DNA of 64,000 bases, taken from positions 1,302,001-1,366,000 of the forward strand of contig NZ_CP089974.1 in the NCBI RefSeq assembly GCF_030177935.1, in the 5' to 3' direction. Below, one piece after another: positions 1-64,000 of this stretch. A program made the translations under genes and the position numbers. The notes under the pieces were generated by a model, which searched no databases, had not been told where the DNA came from, and was given only the letters and a program-made list of their open reading frames with translations. The stretch is from Moraxella haemolytica (GTDB taxonomy: Bacteria > Pseudomonadota > Gammaproteobacteria > Pseudomonadales > Moraxellaceae). Position 1 is the stretch's first letter. Every line of letters begins with the position of its first letter.

Positions 1-65
1 AAACAAATCCCCACCAACCTACTCATGGCAAAGCAGTTTGTAAATACGATTTATAAGCAATCAAA

Positions 66-96
66 AAAACAGCTTACCAATCGGCAAGCTGTTTTG
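66..96 (-). terminator. Terminator downstream of ndk
   Basis: A 10-bp stem (AAAACAGCTT / AAGCTGTTTT) around a loop of about 10 bases, with A/T runs on both sides, lies about 40 bp after the ndk stop. It can work in both directions. Confidence 0.75.
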
Positions 97-133
97 TGCA
101 ATGTATATCGGCAGATAAACTGCCCAACATTGA

Positions 134-565
134 TTAACGAGTGCGTGGGAAAATCTCGTCCGCACCAAAGAAGTAAGCGATTTCACGCTCAGCAGAAGCG
201 ATACTATCAGAACCGTGAGCAGCATTCTCATCAATACTTACAGCAAAGTCTGCACGGATAGTACCAGCAGCAGCTTCGGCTGGGTTGGTTGCACCTAGAA
301 TATCACGATGAGCCAAAACTGCGTTTTCGCCTTCTAGTACAGATACCACCACAGGACCTGAAGTCATGAATGCCACTAAATCATTAAAGAAACCACGCTC
401 TTTATGCTCTGCATAAAACCCCTCTGCTTCTTCACGAGTTAGGTGCTTGTATTTCACAGCAACAGGCTTAAGACCTGCTTTTTCAAAGCGAGCAATGATG
501 TCGCCGATGTGATTTTTACCAACTGCGTCTGGCTTGATGATAGATAAAGTGCGTTCGATTGCCAT
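134..565 (-). CDS. ndk: Nucleoside diphosphate kinase
   Basis: Ndk moves the gamma phosphate from ATP to other nucleoside diphosphates in the cytoplasm, balancing NTP and dNTP pools. The protein is 143 residues, the usual bacterial length, and begins [15 protein letters not shown]. The catalytic histidine is H117 in NAAHGSDS, and the conserved C-terminal EIAYFF segment is present. The reading frame stays open far upstream, but I chose the ATG at 565 because it gives the family length and follows an AAGGAAG ribosome site. It stands alone, divergent from ychF, with an extended -10 promoter at 629-634 and a terminator downstream. Confidence 0.97.
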
Positions 566-628
566 GATAAACTTCCTTACTATTGATAAAAGGGGAAAGA
601 TTTTACGAAAAGTTGTAAAATTTATTGT

Positions 629-657
629 ATTATAGCAAGCAAAATCAGATTTTGCAT
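629..657 (-). promoter_or_regulatory. Candidate ndk promoter with palindromic spacer
   Basis: On the minus strand an extended -10 (TGCTATAAT, hexamer at 629-634) lies about 65 bp upstream of the ndk ATG. The spacer region carries a perfect palindrome at 639-655 with arms GCAAAATC and GATTTTGC around one base. This could be an operator. The -35 hexamer is weak. Confidence 0.5.
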
Positions 658-808
658 CTTTTTTATGCAAGTTTATTCGCCCCTTGTATCGGCAATTTAT
701 TGATGCCGACCTTATAGGCATGGGTATACCTTTGGCGGGTCTGCGATAAGCCAGTATGACAATATCCTTAAACTCCAGACTTAAAAAGCAAAGCATTTTT
801 TATGAAAA

Positions 809-834
809 TCTGCTAAACTAAGCAGAATTTTTTT
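809..834 (+). terminator. Terminator-like hairpin just ahead of ychF
   Basis: TCTGCT and AGCAGA pair around a 6-base loop and are followed by A and seven T, which is the form of a short intrinsic terminator on the plus strand. It ends 18 bp before the ychF ATG, so it lies in the ychF leader or ends a short upstream transcript. Bases 566-808 hold no gene that I can see. Confidence 0.45.
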
Positions 835-852
835 ATTTGTAGAGAGTTTTTT

Positions 853-1944
853 ATGGGCTTTAATTGTGGTATTGTCGGACTGCCTAATGTGGGCAAATCT
901 ACGCTGTTTAACGCATTGACCAAAGCAGGCATCGCTGCCGAGAACTTCCCCTTTTGCACCAAGGATCCAAACACAGGCATCGTTCCTGTGCCAGACCCTC
1001 GTTTAAAAGAATTATCCAAGATTGTCAACCCCGAAAGAGTTATCCCAACCTCTATGGAGTTTGTGGATATCGCAGGACTTGTGGCAGGTGCTTCTAAAGG
1101 CGAAGGTATGGGCAATCAGTTTCTCGCCAATATCCGTGAGACAGACGCCATCGCTCATGTCGTACGGTGCTTTGATGATGACAATGTCATTCATGTGGAC
1201 GGACGAGTCAATCCCTTATCAGACATTGAAACCATCAACACCGAACTTGCTCTTGCTGACTTAGAAGCGGTAACACGAGCCATCACCAACCTTAGCAAAA
1301 AAGCCAAAGGTGGAGACAAGGACGCCCAAGCGATGTTGGCTGTCTTTAACAAAGTTGAGCCACTACTAGCAGATGGTAAACCTGCACGAATGGCAGGGCT
1401 TGATGATGATGAAAAGAAACTGATTAGAAGTTATGGACTGATTACCTTAAAACCAGTCATGTATATCGCTAATGTCAGCGAGGACGGCTTTGAAAATAAC
1501 CCATATCTTGACCAAGTCAAAGAATTTGCCAAATCGGATAATGCAATAGTCGTGCCACTATGCAACCAAATCGAAGCAGAGATTGCCCAACTAGACGAAG
1601 ACGAAAAGGCAGAGTTCTTAGAAGGCATGGGCATGAGTGAAGCTGGGCTTGACCGTGTGATTCGAGCAGGCTATGAACTACTCAAAATGCAAACCTACTT
1701 TACCGCAGGGGTTAAAGAAGTGCGTGCGTGGACAGTACCAATTGGAGCAACTGCACCGCAGGCAGCTGGCGTCATTCACACCGACTTTGAGCGAGGGTTT
1801 ATTCGTGCTGAAGTCATCAGCTATGCTGACTTTATTGAGTATGGTGGCGAAAAAGGAGCGAGTGCCGCTGGTAAGAATCGCTTGGAGGGCAAAACCTATG
1901 TTGTCCAAGACGGCGATGTGATGCACTTTCGCTTTAATGTGTAA
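853..1944 (+). CDS. ychF: Ribosome-binding ATPase YchF
   Basis: YchF is a universal Obg-related P-loop ATPase that binds ribosomes and affects stress responses. At 363 residues it has the family length. The Walker A motif GLPNVGKST is at residues 9-17. The usual NKxD nucleotide-specificity motif is replaced by NVSE, as expected for YchF proteins, which prefer ATP. The C-terminal TGS domain carries the typical VRAWTV and YADFIEYGG segments. The ATG at 853 follows a GAGAG ribosome site. It is a single-gene unit divergent from ndk. Confidence 0.97.
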
Positions 1945-2067
1945 GCAGGCTTGATGTATTAGTAATGTTATTAAATAAGGGGGGGGTATTTGGATACACC
2001 CCTTATTTAATAGTAGAATCGGCAACAAAAACGACCAGTATCATTGCTAATTTGTCATTGAGAGCTG

Positions 2068-2101
2068 TTGCCATTTTGGGAAATTTTGTTACAATATAGC
2101 T
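2068..2101 (+). promoter_or_regulatory. Promoter with overlapping Zur-like site
   Basis: A -35 TTGCCA (2068-2073) and an extended -10 TGTTACAAT (hexamer 2090-2095) are 16 bp apart and would start transcription about 60 bp before the His-rich lipoprotein gene. The -10 is covered by TGTTACA-A-TATAGCT (2087-2101), which matches 11 of 14 defined positions of the gammaproteobacterial Zur pattern TGTTATA-N-TATAACA. The promoter is fairly clear. The operator is a suggestion. Confidence 0.5.
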
Positions 2102-2163
2102 ATCGGTGATGAACCATCAATGAGCGATGGGACCACTTATTTTTAATCAATTAAGGTAAAAAC

Positions 2164-2628
2164 ATGAAAAAAATCATTCTACCAACCATGATGCTCGCCC
2201 TTGCTCTGACTGCCTGCGAACAAAAACCTGCTGAGCCTGTCACAGACAGTGAAGTTGCTGTAACCGATATCCATGATAAAGACCACTCTGATGATGAGCA
2301 CGCTCACGATGAACATGCTCATGATGAGCATTCTCACGACCATGCAGGTCATGACCACCATCATCACGAAGGCGATCAATTCCAATGTGGCGATCAGACT
2401 GTACACATTGTCGTACATGAACACGAAGGAGAGATGGAAGCTCATCTCACTGCTGATGACATCGTCTATGACCTTAATCAAGACGACAAAGACAAAAAAC
2501 GCTTTAATACCAACGAGGGTATCGAAGGCAACAATAAACCAATGACACTGGTGCTAGACGGCGACAAAGCTCAAATACTAAAAGCAGACAACAGCGCACT
2601 GCTTGACTGCACCAAGATTCACTCTTAA
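2164..2628 (+). CDS. Histidine-rich lipoprotein, probable zinc binding
   Basis: This 154-residue protein has a lipoprotein signal peptide with lipobox LTAC (Cys18), so it should be anchored in the cell envelope facing the periplasm. Residues 37-69 hold 14 histidines in HDEH and HDHHHH repeats, a pattern typical of zinc-binding or zinc-buffering regions. Residues 73-150 look like an MliC/lysozyme-inhibitor-type beta fold, with Cys75 and Cys149 placed for a disulfide, but that likeness is by eye. The gene stands alone with its own promoter and terminator. Metal binding is inferred from composition, and I cannot assign a named family. Confidence 0.85.
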   Translation: MKKIILPTMMLALALTACEQKPAEPVTDSEVAVTDIHDKDHSDDEHAHDEHAHDEHSHDHAGHDHHHHEGDQFQCGDQTVHIVVHEHEGEMEAHLTADDIVYDLNQDDKDKKRFNTNEGIEGNNKPMTLVLDGDKAQILKADNSALLDCTKIHS

Positions 2629-2642
2629 TCGCTGTCATACCG

Positions 2643-2672
2643 CCAAGCCTACTTACTAGGCTTGGTTTTTTA
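2643..2672 (+). terminator. Terminator after the His-rich lipoprotein
   Basis: Perfect 8-bp stem CCAAGCCT / AGGCTTGG with a 7-base loop, followed by TTTTTTATT. Confidence 0.9.
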
Positions 2673-2795
2673 TTGTCTAATGTGTGTGCAGAATGCAATA
2701 TTTTATGAAATTGATTGAAAATTATCACAATTTTATTCATAATACAGAATTTAAAGGCAGCCATCGCTTTTTATCTAATTTTAATGGATATACCC

Positions 2796-3503
2796 ATGCA
2801 CCAAGAAAAACCTGCAACCCGAGAGCAAAAAAAACGCCAAACCCGCCAAGCCTTTTTTAACGCTGTATTAGACTTGTGCATGATGGGACAAGGCTATAGC
2901 TCCATCAGCTTACGCCAAGTCACCCGTGAGGTAGGTGTAGTACCAACTGCTTTTTATCGTCATTTTGATGACATGGAAAGTTTGGGCAAGGCTTTGGTTG
3001 AAGATGAGCTTGGCTCAGCGATGGCACTACTGCGTGAGCATATGCAGCTAGGGAAAAAACGCAGTTTTGAAAGACAGATTGCCAAAAGTGTACAGCTATT
3101 CTTTAAGGCAGTAGATGCACAACCTAGATACTGGCAATTCATCGCCAGCGAGCGATTTGGTGGCTCAGAGGCGGTTCGTCATGCCATCAGTGAGCAAATT
3201 AAATACTTTGCCAAAATCATGGGCGATGATTTGGCGTTACAGCCTGCCTTTGAACACATCGGCAAAGAAGATCGTTATCTGTTGGCAGAGATTGGTGTCA
3301 ATTTGTCTTTTTCTTGGATTATTGATTGGCTTGAACTTACCTATACACCAAACCTAGACGAAGATGGTGAACAGACTTTCACCCCCATAAACCTAGAAGA
3401 ACAAAAAAACATCATGCTCCACCGTTGCACTCGTCAGATGCAAATACTCCTATATGGTGCGTATAATTGGAAATCGCATGAAGAAACGATTATCGGCGAT
3501 TGA
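2796..3503 (+). CDS. TetR-family regulator, FabR-like
   Basis: A TetR-family DNA-binding protein of 235 residues from the ATG at 2796. The N-terminal helix-turn-helix includes SISLRQVTREVGVVPTAFYRHF, very close to the FabR recognition region, and the C-terminal domain keeps FabR-like features (ASERFGGSEAVRHAI, and a final YGAYNW). FabR represses unsaturated fatty acid synthesis genes in enterics. No fatty-acid gene lies beside this one, so its targets must be elsewhere. The frame is open back to 2715, and ATGs at 2784 and 2796 are both possible. Neither has a strong ribosome site. I chose 2796 because it begins just before the conserved TREQKKRQTR. Confidence 0.85.
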   Translation: MHQEKPATREQKKRQTRQAFFNAVLDLCMMGQGYSSISLRQVTREVGVVPTAFYRHFDDMESLGKALVEDELGSAMALLREHMQLGKKRSFERQIAKSVQLFFKAVDAQPRYWQFIASERFGGSEAVRHAISEQIKYFAKIMGDDLALQPAFEHIGKEDRYLLAEIGVNLSFSWIIDWLELTYTPNLDEDGEQTFTPINLEEQKNIMLHRCTRQMQILLYGAYNWKSHEETIIGD

Positions 3504-3606
3504 TCAACCAATAGCCCGACCGCCGACTACTCTTTTATAGATTTGTACATAAAAATGACCGTGTTGCAACCGAAAATTTTAGGTTCAAAACCGCTTTAAT
3601 CATCTT

Positions 3607-3643
3607 AATTTTATGCTAAAATAGTCAATTTTAGCATAAAATT
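3607..3643. promoter_or_regulatory. 37-bp inverted repeat over an extended -10 promoter
   Basis: Two perfect 16-base arms surround AGTCA. The left arm contains TATGCTAAAAT, an extended -10 element whose start point would be about 22 bp before the exonuclease III ATG. Because the repeat is symmetric, the same -10 is present on the minus strand. It may be an operator or a leader hairpin. Confidence 0.55.
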
Positions 3644-3650
3644 ACCTACC

Positions 3651-4487
3651 ATGCCCTATTTACACCGACCTAAATCCCATCACAATCTCAAGAGCAATCA
3701 ACTACTTCGTGTCATCTCTATCAATGTTAATGGTCTAAGAGCAGCCGAGAAAAAAGGGTTGTTTGACTGGCTAGCACAGTCCGAAGCAGATGTGGTATGT
3801 ATGCAAGAAACACGCATTACACACGAACAATGGACGGATAAATTCAAACCAGACGGTTGGTATGCCCACCTATTTCCTGCTGAGCGTGCAGGTTATGCAG
3901 GCACCGCCATCTATAGTCGCCTACCTATTATCTCAATTAGTCGTGGGCTTGGCTTTGAGCTGGCAGACTCGCAAGGTCGCTTCATCACAGCAGAGTTTGA
4001 TTTAGGACTTGATAAACCTGTATTCATCTCATCACTATATTTGCCTTCTGGTTCATCAGGCGATGACGCCCAAGCTCGCAAAGACTTGTTTTTAAATAAA
4101 TACAAAACCATCTTAAAGAACTGGCGTGATGAGGATAAATCTGTCATCATCTGTGGCGATTACAACATTGTACATAAACGCATTGATATCAAAAACTGGT
4201 CTGGCAACCAAAAGGCTTCAGGCTGCCTACCGCACGAACGAGCATGGCTTGATCATATCTATGATAGGCTTGGTTATGTTGATACTTTTCGTGTGGTTCG
4301 TAAAGAGTCCGAGGTCTATTCATGGTGGTCAAATCGTGGGCAAGCTCGTGCCAAAAATGTAGGCTGGCGTATTGACTATCAAGCCTGCTCACCAGACTGG
4401 AAAGACCGAACGGTTGGTGCGTGGGTATATAAAGACACTTGGTTTTCCGACCATGCTCCTGTAGTGATTGATTATTTGATTGGTTAA
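3651..4487 (+). CDS. xth: Exodeoxyribonuclease III (AP endonuclease)
   Basis: Exonuclease III cuts DNA at abasic sites and removes damaged 3' ends in base excision repair. The 278-residue protein belongs to the endonuclease/exonuclease/phosphatase fold. It shows INVNGLRAAEKKG near residue 24, the metal-binding Glu in MQETRI (E53), GDYNIVHKRID near residue 166 and the catalytic SDHAPV near the end. About 20 residues precede the first conserved strand. No later ATG fits, so 3651 is kept even though there is no clear ribosome site. The gene has its own promoter in an inverted repeat. Confidence 0.95.
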   Translation: MPYLHRPKSHHNLKSNQLLRVISINVNGLRAAEKKGLFDWLAQSEADVVCMQETRITHEQWTDKFKPDGWYAHLFPAERAGYAGTAIYSRLPIISISRGLGFELADSQGRFITAEFDLGLDKPVFISSLYLPSGSSGDDAQARKDLFLNKYKTILKNWRDEDKSVIICGDYNIVHKRIDIKNWSGNQKASGCLPHERAWLDHIYDRLGYVDTFRVVRKESEVYSWWSNRGQARAKNVGWRIDYQACSPDWKDRTVGAWVYKDTWFSDHAPVVIDYLIG

Positions 4488-4521
4488 GCCAGCCGTACAA
4501 ATATCTCAAAAAAGACGAATT

Positions 4522-4546
4522 AAAAGGCGGATTATCACCGCCTTTT
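4522..4546. terminator. Bidirectional terminator between xth and apt
   Basis: Perfect 9-bp stem AAAAGGCGG / CCGCCTTTT with a 7-base loop lies between the two convergent genes and can serve both. Confidence 0.9.
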
Positions 4547-4572
4547 ATGTTACAATAAACTTAGGTTCTTGG

Positions 4573-5106
4573 TTATTCTTCAAAACTCACCAATGAGAAA
4601 GGCTGAATATCCAAACCTTTTAGTCTGACATCACCACCCAATCCATTGAGCCAAATCACAAAGGCGGCGTGTTGCACTGTACCACCCAGCTTACGAATCA
4701 GTTTGGCAGTCGCCTCGACCGTACCACCTGTTGCCAACAAGTCATCAATAATCAAAATACGATCATCACTTGTAATGGCATCAGTATGAATTTCTAGCTT
4801 ATCCTCACCGTATTCTAGGGCGTAGGATTGAGCGATGGTCTCTCTAGGTAGCTTATTTGGTTTACGCACCAGTACGAATGGGACCCCCAAAACTAGGGCG
4901 ATGGGAGCACCAAATATGAAACCACGAGATTCCGTACCAACAATCTTGGTAATCCCCTTATCTTGATACTGTACCACGATGGCATCAATGGTCGCTTTAA
5001 ACGCAGCAGGATTTTCTAATAGTGATGTGATATCACGAAAAGTTACACCTGCTTTTGGGTAGTTGGGGATTGATTTGATGGATGATTTAATAAGTTCATT
5101 AGTCAT
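4573..5106 (-). CDS. apt: Adenine phosphoribosyltransferase
   Basis: Apt salvages adenine by joining it to PRPP to form AMP. The 177-residue protein has the PRPP-binding segment [16 protein letters not shown], plus the family markers [18 protein letters not shown] and RKPNKLP. A longer frame reaches a TTG at 5130, but the ATG at 5106 follows an AAGG ribosome site and gives the normal family length. It converges with xth and lies 51 bp downstream of thiI on the same strand. Confidence 0.97.
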
Positions 5107-5157
5107 GTTTATCGCCTTAATAGTTGCCAAATTGGCTTGTTGATTTTTGATGGTTGG

Positions 5158-6603
5158 TTAATTGGTTAACTGTAGCACTTTGATGTTATGAAAGCCTTTT
5201 TGTTGCAGATGCACGGCTTGTAGTCGGCTCATCACACCACGCTGGCAGTACAAAAGATAAATTTTGCTTTGGTCAAGCTCGCCAAAACTGCTAGATAATC
5301 GATAAAATGGCATTCGTATCACACCTGATAGATTCAGCGGATTATCCTCACTCTCATCAGTGGGGCGGATGTCTAGCACTATCTCATCAGACCGTACAGA
5401 CGACACTGTCTCAATCGCATATTCCTGCTGACTATCATTGGCAATATCTCGAATATCAATAGAGATGGCTGTATCAATGGCACGGTCAAGTACCGAAAAA
5501 TCAAAATTCGCCTCCGTTGCCAACACCTTATGTTCCACCGCCTTAACGTTTGGGCTTTTTGAGATGACACCACAAAACTCAGGCATGGACTTAGCAATAT
5601 CTGCCACACCGATTTGTTCAGTCATACTGATGATGTCAGGTTTATTGTGCGTAATCAATGGTCTTAAAATCAGCACCTCACTTGCCTTATCAATCATATG
5701 TAGATTGGTTAGCGTCTGACTGGCAACCTGCCCAAGTGCTTCACCTGTTACCAATGCCTCAATGCGATGATGCTTGGCAATGGCACTGGCCACACGCACC
5801 ATCATGCGTTTTAGCACCACGCCCATTTGACCATCGTCAATCTTGGTCAAAATTTCAGCGACCACAGGCTCAAAGTCCACCGTGATAAAACGCACCTTAT
5901 GCGAGCTGCCATAGCGTTGCCACAGCTGGTACGCCATTTGTTTTGTTCCTATCTCATGTGCCTTGCCACCTAGATTAAAAAACACATAATGAACACGACT
6001 GCCACGCTTGGTAAACAGATGGCTTGCTACCGCAGAATCAAAACCGCCAGAGATGAGCGACAATACATCTTCTTGGGTACTAATGGGAAAGCCACCAATC
6101 CCTTCATGGCGACTTTTGATGAATAATAACTTGTCATTATCAATTTCAAGTCGCACCACGACATCAGGATTTTTTAACTGCACTTTAGCACTTGCAATGT
6201 GCTGATTAAGACCGCCACCCACATATCGCATGACTTCCATTGAGTCAAATTCATGACGACCTCGACGCTTAACACGCACACAAAAAGTCTTATCTTGCAA
6301 ATCATCGCCAAACTTTGCCAAAGTCTGCAAGAAAATATCATGCAAATCGCTAAATGGTGATTCTTCCACTGTCAAAATGTGATGAATACCCGGAATACGC
6401 ATGAGTTCATCAAGCAAAACTTCTTGCAAATCGTCATCATCAAAACATACTTCTAAAAAGTCCCAATGGCGAATCACGCGAACACATTCATCATGACGAG
6501 TTAAAATATTTTTGATATTTCCTGTCAATACTTTCACAAAACGCTTGCGAATTGAATCGCTTTTCATGATGATTTCAGGAAATAACTTAACGATAAACTT
6601 CAT
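5158..6603 (-). CDS. thiI: tRNA 4-thiouridine synthase ThiI with rhodanese domain
   Basis: ThiI makes 4-thiouridine at position 8 of tRNAs and can supply sulfur for the thiamine thiazole, taking persulfide from IscS. At 481 residues it is almost the length of the E. coli protein. It has the N-terminal ferredoxin-like and THUMP region, the PP-loop SGGFDS at residues 185-190, Cys344 in EFCGV, and a C-terminal rhodanese domain with the persulfide-carrying Cys453 in YCQRGVMSR. All catalytic residues are present. Its sulfur donor IscS is encoded at 18815-20038. Confidence 0.97.
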
Positions 6604-6698
6604 ACTGTTGTTTAGGCTTGCACAAAAAAGCTATTATTATACACATTTTTAATAAGAAAAACGCCACAACCCATCAACAAATCTCACTTTTAAGCAAA

Positions 6699-7154
6699 TT
6701 ATCTAAAAAACTGACCGCAACACGCCTTAAATTTTTTACCGCTGCCATACAAACAAGGCTGCTTATTGGTAGGTATAGGCACGGTTGGATCAAGAAAATA
6801 CCACGCACCATCTATCTGCACAAAGGTGGATAGCTCATCATGAGTTTGCTTACCTTGCCCATTATCAAAATAAGCATAAAAATGCACTTGGGCATGGCGT
6901 TTACCAACTTTAGGGGTATGGCTGATGATATCAAGACCCAACCAATTCATCTCATTTGCCCACTCCAATAACACCGCCCTGTCTAGCAAGCCCTGCTGAT
7001 TGGGGGCGGTCGTCTTGATGATATAGTCCACATTTTTTAGATACAATGCTGCATACCGAGATTGCATGAGCTGCTTGGCATCATCAGCAGGTCTGCCGTC
7101 ATGCAAGGGTTTACAGCACTCATCATACAGCCCACCACCACAAGGACAGCTCAT
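6699..7154 (-). CDS. ychJ: YchJ-family SEC-C motif protein
   Basis: A 151-residue member of the UPF0225/YchJ family of unknown function. The N-terminal [12 protein letters not shown] and C-terminal [13 protein letters not shown] are SEC-C type zinc-binding motifs, and the middle is an NTF2-like fold. The ATG at 7154 overlaps the ppk stop in ATGA, so the two genes are translationally coupled. A TTG two codons upstream is also open but less likely. Cotranscription with ppk is inferred from the overlap. Confidence 0.9.
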
Positions 7155-9352
7155 AGACAAATTTTCTCCAAAAGTAACTGCTGTGCGTCATGGATACACT
7201 CTGCATGATGTACCTGATTCCACTCGCCACGCCCATCAAGCTCCCACGCCTGCACATTGTCATTGAGATAATTGATTAGCCCATCTTCATAAATGCGTTT
7301 AAACAACTTAGCGTTCAAGATAGGAAATGCCACCTCCACACGGTGTAGCAGGTTTCTATCCATCAAATCAGCACTTGCACAAAACAGGCGTTCTTTACCA
7401 TCACCATCCTTATCATTACCAAAATAATACACTCGGGTATGCTCCAAGAACCTTCCGACCACCGAACGCACCCTAATGTTCTCAGACAAGCCTTTCACTT
7501 GGGGACGCAAGCAACAAATAGACCGTACAATCAAATCAATCTCAACACCAGCAGCACTCGCCTCATAGAGTTTATTGATGATTTGGCGTTCTGTGATGGC
7601 GTTGCATTTCATAATAATGCGTCCTTTTTTGCCATTTTTAGCATGATGAATCTCATCATCTATCATTTGCATCAGTCCATCATGCAGGGCAAAAGGTGCC
7701 TGCAAAATCTGATGCGAAGGCATTGGTCTGCCCATGCCTGTCAGCTGAATAAATACGCCATGCACATCTTCACAAATCTGCTTATTGGCGGTAAACAACC
7801 CATAATCAGTATAAGCCTTTGCATTGCCTGCATGATAGTTACCTGTGCCTAGATGAGCGTAACGGCGGATTTTATCTCCCTCACGACGCACAATCAGCAT
7901 GAGCTTAGCGTGAGTCTTATAGCCAACCACGCCATATACTACCACCGCCCCTGCATCGGTAAGCATATTGGCAACAGCAATGTTACTCGCTTCATCAAAA
8001 CGGGCTCTTAACTCAATAACAGCTGTAACCTCTTTGCCATTGCGGGCAGCAGCGGCTAAGGCTTGAACAATCTCCGAGTTTGTACCCGAACGATAAATCG
8101 TCTGCTTGATGGCAAGTACATTTGGATCGTTTGCTGCTTGCCAAAGCAGATTGACCACCGGAACGAACGATTCAAATGGGTGATGCACCAACACATCTTG
8201 TTTTTTGATGGTGCTAAACATTGATGTATCATCTTTGGCAACTCGCACCGCCTCCATGCCACGAAATGCCTTAGGAACGGTGTGTACGAACGGTGTGAAC
8301 TTAAGTTCGGGTTTATCAAAACTTGTCAGCATACGAGTTAAATTTACAGGTCCATTAACTCGATATAATTGATTTTCTTCTAGCTCAAACTCTTGAAGCA
8401 AGAATTCATAAATCTCTTTAGGGCAATTGGTTGTCACCTCCAGACGCACTTTATGCCCAAAACGGCGGTTATCTAGTTCGCCTTCTAGTGCCTTCGCCAA
8501 GTCTTCAACATCATCAGACAACGCCAAATCAGCATTTCTAGTTAAGCGGAACTGATGACACCCAGTTACTTTCATGCCCAAAAAAAGCTCGCCCACATGT
8601 TCATGAATCACGGCAGACAGCATGATGTGATGATCTTTACCACCTGTTAATTCATCTGGCAGACGAATCACACGAGGCAATGAGCGAGGGGCAGGCACAA
8701 TGGCACGGTTAATATCACGACCAAAGGCATCTTTGCCCTCTAGACTGACAATGAAGTTTAAAGACTTATTAACCACTCTGGGGAATGGGTGTGCAGGGTC
8801 AATACTAATTGGGGTTAGCACTGGCAGCACTTGATTGAAAAAATATTCTCGCATCCATGCTTTTTGAGCATCTGTCAGCTCATGACGCTTAAGGTAGCGA
8901 ATATCAGACTTAGCAAGCTCTGGAAGGATGTCTTCATTTAAGATACGATATTGCTCATCAACTGCACGATGAGCCACCTGACTAATCTCCGCCAAAAGCT
9001 CAGATGGCTTGCGACCATCTAAACTGCTTGACTTATCTCCATTATTCATCTTTTGTAGCAGTCCTGCCACACGAATCTCAAAAAACTCATCCATGTTTGA
9101 TGAAAAAATCGTCAAAAACAACATTCGTTCAAGTAATGGGTGGCGAGGGTTCACCGCCTGAGCCAACACCCTCAACTGAAATCTTAGGGTGGATAAATCA
9201 CGATTAATATAGCATTCAGGAGCAAACCCACCCACCTCATTGACAAGAGATTGAATCTCGGTAAGCTGTGCAGGCGGGGGAGTCATACCCAATACACTTT
9301 GCATTGCTTGCTGTTCGATGCTGTATTCAGCAGATGATGCTTTTGTTTTCAT
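7151..9352 (-). CDS. ppk1: Polyphosphate kinase 1
   Basis: PPK1 polymerises the gamma phosphate of ATP into long-chain polyphosphate, a store linked to stress survival. The protein is 733 residues, slightly longer than the enteric enzyme. The order is an N-terminal helical domain ([18 protein letters not shown]), a head domain, then two phospholipase-D-like domains. The phosphorylated histidine lies in [16 protein letters not shown], and a second segment is [27 protein letters not shown]. Its stop overlaps ychJ. No exopolyphosphatase gene is next to it. Confidence 0.97.
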
Positions 9353-9470
9353 GTTCTATCTTTCACTTTGTTGATCTTAGTGTTTTTATCTGATATGCCA
9401 ATCTTCATTGACCCATTACAACAATATGATCTTGACTGTATATTGATACGCCCAATTGTGTCATTTTAGT

Positions 9471-10145
9471 CTAATTAGGCAGTATTGCCGAGTTCATGCG
9501 AGCTAGTATAATTCGCTGTTTGCTACGCAGTCGTTTGGCATTGTTGTTTTTTTGAAAGTATTTTGGATTAGGAAGCATACTAATCAGTAGTGCCGCCTGC
9601 TCACGACTCAGCTGTTTGGCAGATTTACCATAATAATGCCGTGCCGCCGCTTCAATGCCATAGATGCCATCACCAAACTCCACCACATTCAAATACACCT
9701 CCAAAATTCGCCTTTTATCCCAGATACCCTCCATCATCACCACAATGATGGCCTCTTCCGCCTTTCTGATGTATGACCGATGCGATGTCAAAAACAGATT
9801 TTTGGCAAGTTGCTGACTGATGGTTGAACCACCGATTGAAATCGCCCCTCGTGCTTCGTTCGTCTTGATGGCTCGTTCGATACTCTCAAAGTCAAAACCA
9901 TGATGTTGGCTAAATCTAGCATCTTCGCTGACGATGGCTGCCTGCTTAACAGACTTAGCGATATTGTCATAATCCACCCAAGTTTGCTGAACACTGCCCC
10001 CACCCACACGGTGTGCCATCATAAATGCCGATTCTGTAACAGGCATGAATTTACCTGCACCCAGTAAAACTGCCACCATAGCATGAAAGCCAAGAAAAAT
10101 AGCAAGAACCAATACAAACGCCCAACGAATGATTTTCTTTAACAC
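9471..10145 (-). CDS. mtgA: Monofunctional peptidoglycan glycosyltransferase
   Basis: MtgA polymerises lipid II into glycan strands at the inner membrane. The 224-residue protein has one N-terminal membrane anchor (about residues 7-29) and a GT51 domain with the catalytic glutamate in SEDARFSQHHGFD and the conserved GGSTISQQLAKNLFL and RKAEEAI segments. The start is a GTG at 10145 with AAAGG upstream. It is divergent from the glutaredoxin-like gene. Confidence 0.95.
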   Translation of the reverse strand: MLKKIIRWAFVLVLAIFLGFHAMVAVLLGAGKFMPVTESAFMMAHRVGGGSVQQTWVDYDNIAKSVKQAAIVSEDARFSQHHGFDFESIERAIKTNEARGAISIGGSTISQQLAKNLFLTSHRSYIRKAEEAIIVVMMEGIWDKRRILEVYLNVVEFGDGIYGIEAAARHYYGKSAKQLSREQAALLISMLPNPKYFQKNNNAKRLRSKQRIILARMNSAILPN

Positions 10146-10241
10146 CTTATCAGCCTTTTTAAGTTATAATGACAGCTGTGATTTTTACCCACACCATCGT
10201 TATTTTACACCATTTTTGACTTTTTTCTGTATGAATTCTTT

Positions 10242-10622
10242 ATGAATAATGACAATTTTATCAAGCAATTAAACCACCTTGCACACAACCGATTTGCCCT
10301 AAACAGTGTCAACATCAATGAATATCAACAATTTCGTCAACAGCTACTAGCTCTCTTTGATATTACCAATGTAGATGCCACATGGTATTTACTTGGCACA
10401 GACGGCTGTCATCTGTGCGATGATACCCATCGCCTATATCATTATGCCAATCAAGTTAGGGCATTACCGACCTTACAGGTGCTTGACTTAGCAAACATAA
10501 CCAACCCAAATCATAAAGCATTTGAAGTGTTAGGCATGATGATTCCCATACTGATGACACCCACACGCCTTTTATGCTACCCTTTTGGAGTGATGGACAT
10601 CGCAAGCCTACCCATACCATAA
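10242..10622 (+). CDS. Glutaredoxin-like thiol-disulfide protein (DUF836 type)
   Basis: A 126-residue protein with a thioredoxin-fold segment beginning WYLLGTDGCHLCDDTHRLY, in which CHLC is a CxxC redox pair. The cis-proline strand appears as MMIPILMTP. The first 40 residues are a helical extension. This matches the DUF836 glutaredoxin-like family, whose substrates are mostly unknown. There is no clear ribosome site before the ATG. It lies divergently from mtgA, with no functional link visible. Confidence 0.8.
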   Translation: MNNDNFIKQLNHLAHNRFALNSVNINEYQQFRQQLLALFDITNVDATWYLLGTDGCHLCDDTHRLYHYANQVRALPTLQVLDLANITNPNHKAFEVLGMMIPILMTPTRLLCYPFGVMDIASLPIP

Positions 10623-11060
10623 GCAATAACAACCCAAACCAACAGCTAACATTCAATCAATAAACAACCTTTTTCTCAAAAAAAATCATCAATCACTGCC
10701 CATTTAAGATTTAAAGACAACCACCAAAACCTAGATTTTCCTAAAACTTTTACAAAAGCACCCCTGTTTACCAATTTTATTGATGACTTGGGTGTCAATT
10801 AACATATATTGTTAGCAAAAAAACTTAGAAATTTTCATACAAAATATTTATTTTTAATCAAAAAGTAAGTACAATAGCAATCGATTGACAACAATCTTAC
10901 CTTTTCTTTTTTTACTACAGATAATAAAAATTACACAGTCATCTTTTTATATCAGCCCTTTGTTATCGCTTATTTAGTACTAACAATACCTTTAAGCCTA
11001 AAGCTTGTATTTAGAGTGCTGTAATTTTTATGTTTTTTTTGGTTACATGGAGTGTTTGAT
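10623..11060. other. Intergenic region upstream of lactate permease
   Basis: These 438 bases are strongly A/T rich and hold no open frame of interest. TACAAT near 10870 could be a -10 element for the permease gene, with a long leader, but the -35 is poor. I see no clear operator or terminator here. Confidence 0.4.
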
Positions 11061-12818
11061 ATGTATACCTTTTTGGCAATGCTGCCAATCATCATTGTTT
11101 TTGTACTGCTGGTTGTCTTGCGACTACCCGCCAAGATAGCTATGGCGGTCGCTTATTTGGCAACAGCAACCTTATCTTTTTTTGTGTGGCAAACCAGTGG
11201 TAACCAAGTTGCTGCTGCCACCATTCATGGTGTTTTAACCGCAGCCAATGTACTATTTATCGTATTTTCGGCGATTTTGTTGCTCAACACCATCAAAGAG
11301 AGCCAAGCCATTGTCGCCATTCGTCAAGGCTTTATGGGTATCTCTCCTGATCGCCGTGTGCAGATGATTATCGTTGCTTGGTTGTTTGGCTCACTCATCG
11401 AAGGCTCAACTGGTTGGGGTACGCCATCAGCCGTTGGTGCACCCCTACTACTGGCACTCGGTTTTCCTGCGATGGCGTGCGTGATGGCCATTCTCATCAT
11501 TCAGTCCACGCCTGTGTCTTATGGTGCAGTCGGAACACCCATTCTAATCGGTGTTAATTCAGGTCTTGAAAATAAAGAAGATGTCGGTACTGCCATCGCT
11601 GAAAAAGGCATTGCCTTTGGCGACTATATTGTACAAATCGGTGCAAATGTCGGCTTTATCCACTCTGTTATTGGCTTCTTAATTCCGCTCATTTTGTGCT
11701 GTTTCTTGACCAAATTCTTTGGTGAAAAGCGTTCTTTCCGCCAAGGTTTTGAGGCGGCACCGTTTGCTATTTTTGCCGGTCTTGCCTTTACCATTCCTTA
11801 TTTCTTGACCGCCAAATTCATCGGTCCTGAACTGCCATCATTAGTTGGTGCTATCGTTGGTATGGCGATTGTCATTCCTGCGGCAAAAGCAGGCTTTTTA
11901 ACCCCAAAAAACACCTTTGACTTTGGCACTCATGAACAATGGGACGAAGAATGGAAAGGGTCGCTTGCCGCCACTAATATTGATGTCAATGAAAAAGCCA
12001 AATACTCTGTGTTGCGTGCTTTCATGCCATACCTACTTGTTATTGGCATCTTGATAGCCACACGCACCATCAAGCCACTAAAAGCATGGTTGAACGAAAA
12101 CCTTGTAATCACTTTTAGTAATATTCTAGACACTTCCATCACCAACAAAACTCAGCTTCTATATTCACCAGGCACAACACTGCTACTTGTCTCCATCTTA
12201 TGTATTTTCATCTTTGGCATGAAAGGCGATATGGTGAAAAAAAGCTGGGGTGCGTCATTTAAGACGATGTTAGCAGCCGCTCCTGCCCTGCTCTTTTCCA
12301 TTCCAATGGTACAAGTATTCATCAACTCTGGCACGCCTGCCGATGTTGCTCAGCCGATACTTGCCATGCCAAGAGTGTTGGCAATCGGTGCAGCTGATGT
12401 ATTTTCTGGAATGTGGCCAATCGTGTCGCCTTGGATTGGAGCACTTGGTGCATTCATTGCAGGTTCGAACACTGTTTCAAACATGATGTTCTCTCACTTC
12501 CAGTGGAGTACTGCCGCCCAAATTGACCTAAACGCCATTGAAGCTGCCAAAGTCGTTGCTCTGCAAGCTGTTGGCGGTGCTGCTGGTAATATGATTAGCG
12601 TACACAATGTTGTTGCCGCCTGTGCGGTTGTGGGCATGGTAAACCGTGAAGGCTTTATTATTCGCAAAACACTCATTGCAATGACTTATTATGTCATCCA
12701 AGCAGGTCTTGTGGGTATGGCATTCATCTTTAACCCCATTTGGTGGATTGGAGCGGTTATCTGGCCTGTGGTGTTCTTTGGCACCATGAGCCTAACAGAC
12801 AAGAAAAAGACCGCTTAA
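11061..12818 (+). CDS. lctP: L-lactate permease
   Basis: LctP is an inner-membrane proton symporter that imports lactate. The 585-residue protein is hydrophobic throughout, with about 12-14 membrane segments, and carries family segments such as [21 protein letters not shown] and [16 protein letters not shown] start it at the ATG at 11061, which has GGAG eight bases upstream, rather than the GTG three codons earlier. The next gene encodes the matching L-lactate dehydrogenase, so the pair takes up and oxidises lactate, but a strong terminator separates them. Confidence 0.95.
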
Positions 12819-12842
12819 GACTTGCCTTTTGTTGTATTATTT

Positions 12843-12878
12843 TAAAAAAGCATCCATTTGTTAAATGGGTGCTTTTTT
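12843..12878 (+). terminator. Terminator after lactate permease
   Basis: An A-run, then a GCA-T-CCATTT / AAATGG-G-TGC stem with a 3-base loop, then TTTTTT. It implies that lldD has its own promoter or depends on readthrough. Confidence 0.85.
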
Positions 12879-13054
12879 GGTTAATAAGTTAATGAAAAAC
12901 ACAATTTTTCATGTCTTATTGAACACTTTTTATAATAGTAGCTTATTTATCTATATGTTAATAATGAAAAATGGTGTAAAATAAATGGTATTTGATTATT
13001 TTTGTATTCACGATTTTTAGCAACTCTTTTTAACAACTCTTTAAGGGTATAATT

Positions 13055-14263
13055 ATGGCTGATTTAAGCAAAATTACCGAAATTGAAGACCTACGCCGTA
13101 TTGCTGAGCGTAAAGTCCCTCGTATGTTTTATGACTATGTAGACTCTGGTTCATGGACACAAACCACCTATCGCAATAACGAAACCGACTTCGACCGTAT
13201 CAAACTACGCCAGCGTGTGCTAGTGGATATGGAAGGTCGTTCACTTGCCACAAAGATGATTGGACAAGATGTACATATGCCTGTAGCAATCGCTCCAACA
13301 GGATTTACAGGCATGATGTGGGCAGATGGCGAGATTCATGCCGCTCGTGCTGCTGAGAAGTTCGGCATTCCTTTTTCACTCTCCACCATGAGCATCTGTT
13401 CAATTGAAGATGTGGCAGAAAATACCAATAAGCCGTTTTGGTTTCAGCTGTATGTCATGCGTGATAAAAAGTTCATGGAAAACCTTATTCGCCGTGCTAA
13501 AGAAGCCAAATGCTCTGCGCTTATTCTAACGGCAGACTTACAGGTTCTAGGTCAACGCCATAAAGACATCAAAAATGGCTTGTCCGCCCCACCCAAGCCA
13601 ACCCTAAAAAACATTCTTAACCTAATGACTAAGCCTGAATGGTGCTTTAATATGCTAGGCACCAAACGCCATACCTTCCGTAACATTGTAGGTCATGCTG
13701 AAGGTGTAGGCGACCTATCTAGCCTGTCATCATGGACAGCCGAGCAGTTTGACCCTAGTCTAAACTGGGATGATGTCGCTCGCATCAAAGAGCTATGGGG
13801 TGGTCCACTCATCATCAAGGGCATTATGGAACCAGAAGATGCCATCTTGGCGGCTAAGTCAGGAGCAGACGCAATGGTCATCTCCAACCACGGTGGTCGT
13901 CAGCTAGACGGTGCACCTAGCTCCATCTCTACCCTAGCCGACTGCGTACAAGCAGTACAAGCCGAGAACAGTGCTTGTGAAGTATGGCTAGATAGCGGTA
14001 TCCGCTCAGGTCAAGATGTACTAAAAGCCATTGCATTGGGAGCAAAAGGCACAATGATTGGTCGTTCATTCTTGTATGGTTTGGGGGCATATGGCGAAGA
14101 TGGTGTCCGCCGAGCTCTGGAAATCATCTATAAAGAATGCGACATCACAATGGCGTTCTGTGGTCATACCAACATCAACACCGTGAATGAAGACATCTTT
14201 GTCAAGGGTACTTATGAGAACTTAAAAGCCTCCAACCCTCACATCACACCAATTCGCTGGTAA
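13055..14263 (+). CDS. lldD: FMN-dependent L-lactate dehydrogenase
   Basis: LldD oxidises L-lactate to pyruvate at the inner membrane and feeds electrons to quinone. The 402-residue protein has the FMN alpha-hydroxy-acid dehydrogenase fold. It shows the N-terminal RKVPRMFYDYVDSGSWTQ, LTADLQVLGQRHKD, IIKGIM, and the active-site SNHGGRQLDGAPSS with the catalytic histidine followed by the flavin-binding arginine. The ATG at 13055 follows AAGGG. It pairs functionally with the lactate permease upstream. Confidence 0.96.
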   Translation: MADLSKITEIEDLRRIAERKVPRMFYDYVDSGSWTQTTYRNNETDFDRIKLRQRVLVDMEGRSLATKMIGQDVHMPVAIAPTGFTGMMWADGEIHAARAAEKFGIPFSLSTMSICSIEDVAENTNKPFWFQLYVMRDKKFMENLIRRAKEAKCSALILTADLQVLGQRHKDIKNGLSAPPKPTLKNILNLMTKPEWCFNMLGTKRHTFRNIVGHAEGVGDLSSLSSWTAEQFDPSLNWDDVARIKELWGGPLIIKGIMEPEDAILAAKSGADAMVISNHGGRQLDGAPSSISTLADCVQAVQAENSACEVWLDSGIRSGQDVLKAIALGAKGTMIGRSFLYGLGAYGEDGVRRALEIIYKECDITMAFCGHTNINTVNEDIFVKGTYENLKASNPHITPIRW

Positions 14264-14273
14264 CCCAACCAAT

Positions 14274-14307
14274 AAAAAAGACCTTATTAATATAAGGTCT
14301 TTTTTAT
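14274..14307 (+). terminator. Terminator after lldD
   Basis: AAAAAGACCTTAT and ATAAGGTCTTTTT form a long perfect stem followed by a T-run. Confidence 0.88.
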
Positions 14308-14391
14308 TGCCATCAATTACACAACAAACTACCAAACGGATATCATGGTGGCTTTTAAATGAATGGCAGTTCACTAATCTCACCACCCAAT

Positions 14392-14420
14392 AAAACAGCC
14401 CTTCAATTAAGGGCTGTTTT
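14392..14420 (-). terminator. Terminator downstream of ppiD
   Basis: AAAACAGCCCTT / AAGGGCTGTTTT is a perfect 12-bp stem with a 5-base loop between the convergent lldD and ppiD genes. It can act on both strands. Confidence 0.85.
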
Positions 14421-14466
14421 ATGACTAAGGTTTTGCAGATTTCGTAAGCATACCAAAACCTTGCCA

Positions 14467-16311
14467 TCATCTATCCAAGACACTACGATTGACAGTAACT
14501 TTCGTATTGTCTTTTAGATAATGCAAATAGTCAGACCACTGGTCATCACCAATATTATCACGAATTATCATCGCTGCCTGCATACGCTCCACTGCCGAAA
14601 TCTGTTCTACGGCTTGGTTGCTAACAGGTCCACCAATGATGACACTTGCACCCTGCTCAGTCTGCACTGACCAAATGTCATTTTTACCCGATTTATGAAT
14701 AAATAAACTGGCTCGTTCTTGGATACTAAGATTGGGGCTTTGGCGAGTAGCGATACCAAAATTTGCCCCAGATGTCATCAGTGACTGAACACCAGAGACT
14801 TTAGCCTGCTCCGCCAATTTACTGGCAGCTGCCAATGCCAGTTCGGTCGCTGCTTTTTTGTGAAGCAACTCTTTAATCTGTGGCGTTGCTTCTGGCAATG
14901 TTAAAGGTCTAGCCTCTTGGTGATTGGTTGATTGCACCCAGACAGTCTTGGTATCACCCAAAGTGATATTTGCACTCACTGCTTGATCTTGAATATTAAA
15001 ATCATCAAATGCGGTATCAATCACCACAGGCTGTGATAATTCGGTGGTATTATTATTTTTTGGATAAGATTTAATAGATTTGGCAGGCAATGAAACTGTA
15101 GCAGCGATATCACTGATGCCCATGGCATCATTTGCCATGTTGTTAATCTTGGTGATCAACTCATGATAAGCTGCTTCACGCTTTTGCTTTAGTGCCATCT
15201 GCACAAGCTCATCACGCACACCATCAACTGTGATACTGCCCGCTTTAACCACCTTAAAAATCTGGTAACCAAAACTCGTCTGTACAGGTTGACTCACCCC
15301 ACCGACTTTTAGCCCCACTAAAGCAGCATTAACCTTGCCAGCGTCATTACCAAATACCGAAGGGTTGTATTTACCGATATAGCCACCTGACTCACCACTT
15401 GGATCATCAGAATATTGCTTAGCAAGCACCTCAAATGACTCACCCTTATCAAGTTTTGCCCTAATCTCGTTAGCTTTAGCTTTGGCATCTGAACCTGATA
15501 GTAGAATTTGTGATAGTTCACGACCATCACTCAAGCCATTTTTTTGTAGATAATTTGCAAATTGAGACACAATCTCCTCTTCGGTCGGTGCATCAACTTT
15601 TAACTCATCCATCGTCAGCTCAATATAGGCCAAATCCACCGATTCTGGGCGTATCAAAGACTCTTTATGTTCATTAAAGTATGCTTCGATTTGAGATTGA
15701 GAAACGCTTACTTGGTCGGCATAATCCTGCCAAGCAAAACGATGCACCCAAACCTCACGAGCCTCAAGTTGCAAATCAAGCAGGCGACCCACTTGAGAAG
15801 TAGGATAAATCGCCGTACCTAATATGCTTGCGGTTAGTTGTCTTATGCTAAGCTGTGTGCGAAATCTAGCGAACAACTCATCTTTAGTCAATCCGCTATA
15901 ATCTAAAAATTGAGCGAATAACTCATTAGAAAATCTACCATCTTGCCAAAAGCTCTCATCTTGGGCTATCATCTGGCTGATGACCTCATCGGACACCGAC
16001 ATACCAAGCACTTGTGTTTGGTTTTGGAGTAACACACGATTAATGAGATCATCTAGCACCTCATCTGCCATTGCACGCTCGTTAATCATGCTTGCGTCAT
16101 TGTTTTGTAAAAGCTGTTGGCGGTAGTTATTTAGCTCAGATTGATACACGCTCACATCAATAGTGCTATCGCCTGCCTTTACCAACTCATTTGTCCCAAT
16201 GTGTGTCCCGCCATTCATGCCCTGCACGCCTAGAAACACCATTGGTAGCATGATTAGACCCATCGTGATGCGACCAGGCCAGCCGTGTAGAAAATCACGC
16301 AATTTATCCAT
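14467..16311 (-). CDS. ppiD: Periplasmic folding chaperone PpiD
   Basis: PpiD is an inner-membrane-anchored periplasmic chaperone that works near the SecYEG translocon. The 614-residue protein has one N-terminal membrane segment (about residues 15-30, MGLIMLPMVFLG), a SurA-like N-terminal domain, a parvulin-type domain around residues 245-355 (FEVLAKQYSDDPSGESGGYIG and SFGYQIFKV) and a C-terminal region. The gene order ppiD downstream of the HU gene on the same strand is common in Pseudomonas and Acinetobacter relatives and supports the call. Confidence 0.95.
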   Translation of the reverse strand: MDKLRDFLHGWPGRITMGLIMLPMVFLGVQGMNGGTHIGTNELVKAGDSTIDVSVYQSELNNYRQQLLQNNDASMINERAMADEVLDDLINRVLLQNQTQVLGMSVSDEVISQMIAQDESFWQDGRFSNELFAQFLDYSGLTKDELFARFRTQLSIRQLTASILGTAIYPTSQVGRLLDLQLEAREVWVHRFAWQDYADQVSVSQSQIEAYFNEHKESLIRPESVDLAYIELTMDELKVDAPTEEEIVSQFANYLQKNGLSDGRELSQILLSGSDAKAKANEIRAKLDKGESFEVLAKQYSDDPSGESGGYIGKYNPSVFGNDAGKVNAALVGLKVGGVSQPVQTSFGYQIFKVVKAGSITVDGVRDELVQMALKQKREAAYHELITKINNMANDAMGISDIAATVSLPAKSIKSYPKNNNTTELSQPVVIDTAFDDFNIQDQAVSANITLGDTKTVWVQSTNHQEARPLTLPEATPQIKELLHKKAATELALAAASKLAEQAKVSGVQSLMTSGANFGIATRQSPNLSIQERASLFIHKSGKNDIWSVQTEQGASVIIGGPVSNQAVEQISAVERMQAAMIIRDNIGDDQWSDYLHYLKDNTKVTVNRSVLDR

Positions 16312-16442
16312 AAAATTTCACTTACCGATTAAATTTTGATTAAAAAACTAGAACCTTACTATAATACGCTAAATCACAAAAATACTCAAAATGTTTTGCA
16401 AAATTTTGCCAAATATTCACAATACTCACCAATACCTGCACA

Positions 16443-16474
16443 AAAAACACCCTTTGCTGAACAAAGGGTGTTTT
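16443..16474 (-). terminator. Terminator after hupB
   Basis: AAAACACCCTTTG and ACAAAGGGTGTTTT form a strong stem just after the hupB stop. A smaller GATTGG / CCAATC hairpin is at 16475-16491. Confidence 0.85.
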
Positions 16475-16511
16475 GATTGGCCAAGCCAATCGTCTAGCTA
16501 AGCAAGGTAAA

Positions 16512-16784
16512 TTAGTTCACTGCGTCTTTTAGACCCTTGCCTGCTTTAAATCCTGGTACTTTGCTGGCAGCAATTTGTAATGTTTCACCAGTTTTTGGGT
16601 TGCGTCCAGTGCGAGCGGCACGCTCTTTCACACTAAAAGTACCAAAACCAACCAACACCACATCATCACCACGCTCAAGAGCACCTTGTACGCTTGCAGT
16701 AAAAGCATTTAGTGCTTTAGTGGCTTGATCTTTAGTTAGACCTGCTTCACTTGCGATCGCATCTATCAATTCTGACTTATTCAT
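16512..16784 (-). CDS. hupB: DNA-binding protein HU
   Basis: HU is a small histone-like protein that bends and compacts DNA. At 90 residues the protein has the family length and the markers [21 protein letters not shown], the glycine-rich turn [25 protein letters not shown] and the C-terminal [15 protein letters not shown]. It lies upstream of ppiD on the same strand, with a strong terminator between them. Confidence 0.98.
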
Positions 16785-16882
16785 ATCAAGTTCCTCATGT
16801 GTTGAGTTAATAAAAATGATTCAATCACAGCGCCTAAAAATACTTCAAGCCTGTTAATTGTCATGCTCTTAGTATAGGGCGA

Positions 16883-16915
16883 TTGTTGATGTGTGCATTG
16901 TATGACTATCAACAA
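16883..16915. repeat. 8-bp inverted repeat upstream of hupB
   Basis: TTGTTGAT and ATCAACAA surround a 17-base spacer about 100 bp upstream of the hupB start. It is near a possible -10 (TATACT on the minus strand at about 16873-16878), so it could be a regulator site. Confidence 0.4.
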
Positions 16916-16934
16916 GCATTTACAAGTAGATAAA

Positions 16935-16978
16935 TGCAAAATTTCTCAAAATTTTACAAAATTGTGAGAAATTTTGCA
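16935..16978. repeat. 44-bp near-perfect palindrome upstream of hupB
   Basis: Two perfect 14-base arms, TGCAAAATTTCTCA and TGAGAAATTTTGCA, enclose a 16-base centre that is itself nearly symmetric. It is followed by an A-run on the plus strand, which is a T-run when read on the minus strand. No gene overlaps it. The rest of 16785-17328 is A/T rich with no frame that I can support. Confidence 0.75.
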
Positions 16979-17328
16979 AAAAATCACTCAAAATACCCAC
17001 AAGTTATAGTCAATATACGCACATTTCGTTGTTTGTTAGCACAAACATTACTTACCATTTATAACAATACTTGGCTCAATATGCAAGATAATTTACATAA
17101 TTTTATGTAACACGGTCAAAATTTTACCCAAAACAACCTTAAATTCAACACAAGCCCACAAGATTGTGCGTTTTTTAGTATTGATTTTGTGTTTTTAATG
17201 ATTTTAGGATACAATCACATCAATTAGGTCCATAGACGAAGTGCATCAATCACACCAATCATCAATAGGGTTAAATCGCATTCGTCAGCACCACAATCTT
17301 AATTTTTAAATTAACTTAGGATAGATTT

Positions 17329-18009
17329 ATGGCAGAAATCAATCATTCGCAACGCAGCACCCCCAGTCAACAAAAAAATACAGGTACTATCTCACATGGC
17401 TTACTTAATGTTTTACTTGTATTTTTAGAATCCGCCATCACACTCATGCTAAGACTAAACCCAAAATTACGCCAACTCACATATCCACTAGCACAAGAAG
17501 AAGTGTTGGTATCAATACGCACCTACCTTCCCCATGTGCAGATATACGCTTCTTTTAGCCATCATGGTGTACTATTGGACAGCGAACTGCCCGCCCATAA
17601 AGAATCGGCGAACATTACTGTTAATGCCTACAGCTTTCAGCTTGCCCATATTCTGACCAATCACAGCATTCACACTGTAGATAAGCTACAAATTCGTGGC
17701 GATGCCATTCAAGTGGCTCAATTCAAAGAATTTTTAGTACAACTTGGTATCGGTGGCGTCATTGATCATTTGCTTCGGAAAACCAAAAAGGCAGAAAAGC
17801 CAGCGCCTGAGCAAAAAGCTGAAAAACTAGATGAATTAAAAAACAAAATCACCGAACAATCCCAAAAAATCAATGAGCTAACTACCCAAAATGCCAGACT
17901 CAGCACTCAACTGGGCGAAGCCAAAACCAAACAAAAAAGTACCTTTACAGGCTTTATTGTCGCAAGTTTAATTGCCATAGTCGCCCTAATTTCTCACTTT
18001 TTTGTATGA
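17329..18009 (+). CDS. Tail-anchored SCP2/UbiJ-like protein
   Basis: A 226-residue protein of no certain family. Residues 28-150 resemble an SCP2-type lipid-binding domain: a FLESAITLMLRLNPKLRQLTYPLAQEEV start and the typical KLQIRGDAIQVAQFKEFL near the end, similar to the ubiquinone accessory factor UbiJ. Residues 160-200 are charged and heptad-like (coiled coil). Residues 205-224 form one hydrophobic segment ending at the C-terminus, so the protein is probably tail-anchored in the inner membrane. AGGA precedes the ATG. The UbiJ link is an inference from pattern, and the gene does not sit with ubiE or ubiB. Confidence 0.7.
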   Translation: MAEINHSQRSTPSQQKNTGTISHGLLNVLLVFLESAITLMLRLNPKLRQLTYPLAQEEVLVSIRTYLPHVQIYASFSHHGVLLDSELPAHKESANITVNAYSFQLAHILTNHSIHTVDKLQIRGDAIQVAQFKEFLVQLGIGGVIDHLLRKTKKAEKPAPEQKAEKLDELKNKITEQSQKINELTTQNARLSTQLGEAKTKQKSTFTGFIVASLIAIVALISHFFV

Positions 18010-18085
18010 TTTTATGCCATCGTTTCATTCATCATCCATGAGTTATGTTGCGTTGCGTTTGTCATCGGGCAAGTTTCAATATTTT

Positions 18086-18140
18086 AAATAGAATTGGAGC
18101 AATGTTTTATCATCTATCATCATTCGCTTCAATTCTATTT
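18086..18140 (+). repeat. 15-bp inverted repeat hairpin before iscR
   Basis: AAATAGAATTGGAGC and GCTTCAATTCTATTT pair with one G-T wobble around a 25-base loop, followed by a T-rich stretch. It may end the upstream transcript. Confidence 0.5.
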
Positions 18141-18148
18141 TGATTGAT

Positions 18149-18172
18149 TTTTTAAATCGTAGGATTTAAAAA
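18149..18172. repeat. 10-bp perfect inverted repeat before iscR
   Basis: TTTTTAAATC and GATTTAAAAA flank a GTAG tetraloop, about 30 bp upstream of the iscR promoter -35. Being T-rich on one side and A-rich on the other, it could be a weak terminator or a regulator site. Confidence 0.5.
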
Positions 18173-18200
18173 TAACAACAACAAAGTTTATAAAATAATC

Positions 18201-18229
18201 TTGACCTATTTACTCGGAATTATTATAAT
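18201..18229 (+). promoter_or_regulatory. iscR promoter with IscR type 1 site
   Basis: TTGACC (18201-18206) and TATAAT (18224-18229) are exactly 17 bp apart. The region from the -35 through TTTACTCGGAATTAT matches the layout of the [2Fe-2S]-IscR type 1 site, which overlaps the -35 and spacer of enterobacterial isc promoters. Autorepression of the isc operon by IscR is therefore likely. Confidence 0.75.
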
Positions 18230-18287
18230 AAGCAAAAATTTTATAACTGATGTTCATTTTGCGAACTAGGCATTCTTAGGTATTTTT

Positions 18288-18818
18288 ATGCGCTTAACCA
18301 CACGCGGCAGATATGCAGTTACCGCCCTACTTGATTTGGCAGTACAAGAAAATCGCCATCAAGGTGCCATTTCTTTGTCCGACATCGCAAAACGCCAATC
18401 CATCTCAATTTCTTATCTCGAGCAACTATTTTCAAAGCTACGCAAAAAAGGCTTAGTAAATAGCACTCGTGGTGCATCAGGCGGTTACCACCTTGCCAAA
18501 CCCTTGAATGAAATTGATGTCATGAGTATCATCACCGCAGTCGATGAAAGCGTGAATGCCATGCAATGTGGGGGTAAAGGTGATTGTCAAGATGGTGCCA
18601 TGTGCTTAACACATGATTTGTGGCACAACCTATCTGCCCATATCGAAGCTTATTTGAGCCAAGTAACTCTTGCTGATTTACTACACTCAAAAAATACGCA
18701 AAATATCGCCGATCGTCAAGAACACAAACGCCAAGAACATAAAGTTCAAAGCATTAAAAGTGACAAAAAAGACCAACAAATTAATACCATTAACTTACTT
18801 GGGGTAAAACCAGTATGA
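18288..18818 (+). CDS. iscR: Fe-S cluster assembly regulator IscR
   Basis: IscR is an Rrf2-family regulator that senses [2Fe-2S] cluster supply and represses the isc operon. The 176-residue protein has an N-terminal winged helix ([38 protein letters not shown]) and the cluster ligands Cys94, Cys100, Cys106 and His109, matching the spacing of the E. coli protein. The C-terminus is a charged, probably disordered tail. It is the first gene of the operon, and its stop overlaps iscS by 4 bp. Confidence 0.97.
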
Positions 18819-20038
18819 GCCAAAATTCCTTAATTTATTTAGATTACGCTGCCACCACACCAATTGCACAAGAAGTGGCTGACAAGATGGTCAAATACAT
18901 GACCTTTGATGGCATATTTGGCAACCCTGCCAGTCGCTCGCACGGCTTTGGTTGGCAGGCTGAAGAAGCAGTTGAAAACGCTCGCCTACAGATTGCCGAA
19001 ACTGTAGGTGCAGACCCTCGTGAAATCGTTTTTACCAGCGGTGCGACCGAGTCAGACAACCTAGCTTTAAAAGGCGTGGCACACTTCTACCACACTCAGG
19101 GTAAACACATCATTACCAGTCAAATTGAGCATAAAGCCATTTTGGACACTTGTCGCCAGCTAGAACAAGAAGGTTTTGAAATCACCTACCTAACTCCACA
19201 AGAAAGCACAGGCATCATCACGCCCGAACAAGTCGCTGATGCCATCCGTGAAGACACCATCTTGGTAAGCCTTATGGCAGTAAATAACGAGCTTGGCACC
19301 GTTACTGATATCGCAGCCATTGGTGGAATCACTCGTGAAAAAGGCATACTTTTCCATGTTGATGGTGCACAAGCAGTCGGTAAAATTAAAATCAATCTGG
19401 CTGAATTAAAAGTAGATTTGATGAGTTTTAGCGGTCATAAGATTTATGGACCAAAAGGCATTGGTGCCTTGTATGTCGGTCGTAAGCCTCGTGTGCGTAT
19501 TAAAGCCGAACAGCACGGCGGCGGTCATGAGCGTGGCATGCGTTCTGGCACACTGGCAACTCATCAAATTGTCGGCATGGGTGAAGCATTTGCCTTGTCT
19601 GCCAAGCGATTTGATGAAGATCTTGCACACATCACACGCCTAAGAGATAAGTTGTGGAATGGCTTACAAGGCATTGAAGAGACTTATTTAAATGGTAGCT
19701 TTGAGCATGGCATTCCAAACATTTTAAATGTTAGCTTCAACTTTATCGAAGGCGAATCTTTGATGATGAGCCTAAAAGATTTGGCAGTATCATCAGGTTC
19801 TGCTTGTACCTCTGCCACACTTGAGCCATCTTATGTCCTTCGTGCCATCGGTCGCCCTGATGAATTAGCACACTCAAGCATTCGCTTTAGTTTTGGTCGC
19901 TATACTACCGATGAAGACATCGACCGTGTACTGGCTCAAATCACTGATGCAGTAAACAAACTGCGTGAACTATCGCCACTATGGGATATGTTTAAAGAAG
20001 GCGTGGATTTTAGCAAGGTAGAGTGGCAAGAACATTGA
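18815..20038 (+). CDS. iscS: Cysteine desulfurase IscS
   Basis: IscS is a PLP enzyme that takes sulfur from cysteine as an enzyme persulfide and passes it to IscU, ThiI and other acceptors. The 407-residue protein shows the PLP lysine in [12 protein letters not shown] and the mobile active cysteine in [17 protein letters not shown]. The ATG overlaps the iscR stop (ATGA), so the two are translationally coupled. A 288-bp gap with hairpins separates it from iscU. Confidence 0.98.
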
Positions 20039-20055
20039 TTTAACTTGTTAAATTC

Positions 20056-20074
20056 TGTGGGTCATTAGCCCACA
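20056..20074 (+). repeat. Hairpin in the iscS-iscU gap
   Basis: TGTGGG and CCCACA form a GC-rich stem with a 7-base loop shortly after the iscS stop. No T-run follows, so it looks more like an RNA processing or stability element than a terminator. Confidence 0.5.
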
Positions 20075-20096
20075 AGCAACAAATATTGGTTATATT

Positions 20097-20140
20097 GATA
20101 ATGATATGTTCATTTGCTAATGTTGTATTGGCAAATGAAC
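20097..20140 (+). promoter_or_regulatory. Partial Fur-like site and hairpin before iscU
   Basis: GATAATGATATGTTCATTT (20097-20115) has the left half of the Fur consensus intact (GATAATGAT) and a shifted right half. It overlaps a perfect 10-bp inverted repeat, GTTCATTTGC (20108-20117) and GCAAATGAAC (20131-20140). Either iron control of an internal iscU promoter or a transcript-processing hairpin is possible. Confidence 0.4.
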
Positions 20141-20326
20141 ACTATCTATCTTAGTACAAAAGCCCATGTTAATGTATTAAGCACTATATAAAAATGATTT
20201 AACCAAACCGATTTTATATTGATCAGCATGGCAACATCTATCCAACCGCTGATTAGCTAAAGATAAAGACCAACTTTTTTTATTTAAGCCAAGCAAATTA
20301 TTTGCTAGCAACAAAGAGAGAAAACT

Positions 20327-20710
20327 ATGGCATATTCAGACAAAGTCATTGACCATTACGAAAACCCTCGCAATGTAGGCAATCTTGACAAAAACGCCAA
20401 AAATGTTGGCACAGGTATGGTGGGTGCACCTGCGTGTGGTGATGTGATGCGTCTACAAATCCAAGTAGGCGATGATGGTATCATTACCGATGCCAAATTC
20501 AAAACCTATGGTTGTGGTTCTGCGATTGCATCAAGCTCGCTTGTTACCGAATGGCTAAAAGGTAAAAACCTAACTGAAGCCGCCGCCATCAAAAATAAAG
20601 ACATTGCTGAAGAATTGGCATTACCACCTGTAAAAGTACACTGCTCTGTATTGGCAGAAGACGCCATCAAGGCAGCGATTGAAGATTATCAATCAAAATC
20701 CAACGCCTAA
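20327..20710 (+). CDS. iscU: Fe-S cluster scaffold IscU
   Basis: IscU is the scaffold on which IscS, frataxin and ferredoxin build a [2Fe-2S] cluster. The 127-residue protein has the three ligand cysteines C37 (APACGD), C63 (YGCGSA) and C106 (VHCSVLA), and the LPPVK motif (99-103) recognised by HscA, whose gene is four places downstream. The larger gap before it, compared with the rest of the operon, suggests separate control. Confidence 0.98.
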   Translation: MAYSDKVIDHYENPRNVGNLDKNAKNVGTGMVGAPACGDVMRLQIQVGDDGIITDAKFKTYGCGSAIASSSLVTEWLKGKNLTEAAAIKNKDIAEELALPPVKVHCSVLAEDAIKAAIEDYQSKSNA

Positions 20711-20756
20711 TACATCACTATAATCATTGTGATACAACAAGCACACAGGAGAAGTT

Positions 20757-21077
20757 ATGATTACACTAACCGAACGAGCGACCAAGCATGTCAAAGATTT
20801 TTTAGAAAATCGTGGAAGTGGTCAAGGTATTCGTGTGGGTGTACGAACGGCCGGTTGCTCGGGTCTTGCCTATGTGCTTGAGTTTGTTGATGAGCCAAAC
20901 GATACTGACCAACGATTTGATAATGATGGCGTGAGCATCTTTGTGGATCAAAAAAGTTTGGTGTATTTAAATGGCTTGCAGATGGACTATGTGACCGAAG
21001 GTCTAAATTCTGGTTTTAAATTCATCAACCCTAACCAAACAGGTGAATGCGGTTGTGGTGAATCTTTCACGGTGTGA
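20757..21077 (+). CDS. iscA: A-type Fe-S carrier IscA
   Basis: IscA receives Fe-S clusters from IscU and delivers them to target proteins. The 106-residue protein carries the three conserved cysteines C34 (TAGCSGLAY), C98 and C100 (ECGCGESF). AGGAG precedes the ATG. Its end overlaps the hscB start region without a gap, in the standard order iscU-iscA-hscB. Confidence 0.98.
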
Positions 21078-21079
21078 TC

Positions 21080-21595
21080 ATGGATACCAATAACTTTTTT
21101 GTTTTATTTGGGTTGCCAATTAGCTTTGATATTGATAAGAACAACCTAAAACAAGGGCTGCTATCTCTACAAAAGCAATATCACCCTGACCAAACAGGTC
21201 AAGACACAAAGCTGGCTTCCTTAATCAATCACGCCTATGACACCTTGTATCATGATGATAAGCGAGCTGCACATCTACTTAGCCTTTCAGGTATAGAGTG
21301 TAATCTAAACGCCTCCATTAACGATTGGGAGTTTTTAGATGAGATGATGGAATTTCGCATGGCACTAGACGATCTACAAAGCAGTAGTGAAATCCAAAAT
21401 CTACTTGACACAATCAATAATCAAAAGGTGCAATACAATACACAGTTTAGTCAATGCTATCAAGCACACGATTGGCAAAATGCACAAAATACCGTACAAA
21501 AAATTCAATTCTTAGAAAAATTAGCGACTGATGTGCAACATAAACTCACCCAAAGTCTAAATACACATACCGATGATGGTGATTTGTATGTATAA
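21080..21595 (+). CDS. hscB: Fe-S co-chaperone HscB
   Basis: HscB is a J-domain protein that brings IscU to HscA and stimulates its ATPase. The 171-residue protein has an N-terminal J domain with the HPD motif at residues 35-37 (QKQYHPDQ) and a C-terminal helical domain that binds IscU. A GTG at 21074 is in frame, but the ATG at 21080, two bases after the iscA stop, is the better start. Confidence 0.95.
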   Translation: MDTNNFFVLFGLPISFDIDKNNLKQGLLSLQKQYHPDQTGQDTKLASLINHAYDTLYHDDKRAAHLLSLSGIECNLNASINDWEFLDEMMEFRMALDDLQSSSEIQNLLDTINNQKVQYNTQFSQCYQAHDWQNAQNTVQKIQFLEKLATDVQHKLTQSLNTHTDDGDLYV

Positions 21596-21752
21596 TACGC
21601 TTGTCCACATCATACTAAAGTTACAATCGGTGCGACAACAACTATTTTATTGTGGTGCTTGATCATCGGATACAAATTGGTCATCTAAAAGTCAGCCACC
21701 TTGTTTATTTATGCCTATTTTTGGGCAAATTAGCCAGCTTTTAAGAGATATC

Positions 21753-23609
21753 ATGTCTTTATTGCAAATCAGCGAACCCAACCAATCCAAAAACCCCCAT
21801 CAACACCGTTATGCACTGGGAATTGATCTAGGCACAACCCATTCGTTGATTGGTGTGGTGCGTTCTGGCAAAGCCGATGTGTTGCGTTTTGGCGATACGC
21901 CACTTTTACCATCAGTCGTGTACTATGGCGACAAATCTCCACGCCCTGTGGTTGGACTGACCGCCTTAACTTATGATGACGATAAAAATACCATCATCTC
22001 CGCCAAACGGTTCATGGGTCGTAGCAAGGCAGATATTAAGTTTTCCCACCCTTACACACTGTCTGGCAATAAACACACCATGCCTGCTTTTGTTACCGCA
22101 CAAGGTGAAAAGTCTCCTGTGGAAACATCAGCACACATCTTATCACACCTAAAACGCCATGCTGAAGCCACATTGCCACCTGACAGCATTGCAGGGGCAG
22201 TCATTACCGTGCCAGCATATTTTGATGATGCTCAGCGTGCCGCCACTAAAGATGCTGCAACCGCTGCAGGCTTGACCGTGCTTCGCCTATTGAACGAACC
22301 TACCGCTGCTGCCATCGCTTATGGTTTGGATAAGAGTACATCAGAGGGCATCTACTTAGTATATGACTTAGGCGGTGGTACTTTTGATGTATCCATTTTA
22401 AGATTGTCTGATGGTGTGTTTGAAGTCTTGGCGACAGGTGGTAATAGTGCTTTAGGCGGTGATGATATAGACCGACTGATTGCCAACTATTTTATCAAAA
22501 CAGCCAATCTTGACCCTGCTCAAATCAGCAGTCAAGAAAAAGCTCGCCTTGCCAGATTGGCTAAAACTTATAAGCAAGCCTTGAGTAATAATCATGCCAC
22601 CATGGTGGATATTGAGATCGCAGGCACACCATTTCAGAGTATGTTAAATAACAACACTTTGGTTCAAATCATAGAACCTGTTACACGACGCACACTGCAA
22701 ATTTGCCAACAAGTGTTACAAGATGCCAAGATCCAACCGTCAGAAGTTTGTGAGGTAATACTGGTGGGCGGTTCAACCAGAATGCCAATCATTCAAGATG
22801 CCGTCCAAGCATTCTTTCATAAAAAACCCCTATGCACACTAAACCCTGATGAAGTCGTGGCACTGGGTGCAGCTCGTGTCGCTGATCAACTCATCAATAA
22901 AAAAGAAGACAATCTACTACTGCTTGATGTCACACCGCTGTCCTTAGGACTTGAAACGATGGGTGGTTTGACCGAAGTTATTATCCCAAGAAATACGCCA
23001 ATTCCTGTGGCACGCCGTCAGGTATTCACCACACATCAAGACGGTCAGACAGGCATGGTCGTTCATGTTGTACAAGGCGAGCGAGAAACAGTTGCAGACT
23101 GTCGCACTTTGGCACGCTTTGAGCTACACGGCATTCCACCCATGAAAGCAGGTCATGCACGCATTGAAGTCAGTTTTCAGATTGACGCCAATGGGCAACT
23201 AACCGTCTCTGCCCAAGAGACCACGACAGGGGCACGCAGCCAGATTCAGGTCAGCCCAAGCTATGGACTTAGTGTTGAACAACAAGAACAGCTACTACAA
23301 GCAGGATTCTTGTATGCCAACGAAGATAAACGCCTGCGTATGCTAATTGAAGCAAAAGTTGAAGCAGAGCGTGAGCTGATTGCATTGGATTCAGCATTGA
23401 CTGAGTTTTCTAGCTTGATGACAGATGATGAAAAATCTTGCCTGCTATCTGCCATGCAAGCACTTAAAGACGCCATCAATGGCGATGACAAAAAAGCCAT
23501 TGATACCGCTAACGCCAACCTAAAACCACTCAGTGATAATCTGGCTGCCATCATCATGGATCAAAACATCAAATCCGCTCTAAAAGGCACAAATACAGCC
23601 GATTGGTAA
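21753..23609 (+). CDS. hscA: Fe-S chaperone HscA (Hsp70 family)
   Basis: HscA is the Hsp70-type ATPase dedicated to releasing Fe-S clusters from IscU. From the ATG at 21753 it has 618 residues and starts MSLLQISEPNQS, closely matching the E. coli start. An upstream ATG at 21711 is open but would add 14 unlike residues. The ATPase domain shows LGIDLGTTHSLIG and VYDLGGGTFDVSIL, and the substrate domain starts at LLLLDVTPLSLGLETMGG. A 157-bp gap after hscB contains no gene that I recognise. Confidence 0.96.
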   Translation: MSLLQISEPNQSKNPHQHRYALGIDLGTTHSLIGVVRSGKADVLRFGDTPLLPSVVYYGDKSPRPVVGLTALTYDDDKNTIISAKRFMGRSKADIKFSHPYTLSGNKHTMPAFVTAQGEKSPVETSAHILSHLKRHAEATLPPDSIAGAVITVPAYFDDAQRAATKDAATAAGLTVLRLLNEPTAAAIAYGLDKSTSEGIYLVYDLGGGTFDVSILRLSDGVFEVLATGGNSALGGDDIDRLIANYFIKTANLDPAQISSQEKARLARLAKTYKQALSNNHATMVDIEIAGTPFQSMLNNNTLVQIIEPVTRRTLQICQQVLQDAKIQPSEVCEVILVGGSTRMPIIQDAVQAFFHKKPLCTLNPDEVVALGAARVADQLINKKEDNLLLLDVTPLSLGLETMGGLTEVIIPRNTPIPVARRQVFTTHQDGQTGMVVHVVQGERETVADCRTLARFELHGIPPMKAGHARIEVSFQIDANGQLTVSAQETTTGARSQIQVSPSYGLSVEQQEQLLQAGFLYANEDKRLRMLIEAKVEAERELIALDSALTEFSSLMTDDEKSCLLSAMQALKDAINGDDKKAIDTANANLKPLSDNLAAIIMDQNIKSALKGTNTADW

Positions 23610-23677
23610 TGGGTTAATTTAAACTGGTGTTTAAAAATTTAATACATTTAAAAAATCAACACAAATTGAGAGAATTT

Positions 23678-24016
23678 ATGGTAACCGTAACCGTCCTACC
23701 CCATCATGAAATCTGCCCAGAAGGTGCTACTGTTGAACTAAACGAAGGTGAAAACCTATGCGAAGGTCTGCACAAAAATGGCATCAAAATTGAACACGCC
23801 TGTGATATGTCAAAAGCATGCACCACTTGTCATGTGGTCGTTCGTCAGGGCTTTGACAGCCTAGAAGAGATGGATGATATTGAAGGCGATTTGCTTGACA
23901 GAGCATGGGGGCTTGAACCAAATTCACGCCTGTCTTGTCAGTGTATCATCGCCAATGAGAATCTTACCATTGAAATCCCAAAATACACACTCAATCACGC
24001 TAAAGAAAACCATTAA
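23678..24016 (+). CDS. fdx: [2Fe-2S] ferredoxin of the isc system
   Basis: Fdx supplies electrons for cluster assembly on IscU. The 112-residue protein binds a [2Fe-2S] cluster through C42, C48, C51 and C87 (HACDMSKACTTCHV and RLSCQC). The ATG at 23678 has GAGAG upstream and gives the normal family start, MVTVTVLPHHEICPEG. It is the last gene of the isc operon here. I see no iscX after it. A terminator follows. Its likely reductase, Fpr, is at 57594-58388. Confidence 0.96.
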   Translation: MVTVTVLPHHEICPEGATVELNEGENLCEGLHKNGIKIEHACDMSKACTTCHVVVRQGFDSLEEMDDIEGDLLDRAWGLEPNSRLSCQCIIANENLTIEIPKYTLNHAKENH

Positions 24017-24052
24017 GGCGATACCCGCCCAAACTTGGCAGTCATCAATAAG

Positions 24053-24083
24053 AACCCAACCAAAATCTGGCTGGGTTTTTTTT
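24053..24083 (+). terminator. Terminator of the isc operon
   Basis: AACCCA-A-CCA and TGG-C-TGGGTT pair around a 5-base loop and are followed by nine T. It sits between fdx and the convergent purN. Confidence 0.88.
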
Positions 24084-24094
24084 ATTCATCTTTA

Positions 24095-24742
24095 TCAGTC
24101 CAAATAAAACTTAAATGGCAATGGCAAACTGCTTACAGCACCTACATTGCCAAGCCCTATCAAGTCTTTAACAATCAACTCAATCGTCAAAGGCAAAACA
24201 TAATGCTCTAATTTTTGTACACGCAACCTTAAAGATTCTATCGTATCTGATGGCGACACAAACAGCACCGCCTGCGTTAGCACCTGTCCTGCATCAAGCT
24301 CAGTTGTTACCATATGCACGCTACAGCCATGCACAACATCGCCAGACTTTAGCACCCTTTTGTGCGTATCCAAGCCTTTATAATTGGGTAGTAGCGATGG
24401 GTGTAGATTAATCATTGGACATGACACGCCATCAATAAATTCCGCTGACAACACTCGCATGAACCCTGCAAGCAACACCAAATCAGGAGACCATTCACCT
24501 AGTAGCTCCAAAGCGTGCTTCTCAAAGGTTTTAATGCCCATTTTTTTGCCATTAGCTGTGTGTGATAACACAGCGGTACGAATGTTGGCATTTTTGGCAC
24601 GAGTAATCGCATAAGCATCTGCCACATTACTAATCACACCAACAATCTCAATCGGCAAACAACCTGCTTGCATGGCATCAATCACAACTTGTAGATTAGA
24701 GCCATTACCTGATACCAAGACGGCGATTTTTAAGGTTTTCAT
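24095..24742 (-). CDS. purN: Phosphoribosylglycinamide formyltransferase
   Basis: PurN adds a formyl group from 10-formyl-THF to GAR, the third step of purine synthesis. The 215-residue protein has LVSGNGSNLQVVIDAM at the start, the active-site INLHPSLLPNYKG with catalytic Asn and His, and the D in VTTELDAGQVL. It follows purM on the same strand after 96 bp that contain a terminator-like hairpin, the common purM-purN order. Confidence 0.96.
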   Translation of the reverse strand: MKTLKIAVLVSGNGSNLQVVIDAMQAGCLPIEIVGVISNVADAYAITRAKNANIRTAVLSHTANGKKMGIKTFEKHALELLGEWSPDLVLLAGFMRVLSAEFIDGVSCPMINLHPSLLPNYKGLDTHKRVLKSGDVVHGCSVHMVTTELDAGQVLTQAVLFVSPSDTIESLRLRVQKLEHYVLPLTIELIVKDLIGLGNVGAVSSLPLPFKFYLD

Positions 24743-24807
24743 CTGTTGTACCCTGTTTTTATACGACCCTATACAGTCTCTTTGAATATTTTTAGCAAAT
24801 ATAAAAT

Positions 24808-24833
24808 AAAACCGCCAAATAATTGACGGTTTT
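24808..24833 (-). terminator. Hairpin between purM and purN
   Basis: AAAACCG and CGGTTTT form a stem extended by CAA/TTG. Read on the minus strand it is followed by a T-rich run. It may reduce purN expression relative to purM. Confidence 0.55.
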
Positions 24834-24838
24834 AATTA

Positions 24839-25882
24839 TTAGGCATACACCACCGCATCACGCTCACGAGAGACAATATCACCAATAACCCAAGCATCTT
24901 CTCCTTGAGCTTGTAGAAATTTTAATGCTTCATTCGCTTTCTTTTGTGGAACAACCAAAATAAAGCCAACACCGCAGTTAAAGGTACGATACATCTCAAG
25001 CATATCAATATTACCGCCCTTTTGTAGCCATGCAAATACTGCTGGTAACTGCCAGCTATTCGTATCTATTCTAGCCGACAAACTCTCTGGCAAAACACGG
25101 GGTAGGTTCTCTGTCAGGCCACCACCTGTGATATGTGCCATGGCGTGAATATTGGTGTTGCCTAATGACTTTTGCAAAGCATTCACTGACTTGACATAAA
25201 TACGAGTCGGCTCCATCAAGGCACTTGCTAACGACACATCGCCAACCCGCTCATTTTCAACATCAACGCCCGTTACCTCAATGACTTTACGCACAAGAGA
25301 ATAACCATTAGAATGTACACCACTAGATGCTAAAGCAATCAGCACATCGCCTGACTGCACATACTCACCTGTAATGACCTCAGACTCCTCAACCACACCC
25401 ACACAAAAACCCGCCAAGTCATAATCTTCATCTTGATACATACCAGGCATCTCGGCAGTCTCACCGCCAATTAGGGCACAATTTGACAACTTACAGCCAT
25501 CGCCAATGCCCTTAATGACCGCTTCTGCTGTATCAACATTTAGCTTGCCTGTGGCATAATAATCCAAGAAAAACAATGGCTCTGCACCGCACACCAGTAG
25601 GTCATTGACACACATCGCCACCAAATCTTGACCAATAGTATTATGACGATTTAGGTCAAGTGCTAACTTTAATTTTGTGCCTACACCGTCCGTCCCTGAC
25701 ACCAAAAGTGGTGATTTGTAACCCTGTGGAATACGGCACAACGCACCAAAACCACCCAAACCACCAACAACCTCAGAGCGTGAAGTCGCTTTAGCTACAG
25801 ATTTGATGCGTTGTACCAACATCTCGCCTGCATCAATATCTACGCCTGCATCTTTATAGCTAAGTGAAATTTGTTCGGTCAT
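24839..25882 (-). CDS. purM: Phosphoribosylformylglycinamidine cyclo-ligase
   Basis: PurM closes the imidazole ring of AIR in purine synthesis, using ATP. The 347-residue protein starts with [20 protein letters not shown], has [12 protein letters not shown] and [22 protein letters not shown] for nucleotide and substrate binding, and [11 protein letters not shown]. All family hallmarks are present. It is divergent from the PerM-like gene and upstream of purN. Confidence 0.97.
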
Positions 25883-26072
25883 GTCTCTTTCCTTTGAAGT
25901 TGAGAAGTTGTTAAATATACCCCATTATACCAAAAATTTCCACCAAAAACCTTGCAAAAAACACCACCCCTAAAAAATATAAACTTTTTCAAAATAATTT
26001 CAAAAACCGTATGTATTTATCTATTATTTTTGTTTATCATATATCCACTGTTAAATAAACCAAAATATTCTT

Positions 26073-27170
26073 ATGATGCACCGTACCATCGATCCATTTT
26101 TTCGCCGCTTATTCATTACAGCTGCTCTATGCCTACTTCTTTATGCTTTATATTTGATGAGAATTGTCATTGCACCATTTTTGGCAGCATTTATCTTGGC
26201 GTATTTTTTAAACCCTTTAGTCAATATCTTCAATCGGTTTTTGCCCAGAATCCCATCCATCATGGCAGTGTACTTATCCATTATTGTCTTACTCACTGCT
26301 TTAATGATTTGGCTTGCTCCTTTGTTATGGGCACAGCTTCAGTTGATATGGGAGTCTCTACCCGCTTCATTGAAATGGTATAATGAAGTTGTTAGACCTT
26401 GGTTGGGTCAATTTACTTCCAATAAGCTCTTAAAAATAGACCTTGAGGTAATCTCTAGTGAACTAAGTAACTTTGTTCAAACAAATTATCAATTCTCTGA
26501 TGCACAAGTAGTCATTAAACGAGTATTAAGCTCAGGCATGAATGTCGCCAACAATCTAGGACTCATCATCATGATTCCGATTTTGACTTTTTACTTTTTA
26601 GCCAATTGGCACGAGCGACTACAAACTTGGCAAACCGCCATTCCCCGTGATTATGAACACAAAATCACCGCCATCGTCAAAGACTGTGATGAAGCACTCA
26701 TGAATTTTGCCAAAGGACAATTTAGCGTCATGATTCTACTTGGGGCAATTTATGCCATACAGCTTGAGCTGATTGGTCTAGAGCTAGGACTTATCATTGG
26801 TATTGGTGCAGGTATTGCCAGTTTTGTACCCTATTTAGGCTTTGGTGTTGGTATTATTGCTACACTGATTGCAGGATTTTTTCAGTTTGGTCTTGACTGG
26901 AAATACCTATTATTGATTGTTGGTGCTTTTGGCATTGGACAAATTTTGGAAGGTTATGTCTTACAACCACTGTTACTGGGGAATAAAATCGGATTATCGG
27001 CACTGTGGGTGATTTTCTCAGTGCTGGCAGGAGCATCTCTCTTTGGCTTTATCGGTATGCTCATTGCCCTGCCTGTATCCGCACTTATCAATGTATTATT
27101 CCGCCATGCTTATGCTGCATACCTACAAAGCAACTGGTATTTAGGATATAAGCAATCTAAACTATGGTAA
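26073..27170 (+). CDS. AI-2E/PerM-family membrane protein
   Basis: A 365-residue inner-membrane protein of the AI-2E transporter (PerM, YhhT) family. It has about seven or eight membrane segments, a soluble insert near residues 95-155, and the family segments FVPYLGFGVGIIATLIAG and GYVLQPLLLGNKIGLSALWVIFSVLAGASLFGFIGMLIALPVSA. Substrates vary between members, from efflux to Na+/H+ exchange, and cannot be told here. Two adjacent ATGs at 26073 and 26076 are possible starts. The hda gene follows after 158 bp, an arrangement often seen in this group. Confidence 0.9.
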   Translation: MMHRTIDPFFRRLFITAALCLLLYALYLMRIVIAPFLAAFILAYFLNPLVNIFNRFLPRIPSIMAVYLSIIVLLTALMIWLAPLLWAQLQLIWESLPASLKWYNEVVRPWLGQFTSNKLLKIDLEVISSELSNFVQTNYQFSDAQVVIKRVLSSGMNVANNLGLIIMIPILTFYFLANWHERLQTWQTAIPRDYEHKITAIVKDCDEALMNFAKGQFSVMILLGAIYAIQLELIGLELGLIIGIGAGIASFVPYLGFGVGIIATLIAGFFQFGLDWKYLLLIVGAFGIGQILEGYVLQPLLLGNKIGLSALWVIFSVLAGASLFGFIGMLIALPVSALINVLFRHAYAAYLQSNWYLGYKQSKLW

Positions 27171-27328
27171 AACAACAATTACCATAGTTTAAAATAAAAA
27201 GTAGTAAATCCGCTTGGCATTTTTTCTAAAAATGTGCTATATATAGACACATCAAAAAGCTGTTCGATAGCAAACAGCCACATAGGGTATAAACAATAAC
27301 AACGCACATTGATGGGTATTTTTAATTG

Positions 27329-28093
27329 ATGAATGATTTGACGCAACCTTCACTGAACCTAGATGTCAAACAGGACGCTAGCCTATCTGATTTTAGTAGT
27401 CAGGGATTCACCCCTGTGCTCAATGCCATACGAAAATTAGGACTTGGCAACCTAAGAGAAATTTTTATCATCGGTGATTATGGCTTTGGCAAAACACATC
27501 TTGCTGCCGCCATTTATCGCAACTACACTCAGACCTACAAAAAAACCGCCATCACACTTGCCTTAGGTGATATCATTGATGCCGATGAGAATGCCAGTGC
27601 GTTGGTTGGGCTTGAGATGTTTGATTTGGTCATCATTGATGATTTACACTTTATTCATCGCAGTCGTGAATGGCAAGAAGGACTCTTTCATCTCATCAAT
27701 CGCATCCGTGAACAAAACAAACAGATGGTCTTTTTGGCAACCGCTCCTGCCAGAGAGCTTGAGATTGGACTATTAGATTTGGTTACTCGCCTATCTTTAG
27801 CACCAACCTTTCGACTGCCAACCAACGAGAATATTGAAGACAGGCAAGCACTATTAAGCTCGGTACTGAAACGAAAGCATTGGAAACTTCCTGAGCAAAT
27901 ATTTGACTATATGCTCACCAATGGTCCACGCAATGCCGGCGACATGATCCAAGTTTTAGATGAGATTTCACCCTTATTAACACATTTATCTCGCATTCAA
28001 GTGCCAAAAAAGACCATTGATGAGGCAAAGACAATCATCAACAAAGAGACCTTCTTGCTTGAAATCTCAGAACACAAACAAACCACTTCATAA
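27329..28093 (+). CDS. hda: DnaA regulatory inactivator Hda
   Basis: Hda binds the sliding clamp and stimulates ATP hydrolysis by DnaA, preventing extra rounds of initiation. The 254-residue protein is a DnaA-like AAA+ ATPase without the DNA-binding domain. QPSLNL (residues 6-11) fits the clamp-binding motif, GDYGFGKT (49-56) is Walker A, and FDLVIIDDLHF (about 95-105) is Walker B. A TTG one codon earlier is in frame, and I use the ATG at 27329. Nucleotide contacts are normal for the family. Confidence 0.9.
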   Translation: MNDLTQPSLNLDVKQDASLSDFSSQGFTPVLNAIRKLGLGNLREIFIIGDYGFGKTHLAAAIYRNYTQTYKKTAITLALGDIIDADENASALVGLEMFDLVIIDDLHFIHRSREWQEGLFHLINRIREQNKQMVFLATAPARELEIGLLDLVTRLSLAPTFRLPTNENIEDRQALLSSVLKRKHWKLPEQIFDYMLTNGPRNAGDMIQVLDEISPLLTHLSRIQVPKKTIDEAKTIINKETFLLEISEHKQTTS

Positions 28094-28145
28094 CCCTTTT
28101 ATTTAAGATATTTCATAAAAGAGGTTAATTTTTTAAGGATGTTTT

Positions 28146-28766
28146 ATGAAAATTTTGACCGCAGGCATCATCACTGCCTTATTAGCAAGCTCTGCTTATG
28201 CTGAGGTGCATCTATTGGTTGATGACAACATTAAAGTTACTGCCATCAATGGGCAAGAAATTCACCACAGCGTCCTACAGCCCTTAAAGCGTGAATTCAC
28301 CTTACAAGCGGGTCGTCATGTCATCACTGCTCGCTATGATCGTCTATTTGACCTAACTCGTGGCGACCATGACTATCTAAAATCTGGCAATATCAGTGTC
28401 GTTGGCAACTTACAAGATAAGCAAAGCTATCAGTTAATCATGCCAAATCAGCCAAACAACTATACCGCCGCCAAAGAATTCATCAAATCCCCAACGCTTG
28501 CCATCGTACAAAATGGTCAAGTACTCTCTCAAGAAAGCATCGCAGAAGAACGCACAGGCATATTAAGCTCCATCACCCAAAGCATCGGTGGTATATTTGG
28601 TCGTGGCAACAGTGCAATAATATCCAATCAAAAAGCCATCTCTGCATTAGAGACCCCTACCACACAACACTCTAGCAACAAGGAAAATCTAGATAGCTTT
28701 ATGCAACTTTGGCTAAACTCTAGTGAAGAAGAGCGTGAAAAAATCCGTCAATGGATTGGTAAGTAA
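28146..28766 (+). CDS. DUF2057 (YccT/CsgI-like) periplasmic protein
   Basis: A 206-residue exported protein. Residues 1-19 are a Sec signal peptide ending SSAYA, followed by VHLLVDDNIKVTAINGQEI and a conserved ITARYDRLFDL segment that match the DUF2057 family. One member, E. coli YccT (CsgI), restrains curli assembly. No curli genes are nearby, so that role is not implied. The C-terminal 60 residues are hydrophilic. AAGGA precedes the ATG, and a terminator follows. Confidence 0.8.
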   Translation: MKILTAGIITALLASSAYAEVHLLVDDNIKVTAINGQEIHHSVLQPLKREFTLQAGRHVITARYDRLFDLTRGDHDYLKSGNISVVGNLQDKQSYQLIMPNQPNNYTAAKEFIKSPTLAIVQNGQVLSQESIAEERTGILSSITQSIGGIFGRGNSAIISNQKAISALETPTTQHSSNKENLDSFMQLWLNSSEEEREKIRQWIGK

Positions 28767-28787
28767 CTTCGTAATTTCATCGTTTTT

Positions 28788-28817
28788 AAGCAAGCCTATC
28801 ATTAGGTTTGCTTTTTT
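28788..28817 (+). terminator. Terminator after the DUF2057 gene
   Basis: AAGCAAGCCTA and TAGGTTTGCTT form a stem with a 4-base loop, followed by TTTTTT. Confidence 0.85.
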
Positions 28818-28885
28818 ATAGGTATTGATTACCAGTAAATACAGGCTTAATAACAAGATGGCATAGAAACAAAAACTCACAAAAT

Positions 28886-28917
28886 AAAAAACCATCACAA
28901 AATTTGTGATGGTTTTT
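28886..28917 (-). terminator. Terminator after rpmA
   Basis: AAAAACCATCACAAA and TTTGTGATGGTTTTT form a near-perfect 15-bp stem just past the rpmA stop on the minus strand. Confidence 0.88.
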
Positions 28918-28936
28918 GGTTATGGTTGGTATTAGA

Positions 28937-29194
28937 TTATTTTGCTAATACTGATACATAACGGCGGTTAAATTGACCTTTGGTCTCAAACTTTACAACG
29001 CCTTCAGTTAGAGCGAATAAAGTGTGATCACGACCCATACCTACACCTTCACCTGCGTGAAATTCGGTGCCACGCTGGCGAACGATGATGTTGCCTGCAA
29101 CAACATCTTGACCACCAAATACTTTTACACCAAGCATTTTTGGGTTAGAATCACGACCGTTACGAGTAGAACCTGCGGCTTTTTTGTGTGCCAT
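28937..29194 (-). CDS. rpmA: Ribosomal protein bL27
   Basis: bL27 is a large-subunit protein whose N-terminal tail reaches the peptidyl-transferase centre. The 85-residue protein begins [19 protein letters not shown] and carries [22 protein letters not shown], all typical. There is no cleavable N-terminal extension of the Firmicutes type. It is the second gene of the rplU-rpmA operon. Confidence 0.99.
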
Positions 29195-29247
29195 GAGAAT
29201 ATCTCCTATGTGGATGCTTTAGAATCTAAAGTCATCAATGATGGTAA

Positions 29248-29559
29248 TTAAGCGTTGATTGCTTTGATTTTTAGCTCGGTAAACCACTGACGATGACCTT
29301 GCTCTTTGTGGTAGTGCTTACGGCGACGGTGCTTAACGATACGCACCTTTTTGCCACGACCATGCTCAACCACTTCTGCTTCAACGCTGGCACCAGCAAC
29401 AACTGGCTGACCAATTTTAATGTCAGCACCATTCACAACCATTAGTACATCTTCAATCTTTAGCGTTTCGCCTTTTTCAGCTTTTAATAGCTCAACTTTC
29501 AGAGTCTCGCCAACGCTAACACGGTGTTGTTTACCACCACTTTTGATTACTGCGTACAT
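29248..29559 (-). CDS. rplU: Ribosomal protein bL21
   Basis: bL21 is a large-subunit protein that binds 23S rRNA. At 103 residues it has the usual length, with [18 protein letters not shown] at the start and the basic [21 protein letters not shown] segment near the end. It leads the rplU-rpmA operon from a good promoter at 29648-29676. The leader has a small CCACC / GGTGG hairpin at 29591-29606, whose role is unknown. Confidence 0.99.
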
Positions 29560-29647
29560 CTACATTCTCCATAAAAACCTGTGTGTCGTGACCACCCCTT
29601 GGTGGCACTTGATAACGAACACGACTAGGACATAAAAATGAAACGGT

Positions 29648-29676
29648 ATTTTATCAAAAATTCATTTAAAATACAA
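29648..29676 (-). promoter_or_regulatory. rplU-rpmA promoter
   Basis: On the minus strand TTGTAT (29671-29676) and TAAAAT (29648-29653) are 17 bp apart, and the -10 is extended by TG. It lies 89 bp before the rplU ATG. Confidence 0.65.
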
Positions 29677-29774
29677 TAAAATTAACACATAAATATAAAA
29701 ATTTTTGAGTAAATCCATCTTAAAACATATTAACCATGCCGGTTTTATTATTTCTCCATCTTTATAATAATGAT

Positions 29775-30293
29775 TTATTTTAAAAACACCACTTCATTAT
29801 CAAGCTCATTACCACTGATATCATCGCCAGGATAATACCGGCGTAACAGTTCGCCAATTTGAGCGATCAAAGTCATTAAAGCAGTGGCGAAGTCGCCTGA
29901 TTGACAAGATTGCAAGGCGGTCTGAGTAAGGTTTGTCCATACTGTTTCACCCACACAATCATCAATCCCCCTATCGGCGATGATCTCAAGATTATGTTCA
30001 CAGATATTAACATAAATCATCACACCTGTGTTCTCAGCGGTATCCCATACTCGGTGTGTACCAAATAACCCCAATGCACGCTCACGACAATCCACCCGAT
30101 AAGCCTGACTAATAGGTAGGTGGTTTTCAATCACCAAATAAATCTCACCACGATGCCCAGATTCGGCATGAGTAATGGCTTGGGCAAGCCTGACTTTCAG
30201 CTCATCAGTTAACCATCGATTATGCAAAATTGGAACAAAACTTAGCTGTCGCCAAAGCCGAGATAAACTTTTGATTGAATGAATATACTGCAT
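29775..30293 (-). CDS. TPM-domain protein
   Basis: A 172-residue protein with a TPM (YgcG-like) domain: GHRGEIYLVIENHLP, ERALGLFGTHRVWDTAENTGVMIYVNICEHNLEIIADRGIDDCVG. It has no signal peptide or membrane segment, so the domain is probably cytosolic, unlike that of its neighbour. It is third in the lemA / YgcG-like / TPM set, an arrangement seen in many Proteobacteria. Function is unknown, with envelope roles proposed for the group. There is a 119-bp gap after the upstream gene. Confidence 0.82.
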   Translation of the reverse strand: MQYIHSIKSLSRLWRQLSFVPILHNRWLTDELKVRLAQAITHAESGHRGEIYLVIENHLPISQAYRVDCRERALGLFGTHRVWDTAENTGVMIYVNICEHNLEIIADRGIDDCVGETVWTNLTQTALQSCQSGDFATALMTLIAQIGELLRRYYPGDDISGNELDNEVVFLK

Positions 30294-30412
30294 CTAACTT
30301 ACCATCTTTTTTAATCTCTACCAAATACAAATCATTTAATGCAATGATGACGCCAACAAGTAGAATTGTCAATCAGTCTTAAGTCTAGCACCAAAGGTCA
30401 AACAACATCAAC

Positions 30413-31567
30413 CTACCAAGAGCCACCAGCACCACCGCCGCCAAAACCACCGCCTGAGCCGCCAAAACCACCTGAACCAAATCCGCCACCGCCAAAACCG
30501 CCACCAGTCGGTAAAATAATAGAACCGCCGCCTGAGCCACCACGACCAGAACCAGATCTAAATAGCAACAAACACAACCAAACAACAAAGGCAATGGGAA
30601 TTGACATGAATCCTGCACCCAGCATAAAGCCAAAAAAACCGATGCCCCCTGCAGTTAAAGTTGCTCCCAAAAACCTTCCCAAAATAGAAGTTAAAAATAG
30701 CCCAAACCAAATTCCAAATATGAGCAACGCCATCAATGAGATACTTTCATCTCCATAGGAATCAGAAGCACTCCCTAACGCTTCATCAGCTCGCTTGATT
30801 GTCTCTGGATCGGCACGCAGCCTCTCACTAATACCATCAATGACGACTGACAAACCTTGAGCATACTGACCCATTTTAAAATATGGCGTAACATCATCAC
30901 GAATCATGCGTTTAATGACAGCATCAGGCAATACACCCTCAAGACCATAACCTGTTAAAATATACAAATTGCGGTCATTGATGGCAACCACGATAAGCAG
31001 TCCCTCATCAGTGTCTTTTTTGCCAAGTTGCCAACGGTCAGCCACTGCCATCGCATAATCAAAAATAGGCATGCCTTGCGTACTAGGCACAATAACCAAT
31101 GCCGCCTGTGCCAAATTGTCATTGTATAATGTGCGTAACTGCTTACTTAGGTGTGCTTTTTCATCAGGCGATAAAATATGAGCAACATCAACCACAGGCT
31201 CATTTAAGATAAGTTTATCATGCGTTACATTGGGTGCATTTGAGATGGTGGGCATCTCATTAGTAGCTGATTGTGCTTGGGTGATTTGGTTGTCATTTTG
31301 ACCTGTTTGATTTTGACGAACAAGGTCTTTGACAGAATCACTCAAAGGCGACAACGCTGCACCTGTCGTATCTTTTAGCACGCCTGCTACTGCTTGATTG
31401 CGATTGGAAACAATGGCGGTTGCTACCAACTCATCTTCTGTACTAACAGTTGGTGTTGTCGCTACAGATGAAGCGAATACCTGTGATGACATAGCCATAC
31501 TAAGCACCAAAGGCATAAGCCAAGTGTTTGTATGAATCAGAGCCATCAGCCCACCTTTTTTTGGCAT
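30413..31567 (-). CDS. YgcG-family TPM-domain membrane protein with Gly-rich tail
   Basis: From the ATG at 31567 this is a 384-residue protein. The frame is open further upstream inside lemA, but AAGGTGG lies just before this ATG and overlaps the lemA stop. Order: a signal peptide or anchor (about residues 1-32), a low-complexity stretch, a TPM domain (LILNEPVVDVAHILSPDEKAHLSKQL through YILTGYGLEGVLPDAVIKRMI) facing the periplasm, two membrane segments and a C-terminal tail of about 45 residues that is mostly glycine and serine. Members are linked to photosystem II repair in plants. The bacterial role is unclear. Confidence 0.87.
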   Translation of the reverse strand: MPKKGGLMALIHTNTWLMPLVLSMAMSSQVFASSVATTPTVSTEDELVATAIVSNRNQAVAGVLKDTTGAALSPLSDSVKDLVRQNQTGQNDNQITQAQSATNEMPTISNAPNVTHDKLILNEPVVDVAHILSPDEKAHLSKQLRTLYNDNLAQAALVIVPSTQGMPIFDYAMAVADRWQLGKKDTDEGLLIVVAINDRNLYILTGYGLEGVLPDAVIKRMIRDDVTPYFKMGQYAQGLSVVIDGISERLRADPETIKRADEALGSASDSYGDESISLMALLIFGIWFGLFLTSILGRFLGATLTAGGIGFFGFMLGAGFMSIPIAFVVWLCLLLFRSGSGRGGSGGGSIILPTGGGFGGGGFGSGGFGGSGGGFGGGGAGGSW

Positions 31568-31577
31568 AACAACCACC

Positions 31578-32246
31578 TTATTGACCCATGGTAGCAGTGC
31601 CTGCATCAGATTCTGCTGTCGCCACACCATTTGTTGGGGTTGACGCACCATTATTAAAGCTTGCTGTCGGTGCTGTTGAGATGGCTTTTTCGTTCTCAAC
31701 GCTGAAGTTTGGCTTAGCCTGCATACCAAAAATCATCGCTGTTAGATTGGTTGGAAATTGACGCACAGTAGTGTTATAATCTTGAATATCTTGGATATAA
31801 CGCTGGCGAGCCACCGTAATACGATTTTCAGTACCTTCTAGCTGAGCTTGTAGGTCTTGAAAAATCGCATCCGCTTTTAACTGCGGATAATTCTCCGAAA
31901 TCGCCATCAAACGAGACAAAGCACCCGTCATCTGAGCTTGAGCTTCTTGATATTTTTGCATGGCGATAGGGTCTTTTAGCGTCTCTGGAGTAATCTGTAC
32001 ACTGCCTGCCGCCGCACGCGCTGCCGCCACTTCACTAAAAACGCCTTGTTCATGCTCAGCATAACGCTCCACCACTGACACAAGGTTTGGTACTAGGTCA
32101 GCACGGCGTTGATATTGGTTTACCACCTCAGACCATGAAGCGGCAACTTGTTCGTCTTGGGCTTGTAGCGAGTTATAGCCACAACCTGATAAGACAACAC
32201 AGCTTGCTAATAACGCAGCGGTAGTTACTTTTTTTAAAGATTTCAT
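31578..32246 (-). CDS. lemA: LemA-family lipoprotein
   Basis: LemA-family proteins are small helical-bundle envelope proteins of unknown role. The 222-residue protein has a lipobox LSGC (Cys22) and the family core SWSEVVNQYQRRADLVPNLVSVVERYAEHE and LQAQLEGTENRITVARQRYIQDIQDYNTTVRQFP. Residues 185-222 are a Ser/Thr/Ala-rich tail. I start it at the ATG at 32246 because of AAGGA upstream and the signal peptide. It heads the lemA/TPM operon and overlaps the ribosome site of the next gene. Confidence 0.92.
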   Translation of the reverse strand: MKSLKKVTTAALLASCVVLSGCGYNSLQAQDEQVAASWSEVVNQYQRRADLVPNLVSVVERYAEHEQGVFSEVAAARAAAGSVQITPETLKDPIAMQKYQEAQAQMTGALSRLMAISENYPQLKADAIFQDLQAQLEGTENRITVARQRYIQDIQDYNTTVRQFPTNLTAMIFGMQAKPNFSVENEKAISTAPTASFNNGASTPTNGVATAESDAGTATMGQ

Positions 32247-32822
32247 CTTATTTTCCTTATAAATTAGACAACCAGACATCACGATGATAAAGATGGGTTA
32301 GCCATGCTTAATCAAGATGGTGCGTTGAGAGTTAATCATCAGGGAAATAACATCTTAGCTCACTCACTAAAATACCCCCATCATTCTCAAAATCCACCAA
32401 TCTAACACTATAATGGCAATCTTTATCTCAAAAAACAAGTCAAAACACCAAATCGTACACAAGCATAACATGATTATTAAACTTTAAAAAGGCTTTGACA
32501 CATTCATTCATCAATGCCAATCAAGCAATATGGGGATTTATAGAAAAATTGGATCACAGCACCACCGACCACTTTTTACCTAAAAATCAAATTTTTTTGT
32601 AAAAAAATACCCCAAAAGTGCAAATTCTGCTAGCATTTATTGCAAAAATATGGCAAATTCAAACACAAGATTTATGCTTGATGAAAAAGCGATAAAAAGT
32701 GTCTATTTGATACAGTCAGACCTATTTTTATATTTATTTGTCAAACATAAATCCCGTTTTTTTAGTGAAACATTTGAAACTATTATCAACTTTCGTTTTA
32801 TCTCTATGACCAAGGAAAAGTT
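32247..32822. other. Intergenic region between lemA and the AGCS gene
   Basis: A divergent 576-bp region, A/T rich. A short frame at 32650-32847 overlaps the symporter start and looks like chance. I see no hairpin or RNA gene that I can support. Confidence 0.4.
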
Positions 32823-34325
32823 ATGGAAAATTTTATTAACTGGTTAAATGGCATCATTTGGAGTCCTGCATTAATTTATTTATGCTTGGGTGCCGGTCTA
32901 TTTTACTCCATCATGACCCGCTTTGTACAAGTGCGTATGTTTAAAGAGATGATTGCCCTCATGTTTAATGGCACCAAAAGTGCTGAAGGCATCTCATCAT
33001 TTCAAGCCTTCGTGGTGGCACTTGCCAACCGTGTGGGTGTGGGTAACATCGCAGGTGTGGCCGCAGCGATTGGCTTTGGTGGTCCATCGGCAGTATTTTG
33101 GATGTGGGTGGTGGCATTCCTAGGGGCATCAACTGCCTATGTTGAATCAACCATGGCACAGATTTATAAAGAAAAAGACCCAGTTACTGGTCAGTATCGT
33201 GGTGGTCCTGCCTATTATTTTGAAAAAGGCTTGGGTCAAAAATGGTATGCCATCATCTTTGCCATCTCAATGGTGATCGCTTGTGGTCTATTCCTGCCTG
33301 GCGTACAAGCCAACGGTATCATCAGTGCTGTAACTCGTATTACAGGCGACGGCAGTCCGATGAACTTTTTTGGCATAGAAACAGGCTCACTGCGTGTGGT
33401 TGTCATGTCAATTGTGGTACTTGGATTGGCAGCGATTATCTTTGGTGGCATTAAGCGTATCGCTCGAGTAGCGGAGTTTATCGTACCATTCATGGCGTTA
33501 GGCTACATCATTTTAGCCATTCTTATCATGATTATGAACCTAGATAAAGTCCCTGCGGTCTTTAGTCTTATCATGAGCGACATTCTAAATCCAATGGCAG
33601 GCTTAGGTGCGGCAATCGGTTGGGGTGTAAAGCGTGGCGTGTATTCAAACGAAGCAGGTCAAGGTACAGGTCCTCACCATGCAGGTGCTGCTGAAGTGCA
33701 ACACCCTGCACAACAAGGCTTGGTGCAAGCGTTTTCTGTTTATGTAGATACGCTAATCGTTTGCTCATCAACAGCATTCATGATTTTGACCATGGGAACA
33801 TACAACATCCAAAATGAAAAAACCAAAGAATTCATTTTGGTTAACATAGATAAGTCAACAGAAATCGGCACTCCTGCTTTCACACAGATGGCACTAGAAT
33901 CTACCTTTGGTACATTTGGGAACTACTTTATCGCTATTGCCGTATTCTTCTTTGCTTTTACTACCGTCATGGCATACTACTATATCGCTGAAGTTAACAT
34001 CGCCTACTTAACTCGTCATAAAGACAAGGCTGTACAAAAACTTGCCATGTGGCTACCAAAAATCACGGTGGTTTTAATGGTTGCTTACGGCAGTTTAAAC
34101 AGTGCAGGTTACATCTGGAACTTAGGTGATATTGGCGTGGGCATGACCGCATGGCTAAACATCGTTGGTATCTTGGCAATGTTCTTTATGGCAAAACCAA
34201 CTTTGCGTGCTTTGGCAGACTACGAAACCCAGAAAAAATCTGGTGTAACCAACTACACCTTTGACCCTGTAAAACTAGGCATTAAAAATGCCACTTTCTG
34301 GGAAGAAAGACTTAAGAATAAATAA
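32823..34325 (+). CDS. Alanine/glycine:cation symporter (AGCS family)
   Basis: A 500-residue inner-membrane transporter of the sodium:alanine symporter family, importing small neutral amino acids with Na+ or H+. It has about 10-11 membrane segments and the family markers RVGVGNIAGVAAAIGFGGPSAVFWMW, GWGVKRGVYSNEAGQGTGPHHAGAA and the late MTAWLNIVGILAM. The substrate cannot be settled from sequence. AAGGA lies upstream of the ATG at 32823, and it is a single-gene unit with a terminator. Confidence 0.93.
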   Translation: MENFINWLNGIIWSPALIYLCLGAGLFYSIMTRFVQVRMFKEMIALMFNGTKSAEGISSFQAFVVALANRVGVGNIAGVAAAIGFGGPSAVFWMWVVAFLGASTAYVESTMAQIYKEKDPVTGQYRGGPAYYFEKGLGQKWYAIIFAISMVIACGLFLPGVQANGIISAVTRITGDGSPMNFFGIETGSLRVVVMSIVVLGLAAIIFGGIKRIARVAEFIVPFMALGYIILAILIMIMNLDKVPAVFSLIMSDILNPMAGLGAAIGWGVKRGVYSNEAGQGTGPHHAGAAEVQHPAQQGLVQAFSVYVDTLIVCSSTAFMILTMGTYNIQNEKTKEFILVNIDKSTEIGTPAFTQMALESTFGTFGNYFIAIAVFFFAFTTVMAYYYIAEVNIAYLTRHKDKAVQKLAMWLPKITVVLMVAYGSLNSAGYIWNLGDIGVGMTAWLNIVGILAMFFMAKPTLRALADYETQKKSGVTNYTFDPVKLGIKNATFWEERLKNK

Positions 34326-34348
34326 CAATTAAGCCTAACAACCCCAAT

Positions 34349-34381
34349 TAAGCCCTTGCATTTGCAGGGCTTAATTTTTTT
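34349..34381 (+). terminator. Terminator after the AGCS gene
   Basis: TTAAGCCCT-T-GCA and TGC-A-GGGCTTAA form a long stem followed by seven T. Confidence 0.85.
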
Positions 34382-34556
34382 ATCTTTTAGATAAGCTCCC
34401 ATTCTTATGCTTATCCATAAGTAAGTGTATTTTAACCAAATATCTTAACCTACCAAAAATAAGCCAATAAATGCAGATGATAAATCCAAGCCCCAATCAA
34501 TCCCATATTTTTACCCAACCATCATGATTGATAGAATGATTTAGGCAGTTTCCAAG

Positions 34557-34590
34557 AAAAACCGCCACCCAACAATGGTGGCGGTTTTTT
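34557..34590 (-). terminator. Terminator after dsbD
   Basis: AAAAACCGCCAC and GTGGCGGTTTTT type arms with a short loop lie about 20 bp past the dsbD stop and can act in both directions. Confidence 0.88.
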
Positions 34591-34609
34591 ATCAACCTAA
34601 GAACACTGA

Positions 34610-36658
34610 TTAATCAAACTGTCTTAGTGCTGACTCAAAGTCTTGACGAGAAGTCTGTCCAAGCATTACATTGGTTAGCTTACCTTCTTGATATATTAAA
34701 AGTGCAGGTGGTCCCATCAGCTGATAACGAGAAAGTAAAGCACGGCTATCATCACTCACTTCAGTGATGTCAAATTTTACCAACTGAACCTGTGCCATGC
34801 CATCGGGTCGATTCATGAATAGCTCTCGATCCATGATACGGCATTCTATGCACCAATCTGCCGTAACATCAACAACCACTTTATCTCGAGTAGATAAAAT
34901 CCCATCAAGCTCATCTAAGGTTGTAATGTGGGCATCAGAGTAGTTTTCCTGCACTGATGATTCCATAGATAATTTAGCAAGCGGTCTCCAAGCATCAACC
35001 GACCCCATGCCGGCACCCACCATTAGACAGCCTGCCCACAACATCGCTAGCAACGCCAAAGCATGACCAACCCACGCTGTCAATCTCCATAGCCATACGC
35101 CGACCATCGCAAACCACACCGCCCACAGTGGCAGTACCCACACCGATATAAAGACACGCTCCACCATCGATACCGCCACCGCCAAAAGCAGCAGACCGCA
35201 TAATTCCTTTACTCGAATCATCCAGCCACCTGCTTTTGGCATCAAGCGACCTTGTGCCATGCCAATTAGTGCAAGTGGTACCGACAAACCAACCCCTAAT
35301 GCAAACAACGCCAAAAATCCAAATAGCACACTACCACTGACCGATACCGCTGCCAAAACCCCTGCCATTGGTGCAGACACGCAAGGCGATACCACCAAAG
35401 CAGACAGCATACCTGATAAAAAACTACCCCCAACTCGGCCTAAACGGTCATCTGCCATTTGCGAGATACCTTGTAGTTTTTCACGAATAGCGGTAGGAAG
35501 TCCCACACTAATGGCATCAAACATATACAAAGCAAGTATGACAAATAATAGTGCAAAACCAATGAGTACTGCGGGGTTTTGAAGGTAACCCATCACATTG
35601 ATTGCCCTACCAAACCACGCAATAATCGCTCCAAGTATTCCATAGGAAGTTGCCACCCCCAAGCCATAGGCTGATGATAGCAATAGACCTTTTTTGGTAT
35701 TTAGCGTGTTTTGTCTAGCGACAATATTCGCCACAATAGGAATCATTGGATAGACGCAGGGCGTCAAAGAAAGTAATAGCCCTGCCAAAAATAACAACCC
35801 GATGGCAAGTACAGGGTTATCATGAATACCAAATGGATCATACACCTGCTCAAGGTCATGATTGAGCTGATAGCGTTGAGCAGTCTTAGCCACTGGCGTC
35901 ATTTCATCCACCAGCTGACCATCAGAAACATTTACCTCAGATTCATCGCTCACCTTGTCCATCTGTGATGACAGTGCAGGCTGTACGATGTTAGGCAAAG
36001 CAGTATCAGCACTCTGTTTTGTTGTTGTCTTGGTATTATCTATATCGGTAGGCTTTTTCGCTTGCTCTGTTGTAGATGCCAACTCTTTTTTTGATGGCTG
36101 GCTTGATGATGCCTGACTGATAGCTTGAGCTTGTTTTTGGGTGGAAGCTGACTTTGTTGAGCCATCTGCCAAGCTGTCTGATGAACCTTGCGGTAAATTT
36201 AGCTCAAATTTGCTTAGCTCTGGCGGATAACACAGACCTGCTTTTGCACAGCCCTGCCAACGCAACGATGCTGTGGTCTCGCTACTTGCACCAGTCAGCA
36301 TTGCTCTTGCCACCACATCCTCTTCAAATACCGCCACACGCCCAAAGGTTGGATCATCCATCATGGTTGCCGTTTTGTCAAACTGCCATTTAGATGCCTG
36401 CACCCCATTTGGCAATCTTAAAGAAAGTTTATCACGATAGAGATAATGCTCTGGCGTTACCCTAAAGACCGCCACAATCTCCGTACCCTCAGTATGTACT
36501 TTAACCTTGAATGCTTCATGTACCGGCAAAAATCTCTGAGATTTTTGCCCAAATAGTGCCGACAAACCTTCACCCTGAGCAGTAGCTGGTGCCGATGTGC
36601 CAAGCGTAACAACCATCAAAGCACAGATGGCAGACTTGAACAATGCGGAATGAGACAT
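34610..36658 (-). CDS. dsbD: Thiol:disulfide interchange protein DsbD
   Basis: DsbD carries electrons from cytosolic thioredoxin across the inner membrane to reduce periplasmic DsbC and other thiol proteins. The 682-residue protein has all three modules: a signal peptide and periplasmic alpha domain with Cys pair QGCAKAGLCYPP, an eight-segment membrane domain with redox cysteines in TPCVYPMIPI and SPCVSAPMAG, and a C-terminal thioredoxin domain with WCIEC. A Ser/Thr/Lys/Gln-rich linker of about 100 residues (near 170-270) joins the first two modules and is longer than usual. Confidence 0.95.
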   Translation of the reverse strand: MSHSALFKSAICALMVVTLGTSAPATAQGEGLSALFGQKSQRFLPVHEAFKVKVHTEGTEIVAVFRVTPEHYLYRDKLSLRLPNGVQASKWQFDKTATMMDDPTFGRVAVFEEDVVARAMLTGASSETTASLRWQGCAKAGLCYPPELSKFELNLPQGSSDSLADGSTKSASTQKQAQAISQASSSQPSKKELASTTEQAKKPTDIDNTKTTTKQSADTALPNIVQPALSSQMDKVSDESEVNVSDGQLVDEMTPVAKTAQRYQLNHDLEQVYDPFGIHDNPVLAIGLLFLAGLLLSLTPCVYPMIPIVANIVARQNTLNTKKGLLLSSAYGLGVATSYGILGAIIAWFGRAINVMGYLQNPAVLIGFALLFVILALYMFDAISVGLPTAIREKLQGISQMADDRLGRVGGSFLSGMLSALVVSPCVSAPMAGVLAAVSVSGSVLFGFLALFALGVGLSVPLALIGMAQGRLMPKAGGWMIRVKELCGLLLLAVAVSMVERVFISVWVLPLWAVWFAMVGVWLWRLTAWVGHALALLAMLWAGCLMVGAGMGSVDAWRPLAKLSMESSVQENYSDAHITTLDELDGILSTRDKVVVDVTADWCIECRIMDRELFMNRPDGMAQVQLVKFDITEVSDDSRALLSRYQLMGPPALLIYQEGKLTNVMLGQTSRQDFESALRQFD

Positions 36659-36787
36659 AAAAAACCATAAAAATCAGTTAAAGGAACACCTATTATATCA
36701 TCATCATGTACTCATTTCCACTTAAAGTGGTCAGATGGTTCATTTAACACAGCCTCACTCATCAATCGCTCATTCTAATGAATACAG

Positions 36788-36815
36788 AAAAGCTCACCTT
36801 TTGGGTGAGCTTTTT
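36788..36815 (-). terminator. Terminator after the porin gene
   Basis: AAAAGCTCACC and GGGTGAGCTTTTT form a perfect stem with a TTTT loop. Confidence 0.9.
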
Positions 36816-36839
36816 ATTGATGCAAGATTCTAAATTAAA

Positions 36840-37895
36840 TTAGAACTTGTATTCAATACCACCGCCGATACCGTATAAATCAACATTTTTACTGTCAGTT
36901 TTATCTTTTAGCAATGCACCATAGATGTGACCAGTGGTTGCTTTGTTGAATGCATATTTACCACCAACAGCGATACGCTGTTTTTCAGCATTTTTTGCAC
37001 CTGCAACATTATCAACCAAGTCAATTTGACCATAGGTAGTCCAAGGAGTTTGAGCTACTTTGTAGTTCGCAGATACAGTAATGACATTTTCATTGTCGTT
37101 GGTAGCATGATCAGTGTTCTGATATAATGCACCTGCAGTTAGTACTGGACTTAAAGCAAAAGAACCGCTGATACGGATTGTTTTAAGAGCATCACCAGCT
37201 TGGATGTAGGTAGCACCTACTTTATAAGGTGCGTTAGTTGGTTCGTATTTTGCACCAATACCAAATACGTCACGACCTAGAGAATCATTGCCAACAGTAA
37301 CAGTCGATGTAGTCTCTACATAATTTCCTGTCTCGGCACCACTCATATCCCGTACAGGTTTGCGAACTGTCTTAGTTTTAGTATTTGGATTTACATTTTC
37401 ATCTAGTGCATACATAGCCATCAACTGCACGCCGTTACGCACTGGTGAGAAGTAAGCAAATGTATTGTTTACACGCTCTCCATCAAAAGATGCCAGTACA
37501 TTGTCGCCACCAACAACGCCACCTTGGGCTTCGTTAGCATAGTTTACATAGTCATCAATTGCAGTTAGGCGACCAGCTACTAGTGTACCATATTGCTTAT
37601 TAGCAAGACCTAGATAAGTATCACGAGATTTGAATTGAGTTGAGTCATCGTCAACCTTTACACCATACTCTAGTTGATAAACCAAGCTAGTGTTTTGAGT
37701 TAGGGCTTCACTACCCTTTAGACCGATGCGTGAGCTATTAGAGTTGAGCTGGGTGCGTGGGTTGTGATTTCTGCTTGCTTTGTCGCCATCTTGAGCATCA
37801 AGAGTAAGGAATGCTTTACCATATACAGTTGGGGCAGCTTGTGCAGCTGTAATAGATAGAGCAACGGCGGCTGATGCTAAAAGTAGTTTTTTCAT
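36840..37895 (-). CDS. M35-like general porin
   Basis: A 351-residue outer-membrane porin. Residues 1-24 are a signal peptide ending AAQA, followed by APTVYGKAFLTLDAQDGD, which strongly resembles the M35 porin of Moraxella catarrhalis, and RIGLKGSEAL and SRDTYLGLANKQYGTLVAGRL of the Gram-negative porin family. The C-terminus ends in IEYKF, the aromatic end expected for BAM-assembled beta barrels. I start at 37895, where GGAG lies upstream. M35 is known for uptake of small nutrients and for affecting beta-lactam entry. Loop regions (for example near residues 160-190) would be the variable surface parts. Confidence 0.9.
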   Translation of the reverse strand: MKKLLLASAAVALSITAAQAAPTVYGKAFLTLDAQDGDKASRNHNPRTQLNSNSSRIGLKGSEALTQNTSLVYQLEYGVKVDDDSTQFKSRDTYLGLANKQYGTLVAGRLTAIDDYVNYANEAQGGVVGGDNVLASFDGERVNNTFAYFSPVRNGVQLMAMYALDENVNPNTKTKTVRKPVRDMSGAETGNYVETTSTVTVGNDSLGRDVFGIGAKYEPTNAPYKVGATYIQAGDALKTIRISGSFALSPVLTAGALYQNTDHATNDNENVITVSANYKVAQTPWTTYGQIDLVDNVAGAKNAEKQRIAVGGKYAFNKATTGHIYGALLKDKTDSKNVDLYGIGGGIEYKF

Positions 37896-38539
37896 GGGTT
37901 TCTCCACATTTATACATTTTTAGTTGGGTCGCTAAAGCTACGCCCAATGTAGAATAAAAAAATAACAATCTCATTCTACGAGGTTACTTCACGAAACATT
38001 TTTTTGGTATATTCACTGCCGTTAAATTAGCACAAGAACATTGCTAAATTTATGCTTCGGTTAATAGGATACCAATTTTGACATATTTTGCAATACCTTT
38101 TATTAAAAAAATTGCTAAATTTTTTGTATATTTAATAATTTATGATTTAAAATCAATAAGTTATAAATATTTTTCATCACTGACTTTTTTGTTAATAATA
38201 AGGTAAATTCTTATTATTAAAGTGGGTATATGTCATCATAGATAACGCACCGTCTCATTGTTAAGCAAAATATCAGCCTATTTTTGCCAAAAAATATGTT
38301 AAAATAATCTCTGTGCAGCAACATTGTTAATCCAGTTTAAGCTCATTTTTACATGAGTAAAACAAATGTTTACAATTATCCCAATTGGCAAATTTGGCGA
38401 TTTTTAGTACGCTTTTAATGTCTTGGTTATTATGAGTAATTGCGATGGGCGATTGCCATTCTACCAGTTTTTTTAGTTCTGGGTCATTTTTAATCAATCA
38501 TTACCCAGTTTTTCACCAACCGACAACAAGAAGAGAGTC
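37896..38539. other. Divergent intergenic region between porin and miaE
   Basis: 644 bases, very A/T rich. TATGTTAAAAT (38295-38305) is an extended -10 that could serve miaE. Near 37923-37947 the porin leader can fold with TTGGG and CCCAA ends. No open frame or RNA gene is convincing. Confidence 0.45.
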
Positions 38540-39226
38540 ATGCACCATCTAGAGTCCCAGACCAGTATTCCCCCAGAAGACGATCTAAAAAACATCACCA
38601 CTCGTGCTAAAGCAACGACTGATATCGGTCATATTCATCAGTTTTTGGGTACTCGCACTTCTGAAAAATGGCTTAGCGTTGCCAAAAATAATCTGCCATT
38701 ACTCATGCAAGACCACGCCAACTGCGAAAAAAAGGCAGCAGGTACAGCCATGAACCTTATTTTTCGTTACGAATTTCATCGTGAATTGCAAGAGCGTTTA
38801 GCTCAACTGGTGCGTGAAGAAATGCTACATTATGAGCAAGTCATCACACTCATGAAAGAGCGAGGTATTGCGTGGTCGCACCTACCAGCCGGTCGCTATG
38901 CCAAGGGGCTACTAAAACACAAACGCACCTATGAACCTGCAGCGATGGTAGATGTGTTAATTATTGGAGCGTTTATTGAGGCTCGTTCGTGTGAACGATT
39001 CTCAGCATTGGCTGATGTCATTGATGATGAAAAGTTGGCTCGCTATTATAAATATCTATTAAAATCAGAAAGCCGTCATTATGAGGATTATATTAGACTT
39101 GCTCAATCAATTACTGATGAAGACATCAGCACAAGAGTGGCTTTCTTTCGTCAAGTGGAGTCCGAGCTGATCGACAGTCCTGATGGCGAACTGCGTTTTC
39201 ATAGTGGCGTGCCTAACTGGGTGTAA
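38540..39226 (+). CDS. miaE: tRNA hydroxylase MiaE
   Basis: MiaE is a non-haem diiron enzyme that hydroxylates the isopentenyl group of ms2i6A37 in tRNA. The 228-residue protein is a ferritin-like helical bundle with metal-ligand segments EEMLHYEQ, FIEARSCERF and SRHYEDY, and the QDHANCEKKAAGTAM segment typical of the family. It has its own terminator at 39294-39325. AGAGAG lies before the ATG. Confidence 0.94.
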   Translation: MHHLESQTSIPPEDDLKNITTRAKATTDIGHIHQFLGTRTSEKWLSVAKNNLPLLMQDHANCEKKAAGTAMNLIFRYEFHRELQERLAQLVREEMLHYEQVITLMKERGIAWSHLPAGRYAKGLLKHKRTYEPAAMVDVLIIGAFIEARSCERFSALADVIDDEKLARYYKYLLKSESRHYEDYIRLAQSITDEDISTRVAFFRQVESELIDSPDGELRFHSGVPNWV

Positions 39227-39293
39227 GATTATGGAAGGACTGATGACGGTTAGTTTTTATGATTAATCAGATTTTATTGGATTAGTCATCAAT

Positions 39294-39325
39294 AAAAAAG
39301 CACTTAAATAAAAGTGCTTTTTTAT
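39294..39325. terminator. Bidirectional terminator between miaE and lrgB
   Basis: AAAAAAGCACTT and AAGTGCTTTTTT form a perfect stem between the two convergent genes. Confidence 0.88.
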
Positions 39326-39333
39326 TGATTGAA

Positions 39334-40038
39334 TCACCCAAGTAACCACACAATCGCCACAGGCAACCAAACCGCTGTAACCAACCCATTGATTGCCAGT
39401 CCAAAAGCGGCATATCGCCCTGCGGTCGGACTGATTGTCCATGCCTCTACCGTACCAATGGCATGGGCAACCAAACCAAGTGCCAAGCCTTTTGCCCTAT
39501 CGTCATCAATGCCAGAAAATAGCATACGGCACACACCTGCCCCTAAAATGCCCGATACAATGATAATCAAGTTCGCCATTACCAAAGGTGCATCAATAAT
39601 TTGGGCGACCGACAAACCCACTGGTGTGGTAACAGAGCGACTGGCGAACGCCAAAATTGTTTCCATATTTAGACCAAACAGATAAGCAAGCGACATCGGC
39701 ACAATCGCCCCCACCAAACTTGCCATGATGACGATGATGAAGAGTTTTTTAATTGGCAACCCCCTAAAATCCATACCAGCAAGCGGTACAGCAAGTAAAA
39801 CAGTGCTATAACCAAGCAGACGGTCAAACACAGGTTTTGCATTGGCATAATAAGTGGCATAAGGAAGCTGAATGACAAATAAAATCAATAAGGTTAAGAT
39901 GATGGCAACGATAATCATCGGCACACCACGCACATACTTATTTAAATAACGAAGGACATACTTCGCCCCCACATGAGCAATCATTGTTACCACAAAGGCG
40001 ATGACAACAGTACTGCCATCAATAGCAATGTTAGACAT
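39334..40038 (-). CDS. lrgB: LrgB-family membrane protein
   Basis: LrgB/CidB proteins are inner-membrane partners of LrgA/CidA, linked to murein hydrolase control and, in some bacteria, to pyruvate or glycolate movement. The 234-residue protein has about six membrane segments and the family signature LAFASRSVTTPVGLSVAQII and HAIGTVEAW. The ATG at 40038 overlaps the end of lrgA by 8 bp and has AAGGAG upstream, so the pair is cotranslated. A longer in-frame start exists but lies inside lrgA. Confidence 0.92.
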   Translation of the reverse strand: MSNIAIDGSTVVIAFVVTMIAHVGAKYVLRYLNKYVRGVPMIIVAIILTLLILFVIQLPYATYYANAKPVFDRLLGYSTVLLAVPLAGMDFRGLPIKKLFIIVIMASLVGAIVPMSLAYLFGLNMETILAFASRSVTTPVGLSVAQIIDAPLVMANLIIIVSGILGAGVCRMLFSGIDDDRAKGLALGLVAHAIGTVEAWTISPTAGRYAAFGLAINGLVTAVWLPVAIVWLLG

Positions 40039-40462
40039 GACTCTCTCCTTGCTTGCTAGCACTGCCTTCATCTTTTGCTAGCCACTTGGCAGATAACTTG
40101 GCAAATGCCCAAAGCGGAATCACGGTACTGATGATAATCACTGCCGACACAGCAACCAGATCCGACCCAAGTCCAAACATCAAAATCCCAGCTCCCGCTG
40201 ACACTGGCAAAAATGCAAATCCACTATCCACAAGCAGTACGCTTGCCGATGACGACAACCAAGCAGGCAGACCACCTTTGATAAGCCTTAAGATAAGCAA
40301 CATCACAAACAGCGATATCAATCCTACAATATTGGTCGCACTTGGCATACCCAAGGCACTGCATACCACCAATGCAAGCTCACGCACCCCAATGATGATG
40401 ATAATGGTGGCAAGCATACTGCCCCAAAAAGTAGGCGATTTGGTCAAATAAGGAGATTTCAT
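40031..40462 (-). CDS. lrgA: LrgA/CidA-family holin-like protein
   Basis: LrgA proteins are small membrane proteins likened to holins. The 143-residue protein has four hydrophobic segments and the family pattern (NIVGLISLFVMLLILRLIKGGLPAWL, LLVDSGFAFLPVSAGAGIL, VSAVIIISTVIPLWAFA). Two ATGs are possible, and 40462 has AAAGG at the better distance. It overlaps lrgB. No LytSR-type regulator genes are nearby. Confidence 0.88.
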   Translation of the reverse strand: MKSPYLTKSPTFWGSMLATIIIIIGVRELALVVCSALGMPSATNIVGLISLFVMLLILRLIKGGLPAWLSSSASVLLVDSGFAFLPVSAGAGILMFGLGSDLVAVSAVIIISTVIPLWAFAKLSAKWLAKDEGSASKQGESHV

Positions 40463-40673
40463 AAGCATCCTTTGTGGTGGTAGATGATTTTTATTAAATC
40501 ATTAACTGACCGTGCGGTCAAGGCAAACACCACACTGATAAAAAATGTTTGTTATTTTTTATCAAAATAATGCACATGTGCCACAGATAAACCCATCATC
40601 ACCAACAAAACGGATCTAACTCATCATCACCCTTACTTGCATCATCGATCTTACCATCTTCACAAGCCTGAAT

Positions 40674-42008
40674 TTACACCCTTTCAAATGCCTCCAACTC
40701 TGGCAAAAACTCGCTCGCCTGATGTGGGGGCAGTACATCAAAAGGATTTAGGTGGTATTTACCTAACAGTTCTTTTAGCCTGTCTTTAGCTAGGCAAATC
40801 GTTACAATTTCATGCCCTGTATCATCAAACTCACTATGACTCACCACGCCAAGCTCATGCAAAGTGTTTTTCAATTGCCCTGCATGGTACGGCAAAGTCA
40901 GATTAAATTCAAAAAGACCACCCACTAACAGCTCTTGCACCGCTTGCACAAGTTTATCTACACCTAAGTTTTTATGAGCCGAAACATAAACACGGTTTGG
41001 CACGCCTTGTTCTTTATAATGAATCATGGGCAATTCATCGGTTTTATCAATCTTGTTATGCACCAAAAGCACAGGAGCTGTCGCCCCAATTTCATCAAGC
41101 ACCGCATTTACCGCATCAATTTGCTCGTGCATATCAGGACTGCTACTGTCAATAATATGCAACAAGAGATCGGCTTGTAAAGTCTCCTCTAGCGTAGCGT
41201 GAAAACTTTCAACAAGCTCATGTGGCAAATGACGCACAAACCCCACTGTATCAGCAAGCACGACATTTCCCACGCCTGCCCATTTAACACGGCGTAATGT
41301 GGGGTCTAGTGTAGCAAACAGCTGGTCGGCAGCATAAATGTTATCATCGGCTAGACGGTTAAACAGTGTGGATTTTCCGGCGTTAGTATAACCAACCAAA
41401 GACACGGTCGGAATATCAGATTTGGTGCGTTTGGCTCGACCTTGGTTGCGAGTCCGCTTAACCTTATCAAGTTTGGTTTTTAGCTGATTGACACGGATTT
41501 GTAACAGTCGGCGGTCTGTTTCAAGTTGGGTTTCGCCAGGACCTCGCAGACCAATACCGCCCTTTTGACGCTCCAAATGCGTCCAACCACGCACAAGGCG
41601 AGTAGCCAGATGAGAAAGCTGTGCAAGCTCCACTTGTAATTTACCCTCATAAGTTCTGGCTCGCTGAGCAAAAATATCAAGGATAAGTCCTGTACGATCA
41701 AGCACTCGGCATTTAATCATCGCTTCTAAATTTCGCTCTTGACTAGGCGACAAATCATGATTAAAAATAACAATATCCGCCCCATGTGCATCAACCGCTT
41801 GTGCAATCTCTTCTGCCTTACCTGTGCCAACAAAGTATTTGGCATGTGGTCTATTTCTAGCACCTGTGATGATGGCAAGCTCATTTGCCCCTGCTGAATG
41901 TACAAGCAGACGAAATTCTTCTAAATCATCAGGGTCAATCATCTCACGAATGTCTAGATGTACCAAGATAGCCTTTTCACCACCTTCGTGTCTGTCAAAA
42001 TATTGCAA
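40674..42008 (-). CDS. hflX: Ribosome-rescue GTPase HflX
   Basis: HflX is a GTPase that splits stalled ribosomes during stress. The 444-residue protein has the HflX N-terminal domain (KYFVGTGKAEEIAQA, LSPSQERNLE, RTYEGKLQVELAQL), the GGIGLRGPGETQLETDRR signature, and G motifs VGYTNAGKST, DTVGF and NKID. The start is a TTG at 42008 with AAGGA five bases upstream, giving MQYFDRHEGGEKAILVHL as in Acinetobacter-type HflX. The first ATG would cut off 22 conserved residues. No hfq lies beside it. Confidence 0.94.
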   Translation of the reverse strand: MQYFDRHEGGEKAILVHLDIREMIDPDDLEEFRLLVHSAGANELAIITGARNRPHAKYFVGTGKAEEIAQAVDAHGADIVIFNHDLSPSQERNLEAMIKCRVLDRTGLILDIFAQRARTYEGKLQVELAQLSHLATRLVRGWTHLERQKGGIGLRGPGETQLETDRRLLQIRVNQLKTKLDKVKRTRNQGRAKRTKSDIPTVSLVGYTNAGKSTLFNRLADDNIYAADQLFATLDPTLRRVKWAGVGNVVLADTVGFVRHLPHELVESFHATLEETLQADLLLHIIDSSSPDMHEQIDAVNAVLDEIGATAPVLLVHNKIDKTDELPMIHYKEQGVPNRVYVSAHKNLGVDKLVQAVQELLVGGLFEFNLTLPYHAGQLKNTLHELGVVSHSEFDDTGHEIVTICLAKDRLKELLGKYHLNPFDVLPPHQASEFLPELEAFERV

Positions 42009-42055
42009 AAACTATCCTTTTTAAAAAATCATCAAAATAAATAATTAAAACCACC

Positions 42056-42085
42056 TTGTTTTAAATTGTGGTATTATGCTAAATT
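42056..42085 (+). promoter_or_regulatory. Candidate folP promoter
   Basis: TTGTTT (42056-42061) and an extended -10 TGCTAAATT (hexamer 42080-42085) are 18 bp apart, giving a leader of about 20 bases before the folP ATG at 42111. Confidence 0.5.
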
Positions 42086-42110
42086 TCAAGATTTTAGTGG
42101 CTTATTTGTT

Positions 42111-42968
42111 ATGAAATACAAAATACACTTCCGCCAAAAATCCCTAGACTTATCCACCCCAAAAATCATGGGCGTACTCAATGTTACACCAGACTCATTT
42201 TCAGATGGTGGATGTTTTAATAATGTAGATAACGCCCTACGCCATGCTGATGAGATGATGGCTTGGGGCGTGGATATTATTGATATTGGCGGTGAATCTA
42301 CTCGCCCTAATGCCCCTGCAATAGATACCGATACCGAGCTAGATAGAGTCATTCCCATCATTGATGCACTGCGTCAGCATCTTGGCAATGATATTTGGCT
42401 ATCTATTGATACCAGTAACCCCATCGTCATGTATGAAGGCATCAAATCAGGTGCAGACATGATTAATGATGTGCGAGGACTAAGACAAGATGGAGCAAGC
42501 AAAATGGCAGCACAGCTTGATTGCCCTGTTGTCATCATGCACTCACGAGGTGAACCTGACACCATGAATGACCTTGCTGATTATGATGATGTGGTAAACG
42601 AGGTGATGAGCGAACTTGACCAAAGCATCAAAAACGCCCTGCACATTGGGGTCAGAAAGGAGAATATCATCATTGATGTCGGCATGGGTTTTGCTAAAAA
42701 TTATAAACACCATGTTGCTTTGATGAAACAGCTGGACAAATTCATGGCACATTTTCATCTACCCATGCTCTTTGGGGTATCTCGAAAGCGGTTTTTGGGT
42801 GAGATTTTAAATCAATTTGACCAGTTACATGGTCATCACCCCACCAAAAGGGATATGATTGGAGCGGTTGCCCACCTACTCGCCATTCAACAAGGCGTAT
42901 CCATCGTGCGTGTGCATGATGTCGCCAAGATGAGGCAAGCTCTGGCAATGTGGCAAGCATTGCAATAA
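42111..42968 (+). CDS. folP: Dihydropteroate synthase
   Basis: FolP joins p-aminobenzoate to the pterin pyrophosphate in folate synthesis and is the target of sulfonamides. The 285-residue TIM-barrel protein has IMGVLNVTPDSFSDGG (pyrophosphate loop), GGESTRPNA, SIDTSNP, INDVRG, FGVSRKRFLGE and VRVHDV. All catalytic segments look normal, with no inserted residues that I can see. The frame is open to a TTG at 42066, but the ATG at 42111 fits the family start. I see no glmM after it. Confidence 0.95.
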   Translation: MKYKIHFRQKSLDLSTPKIMGVLNVTPDSFSDGGCFNNVDNALRHADEMMAWGVDIIDIGGESTRPNAPAIDTDTELDRVIPIIDALRQHLGNDIWLSIDTSNPIVMYEGIKSGADMINDVRGLRQDGASKMAAQLDCPVVIMHSRGEPDTMNDLADYDDVVNEVMSELDQSIKNALHIGVRKENIIIDVGMGFAKNYKHHVALMKQLDKFMAHFHLPMLFGVSRKRFLGEILNQFDQLHGHHPTKRDMIGAVAHLLAIQQGVSIVRVHDVAKMRQALAMWQALQ

Positions 42969-43051
42969 GCATGTAGAACAATTATCTTAAATTAAAAATA
43001 TAATGAAAATCAAAAAGTTATATTTTTATTTTAAAAAATTATAAAAAATGC

Positions 43052-43079
43052 TTGCAAATACTAAAAAAATGCGTATAAT
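43052..43079 (+). promoter_or_regulatory. tRNA-Leu promoter
   Basis: TTGCAA (43052-43057) and TATAAT (43074-43079) are 16 bp apart, ending 20 bp before the tRNA. Confidence 0.7.
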
Positions 43080-43099
43080 ATGCCCCATCAAGACAACTT

Positions 43100-43184
43100 G
43101 GGGTCGTGGCGAAATTGGTAGACGCACCAGATTTAGGTTCTGGCGCCGCGAGGTGTGAGAGTTCGAGTCTCTCCGACCCCACCA
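43100..43184 (+). tRNA. tRNA-Leu (anticodon UAG), copy 1
   Basis: An 85-base tRNA with encoded CCA. The acceptor GGGGTCG pairs perfectly with CGACCCC, the anticodon arm CCAGA-TTTAGGT-TCTGG gives anticodon UAG for CUN leucine codons, and there is a long variable arm (GCGCCGCGAGGTGT region) as in class II tRNAs. An identical copy lies on the minus strand at 57361-57445. A terminator hairpin follows at 43190-43222. Confidence 0.97.
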
Positions 43185-43189
43185 TATTA

Positions 43190-43222
43190 AAAAAAGCTGA
43201 TGATAAATTCATCGGCTTTTTA
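43190..43222 (+). terminator. Terminator after tRNA-Leu copy 1
   Basis: AAAAAGC-TGATGA and TCATCG-GCTTTTT form a stem with a 5-base loop, followed by a T-run. Confidence 0.82.
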
Positions 43223-43274
43223 TTTGGCAAAAACCTAAGTGAAGTTTTTTTAATAATTATATGATAGATTATTA

Positions 43275-43303
43275 TTGTATTTTTGCTTGGTTTGTTGTAG
43301 AAT
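43275..43303 (+). promoter_or_regulatory. Promoter of the CAU tRNA
   Basis: TTGTAT (43275-43280) and TAGAAT (43298-43303) are 17 bp apart, ending 38 bp before the tRNA. Confidence 0.6.
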
Positions 43304-43341
43304 ACGCCAATCCAGAAGATGTGATTTGGATTGATTAATTT

Positions 43342-43418
43342 GGGCCTATAGCTCAGTTGGTTAGAGCAGAGGACTCATAATCCTTTGGTCCACAGTTCGA
43401 GTCTGTGTGGGCCCACCA
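43342..43418 (+). tRNA. tRNA with CAU anticodon, probably tRNA-Ile2
   Basis: A 77-base tRNA with encoded CCA. Acceptor GGGCCTA pairs with TGGGCCC (one G-T), and the anticodon arm GAGGA-CTCATAA-TCCTT gives anticodon CAU. The arm followed by TTGGTC resembles isoleucine tRNAs whose C34 becomes lysidine by TilS more than elongator Met tRNAs, which tend to have GGGGTC there. Elongator Met remains possible. It is not initiator-like, because the three G-C pairs at the anticodon stem are absent. Confidence 0.85.
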
Positions 43419-43427
43419 AATTTAATT

Positions 43428-43469
43428 AAAAAAACCAAGATCTTACAATATGTAGATCTTGGTTTTTTA
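43428..43469 (+). terminator. Terminator after the CAU tRNA
   Basis: AAAACCAAGATCT and AGATCTTGGTTTT form a perfect 13-bp stem with T-runs, between the tRNA and the convergent bestrophin gene. Confidence 0.88.
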
Positions 43470-43491
43470 TGGCGATTTACCGGCTTTTATT

Positions 43492-44406
43492 TTATGAATA
43501 ATTATAAGACGCATCGGCAATCATAGCAGGTGGCAACGATTTACCCAACAAAGCCAAAGTTTCTCTCTCCATCAACCTAACCATCGTATCAAGCGGTAAA
43601 TCATTGGCTGAAGTACCAAACGGCTCTTCTAACTGATGACTTAACTCATCAAGTCCAAGCAAAAGATATGACAAAAACCCCACCAAAAATGGCGTCCAAA
43701 TACCCATCACCGACTCTAGCCCAAAAGGCAACATCCAACAAAAACAAAACACCGCTCGATGCAACAAAACTGAATATGGAAAAGGTAGGGGCGTACTGAC
43801 AATTCTGTCACAGCCCGCCTGAATACCACCCATTTCTACCACATGACGCTGAATGCTAGTGTAGATAATATCGGTTATTTGCCCTGTTTGTACCGCTGTT
43901 ATAAGCTGTTTTTGCATTCTTTCAAGTACATATTGCGGTGCGTTTATGTGAGCATTGATGACATCAAGCTCCTTTTTATCCATCTGATAATAGTGATAAA
44001 ACTGCTCTGACTGAGACATCTGCCCCCGCAAACGATTGCGAAGTAACCCCACAAATAGCAACATATCCATGAGCAGTTTTTCACGCTCTTGCACGCCCAA
44101 AAAATGACTATCTCTGGTTAAATGGCGAGTATTGGCAATCATCGCACCCCATAGCTTTCTCCCTTCCCACCATCTATCATAGCAGGCAGTATTACGAAAG
44201 CCTAAGAATATTGATAAGACCACACCAAACACTGTAAAGCCTACCGCAGGCACGCCTGTAACAGCATAGACTTTATAATGCGTTAAAGACCATGCCACCA
44301 TTGAGATTGCCATAAGTAGCAACACCATCGGCAAAACTTTAGGCAATACCGTACCACGCCAAACAAATAGTAACTTTAAGCCATTGCTTTTATCACGGAC
44401 AATCAT
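43492..44406 (-). CDS. Bestrophin-family (UPF0187) membrane protein
   Basis: A 304-residue inner-membrane protein of the bacterial bestrophin group (YneE-like), which form pentameric ion channels. Family markers are the N-terminal MIVRDKSNGLKLLFVWRGTVLPKVLP, FRNTACYDRWWEGRKLWGAM and the later PLPFPYSVLLHRAVFCFCWMLPFGL. Four hydrophobic regions are present. It begins three bases after the stop of the NlpD-like gene, so the two probably form an operon. The ion selectivity is unknown. Confidence 0.9.
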   Translation of the reverse strand: MIVRDKSNGLKLLFVWRGTVLPKVLPMVLLLMAISMVAWSLTHYKVYAVTGVPAVGFTVFGVVLSIFLGFRNTACYDRWWEGRKLWGAMIANTRHLTRDSHFLGVQEREKLLMDMLLFVGLLRNRLRGQMSQSEQFYHYYQMDKKELDVINAHINAPQYVLERMQKQLITAVQTGQITDIIYTSIQRHVVEMGGIQAGCDRIVSTPLPFPYSVLLHRAVFCFCWMLPFGLESVMGIWTPFLVGFLSYLLLGLDELSHQLEEPFGTSANDLPLDTMVRLMERETLALLGKSLPPAMIADASYNYS

Positions 44407-44409
44407 GCG

Positions 44410-45309
44410 TTATTTTAGGACTGACAAAGGGTCGATGTAATTAGAATTGCGAGAAATACGAAATTCTAACAACCCAGAACCATTGGACTGATGACGCATA
44501 CTGGCGATTCGTTGACCTGCTTGTACGGTCTGCCCTGATTTGACCTGTGCATCTTGTATATGAAAATAACTGCTCACAAAACCATCGGTATGTGCAATAG
44601 CAATCATTGCCCCATCAATATTACCATCAGCATGAAGTACCGTACCTGCACGACTTGCTAAGACCGCATCACCACCACGACCAGAAAACCACATCCCTTG
44701 ACTGGTAACTGACTGACCACCAACATCTATTGTACCAAAACGACGAGCTACAGGGTTACTGCTACTTACAGGATAACGAAACTGCATCACGCCCACACTA
44801 CCCACCGACAAAGGTGTATTATTTGTTGTTGGTAGCGGTGTATGAGCTGGCACAGGGCTAGGTGATACAACCACCGTCTGCTTAACTGGTGCTACAGGCT
44901 TGATTGTCGTAGTTACTGGGTTTGGTGCGGGCTTGGGTGTGGGTTTTTTTATTGTTGTTGTACTTGTTTTGACATTACTGCCATCTTGCCACAAGCTAAT
45001 CCACTGCCCCACATAGATGGTATAAGACGAATCAAGATTATTTATGCGTCCAATGGCACGCCAGTCTAGACCATAACGCTCGGCAATCCTACTGACCGTA
45101 TCACCCTGTTTGACCATATAGCGATTTGGCACACCACGACTGTTTGTTATAACAGATTGGCTGTTTTTTATGATGGGTTGCTTATTTGTACTACCCTGCA
45201 CAGTTGGTTTACTAGCACAGCCTGCCAATACAAAAGCTCCTGCCACACCACACACCGCCAACATATTTACTCGTTTGGTCGCCGGTCTTTTTTCTTGAAA
45301 TTTCGCCAT
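44410..45309 (-). CDS. nlpD: NlpD-like LysM/degenerate M23 lipoprotein
   Basis: NlpD-type proteins are outer-membrane lipoproteins that activate cell-separation amidases. The 299-residue protein has a lipobox VLAGC (Cys31), one LysM repeat (about residues 60-110, YMVKQGDTVSRIAERYGLDWRAIGRINNL), a Pro/Thr-rich linker and a C-terminal M23/LytM domain. The zinc ligands of active M23 enzymes are lost: the HxxxD position reads SQGMW and the HxH position reads LLEF. It should therefore be an activator, not a hydrolase. In many relatives nlpD precedes rpoS, but here the bestrophin gene follows. Confidence 0.88.
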   Translation of the reverse strand: MAKFQEKRPATKRVNMLAVCGVAGAFVLAGCASKPTVQGSTNKQPIIKNSQSVITNSRGVPNRYMVKQGDTVSRIAERYGLDWRAIGRINNLDSSYTIYVGQWISLWQDGSNVKTSTTTIKKPTPKPAPNPVTTTIKPVAPVKQTVVVSPSPVPAHTPLPTTNNTPLSVGSVGVMQFRYPVSSSNPVARRFGTIDVGGQSVTSQGMWFSGRGGDAVLASRAGTVLHADGNIDGAMIAIAHTDGFVSSYFHIQDAQVKSGQTVQAGQRIASMRHQSNGSGLLEFRISRNSNYIDPLSVLK

Positions 45310-45436
45310 CTTTGTCCAAACCCTCTTATTACCTCAAAAATATCAACAAGCCCATCGTGCCTAATTGCACAAACAAGCCAACAAAAATATCGCCACCCAT
45401 GTATTGTAGGCAGGGCTTTTATTGTAACACAACCAC

Positions 45437-45479
45437 AAAAAACACAAAACCCATCTTATAGACAGGCTTTGTGTTTTTT
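45437..45479 (-). terminator. Terminator after the hvf operon
   Basis: AAAAAACACAAA and TTTGTGTTTTTT pair, with further pairing inside, between the nlpD start and the end of the zf-HC2 gene. On the minus strand it would end the six-gene operon. Confidence 0.75.
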
Positions 45480-45586
45480 GATAATAAAAACCAAATTAAA
45501 CTAATAGACAACCATACCGCAATATTACAAACAACGCTTTAGCTCAAACTAGCAAAGAATGTCAAATCAAATGCCAGTCAAGACCA

Positions 45587-45832
45587 TTAAGCCGACCAAG
45601 TATCATCAGCTTGTGTTTTTTGCTGAGCATGTAAGTTTTTAGTATCCAAGAGCGTCTCATCAGCTTGCTTTTGGTTTTTTAACATACTAGATAATATTTT
45701 ATTATTTTTATCAAATGTCCGACAATGCCTACACATGGCAAAGTGCAAGATTAGATATGCCTTTTGTTGCAACGAAAGAGATTTTTCTAGAGAAAGACTA
45801 GCTAGCTGGCTTATTTTTTGACAACTTTTCAT
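45587..45832 (-). CDS. zf-HC2 type soluble anti-sigma factor
   Basis: An 81-residue protein with the zinc-binding anti-sigma pattern: Cys4, then His30-x3-Cys34-x2-Cys37 in LILHFAMCRHCRTF. It has no membrane segment, so it should act in the cytoplasm. It starts 9 bp after the stop of the sigma-factor gene, the usual pairing of an ECF sigma with its inhibitor. It is inferred to hold the sigma factor until a metal or oxidant disturbs its zinc site. The C-terminal half is polar and not conserved in any way that I recognise. Confidence 0.82.
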   Translation of the reverse strand: MKSCQKISQLASLSLEKSLSLQQKAYLILHFAMCRHCRTFDKNNKILSSMLKNQKQADETLLDTKNLHAQQKTQADDTWSA

Positions 45833-45841
45833 AACACTCCT

Positions 45842-46486
45842 TTATTCATCAAACCAATGACGAGTCAAGCAAGTTTGCAAATTAAGTCTGGCTCGGTGCA
45901 TAAGTACATAATAATTTTGTTTGCTAATTTGTACGGTTTGGCAGATTTCATCACTATCTAATGCCAAATACTCTTTCATCAAGAATACTCGTGCTTGCTC
46001 ACCTACTAAATTATTCAAACAATAACTCAAAACCTGCCAAAAATGATGATTGTGTATTTGTAATTCTGGGTCGCACCACGAATCATCAAATGCTGTAGGC
46101 ATATAATCTTTATGCCACCGCCCTGCCTCAGAAAACACCAAATCCGCCATTTGCGTCTGATTCTCACCATCACCCAAATCACTCAATGTGGTATAAGGCA
46201 TATTTTTGCGAAGGCAATCGGTGATTTTATGCTTTAAGATTGCAAAGACCCAGCTTTTAAACGCCGAATTCCCCTTAAAATTTTTGGCATATTGCATAGC
46301 AGATAATAAACATTCTTGCACTGCGTCCTCTGCCAAGCCACTGTCATTGAGTTGATTTTGTGCAAATTTTAATAATTCTTTATACAAACCACCCAAATAT
46401 TGCTCATTTAATGAATAATGTAGAATATGTGCTGTTTTATTATCTTTTAATAATAACTTAATAAATGTTTGATACTCATCATTCAT
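45842..46486 (-). CDS. ECF-type sigma factor of the hvf operon
   Basis: A 214-residue sigma-70 family protein of ECF type. Region 2 includes LAEDAVQECLLSAMQYAKNFKGNSAFKSWVFAILKHKITDCLRK, and region 4 includes LVGEQARVFLMKEYLALDSDEICQTVQISKQNYYVLMHRAR, a helix-turn-helix. About 35 residues between them are acidic and variable. AAGGA precedes the ATG. It follows doxX by 10 bp and precedes the zf-HC2 gene. It probably directs transcription of its own operon, starting at hvfA, but no promoter logo could be tested here. Confidence 0.9.
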   Translation of the reverse strand: MNDEYQTFIKLLLKDNKTAHILHYSLNEQYLGGLYKELLKFAQNQLNDSGLAEDAVQECLLSAMQYAKNFKGNSAFKSWVFAILKHKITDCLRKNMPYTTLSDLGDGENQTQMADLVFSEAGRWHKDYMPTAFDDSWCDPELQIHNHHFWQVLSYCLNNLVGEQARVFLMKEYLALDSDEICQTVQISKQNYYVLMHRARLNLQTCLTRHWFDE

Positions 46487-46496
46487 TATTTATTCC

Positions 46497-47135
46497 TTAT
46501 TTTAAGAAGCGTTTGCCCAAAAAATAATCCACGCTCACATACTTGCCTGCCCCATAAAATAATAAAGGCAGTAGCATAATCAAATAAGTTGCCGCAAACT
46601 CTATGCCATTATTTAAAATAACAAAGTTACCCATTTCAGTCAGCCAATCATAATTGCCGTGTTCTTGTAGAATCTCACGAGCCTTCTGTAGCCTTAACGC
46701 AACTTCTTCTGCATGATTAAGGCTATCATTAGCATTGCCAAAGCCTAATTTTGACCAGAATAAAGCGATACTAGTACTAGCATCACTTGATGCAATGGCA
46801 GACCAACCGTTTTTTAGATGCACCGTTAGCCCTGCCACCGCCATAGTGATAATCAAGCTAAGGCTAAAAAAGCGTGTCATCACCCCAAACAATAACGCAA
46901 ATCCACCAATAAGTTCTGCAAAAATGCCCAAGACTGCCATCAAAACAGGAAAAGGCAATCCAAGACCCCAATCACTATTGCCAAACCATTCGGCGATTGA
47001 TTCAAAACTGTTCAACTTAGTCAACCCTGCAACAATAAAAATGGGTGCTAGGTAAATACGGAGCAATAATAAACCAACAAAATCCAACGCTTGTAGTTTG
47101 GTAATGGCAGTTGTATATAGACGAGACATTTTCAT
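46497..47135 (-). CDS. DoxX-family membrane protein
   Basis: A 212-residue inner-membrane protein of the DoxX family, with four or five hydrophobic segments: LLLRIYLAPIFIVAGLTKL, PFPVLMAVLGIFAELIGGFALLFGV, LSLIITMAVAGLTVHL, and a C-terminal segment before YFLGKRFLK. A soluble insert of about 60 residues (near 110-170) precedes the last segment. DoxX proteins accompany DUF692/DUF2063 pairs in gig and bufferin clusters, where their exact role is unsettled. It starts 18 bp after hvfC. Confidence 0.9.
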   Translation of the reverse strand: MKMSRLYTTAITKLQALDFVGLLLLRIYLAPIFIVAGLTKLNSFESIAEWFGNSDWGLGLPFPVLMAVLGIFAELIGGFALLFGVMTRFFSLSLIITMAVAGLTVHLKNGWSAIASSDASTSIALFWSKLGFGNANDSLNHAEEVALRLQKAREILQEHGNYDWLTEMGNFVILNNGIEFAATYLIMLLPLLFYGAGKYVSVDYFLGKRFLK

Positions 47136-47153
47136 TTTTTTACTCTTAGATAG

Positions 47154-47951
47154 TTATATGATGATATTTTGGGCAAGTAATTCAGCAAATAAATCATCAG
47201 CATAAGCCAATAATTCATCAATATTATGGTAATCAATATGCTTGGCAAAATCAGTCACCAACTCACCTACTGATGAATATACCCGCTCATTATTTTGTAT
47301 AAAATCAATAAATAGATGTGTCAAAGCATTGGTGTGTACAAATTTAACTTCATTATCAGATGCTCTTAATACCACCAAAAATACTTCATTGGGGGCTATA
47401 TCATTGCAATTATCCACACTGATGGCATGCACGGGATAGGTATAATGGCTGTTTTGTACGCTTGGATTTAGACCATAAGATTGGTTATCTGGCGTTTTTA
47501 AAATAGGCTTTGCTGTTAAGTTAGCAAGAGTATCTACATGCAACTCCAACCACTCATAATGAGCCAACTCGCTTAAATAATCAGGCACAAAATCAATATC
47601 ATTGTTTGTGATGGTGATTTCATCGTGCCAGTCTGGACTGTCCGTCATCAGTTGTGATAAAAAATTCACAAACTGCATGGGAATTTCATTAAAATAAGGT
47701 GAATGAGATGGATATCTTTGGAAAAAATACAGCGACAGCACATGAAAATTATCATCACCCAATATCTCACGACAAATCGGAAAACATTGATTTAAAAAAT
47801 TACGCACATTATTAAAAATCAAGGTTTGATAAATCCCACCCACACGGCTAGGTATGCCATCATCTTTAGCATGATACTGCGAACGCAAATAATCACCAAA
47901 TTGATTTTGAAATTGTTGCAATGAATAAGGGGCAAGTAAAGTTACGGTCAT
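47154..47951 (-). CDS. hvfC: DUF2063 partner protein HvfC
   Basis: A 265-residue protein of the DUF2063 (HvfC/BufC) family, the partner that brings the precursor peptide to the DUF692 enzyme. Family segments are SLQQFQNQFGDYLRSQY near the start, GIYQTLIFNNVRNFLNQCFPICREILGDDNF, FQRYPSHSPYFNEIPMQFVNFL and YLSELAHYEWLELHVD. The frame extends to a TTG inside hvfB, but I chose the ATG at 47951 for the family start. It lies 13 bp past hvfB. Confidence 0.9.
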   Translation of the reverse strand: MTVTLLAPYSLQQFQNQFGDYLRSQYHAKDDGIPSRVGGIYQTLIFNNVRNFLNQCFPICREILGDDNFHVLSLYFFQRYPSHSPYFNEIPMQFVNFLSQLMTDSPDWHDEITITNNDIDFVPDYLSELAHYEWLELHVDTLANLTAKPILKTPDNQSYGLNPSVQNSHYTYPVHAISVDNCNDIAPNEVFLVVLRASDNEVKFVHTNALTHLFIDFIQNNERVYSSVGELVTDFAKHIDYHNIDELLAYADDLFAELLAQNIII

Positions 47952-47964
47952 ATTCTTAAAAAAT

Positions 47965-48846
47965 TTAGGCAATCAGTGTATAAGATTGTTCAGCTTTACG
48001 CTGAGCGGTATGGATTAAATTGACCTCTTGGCGTAATACATCCAACTCAGGAAAATTAAAATCTCTTTCTAGGCAGGTAGGAATATCCACCGCCTTTTTT
48101 CCTGTTCGCCGATAAATCTCATGGTAGGCTTCATCTAGCAATCGCCAGACAGGTTCAATCACCGCATTACCATGCGTATCTATGATAAAGCCATCTTCTT
48201 CTACATAATGCCCTGCAACATGCATATAACACACCTTATCTAGTGGCAACTCATGTAAATATTGAATAGGGTCAAAACCAAAATTTTGGCTATTGACATA
48301 AATGTTGTTGATATCCAGATGCAACAAACAGTTAGCTTCTTTGACCACAGCGGTGATAAACTCACTATCGCTCATGTCGCTGTCTGGTGGTGCATAATAA
48401 TAACTGGCGTTTTCAAAGCCAATTTGCATACCCATAATATCTTGAGCTTGTTTAATGCGATTTGCTGTCCACATCACAGCATCGTTTGTACAAGGAATGG
48501 GTAACAAATCATACAAATGCCCCTTATTGTCAGATGTCCAAGCCAAATGTTCGGTGTACAACTGCATTCCATGCTCTTGCATAAACCGCTTGATATTTTT
48601 TAATAAATGAATATCCAATTCAGCACTGCTGCCAATTGACAGTGATAAGCCATGACAAATAAAGGCAAATTGCTCAGTGTAGGACTTGAGTAACTTGTGA
48701 TATTGTCCGCCCATTCTCCCTGATGAGTTCAACCAATTTTCAGGAGACACTTCAAAAAAATCAATGTCTGACAGATTTTCTGCCTTCATTTGTGTGCAAA
48801 GTTCACGACGAAAACCTAGTCCTGCACCTTTAGGATAGCCATTCAT
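47965..48846 (-). CDS. hvfB: DUF692 multinuclear iron oxidase HvfB
   Basis: A 293-residue DUF692 (MNIO) enzyme. Characterised members such as MbnB and HvfB use two or three iron ions and oxygen to turn cysteines in a peptide into oxazolone-thioamide or thiooxazole groups. The TIM-barrel metal-binding positions are visible: His65 (ICHGLSLSIG), Glu99 (YTEHLAW), FEN at 144-146, Asp178 (LHLDINN), His209 and His213 (MHVAGHY), and DTH at 223-225. The ATG at 48846 has GGGAGAGG upstream. The modified residues are expected to be the EGKCG cysteines of HvfA. Confidence 0.93.
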   Translation of the reverse strand: MNGYPKGAGLGFRRELCTQMKAENLSDIDFFEVSPENWLNSSGRMGGQYHKLLKSYTEQFAFICHGLSLSIGSSAELDIHLLKNIKRFMQEHGMQLYTEHLAWTSDNKGHLYDLLPIPCTNDAVMWTANRIKQAQDIMGMQIGFENASYYYAPPDSDMSDSEFITAVVKEANCLLHLDINNIYVNSQNFGFDPIQYLHELPLDKVCYMHVAGHYVEEDGFIIDTHGNAVIEPVWRLLDEAYHEIYRRTGKKAVDIPTCLERDFNFPELDVLRQEVNLIHTAQRKAEQSYTLIA

Positions 48847-48936
48847 ATCAACCTCTCCCAATCAATGACAATCTGTATAAAACCAAAAAGCAATCAAATG
48901 GGCAATACACCCATTTGATGCGAAAATTTCAGAGCG

Positions 48937-49221
48937 TTATTTACTACCGCCACACTTACCTTCACCACACTTACCTTCACCGCATTTGGCTTCAGCTTTT
49001 TTGCTTTTTGTGCTTACACCGCCACACTTACCTTCACCGCATTTGGCTTCAGCTTTTTTAGTTTCGGCTTTTTTGGCTTTCTTTTCAGCACATTTTTTAT
49101 CAGTTTTGTCGCATTTGACAGTTTTGTTTTGATAGCCTTGTGCCATTGCAGTCATCGCAAATGGGCTAGCACCTGCGATAACCAGTGAGCCAACTAGGGC
49201 AGTTTTTGCTAATTTTCTCAT
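48937..49221 (-). CDS. hvfA: HvfA-like Cys-rich RiPP precursor
   Basis: A 94-residue exported peptide, rich in Lys, Glu and Cys. Residues 1-27 are a Sec signal peptide (ending AMA). The mature part has KCDK and KCAEK, then three EGKCG motifs at 63-67, 82-86 and 87-91, within two copies of KKAEAKCGEGKCG. EGKCG is the site that HvfBC enzymes convert into copper-binding oxazolone-thioamide in Haemophilus HvfA. It is first in an operon with hvfB, hvfC, doxX, sigma and anti-sigma. That the product sequesters copper is inferred from family knowledge. Confidence 0.9.
   Translation of the reverse strand: MRKLAKTALVGSLVIAGASPFAMTAMAQGYQNKTVKCDKTDKKCAEKKAKKAETKKAEAKCGEGKCGGVSTKSKKAEAKCGEGKCGEGKCGGSK
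48950..49062. repeat. Direct repeats inside hvfA
   Basis: A block of about 40 bases coding for KKAEAKCGEGKCGG occurs twice (near 48966-49007 and 49018-49060). The first also contains a duplicated EGKCG unit of 15 bases. The copies are almost identical at the DNA level, so unit number may vary between strains. Confidence 0.75.
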
Positions 49222-49300
49222 AAAATAACTCCAATTGATGCTTTATCATAACTTGTCATCACCTTAAGACCATGTACAGTTACCATAAAGCATGATGCAT
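49222..49300 (-). promoter_or_regulatory. Candidate hvf operon control region
   Basis: On the minus strand GGTAAC (49279-49284) resembles the -35 of many ECF sigma promoters and lies about 58 bp before the hvfA ATG. No -10 is convincing. ATGCTTTAT (49238-49246) and ATAAAGCAT (49285-49293) form a 9-bp inverted repeat around it. The assignment is speculative. Confidence 0.3.
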
Positions 49301-49474
49301 TTAAAAAACCAAACAAAAACTGCTTGGTAATCATTAGTCGTGAATTTTTGTTAAATCTTACATTTTTATAAAAAATTTTTAAAAAATAAAATACAGCCCA
49401 AACTAAATGACGCCATGAATTTGAAAGTAAACCATAGCATTGTTTTTGCTTTTTATGTTGTCATCAAGACAATG

Positions 49475-49504
49475 AAAAAAGCAGACTTTGATAGCCTACT
49501 TTTT
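49475..49504 (-). terminator. Terminator after sirB
   Basis: AAAAAGTAGGCT and AGTCTGCTTTTTT pair (with wobbles) around ATCAA, about 17 bp after the sirB stop on the minus strand. It separates sirB from the hvf operon. Confidence 0.7.
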
Positions 49505-49520
49505 GTTTTGGTATTTAAGA

Positions 49521-49880
49521 CTACATTAAATTTGGCTTAGTTAGTGCTAAGGCGATAATAGCAACATAAGCAATCAATGCGATTATTATGCCCGCTCTGC
49601 TCTGGATGGCTTGATTGGTGGGGCGAAGTGCTTTTATGGTTGATGAGATTGCCACTATCAACAAGCCAAGCTTAATGATTGCCCAATACTGAACACCCGC
49701 CACCTGTAATAACTGCCAAAATAAATACAGCCCACTCATCACCAGTAGCAGATAGACCAAATGACTTAAGCCCTTAAAGGCACGAGATAGCACAAGTTGC
49801 CTACCGCTTAACACAAATACCGCCTGATAGCCAAATAACACAAGAGTGATGAGTGCTGTCAGCATATGTAGATGTTTCAC
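49521..49880 (-). CDS. SirB-family membrane protein
   Basis: A 119-residue inner-membrane protein with four hydrophobic segments, starting MKHLHMLTALITLVLFGYQAVFVLSGR, with the conserved SRAFKGLSHLVYLLLVMSGLYL segment of the SirB2 family. The name comes from Salmonella invasion studies and the biochemical role is unknown. It follows greA by 22 bp on the same strand, so cotranscription is likely. Confidence 0.82.
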   Translation of the reverse strand: MKHLHMLTALITLVLFGYQAVFVLSGRQLVLSRAFKGLSHLVYLLLVMSGLYLFWQLLQVAGVQYWAIIKLGLLIVAISSTIKALRPTNQAIQSRAGIIIALIAYVAIIALALTKPNLM

Positions 49881-49902
49881 AACGCCCCCTTACTTAATTA
49901 AC

Positions 49903-50379
49903 TTACGCATAAATGACTTCTAAGATTTCAAACTCAACCAGTCCACTTGGTGTTTGAATCTTAGCTTCATCGCCTTCAGACTTACCAATCAAACCACGAG
50001 CAATCGGTGAATTAACCGATATCTTACCTGTTTTAAAGTCCGCCTCATCATCACCAACAATCTTATAACGACGCTCTTCGCCATCATCAATATTCTCAAG
50101 AACAACCGTTACCCCAAAGACTACTCGCCCATCTTGTGGTAATTTGGCAGGGTCAATCACTTGAGCACCACCCAATTTCGCCTCAATATCACGAATGCGT
50201 GCTTCACACAGCCCTTGTTGTTCTCTGGCAGCGTGATATTCCGCATTTTCTTTTAAATCGCCATGTTCACGAGCCTCAGCAATGGCGTTGGTGATGCGAG
50301 GACGATCAACGGTTTTTAGTTGTTTTAGTTCTGCTTCTAATGCCTGATGACCTTCTGGCGTCATTGGGTATCGTTGCAT
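49903..50379 (-). CDS. greA: Transcription elongation factor GreA
   Basis: GreA rescues backtracked RNA polymerase by stimulating cleavage of the transcript. The 158-residue protein starts [21 protein letters not shown], has the coiled-coil tip acids in [20 protein letters not shown], and the C-terminal FKBP-like domain with [17 protein letters not shown]. It lies downstream of carB on the same strand, the gene order carAB-greA that is frequent in this group, but a strong terminator separates it from carB. Confidence 0.98.
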
Positions 50380-50581
50380 GATAACTCCTTTATATAATCG
50401 TTTTTTAATGATGCAAGTACAAAAAATCCTGCTAAAAGTGTATTTAGCAAGACCCTTTTATATCAAGATTTCCAAATTATTCTATCAAGTTTTGACACAA
50501 AATACAACAGCCATCAGATAAACAAGAAAATAAACCTAAGAGCTATTTATCAACCATTAAACTCTTAAGAAAAAAACTCAA

Positions 50582-50623
50582 GCAAAAAACAAAAACGCCA
50601 CTTAAGGCGTTTTTGTTTTTTGC
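50582..50623 (-). terminator. Terminator after carB
   Basis: A perfect 18-bp inverted repeat (arms starting GCAAAAAACAAAAACGCC) with a 6-base loop just past the carB stop. Confidence 0.9.
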
Positions 50624-50636
50624 TTGGTAGATTAGA

Positions 50637-53600
50637 TTAAGCATGCAAGTCTTGCAACTTATACACATCAAAAGGCAGGCTAATCTCATACGCCTTGCAA
50701 GATGCCAAAGCAGCGGACATGGTGGTTACATGATAAACTTTACCCTGCAACGCACTACGGCGAATAGAGAATGAATCCTCTTGGGCTTGCTTGCCTTCAG
50801 TGGTGTTAATAACAATATCAATCTCGCCATTTTTAATGGCATCAACAATGTGTGGACGACCCTCTGTTACCTTATTGACACGCTCGCACGCAATGCCAAC
50901 CTCTTCCAAGACCTTTTGAGTGCCGGCTGTCGCCACCAATCTAAAACCATAGCTATGAAGTGATCTGGCTACTTCTGGTGCATATTTCTTATCACTATCT
51001 CGCACCGACAAGAAAGCGGTTTTTACCTCTCCTTGAGTTGGCAAGCCAGGCAAGCGTTCATTTGAACCGATGATTGATTTATAGAACGCCTCGGCAAAAG
51101 TTTTGCCCACACCCATCACCTCGCCTGTTGATTTCATCTCTGGACTTAAAATTGGATCAACACCTGGGAACTTAGCAAACGGGAATACTGCTTCTTTGAC
51201 CGAATAATGTGCCGGGATAATCTCTTTGGTAAATCCTTGCTCTTGCAGAGTCTTGCCTGCCATACAACGAGCGGCAATTTTAGCAAGCGATGCACCGATA
51301 CACTTCGAAACGAACGGTACGGTACGGCTAGCACGCGGATTTACCTCCAAAATATAAACAATATTATCCTTAATGGCATATTGCACATTCATCAAGCCCA
51401 CCACACCCAACTCTTTTGCCATTGCAATGGTCTGCTCACGGATTTGATCTTGAATGTCATTGCTTAGTGAGTACGGTGGCAACGAACACGCTGAATCACC
51501 AGAGTGTACCCCTGCTTGCTCGATATGTTGCATGATACCACCAATCACAACATCTTGACCATCAGACACACAGTCCACATCCACTTCAATGGCATCATCT
51601 AAGAATCTATCAAGTAGTACAGGTGCTTCGTTTGATGCTTGTACAGCTGTTTTTAGATAATGGCGTAACTCATCTTCATTATAAACAATTTCCATCGCAC
51701 GACCGCCCAATACATAAGACGGACGCACTACCAATGGATAACCAACTTCTTGGGCACGAATGATGCCTTCATCAGTGCTGGTTGCTAAGGCATTTGGTGG
51801 TTGATTTAGGTTTAGCTGATGCAACATTCTTTGGAAACGCTCACGGTCTTCAGCACGGTCGATGGCATCAGGACTTGTGCCAATGATGGGTACACCTGCT
51901 TCTTCTAAGGCACGAGCCAGCTTGAGCGGTGTTTGACCACCATATTGTACAATCACACCTTTTGGCTTCTCGGTACGCACGATTTCTAAGACATCTTCTA
52001 GCGTTACTGGTTCAAAATACAAACGATCAGAAGTATCGTAATCAGTGGACACGGTCTCAGGATTACAGTTCACCATAATGGTTTCATAGCCGTCTTCACG
52101 CATGGCAAGAGCGGCATGCACACAGCAATAATCAAACTCAATGCCCTGACCGATACGGTTAGGACCACCACCGATAACCATAATCTTATCTTTATCAGTT
52201 GGGTGTGCCTCACACGCTTCATCATAGCTTGAATACATATAAGCCGTTGAGGTCTCAAATTCTGCCGCACAGGTATCCACTCGCTTATACACAGGATAAA
52301 CACCCAAATTCCAACGCTTCTTGCGGAATTGTTTTTGACTGATACCCATCAGATTGCCAATGCGTAAATCACTCATGCCTTTGCGTTTGAACTGACGCAC
52401 ATTCTCTGCGGTCAAATCACCAAACCCAAGTGTTTTAATATGATTTTCAGTGTTGACAATATCTTCAATTTGCACCAAGAACCAACGGTCAATCTTAGTA
52501 TAATCAAACACTTCATCAAGACTAAATCCATGTCGGAACGCCTCTGCGATATAAAAAATGCGTTCTGGCGTTGGGATACTTAGACGGTTTTTAATCTCTG
52601 ATACGATGGCATTGGCTGACTTACCTGCCAAATCCATTATCTCATCAAAACCAGTTGCACCTGTCTCTAGACTGCGAAGTGCTTTTTGCATTGACTCTTG
52701 AAAATTGCGACCAATCGCCATGACCTCACCCACCGATTTCATCTGTGTGGTTAAGGTATTTTCTGCCTGCGGGAACTTTTCAAAGTTAAATCTAGGCACT
52801 TTAGTAACCACATAGTCAATCGATGGCTCAAAAGATGCCGGTGTCTTACCACCTGTAATGTCATTTTTTAACTCATCAAGCGTGTAACCCACCGCCAACT
52901 TGGCAGCGATTTTGGCAATCGGAAAGCCTGTCGCCTTAGATGCCAATGCTGATGAACGGCTAACACGAGGATTCATCTCAATAACCACCATGCGACCGTT
53001 ATCAGGATTGATGCCAAACTGCACATTTGAACCGCCGGTTTCCACACCGATCTCACGCAAAACAGCAATCGATGCATTACGCATGAGTTGATATTCTTTA
53101 TCAGTCAAGGTCTGGGCTGGAGCAACCGTAATTGAATCGCCTGTATGCACACCCATTGGGTCAAAGTTTTCAATTGAGCAGACAATGATGCAGTTATCAT
53201 TCTTATCACGCACCACTTCCATCTCATATTCTTTCCAACCAATCAGACTTTCATCAATCAAAAGCTGATGCGTAGGCGATAAATCAAAACCCCGCTCACA
53301 GATTTCTACAAATTCATCACGGTTATAAGCAATACCACCGCCAGAACCACCCATTGTAAAACTTGGACGGATAATCACAGGAAATCCAAAGCGAGACTGA
53401 ATCTGTAATGCTTCTTCCATTGTGTTAGCAATATCAGCACGAGGGCATTCTAGACCGATTTTTTTCATTGCTTGATCAAACAATTCACGGTCTTCAGCTT
53501 TTTCAATGGCTTCTTTGGTCGCACCGATTAATTCACAGCCATATTTGGCAAGTACGCCGTGCTTATCCAAGTCTAATGCACAGTTCAAAGCTGTCTGACC

Positions 53601-53873
53601 ACCCATGGTTGGCAAAATCGCATCTGGTCGTTCTTTTTCGATGATGCGTTCCACCGTCTGCCAAGTAATCGGCTCAATGTAGGTAGCGTCTGCCATAGAT
53701 GGGTCAGTCATGATGGTGGCAGGGTTAGAATTGACCAAAATCACACGATAGCCCTCTTCACGCAAGGCTTTGCAGGCTTGAGCACCAGAGTAGTCAAATT
53801 CGCAGGCTTGTCCAATCACAATCGGACCTGCCCCAATGATTAAAATGGATTTTATGTCGTTGCGTTTTGGCAT
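50637..53873 (-). CDS. carB: Carbamoyl-phosphate synthase large subunit
   Basis: CarB makes carbamoyl phosphate for arginine and pyrimidine synthesis, using ammonia delivered by CarA. The 1078-residue protein has two homologous ATP-grasp halves ([20 protein letters not shown] and [21 protein letters not shown]) and a C-terminal MGS-like regulatory domain near residues 940-1078. No truncation is seen. GAGAG precedes the ATG. It is separated from carA by 829 bp containing a decayed gene. Confidence 0.98.
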
Positions 53874-53913
53874 GTCAGTTCTCTCTTTGGTTTATTTAAT
53901 TTAAATCAATAAG

Positions 53914-54453
53914 TTATGCTACTTTTGGTAGCCATAAATCATTTAACATCACTCTAAATTGCATCAATTTATTATCCAAGCCATCTTTAAATTGAGACAA
54001 TAAATTTTCTTGTTCACTCATCATTTGGCGATTGTTAAAATACCGCCAAACCAAAAACTCATACAATTCATTTCGACTGTCTTTATTTAATAACAGCTCG
54101 GAATTCATTGTGTGAGCGGTAGCAACATATTTTTTCTACTCTTTCTTAAAAGTACTTTCTAGCTGAGGTGTAATTTTATCACGCAGTTTTGATAATTGCA
54201 GTCGCTCAAATAGCTGTATCACACTCATCAATAAAATTGGCGTATGTGGTGCCACGCCCAAATGAGACTTGGAGCAATTTAAGCGATCAAAACAATTCCG
54301 ATAATACATTAAACTCTCAACTTGATTTTTTTCTTTAAGAAAATCCATCCATAATCGCTCTGTCATTTCATTGACAGAAATGTTGTTTTGCTCGGCATAA
54401 CGAATGATTTGACCTTTTAATTGATTATCAATGTTTAAAATCAATTCCGCCAT
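53914..54453 (-). pseudogene. Decayed HNH-type restriction endonuclease gene
   Basis: One reading frame, broken by a TAG at 54136-54138. The first part, residues 1-45 (MAELILNIDNQLKG...), resembles a ribbon-helix-helix antitoxin-like N-terminus. Then MYYRNCFDRLNCSKSHLGVAPHTPILLMSVIQLFERL through LESTFKKE matches the start of HNH restriction endonucleases. The TAG stands where a Trp is usual, and the frame continues KKYVATAHT, then jumps to SELLLNKDSRNELYEFLVWRYF, a later part of the same family. The catalytic HNH part is absent. I read it as a nonsense mutation plus an internal deletion and loss of the 3' end. Confidence 0.7.
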
Positions 54454-54702
54454 CTATACTATTGCTCCACATAAACAATCGTCCCAAGTCCATGTAATAA
54501 GTTTCTTATCATCACCTATTTTATAAAACTCGGGTGATAAAACACTCCACATTCAAGCTGGCTTTTATTGATATTTAATATACCAAAGCCCACCATAATC
54601 AACTAATGACTAGCACAAACACAAGACCAGTATTTGCATTTTAGGATAATTGGTCATTCACCCCATTTTAATCAAACACCGCATCGGTGGATAAAGGCAA
54701 TA

Positions 54703-55902
54703 TCACGCCTTTGTCTTTGCCAATTCATCAGCAAATCTATCAAAAAGCACGCTACAATCATGTGGACCTGGGCTTGCCTCTGGATGCCCCTGAAAGCTAA
54801 ATGCCACACGGTCAGTGCGTTCTATGCCTTGGTTAGTGCCGTCAAATAGTGAGCGATGTGTGGCTCTTAGCGTACTTGGCAGGTTATTCTCATCCACACA
54901 AAAACCATGGTTTTGCGAAGTAATCATTACCGTGCCATCATCTAGATTTTGTACAGGATGATTAGCACCGTGATGACCAAATTTCATTTTGATGGTTTTA
55001 GCACCACTTGCCAATGCCAACAGCTGATGCCCCAAACAAATGCCAAATACAGGGATTTTGGTGGTATCGCAAATGGTTCTTATGGCATCAATCGCATAAT
55101 CACACGCCGATGGGTCGCCAGGTCCATTGGATAAGAAAATCCCATCAGGATTCATCGCCAACACTTCGCTTGCAGGCGTCTGAGCAGGAACAACAGTCAA
55201 ACGACAGCCTCTATCAGCCAACATTCTTAGGATATTTGTCTTAACACCATAATCATAAGCAACCACATGATATTTTGCTTCAATGTCCTTGCCAATCTCA
55301 GCAAAGCGACCGCCTGTCTCAGTGGTCTTAGCATTGCGTCCATCATGTGCCAATTGCCAAGAGCCTTTTTTCCACTCAAAGCCTGATGGATCGCAACATA
55401 CCTTAGCAAGGTCAAGACCATTCATTGATGGTGCTTGTTGTGCCAGCTTCACCGCCAAAGCCTCATCAATATCACCCGCTTCATCAGCGGTTAAGATACA
55501 GCCATTTTGAGCACCTGTAGTGCGTAGTACAGTAGTTAATTTACGAGTATCAATGTCAGCAATCGCCACCACCTGATGCTTTTTTAGATAATCACTTAAT
55601 GAAATGTTGGCACGAAAATTGCTATGTAGTAATGGCAAATCACGAATAATCAAACCACTCGCCCATACTTTATGAATACGCCCAGATTCAACATCTTCAT
55701 CGTTACAGCCTGTATTACCAATATGTGGATAAGTCAGCGTAACCATCTGATGTGCATAGCTAGGGTCAGTTAAAATCTCCTGATAACCTGTCATGGCAGT
55801 ATTAAAAACCACTTCACCAACGCTAGAACCTGATGCACCGATTGCCACCCCATGAAAAATGGTGCCATCGGCCAAAGCCAAAACTGCTTTTTTTATTGTC
55901 AT
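54703..55902 (-). CDS. carA: Carbamoyl-phosphate synthase small subunit
   Basis: CarA hydrolyses glutamine and passes ammonia to CarB. The 399-residue protein has the N-terminal domain ([41 protein letters not shown]) and a class I glutamine amidotransferase domain with the catalytic cysteine in [13 protein letters not shown] and the His in [11 protein letters not shown]. The ATG at 55902 has GGAG upstream, and a TTG four codons earlier is less likely. A leader terminator lies upstream at 56046-56120. Confidence 0.97.
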
Positions 55903-56038
55903 GACATGCTCCAAATGATAAAAATATTTTGCTTGCTCTTATTGATTGACATAACAAATAAGTGCGATGAGCAAATTTTAGACAAATTTTTTTGGCATGA
56001 CTGCCAAACCAATAAATTAACGGATAAATTTTACTCAT

Positions 56039-56120
56039 AAAAAAACGAGCCACCTAAAAAACAAATAACCTAATTTGCAAGATTGGCAAACTTTAAGTTA
56101 TCTTTTTTCATGGTCGCTCG
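56039..56120 (-). promoter_or_regulatory. Large terminator-like hairpin in the carA leader
   Basis: On the minus strand, 56120 to 56046 folds into a long interrupted stem: CGAGC with GCTCG at the base, ACC/GGT, AAAAAA/TTTTTT, ATAAC/GTTAT, and TTTGC/GCAAA closing a 7-base loop. Seven T follow directly (56045-56039). TATAAT on the same strand at 56141-56146 would start RNA a few bases before the stem. It may be a transcription attenuator for carAB, or a small RNA with its own terminator. The carA ATG is 137 bp further on. Confidence 0.6.
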
Positions 56121-56161
56121 CTTTGGCATAGATTTTAGGTATTATACATAACTTTACAAAA

Positions 56162-56194
56162 AATGGCTAGAAATTTTTATTTTTCTAGCCATTG
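56162..56194 (-). terminator. Terminator after the DUF475 gene
   Basis: AATGGCTAGAAA and TTTCTAGCCATT form a 12-bp perfect stem, followed by a T-run on the minus strand. Confidence 0.85.
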
Positions 56195-56210
56195 GATTGC
56201 AGAATCTATC

Positions 56211-57284
56211 TTAAACAGAGTGCTTCTTATTATATTGTATTGAGTTATAGACAGATAAGGCAATAAATGCGACACCAATCAGACCTGTGACTATCTCTGG
56301 TACATGGAATTTGGTTGATAACAACATGATGATGGCAAGTGCACCGATGGCGTAGTGAGCTCCATGCTCTAGGTACACAAATTCATTAAGCGTGCCTTTT
56401 TCTACCAAATAAATCGTCATCGAACGAACGAACATCGCACCAATAGCCAAACCAAGCATGATAATAACCACATCGTTAGTGATGGCAAATGCACCAATCA
56501 CCCCATCAAAACTAAACGACGCATCCAAAACTTCTAGGTACATAAACCCTGCCACACCGCCTTTTAGAATGGTTGGCGACACGCCTGCGGTATTAATAAT
56601 TGGCTCACCTTTATTGTCATACACCACCTCACTAGAATCAGATTCGCCCTCAAGTAATGCCGATAATACGCTCACACCAAGATACACCAACACACCCCAG
56701 ATGCCCGCTAGCATTACCACACCCTGCTTAGCTTCATCAACCCAAGTCAGCGATAACATCAATACTACCAATGCCACAAACACACTCATCGCATCAACCT
56801 TGCTAAACCGCACCAGACGAGATTCTAGCCAAGTAAACCAATGAATATCTTTATCGCCAAACATGAAGTTTAAAAACACAAGCAATAAGAACATACCACC
56901 AAAGGCAGAAATCTCCGCATGATGGGCGTTTAGGTGTTCTGCATAACTGGCTGGATTATTAAGTGCCAGATTCACAACTTCAAATATGCCCAAGTTTGCC
57001 GTAACCGCCACAATGACTATCGGAAAAACAAGTCGCATACCAAACACGGCAATCAACATACCTACAGTCAAGAAAATCTTTTTCCAAAACTCATTCCAGC
57101 CTTTTAAGATAGAAGCGTTTACCACCGCATTATCAAACGACAATGACACCTCCATGATTGCCAAAATTGCCGTAACACCTAGTGCCAACAACAAGCCTGA
57201 CATACCGCCATGAGCATAACCCCACCAACCCGCAATGAAAAAGCAGACAGCAGTAAAAACAATGTCAAATAAAAAATGTCGCAT
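56211..57284 (-). CDS. DUF475 family (TerC-like) membrane protein
   Basis: A 357-residue inner-membrane protein of the DUF475 group in the TerC/LysE superfamily. It has about eight or nine membrane segments and paired acidic motifs typical of this superfamily: MEVSLSFDNAVVNASIL early and LEVLDASFSFDGVIGAFAITND later, each with Glu and Asp in the membrane. Related TerC proteins affect metal (manganese) balance or protein metalation, and any such role here is inference. It lies between a tRNA-Leu gene and carA. Confidence 0.88.
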   Translation of the reverse strand: MRHFLFDIVFTAVCFFIAGWWGYAHGGMSGLLLALGVTAILAIMEVSLSFDNAVVNASILKGWNEFWKKIFLTVGMLIAVFGMRLVFPIVIVAVTANLGIFEVVNLALNNPASYAEHLNAHHAEISAFGGMFLLLVFLNFMFGDKDIHWFTWLESRLVRFSKVDAMSVFVALVVLMLSLTWVDEAKQGVVMLAGIWGVLVYLGVSVLSALLEGESDSSEVVYDNKGEPIINTAGVSPTILKGGVAGFMYLEVLDASFSFDGVIGAFAITNDVVIIMLGLAIGAMFVRSMTIYLVEKGTLNEFVYLEHGAHYAIGALAIIMLLSTKFHVPEIVTGLIGVAFIALSVYNSIQYNKKHSV

Positions 57285-57322
57285 AATAACCCTTTATACC
57301 AAAATTTTTTAGGCATATAAAG

Positions 57323-57352
57323 AAAACCAATAATCATATGATTATTGGTTTT
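57323..57352 (-). terminator. Terminator after tRNA-Leu copy 2
   Basis: A perfect 30-bp palindrome (half AAAACCAATAATCAT), with a T-run on both sides. Confidence 0.85.
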
Positions 57353-57360
57353 TTATAATA

Positions 57361-57445
57361 TGGTGGGGTCGGAGAGACTCGAACTCTCACACCTCGCGGC
57401 GCCAGAACCTAAATCTGGTGCGTCTACCAATTTCGCCACGACCCC
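57361..57445 (-). tRNA. tRNA-Leu (anticodon UAG), copy 2
   Basis: Identical over all 85 bases to the plus-strand copy at 43100-43184, including the encoded CCA. Identity extends 7 bases upstream and 5 downstream. It has its own promoter and terminator, which differ from those of copy 1, so both copies look active. Confidence 0.97.
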
Positions 57446-57486
57446 AAGTTGTATCTTACATCAATCATGATGTCTTGTTGATGCGT

Positions 57487-57514
57487 ATTATAGCGATTTT
57501 TTAATGATTGGCAA
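57487..57514 (-). promoter_or_regulatory. Promoter of tRNA-Leu copy 2
   Basis: On the minus strand TTGCCA (57509-57514) and TATAAT (57487-57492) are 16 bp apart, about 40 bp before the tRNA. Confidence 0.7.
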
Positions 57515-57593
57515 GAACTTTTTTTTATAAAAATCATAAAAACTTTATAAGATATTGATATTAAAATACTTTTTATTTAATATCCAACCCACT

Positions 57594-58388
57594 TTACCAA
57601 TAATTTTCCACCGCAATATTGCCAACACCACGACGATTCATGGTCAAGCCTTTATCTTTTAGGGTATTTTTGGTATCCTCAACCATCTCTGGATTACCGC
57701 ATAGCATGACATGAGAAGTGCTAGGGTTTAAGCTAAAGCCTGCATGACCTTCAAGCTCGCCAGTAGCAATCAAGGTGGGAATGCGAGCATTAAGACAACC
57801 TTCCACCTTCTCACGAGTGATGATAGGCACAAAGTGTAATGTAGCAGGCGAATCAATCAGTTCTTTAAATTGCTTTTGCAATGCCTGAATCTTATCCACA
57901 TAAGCAAGCTCACTTTTTGTTCGTACGCTGTACACAAGCACAATGTCGGTATAATTTTGCCAAGTCTCCAGATCGCCTAGCATGGATAAAAATGGTGCCA
58001 GTCCTGTACCGGTAGCAAGTAACCATAAGTCTTTTGGGGCAGGCTCTTGATAACGAGCAAGGGTCAAAAACCCATAAGGCTCACTTTCTAAATATAAGGT
58101 ATCGCCTATCGCCAAGTGTTGTAGCTGACTGGTGAACGCCCCATTAGGCACCACCACCGAGAAAAATTCCAACTGTTCATCATAAGGGCTTGATAGCACC
58201 GAATAAGCACGAAAAATACGCTCATTGGGGGCATTTTGAGTGTTTTTTAATTCACTAGGATTTACCCCAAGTCGCACAAACTGCCCAGCATCAAAACGAA
58301 ATCCATCAGGACGAGTAGTGGTAAAACCAAATAAGGTAGGCGTAATGGAAGTCTTGGACAGAACTTGGATTGAATGAATTTCTGGCAT
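57594..58388 (-). CDS. fpr: Ferredoxin-NADP+ reductase
   Basis: Fpr passes electrons between NADPH and ferredoxin or flavodoxin. The 264-residue protein has the FAD motif RAYSVLSSPYDEQLEFF, NGAFTSQL, the NADP-binding ATGTGLAPFLSML, VMLCGNPEMV and a C-terminal GNIAVENYW, as in the bacterial subclass with an aromatic end. It is a likely electron source for the Fdx encoded at 23678-24016, although the genes are far apart. It stands alone, downstream of the nuo operon. Confidence 0.95.
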   Translation of the reverse strand: MPEIHSIQVLSKTSITPTLFGFTTTRPDGFRFDAGQFVRLGVNPSELKNTQNAPNERIFRAYSVLSSPYDEQLEFFSVVVPNGAFTSQLQHLAIGDTLYLESEPYGFLTLARYQEPAPKDLWLLATGTGLAPFLSMLGDLETWQNYTDIVLVYSVRTKSELAYVDKIQALQKQFKELIDSPATLHFVPIITREKVEGCLNARIPTLIATGELEGHAGFSLNPSTSHVMLCGNPEMVEDTKNTLKDKGLTMNRRGVGNIAVENYW

Positions 58389-58442
58389 GATGATTTATTG
58401 ATTAAAAATTATTATTGATTTTACCACAATCACACAAAAAAC

Positions 58443-58466
58443 AAAACGCACTTAAAGTGCGTTTTT
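58443..58466 (-). terminator. Terminator of the nuo operon
   Basis: AAAACGCACTT and AAGTGCGTTTTT form a perfect stem 6 bp past the nuoN stop, between nuoN and fpr. Confidence 0.85.
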
Positions 58467-58472
58467 ATTGTT

Positions 58473-59945
58473 TTAAATCGCTAAATTGGCAAGTCTAAAC
58501 AGTGTATCTGGGAAAATACCAAGAACAATAATCATCGCTGTAACAATCAATAGCATGACACCGCCTGCCTTAATACCCCACTCATGATGAGCGTCATATT
58601 CTAAATGCACTTTAGGGCGTTGGTACAGCTGTGTTAGCACTCTTAGATAGTAAGCCAAACCGATGGCACTGCCCAAAATGACAAGAAGTGCCGCCCAAAA
58701 TCTTACGCCTTGCACCGATGACAAAATAATCATCACCTTAGTCATAAAACCTGCGGTCAAAGGAATACCTGCCAACGACAACAGCATGATGGTTAATACC
58801 ACTGTCAAGACAGGACGACGCCAAAATAGCCCTTGATAAAATCTAAGCTCATCTGCTTCGCCTGAAATAGAAGTACGACCACGCTCTTTATATGGGCTTG
58901 ACATCAGTGTAATCACCCCAAACGCCCCAATACTGGTCAAGGCATAGATAGCCATATAGACGCTAACAACGCCTATGCTATTGCCCTGTACACTCAATAA
59001 CGCCACCAATGCATAGCCAATGTGAGCAACTGATGAATAAGCCAATAGACGCTTTAAGTTATGTTGGCGGATAGCGAGCAGATTCCCCATTAGAATTGAA
59101 GCTGCGATGATGAACATCAAAATGGCATCAAACACCGCCAATGATGGTATCATGCTTGTCATTAAAAAGCGAATGGCAAGTGCCATCATTGCCACCTTAC
59201 TCACGCTTGCCAAGAATGCAGCAATCGGTGCAGGTGCACCTTCATAGACATCAGATACCCATGAATGTAGTGGTGCTGCTGACAGCTTAAAAGCAATGGA
59301 GACCATCATCATTACCACACCCAAAGCAAACCACACCCCCACTGTTCCTTCGGTCAATGACACGCCCAACGCCTTAAAGCTTAAGGCACCCGTATCAGCA
59401 AAGATGAACGCCATACCCATCAGTAAGGTTGCAGAAGCTGTGGCTGATAAGACCAAATATTTAAGCCCCGACTCCAAAGAACGAGCTCTTAAAAAAGTAT
59501 AAGCCAGCATACCATACATTGGCACAGATAGCAGTTCAAGCGACATAAAAAACGATGTTAAGTCTGTCGCTGACACCATCAGCATTGCCCCGATGGTGCT
59601 AATTAGCATGAGTAGATATAGCTCATCTTTGTTATCTTTTAGGGTCTGAAAATAACCATAAGCCAAAGTACAACACGCCAATGATGCAATCAAAATTACC
59701 GCCATATTAAATAAGGCAAAACCATCAATAACAAATAAATGGCTAACCTGACCAATAGGCAATAGCCCCAAAGCCTGTGCCACCAAGCTAATCAATGCAA
59801 AATTCAACCCCAACACACTCAATGTGGCGGACCAAAAATGTGAACGCTTCATGGCGATGGCAATCATGACAACCAACGCCGTCAATGCCACAATCACCAA
59901 AGGCGTGAAGGTCAATAAGGACTCAATAAGATGACTGTTAAACAT
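58473..59945 (-). CDS. nuoN: NADH-quinone oxidoreductase subunit N
   Basis: NuoN is one of the three antiporter-like proton-pumping subunits of respiratory complex I. The 490-residue protein has about 14 membrane segments, the conserved lysine and glutamate positions in FFMSLELLSVPMYGMLAY and FKLSAAPLHSWVSDVYEGAP, and AYSSVAHIGYALVALL. It is the last gene of the nuo operon, starting 11 bp after nuoM, and is followed by a terminator. Confidence 0.96.
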   Translation of the reverse strand: MFNSHLIESLLTFTPLVIVALTALVVMIAIAMKRSHFWSATLSVLGLNFALISLVAQALGLLPIGQVSHLFVIDGFALFNMAVILIASLACCTLAYGYFQTLKDNKDELYLLMLISTIGAMLMVSATDLTSFFMSLELLSVPMYGMLAYTFLRARSLESGLKYLVLSATASATLLMGMAFIFADTGALSFKALGVSLTEGTVGVWFALGVVMMMVSIAFKLSAAPLHSWVSDVYEGAPAPIAAFLASVSKVAMMALAIRFLMTSMIPSLAVFDAILMFIIAASILMGNLLAIRQHNLKRLLAYSSVAHIGYALVALLSVQGNSIGVVSVYMAIYALTSIGAFGVITLMSSPYKERGRTSISGEADELRFYQGLFWRRPVLTVVLTIMLLSLAGIPLTAGFMTKVMIILSSVQGVRFWAALLVILGSAIGLAYYLRVLTQLYQRPKVHLEYDAHHEWGIKAGGVMLLIVTAMIIVLGIFPDTLFRLANLAI

Positions 59946-59956
59946 AAAACTACCCC

Positions 59957-61609
59957 TTATTTTCCTTGTGTATCAGCATATTGATGGTACATATGAGACA
60001 TATCATCATAACTGTGCTTGGCGATGCCATGTGGCATCTTAGACTGCAACGATAAAGGCAGCTGCTCATGATAAACTTTAGAAATCCAGTCCATGGAACC
60101 TTGTGAAGCATTCAATGCTGGTTGCGGATATAGACCTAGCCATACCAAACCTACCATCAGTATCACAAGCAAGCTGATTTCACGCTTACCCAAATCTTTA
60201 TTTACTCCGTCATTATCCTTGATGAGCTTTGGTGCGGTATTCTCGCCAAACAACGCACGATGAATCAAAATCAACGAATACAGACCACCAAGCACAAGAC
60301 TGGCTGTAGCTAGCACCACAATGATCGGATATTGCCCAAATGAACCCAACAGAATCAAGATTTCACCAACGAAGTTGCCTGTACCAGGAATGCCAAGTAG
60401 AGCCGCACAAAAGAACATCAGTAATGGTGCAAAGTATCTAAATTGCCCCCACATTCCACCCATGAGCGTCAAATCACGAGTATGCAATCTTTCGTACAGC
60501 TGACCTGCCATGATGAAAAGACCTGCACTTGATAAGCCATGAGCCAGCATCTGAATCATCAAACCTTGCAATGAAATCAAATTACCCACATAGATGGCAA
60601 GTAGCACAAAGCCCATGTGTGAAATACTGGTATAGGCAAGCAGTCGCTTAATGTCCGTCTGAGCAAATGCCAAAAATGCTCCATAAAAAATCCCAATTGT
60701 GCCTAGCGTAATGGCAATCGGAGCGAACTCAGCCGAAGCTGTGGGGAATAATGGCAAGACAAAACGAAGCAATCCAAAGGCTGCAGTCTTAATCAAAATA
60801 CCTGCCAAATCCACCGAACCTGCCGTTGGAGCTTGGGCGTGAGCATCTGGTAGCCATCCATGCAATGGAAATACAGGCAGTTTAACCGCAAAACCGATAA
60901 AAAAGCACAGCATGATGACATATTCCCAAGCACCTAAATCCGCACCCAACAAATCATGGTAGGCAAAACTTAGCACGCCTGTACGATTAAATTGAATGAT
61001 AACAAGCATCAAAATACCAATGAGCATGATTAGACCTGATGCTTGAGTATAAATAAAGAACTTGGTGGCAGCATACTCTTTGGTTTTACCCCCTGTGGCA
61101 TTATGTCCCCACAATGCAATCAAAAAGTAGATGGGTAGCAACATCAGCTCCCAAAAAAAGAAAAACAAGAACAAATCAATCGCTAAAAATACACCAATAA
61201 CGCCACCTAGCGACCACAAAAGATTAAGATGAAAAAACCCCACACGGCGAGTAATCTCACCCCACGAACAGCCGACTGCCATCACGCCCAAAAATGCCGT
61301 CAAGACAATCATCAGCAAAGACAGCCCGTCCATTGCCAAACGAAAACTAATCCCCAAAGATGGAATCCATGGCAACACAAACTGTGCCGACCATGGCAGA
61401 TGCCCACCACTCATTTCTTCGGTTGCAAGCATTTGATTAAAACTGCCTTGTTGCCACAGCATCATGCTGATTCCCAAGGTCGCCAACATGGCAAATAGTG
61501 CTATCCAGCGTGGTAACTTATCATTTACCTTTTCAATAAGCCAGCACAAAAACCCTGCCACAAAAGGAATGGCAATCAATGTCGGCAAGAGCCAATTTTG
61601 TTCCATCAT
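59957..61609 (-). CDS. nuoM: NADH-quinone oxidoreductase subunit M
   Basis: NuoM is a proton-pumping membrane subunit of complex I. The 550-residue protein shows FFFFWELMLLPIYFLIALWG with the key glutamate, VKLPVFPLHGWLPDAHAQAPTAGSVDLAGIL and LAYTSISHMGFVLLAIY. Its ATG at 61609 overlaps the nuoL stop in ATGA, so translation is coupled. A second ATG follows directly. The C-terminus extends about 40 residues past the last membrane segment. Confidence 0.97.
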   Translation of the reverse strand: MMEQNWLLPTLIAIPFVAGFLCWLIEKVNDKLPRWIALFAMLATLGISMMLWQQGSFNQMLATEEMSGGHLPWSAQFVLPWIPSLGISFRLAMDGLSLLMIVLTAFLGVMAVGCSWGEITRRVGFFHLNLLWSLGGVIGVFLAIDLFLFFFFWELMLLPIYFLIALWGHNATGGKTKEYAATKFFIYTQASGLIMLIGILMLVIIQFNRTGVLSFAYHDLLGADLGAWEYVIMLCFFIGFAVKLPVFPLHGWLPDAHAQAPTAGSVDLAGILIKTAAFGLLRFVLPLFPTASAEFAPIAITLGTIGIFYGAFLAFAQTDIKRLLAYTSISHMGFVLLAIYVGNLISLQGLMIQMLAHGLSSAGLFIMAGQLYERLHTRDLTLMGGMWGQFRYFAPLLMFFCAALLGIPGTGNFVGEILILLGSFGQYPIIVVLATASLVLGGLYSLILIHRALFGENTAPKLIKDNDGVNKDLGKREISLLVILMVGLVWLGLYPQPALNASQGSMDWISKVYHEQLPLSLQSKMPHGIAKHSYDDMSHMYHQYADTQGK

Positions 61610-63465
61610 TTCATCACCATCATTATTGCCAATACCAAAATCATCACAAGACCCAATCCAAAGCTTATCGCATGAGAGCCCAATCTCCCTGTTTGCGTCT
61701 TGACAAGTAGCTTATTACCCACACTTGCCATTGCAGGCAAGATATTCCAAAGCCTGTCTATGGGATCAGATTTTAATAATTGACCAATCCCCAAAAACGG
61801 CTTGACAAATACAATGTCATACAACGCATCAAAACCAAGTCCATGATAACACCAATGAATGCAAGCACTGCCAAATGTGCAGTTACGCCAAGCATTTAAA
61901 ATTTTGCCTTGATTAATGACATATAAAAAGTAAGCCAATACCAAGCCAAGTGCTGTTATGCCCATAGCAATCATCTCTGCGGTATGCTTACCCTCTGTTA
62001 AAGTACTACCAATACTCGTTGGCAGAACATTTGCCAAAGGTGGATGAATCAACGCCCCAAGCCCTGTAGATAGTATCATGAGTACCACCAAAGGCAAGGC
62101 ATAGCTTATGCCAGAAATTTTGTGAGCATGGGTTTTTTCTTCACCAAAGAACACTAGATAAATCAAACGGAAGGTATAAATAGCAGTTAAAAATGCACCA
62201 AATACACCCGCCCAAAACAGACCCATATGCCCTGTGGCATAAGCCTCCCACAAAATCGCTTCTTTTGAGTAAAAACCAACCGTCACAAATGGTAGAGCAA
62301 CAAGTGCTCCACCGCCGATAACGAACGACCAAAATACCAAAGGAATGCGTTTACAAAGCCCCCCCATCTTAAAGATATTTTGTTCGTGATGTACCGAAAT
62401 GATAACAGCACCAGATGCCAAAAATAACAATGCCTTAAAGAATGCATGGGTCATCAAATGGAACACCGCCACCTGCCATGCACCCACACCCAAAGCAATA
62501 AACATATAGCCAAGCTGACTCATGGTTGAATAGGCAAGCACTCGCTTAATGTCGGTTTGTGCCAACGCACAAAAACCTGATACCAGCATGGATAACGCCC
62601 CCACACCACCGACTACATACAACAGCACATCAGGCGTTAGTAAAAACACAGGGTGCATACGAGCAATTAAATATACCCCTGCTGTTACCATTGTGGCGGC
62701 ATGAATCAGAGCCGATACAGGCGTAGGTCCCGCCATTGCATCAGCAAGCCAAGTATGTAGCGGAATCTGTGCCGACTTACCAAATGCACCAAAAGTTAGC
62801 ATGAGTGCAGTCAAAATCATCTTAGGATTATTCACATCAAAGATTTTTGGTGCTTGATCAATGATGGCATGAATATCTAGCGTGCCAAATTGTTGGTACA
62901 ACAAAAACAGTCCGATTGCCAAAAATACATCACCCACACGAGTTACAGTAAACGCCTTAATTGCTGCTCGTCCATTGGCACGATTAGAAAAATAATAACC
63001 AATCAACAAATAAGAACAAATACCCACGCCTTCCCAGCCTAAGTACATCAGCAATAAGTTGTCCGCCTGCACAAGCAGCAGCATACTAGCAACAAATAAA
63101 TTTAGATAGCTAAAAAATCTAACAAACCCAGTCTCGCCTTTCATATACCAACTGGCAAATAGATGAATTAAAAAACCTACGCCTGTAATGATAGCGGTCA
63201 TGGTCAGTGATAGACCATCTAAAACCAAACCAAAGTTTGGAGCAAAGCCATCTACCGACAGCCAAGTCCACAGCCTAACAAATAGCGTCTCATCACTACC
63301 GGCACTTAGATAATCCATACCCACCAAGACGGTGGTCAATGCGGATAACGCCATCATGCCCACACCAATGATGGTGGCTAGTTTTTCACAGATTCTATCT
63401 CGCCATATGGCAAGTACCAAAAAACCAATCAAGGGAAATATAAAGGTTAATGCTAACAAATTCAT
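61606..63465 (-). CDS. nuoL: NADH-quinone oxidoreductase subunit L
   Basis: NuoL is the outermost proton-pumping subunit of complex I and carries the long lateral helix. The 619-residue protein has LLLMYLGWEGVGICSYLLIGYYFSNR, FGKSAQIPLHTWLADAMAGPTPVSALIHAATMVTAGVYLIAR and AYSTMSQLGYMFIALG, all diagnostic, and a long C-terminal region containing the amphipathic helix. It follows nuoK by 8 bp and overlaps nuoM by 4 bp. Confidence 0.97.
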   Translation of the reverse strand: MNLLALTFIFPLIGFLVLAIWRDRICEKLATIIGVGMMALSALTTVLVGMDYLSAGSDETLFVRLWTWLSVDGFAPNFGLVLDGLSLTMTAIITGVGFLIHLFASWYMKGETGFVRFFSYLNLFVASMLLLVQADNLLLMYLGWEGVGICSYLLIGYYFSNRANGRAAIKAFTVTRVGDVFLAIGLFLLYQQFGTLDIHAIIDQAPKIFDVNNPKMILTALMLTFGAFGKSAQIPLHTWLADAMAGPTPVSALIHAATMVTAGVYLIARMHPVFLLTPDVLLYVVGGVGALSMLVSGFCALAQTDIKRVLAYSTMSQLGYMFIALGVGAWQVAVFHLMTHAFFKALLFLASGAVIISVHHEQNIFKMGGLCKRIPLVFWSFVIGGGALVALPFVTVGFYSKEAILWEAYATGHMGLFWAGVFGAFLTAIYTFRLIYLVFFGEEKTHAHKISGISYALPLVVLMILSTGLGALIHPPLANVLPTSIGSTLTEGKHTAEMIAMGITALGLVLAYFLYVINQGKILNAWRNCTFGSACIHWCYHGLGFDALYDIVFVKPFLGIGQLLKSDPIDRLWNILPAMASVGNKLLVKTQTGRLGSHAISFGLGLVMILVLAIMMVMK

Positions 63466-63473
63466 AACGCCCC

Positions 63474-63824
63474 CTACCCTTTTAGCTTACTGGCATGATT
63501 AACATCAAGGCTTTTAAAGCGATGATAAAATTGTAGCAAAATGGCAAGTCCAATCGCCGCTTCTGCTGCTGCTAGCGTCAAAATAAAGATGAACATAATC
63601 TGTCCATTAGGCGAACCCCACATATTGCCACCCACAACAAAAGCAAAAGCAGCTGCATTCATCATAATTTCAAGACTCATCAGCATAAACAATATATTAC
63701 GGCGTACCATTACGCCCACCAGCCCAACCACAAATAAAATCGCCGCTACAATGAGTGCATGATGAGCAGGCACGCCAAGACTATTCATTTGCACAGCTGC
63801 TGTGGTCGTTAAAACAACACTCAT
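63474..63824 (-). CDS. nuoK: NADH-quinone oxidoreductase subunit K
   Basis: NuoK is a three-helix membrane subunit of complex I with conserved buried glutamates. The 116-residue protein has [35 protein letters not shown], which includes the first glutamate, and [17 protein letters not shown] with the second. The ATG at 63824 overlaps the nuoJ stop (ATGA) and has AGGAG upstream. It gives about 12 more N-terminal residues than the E. coli protein, and the alternative ATG at 63788 would match the E. coli length. Confidence 0.96.
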
Positions 63825-64000
63825 GAGTCTGCTCCTGTATTTGTTTGCTCGGCTTGCTCTTGGGTGTGGCTGATATTCTCATCATCTAGGGCTTTTTTGC
63901 CAAGATGATATGCCGCCACCAGTGCCCCAAGCAATAAAAACGCCGCCACTTCCACCAATAACACATATTGGGTAAATAGGCTAATGCCCACATCTTTGAT
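63821..64000 (-). CDS. nuoJ: NADH-quinone oxidoreductase subunit J, C-terminal part
   Basis: The last 59 codons of nuoJ, cut by the window edge. They read [20 protein letters not shown] and then [18 protein letters not shown], which is the last membrane helix of NuoJ, followed by a hydrophilic tail. Its stop overlaps nuoK. Gene order J-K-L-M-N is the standard end of the complex I operon. Confidence 0.9.

What the first reader, a model, noticed from the sequence alone, without database searches (positions are those of the whole stretch)
45587..49221. Six-gene HvfA/bufferin-type copper RiPP operon with its own ECF sigma and anti-sigma factors
The minus strand reads, in order: an exported Cys-rich peptide with EGKCG motifs, a DUF692/MNIO enzyme, a DUF2063 protein, a DoxX protein, an ECF sigma factor and a zf-HC2 protein, all closely spaced. 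Known relatives (Haemophilus hvfABC, Legionella gig genes, bufferins) make modified copper-binding peptides. The inference is that Moraxella senses copper or a related stress through the sigma pair and makes a secreted or periplasmic copper-binding peptide. The linked regulator pair at the end of the operon suggests positive feedback.
Basis: partly seen in the sequence, partly recalled or inferred. Interest (0 to 1): 0.85.

Follow-up and report, generated by a model that had tools for sequence, protein, structure and literature searches.

The report
Copper-peptide operon with own stress switch
This Moraxella DNA encodes a known kind of gene set that is predicted to make a small copper-binding peptide, together with its own genetic switch; the switch looks more like ones linked to chemical (oxidant) attack than like a copper sensor, and in several related species the set also carries a gene resembling a bleach-defence enzyme.

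Summary
The six-gene minus-strand operon at 45587-49221 is real: HvfA (five KCG motifs), HvfB, HvfC, HvfX, an ECF sigma factor and a cytoplasmic ZAS-type anti-sigma factor. It belongs with the captophorin/oxazolin copper RiPPs and has the gene content of the published Neisseria sigma-E (gonophorin) operon: a new member of a known kind.

Added here: (1) An ECF promoter upstream of hvfA (49334-49362) resembles the Neisseria consensus. It is the only strict match in this genome; 9 of 11 strict matches in 22 Moraxella genomes lie upstream of hvfA. This supports autoregulation of a very small regulon. (2) All 23 distinct anti-sigma proteins detected share C-x25-HxxxCxxC and lack a membrane segment. 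(3) In six Moraxella genomes the operon also carries an RclA-like flavoprotein and a rhodanese lipoprotein, suggesting reactive chlorine/thiocyanate stress. (4) 10 of 14 precursors in named Moraxellaceae loci have a lipobox; this one does not.

Thiooxazole formation, copper binding and the signal are inferred from relatives.

The parts
49334..49362 (-). ECF promoter TGTAAGATTT-N12-CGACTAA; its end is 112 nt upstream of the hvfA ATG
   Evidence: Resembles the published Neisseria sigma-E consensus (PMC2893595), departing at one base of each box. Only strict match in the 2.12 Mb genome; 9 of 11 strict matches in 22 Moraxella genomes are upstream of hvfA
48937..49221 (-). hvfA: precursor peptide, 94 aa, signal peptidase I site AMA|QGYQN read by eye, 7 Cys, 5 KCG motifs, no lipobox
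48893..48919 (-). Hairpin plus T-rich tail between hvfA and hvfB, a possible attenuator giving more precursor than enzyme
   Evidence: z -3.29; the scan as a whole is weak (6 terminator-like sites against 3.6 +/- 1.9 in shuffles)
47965..48861 (-). hvfB: MNIO (DUF692) peptide maturase; likely start ATG at 48846
   Evidence: 371.3 bits, cut-off 360. E150, D183, N186, H214, D228 align with chain 7dz9 residues whose numbers are VcMbnB iron ligands; H70, H105, E265 are shared with 3BWW
47154..47972 (-). hvfC: DUF2063/RRE partner protein; likely start ATG at 47951
   Evidence: 3dee is the best solved-structure match, E 1.8e-8, residues 15-108 only
46497..47135 (-). hvfX: DoxX-family membrane protein
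   Evidence: NF050144, 225.9 bits, cut-off 80
45842..46486 (-). ECF sigma factor
   Evidence: only one place in the genome matches it at E<=0.001
45587..45832 (-). ZAS-type anti-sigma factor, 81 aa, C4/H30/C34/C37 as in meningococcal MseR, no hydrophobic segment
   Evidence: (NF052368); MseR numbering from PMC2893595
45436..45480 (-). Terminator-like hairpin after the operon
49476..49504 (-). Terminator-like hairpin after the preceding sirB-like gene, separating it from the operon

Best explanation
A captophorin (oxazolin/gonophorin-type) operon under a dedicated ECF switch. At rest the cytoplasmic ZAS anti-sigma holds the sigma factor. A thiol-reactive stress, most likely reactive chlorine or thiocyanate species, releases it. 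The sigma then transcribes its own operon from the ECF promoter upstream of hvfA. HvfB with HvfC would convert the five core KCG cysteines to 5-thiooxazoles; the peptide is exported through its signal peptide and ties up Cu(I) in the periplasm while oxidant and copper damage coincide. The anti-sigma, made from the same transcript, resets the switch. Shown here: the genes, families, promoter sequence, linkage and conserved anti-sigma cysteines. Inferred: one transcript, the signal, the modification, copper binding and localisation.
For: Family assignments above curated cut-offs for HvfB, HvfC, HvfX, sigma and anti-sigma. Promoter position and uniqueness. Relaxed motif in 12 of 14 hvfB loci with the sigma nearby against 1 of 66 without, that one on the opposite strand more than 4 kb from hvfB. 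In Moraxellaceae, 43 of 53 sigma hits lie within 6 kb of an HvfB homologue. C-x25-HxxxCxxC in 23 of 23 distinct anti-sigma proteins detected. An rclA-like gene inside six relatives' operons. E. coli RclA is reported as an HOSCN reductase (PMC12096828 passages) and a Cu(II) reductase (PMC7527725 abstract). The H. influenzae doxX/hvf cluster is RpoE2-dependent and HOCl-induced (PMC7907618); gonococcal NGO1947/NGO1948 rise with H2O2. Oxazolin and gonophorin carry 5-thiooxazoles, and gonophorin made with added copper carried 1-2 Cu (PMC12668002 passages).
Against: Meningococcal sigma-E did not respond to H2O2, diamide or singlet oxygen, so a simple thiol-redox switch may be wrong. The H. influenzae rpoE2 deletion kept wild-type resistance to oxidants in vitro (abstract seen). 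HOSCN is not mentioned in that paper's main text. In this genome the rclA-rhodanese pair lies elsewhere without an ECF site, so the reactive-chlorine link is indirect for this species; four of the ten Moraxella operons compared, this one included, have no rclA-like gene in them. The RclA-like proteins tested score below the RclA and MerA equivalog cut-offs. The full HvfA equivalog cut-off is not met. Counts of the promoter pattern do not exceed a reversed-pattern control; only its position is informative. No expression data exist here.
Confidence: 0.6

Rival explanations
1. Direct copper sensing: excess Cu(I) displaces zinc from, or is bound by, the Cys/His site of the anti-sigma, releasing sigma; the operon is a copper-detoxification circuit.
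For: The product class binds copper (PMC12668002). [quoted passage not shown] Another ECF sigma of this family, Acinetobacter SigAb, is copper-induced (PMC12153292 abstract). Thiol sites bind Cu(I) (general knowledge). Copper is not mentioned in the three sigma papers read in part, so it remains untested there.
Against: The anti-sigma is of the MseR/HrsE type, and HrsE's sigma gene responds to HOCl and H2O2. Six relatives put an RclA-like gene in the operon; I saw no gene named as a copper exporter among the neighbours that I had named.
Confidence: 0.2
2. Sulphur/oxidant handling: the Cys-rich peptide, DoxX protein and (in relatives) rhodanese and RclA-like enzyme mainly repair or quench sulphur oxidants in the envelope; copper binding is secondary.
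For: Rhodanese lipoprotein and small DUF2892-like genes in relatives' operons; a DoxX gene in 8 of 10 Moraxella operons compared; H. influenzae and Neisseria sigmas also drive MsrAB.
Against: Copper is the reported ligand of thiooxazole peptides. The window operon has no rhodanese, and this genome's only SelR match is a short MsrB (142 aa open frame).
Confidence: 0.12
3. Copper acquisition or extracellular metallophore used in colonisation rather than detoxification.
For: H. influenzae oxazolin is called a virulence factor whose export is open (PMC13419390 passages); in this species HvfA has no lipobox and so could leave the periplasm.
Against: No receptor or exporter family among the six genes; 10 of 14 precursors in the named Moraxellaceae loci have a lipobox, which would keep them on a membrane.
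Confidence: 0.08

Closest known systems
Neisseria sigma-E operon NMB2140-2145 / NGO1948-1943 (gonophorin operon)
   Same: Same six gene kinds: DoxX, exported peptide, DUF692, DUF2063, ECF sigma, ZAS anti-sigma. Similar promoter; reported as one autoregulated transcript; ZAS residues C4/H30/C34/C37 at identical positions.
   Different: The DoxX gene is at the far end (NGO1948) from the anti-sigma in Neisseria and fourth here. Neisseria sigma also drives msrAB; this genome has only a short MsrB and no strict ECF match other than hvfA's. I held no Neisseria sequence; the comparison rests on the papers.
H. influenzae hvf operon (oxazolin) with RpoE2/HrsE
   Same: HvfA with AEGKCGEGKCG motifs, HvfB, HvfC, HvfX; under a ZAS-regulated ECF sigma, HOCl-induced.
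   Different: RpoE2/HrsE are described next to msrAB, apart from the doxX/hvf cluster; here sigma and anti-sigma end the operon.
Bufferins (BufA/BufB/BufC; DUF2282 type)
   Same: MNIO plus DUF2063 and DoxX, exported Cys-rich precursor; copper-stress role reported (PMC12452194).
   Different: HvfB below the BufB cut-off (236.7 vs 310), no DUF2282 match; the survey passage pairs Buf1 sigmas with NrsF anti-sigmas, not ZAS proteins.
E. coli rcl operon (RclA)
   Same: RclA-like flavoprotein present in six relatives' hvf operons.
   Different: Not in the window operon; RclR-regulated in E. coli; the two tested score below the RclA equivalog cut-off.

Membership tests
Captophorin / HvfA (oxazolin) RiPP | Exported precursor with repeated EGKCG-type motifs | tested here: met
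   NF050137 35.9 bits vs 19.5; 5 KCG, 3 exact EGKCG; export signal judged by eye
Captophorin / HvfA (oxazolin) RiPP | Full-length HvfA equivalog NF050188 | tested here: not met
   38.8 bits vs cut-off 95; the five relatives' precursors tested also miss it
Captophorin / HvfA (oxazolin) RiPP | MNIO maturase of HvfB type with iron ligands and catalytic Asp | tested here: met
   371.3 vs 360 bits; E150, D183, N186, H214, D228 aligned to 7dz9 (VcMbnB numbering); H70, H105, E265 and D267 by alignment to 3BWW and conservation
Captophorin / HvfA (oxazolin) RiPP | DUF2063/RRE partner and DoxX protein beside it | tested here: met
   HvfC 182.3 vs 142; HvfX 225.9 vs 80
Captophorin / HvfA (oxazolin) RiPP | 5-thiooxazole formation and copper binding | not testable with these tools
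   needs mass spectrometry and metal titration
Bufferin (BufA/BufB) | BufB-type MNIO and DUF2282 precursor | tested here: not met
   BufB model 236.7 vs 310; no DUF2282 match. The Buf2 precursor signature was not tested
Neisseria-type sigma-E/MseR switch | ECF sigma followed by small ZAS anti-sigma without membrane segment | tested here: met
   C4/H30/C34/C37
Neisseria-type sigma-E/MseR switch | Own promoter of consensus GTMAGBWTT-N12/13-CGTCTAAH before the operon | tested here: met
   GTAAGATTT-N12-CGACTAA: same boxes and spacing, with one departure from the printed consensus in each box (A for B in the -35, A for T in the -10)
Neisseria-type sigma-E/MseR switch | msrAB in the regulon | tested here: not met
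   only a short MsrB in the genome; no strict ECF match apart from hvfA's
Neisseria-type sigma-E/MseR switch | Sigma/anti-sigma binding and signal | not testable with these tools
   needs bench work

The most novel reading that the evidence does not exclude
Across Moraxellaceae this ECF/ZAS pair is a dedicated captophorin switch that senses HOSCN/HOCl. The full module, seen in six relatives, couples an RclA-like Cu(II)/HOSCN reductase, a periplasmic rhodanese and a membrane-anchored thiooxazole peptide into one pathway that reduces and then traps copper during peroxidase attack on mucosa. The window species has the RclA-rhodanese pair elsewhere and has turned its peptide from a lipoprotein into a soluble one.
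Probability: 0.28. Interest if true: 0.62.

Novelty: new member of a known kind. Interest (0 to 1): 0.4.

Why it matters
What turns captophorin operons on, copper or host oxidants, is open in the papers I read. This family offers a compact testable case: one promoter, one sigma, one anti-sigma, one operon. The RclA-like/rhodanese neighbours in related species tie copper-binding peptides to reactive chlorine and thiocyanate defence; I saw no paper on that link in the listings (15 of 26 shown; 1 paper, unrelated; 7 of 8 shown).

Tried and rejected
Bufferin proper: rejected, HvfB is below the BufB cut-off and there is no DUF2282 match. A wide regulon: the strict promoter pattern occurs once in this genome. 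With up to 3 mismatches and a 12-nt spacer the hvfA site is the only match with fewer than 3 mismatches in G000; a loosened 13-nt spacer was not searched genome-wide. msrAB as a target: no ECF site in the loci of the five long SelR-containing frames of relatives, or near the rclA-rhodanese pair here. SigAb of Acinetobacter as the same sigma: set aside because its anti-sigmas are described as AabA and AabB (abstract and passages); I did not compare sequences. Sigma-70 promoters: 17 found against 18.4 +/- 4.4 in shuffles, uninformative. A solved structure for the anti-sigma: no hit.

Limits of the counts. L071, L072 and L073 have a distant sigma hit (20-28 bits) on the other strand and were counted as without the sigma; some of the 66 loci are short contigs or lie near contig ends. 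The anti-sigma proteins were found with a model or query from Moraxella ones, so their shared motif is partly by selection; none was found in L062. G010 and G017 fail the strict pattern at hvfA and only match a looser one (first base of the -10); 6 of 7 fetched loci hold a site before an operon gene; L145 has none (short upstream stretch), in L143 it precedes a divergent DoxX gene, in L146 the sigma gene.

Errors of mine: one search used an 11-nt spacer, which is not the motif, and is uninformative. The matrix scan did not cover 13-nt spacing; repeated by regular expression. The first lipobox count missed L060 and the second precursor of L063, and the second count missed L064 because its Cys is followed by Gly; I combined both.
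Full report
Observation. Six ORFs run head to tail on the minus strand from 49221 to 45587. NCBIfam names five of the six proteins above a curated cut-off for the whole protein: HvfB, HvfC, HvfX, a TIGR02943 sigma factor and an anti-sigma subfamily. HvfA passes the KCGExKCG domain cut-off but not the full-length HvfA equivalog. HvfA has 94 residues, 7 cysteines, 5 KCG motifs and 3 exact EGKCG. HvfB keeps the MNIO iron ligands: E150, D183, N186, H214 and D228 align with residues 135, 165, 168, 194 and 209 of chain 7dz9, which are the numbers listed for VcMbnB in PMC8888699 (passages). H70, H105 and E265 follow from the 3BWW alignment and from invariance in seven Moraxella sequences.

Anatomy. 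The genes are tightly packed after hvfB (gaps of 18, 10 and 9 nt; hvfB/hvfC overlap as called). Terminator-like hairpins follow the preceding sirB-like gene (49504-49476) and the anti-sigma gene (45480-45436), and another with a T-rich tail lies between hvfA and hvfB (48919-48893). The last folds better than shuffles (z -3.29) and could give more precursor than enzyme. The terminator scan as a whole is only modestly above shuffles (6 vs 3.6 +/- 1.9).

Promoter. Upstream of hvfA lies TGTAAGATTT-N12-CGACTAA (49362-49334). The published Neisseria sigma-E consensus is GTMAGBWTT, 12-13 nt, CGTCTAAH (PMC2893595, passages); the window site departs from it at one base of each box. The strict pattern GTAAG-N16/17-CGWCTAA has 11 matches in 22 Moraxella genomes: 9 are upstream of hvfA, and the other two (G010, G017) are both upstream of the same methyltransferase-like gene, while the hvfA sites of those two genomes match only a looser pattern. 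It has exactly one match in this genome. Of the 12 genomes with a sigma match, 10 have a match to the pattern; the two without are G013 (operon cut by a contig end) and G021 (remnant). Of the 10 genomes without a sigma match, one (G014, 63% complete) has a match, upstream of an hvfA cut by its contig end; the other nine have none. The reversed pattern gives 0-7 matches per genome, so position, not number, is the evidence. A looser pattern occurs in 12 of 14 named hvfB loci with the sigma nearby (11 of 11 Moraxellaceae) and in 1 of 66 without it. A site also precedes an operon gene in 6 of 7 further loci fetched from the family, among them a second operon in G067 and two loci of genus g15. This supports autoregulation and a very small regulon.

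Linkage. HvfB close homologues occur in 10 of 22 Moraxella genomes; an eleventh genome (G014) has only weak matches, at 24-25% identity. The sigma occurs in 12 of 22: those ten, plus G013 and G021. In 249 genomes of the family, 43 of 53 sigma hits lie within 6 kb of an HvfB homologue, while 28 of 71 HvfB hits have no such sigma nearby. Trees of HvfB and sigma both place the window with M. boevrei and M. oblonga. The operon sits beside different genes in different Moraxella.

The switch. All 23 distinct anti-sigma proteins detected keep C-x25-HxxxCxxC and have no hydrophobic segment. In the window these are C4, H30, C34 and C37, the positions reported for meningococcal MseR. In H. influenzae HOCl and H2O2 raise rpoE2 expression, and RpoE2 drives the doxX/DUF692/DUF2063 cluster after HOCl; yet the rpoE2 deletion had wild-type oxidant resistance in vitro (PMC7907618, passages and section 29). 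Gonococcal NGO1947/NGO1948 rise with H2O2, whereas meningococcal sigma-E did not respond to H2O2, diamide or singlet oxygen (PMC2893595, passages). 'Copper' occurs nowhere in the main text of PMC7907618, PMC2893595 and PMC3240639. The signal is thus open; hypochlorite-like stress has the best support, and copper has not been tested in that work.

Extra genes in relatives. The two tested match RclA best (532 and 540 bits, cut-off 740) and HOSCN reductase MerA next. A rhodanese lipoprotein follows it in all six, and then a small membrane protein (which I call DUF2892-like from recall) that reads full length in five of six, not in L018. I saw the abstract of PMC7527725 (RclA as a Cu(II) reductase induced by HOCl) and passages of PMC12096828 (RclA as an HOSCN reductase). 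This genome has an rclA-like gene and a rhodanese lipoprotein gene side by side at another place, without an ECF site. The reactive-chlorine reading is therefore an inference from neighbours in relatives.

Peptide anchoring. Among 53 precursor ORFs detected in the 80 named loci, 10 have a lipobox by my rule (combined). All ten are among the 14 from Moraxellaceae; none of the 39 others has one. Psychrobacter loci L062, L063 and L070 each carry one precursor with and one without. The window and M. boevrei peptides lack it but share the start of the signal peptide with M. oblonga, whose lipobox (TVAC) is weak. I infer a change from membrane-bound to soluble peptide. These are motif calls, not a trained predictor.

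What is known. Oxazolin and gonophorin contain 5-thiooxazoles, and gonophorin made with added copper carried one or two copper atoms (PMC12668002, passages). The gonococcal genes NGO1943-1948 are of the same kinds (PMC2954202, passages). The window operon is a new member of that kind, with a different gene order. In the text I read of the MNIO survey (PMC12452194, passages and section 15), sigma/NrsF genes are noted for Buf1 clusters, and the EGKCG section names molybdopterin-oxidoreductase and ferric-reductase partners, not ZAS pairs or RclA. Figures and supplements were not seen.

Noticed in passing
L014, L016, L017, L018, L019, L021: Longer version of the operon with an RclA/HOSCN-reductase-like flavoprotein, a rhodanese lipoprotein and (full length in five of six) a small DUF2892-like protein between hvfA and hvfB.
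   Followed up: partly
L058:2395-4109 (G000:C1:2074894-2076608): In the window's own genome an rclA-like gene and a rhodanese lipoprotein gene sit side by side, far from hvf and without an ECF site.
   Followed up: partly
L140 and L141 (G067): One genome carries two hvf operons, each with its own sigma and anti-sigma; in the second the precursor looks like a lipoprotein and no DoxX gene was found.
   Followed up: partly
L023 (G021): Decayed remnant of the operon: a sigma frame with an internal stop and a DoxX fragment, no hvfB.
   Followed up: no
L053:1501-1529, L057:1501-1529: A second ECF-type site upstream of an isoprenylcysteine-methyltransferase-like gene (L057's copy is below that family's cut-off) followed by a PhzF-like gene (name from recall) in two Moraxella genomes.
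   Followed up: no
window 49222-49335: The hvfA leader folds better than shuffles (z -3.11); a hairpin with a T run lies just after the presumed start site, and M. boevrei has a similar one.
   Followed up: partly
L062, L063, L070, L144: Two precursor genes per operon, one with a lipobox and one without (L144 judged by eye).
   Followed up: partly
L020 (G010): A rhodanese lipoprotein gene between hvfA and hvfB without an rclA-like gene; no DoxX gene found in this operon or in L015.
   Followed up: no
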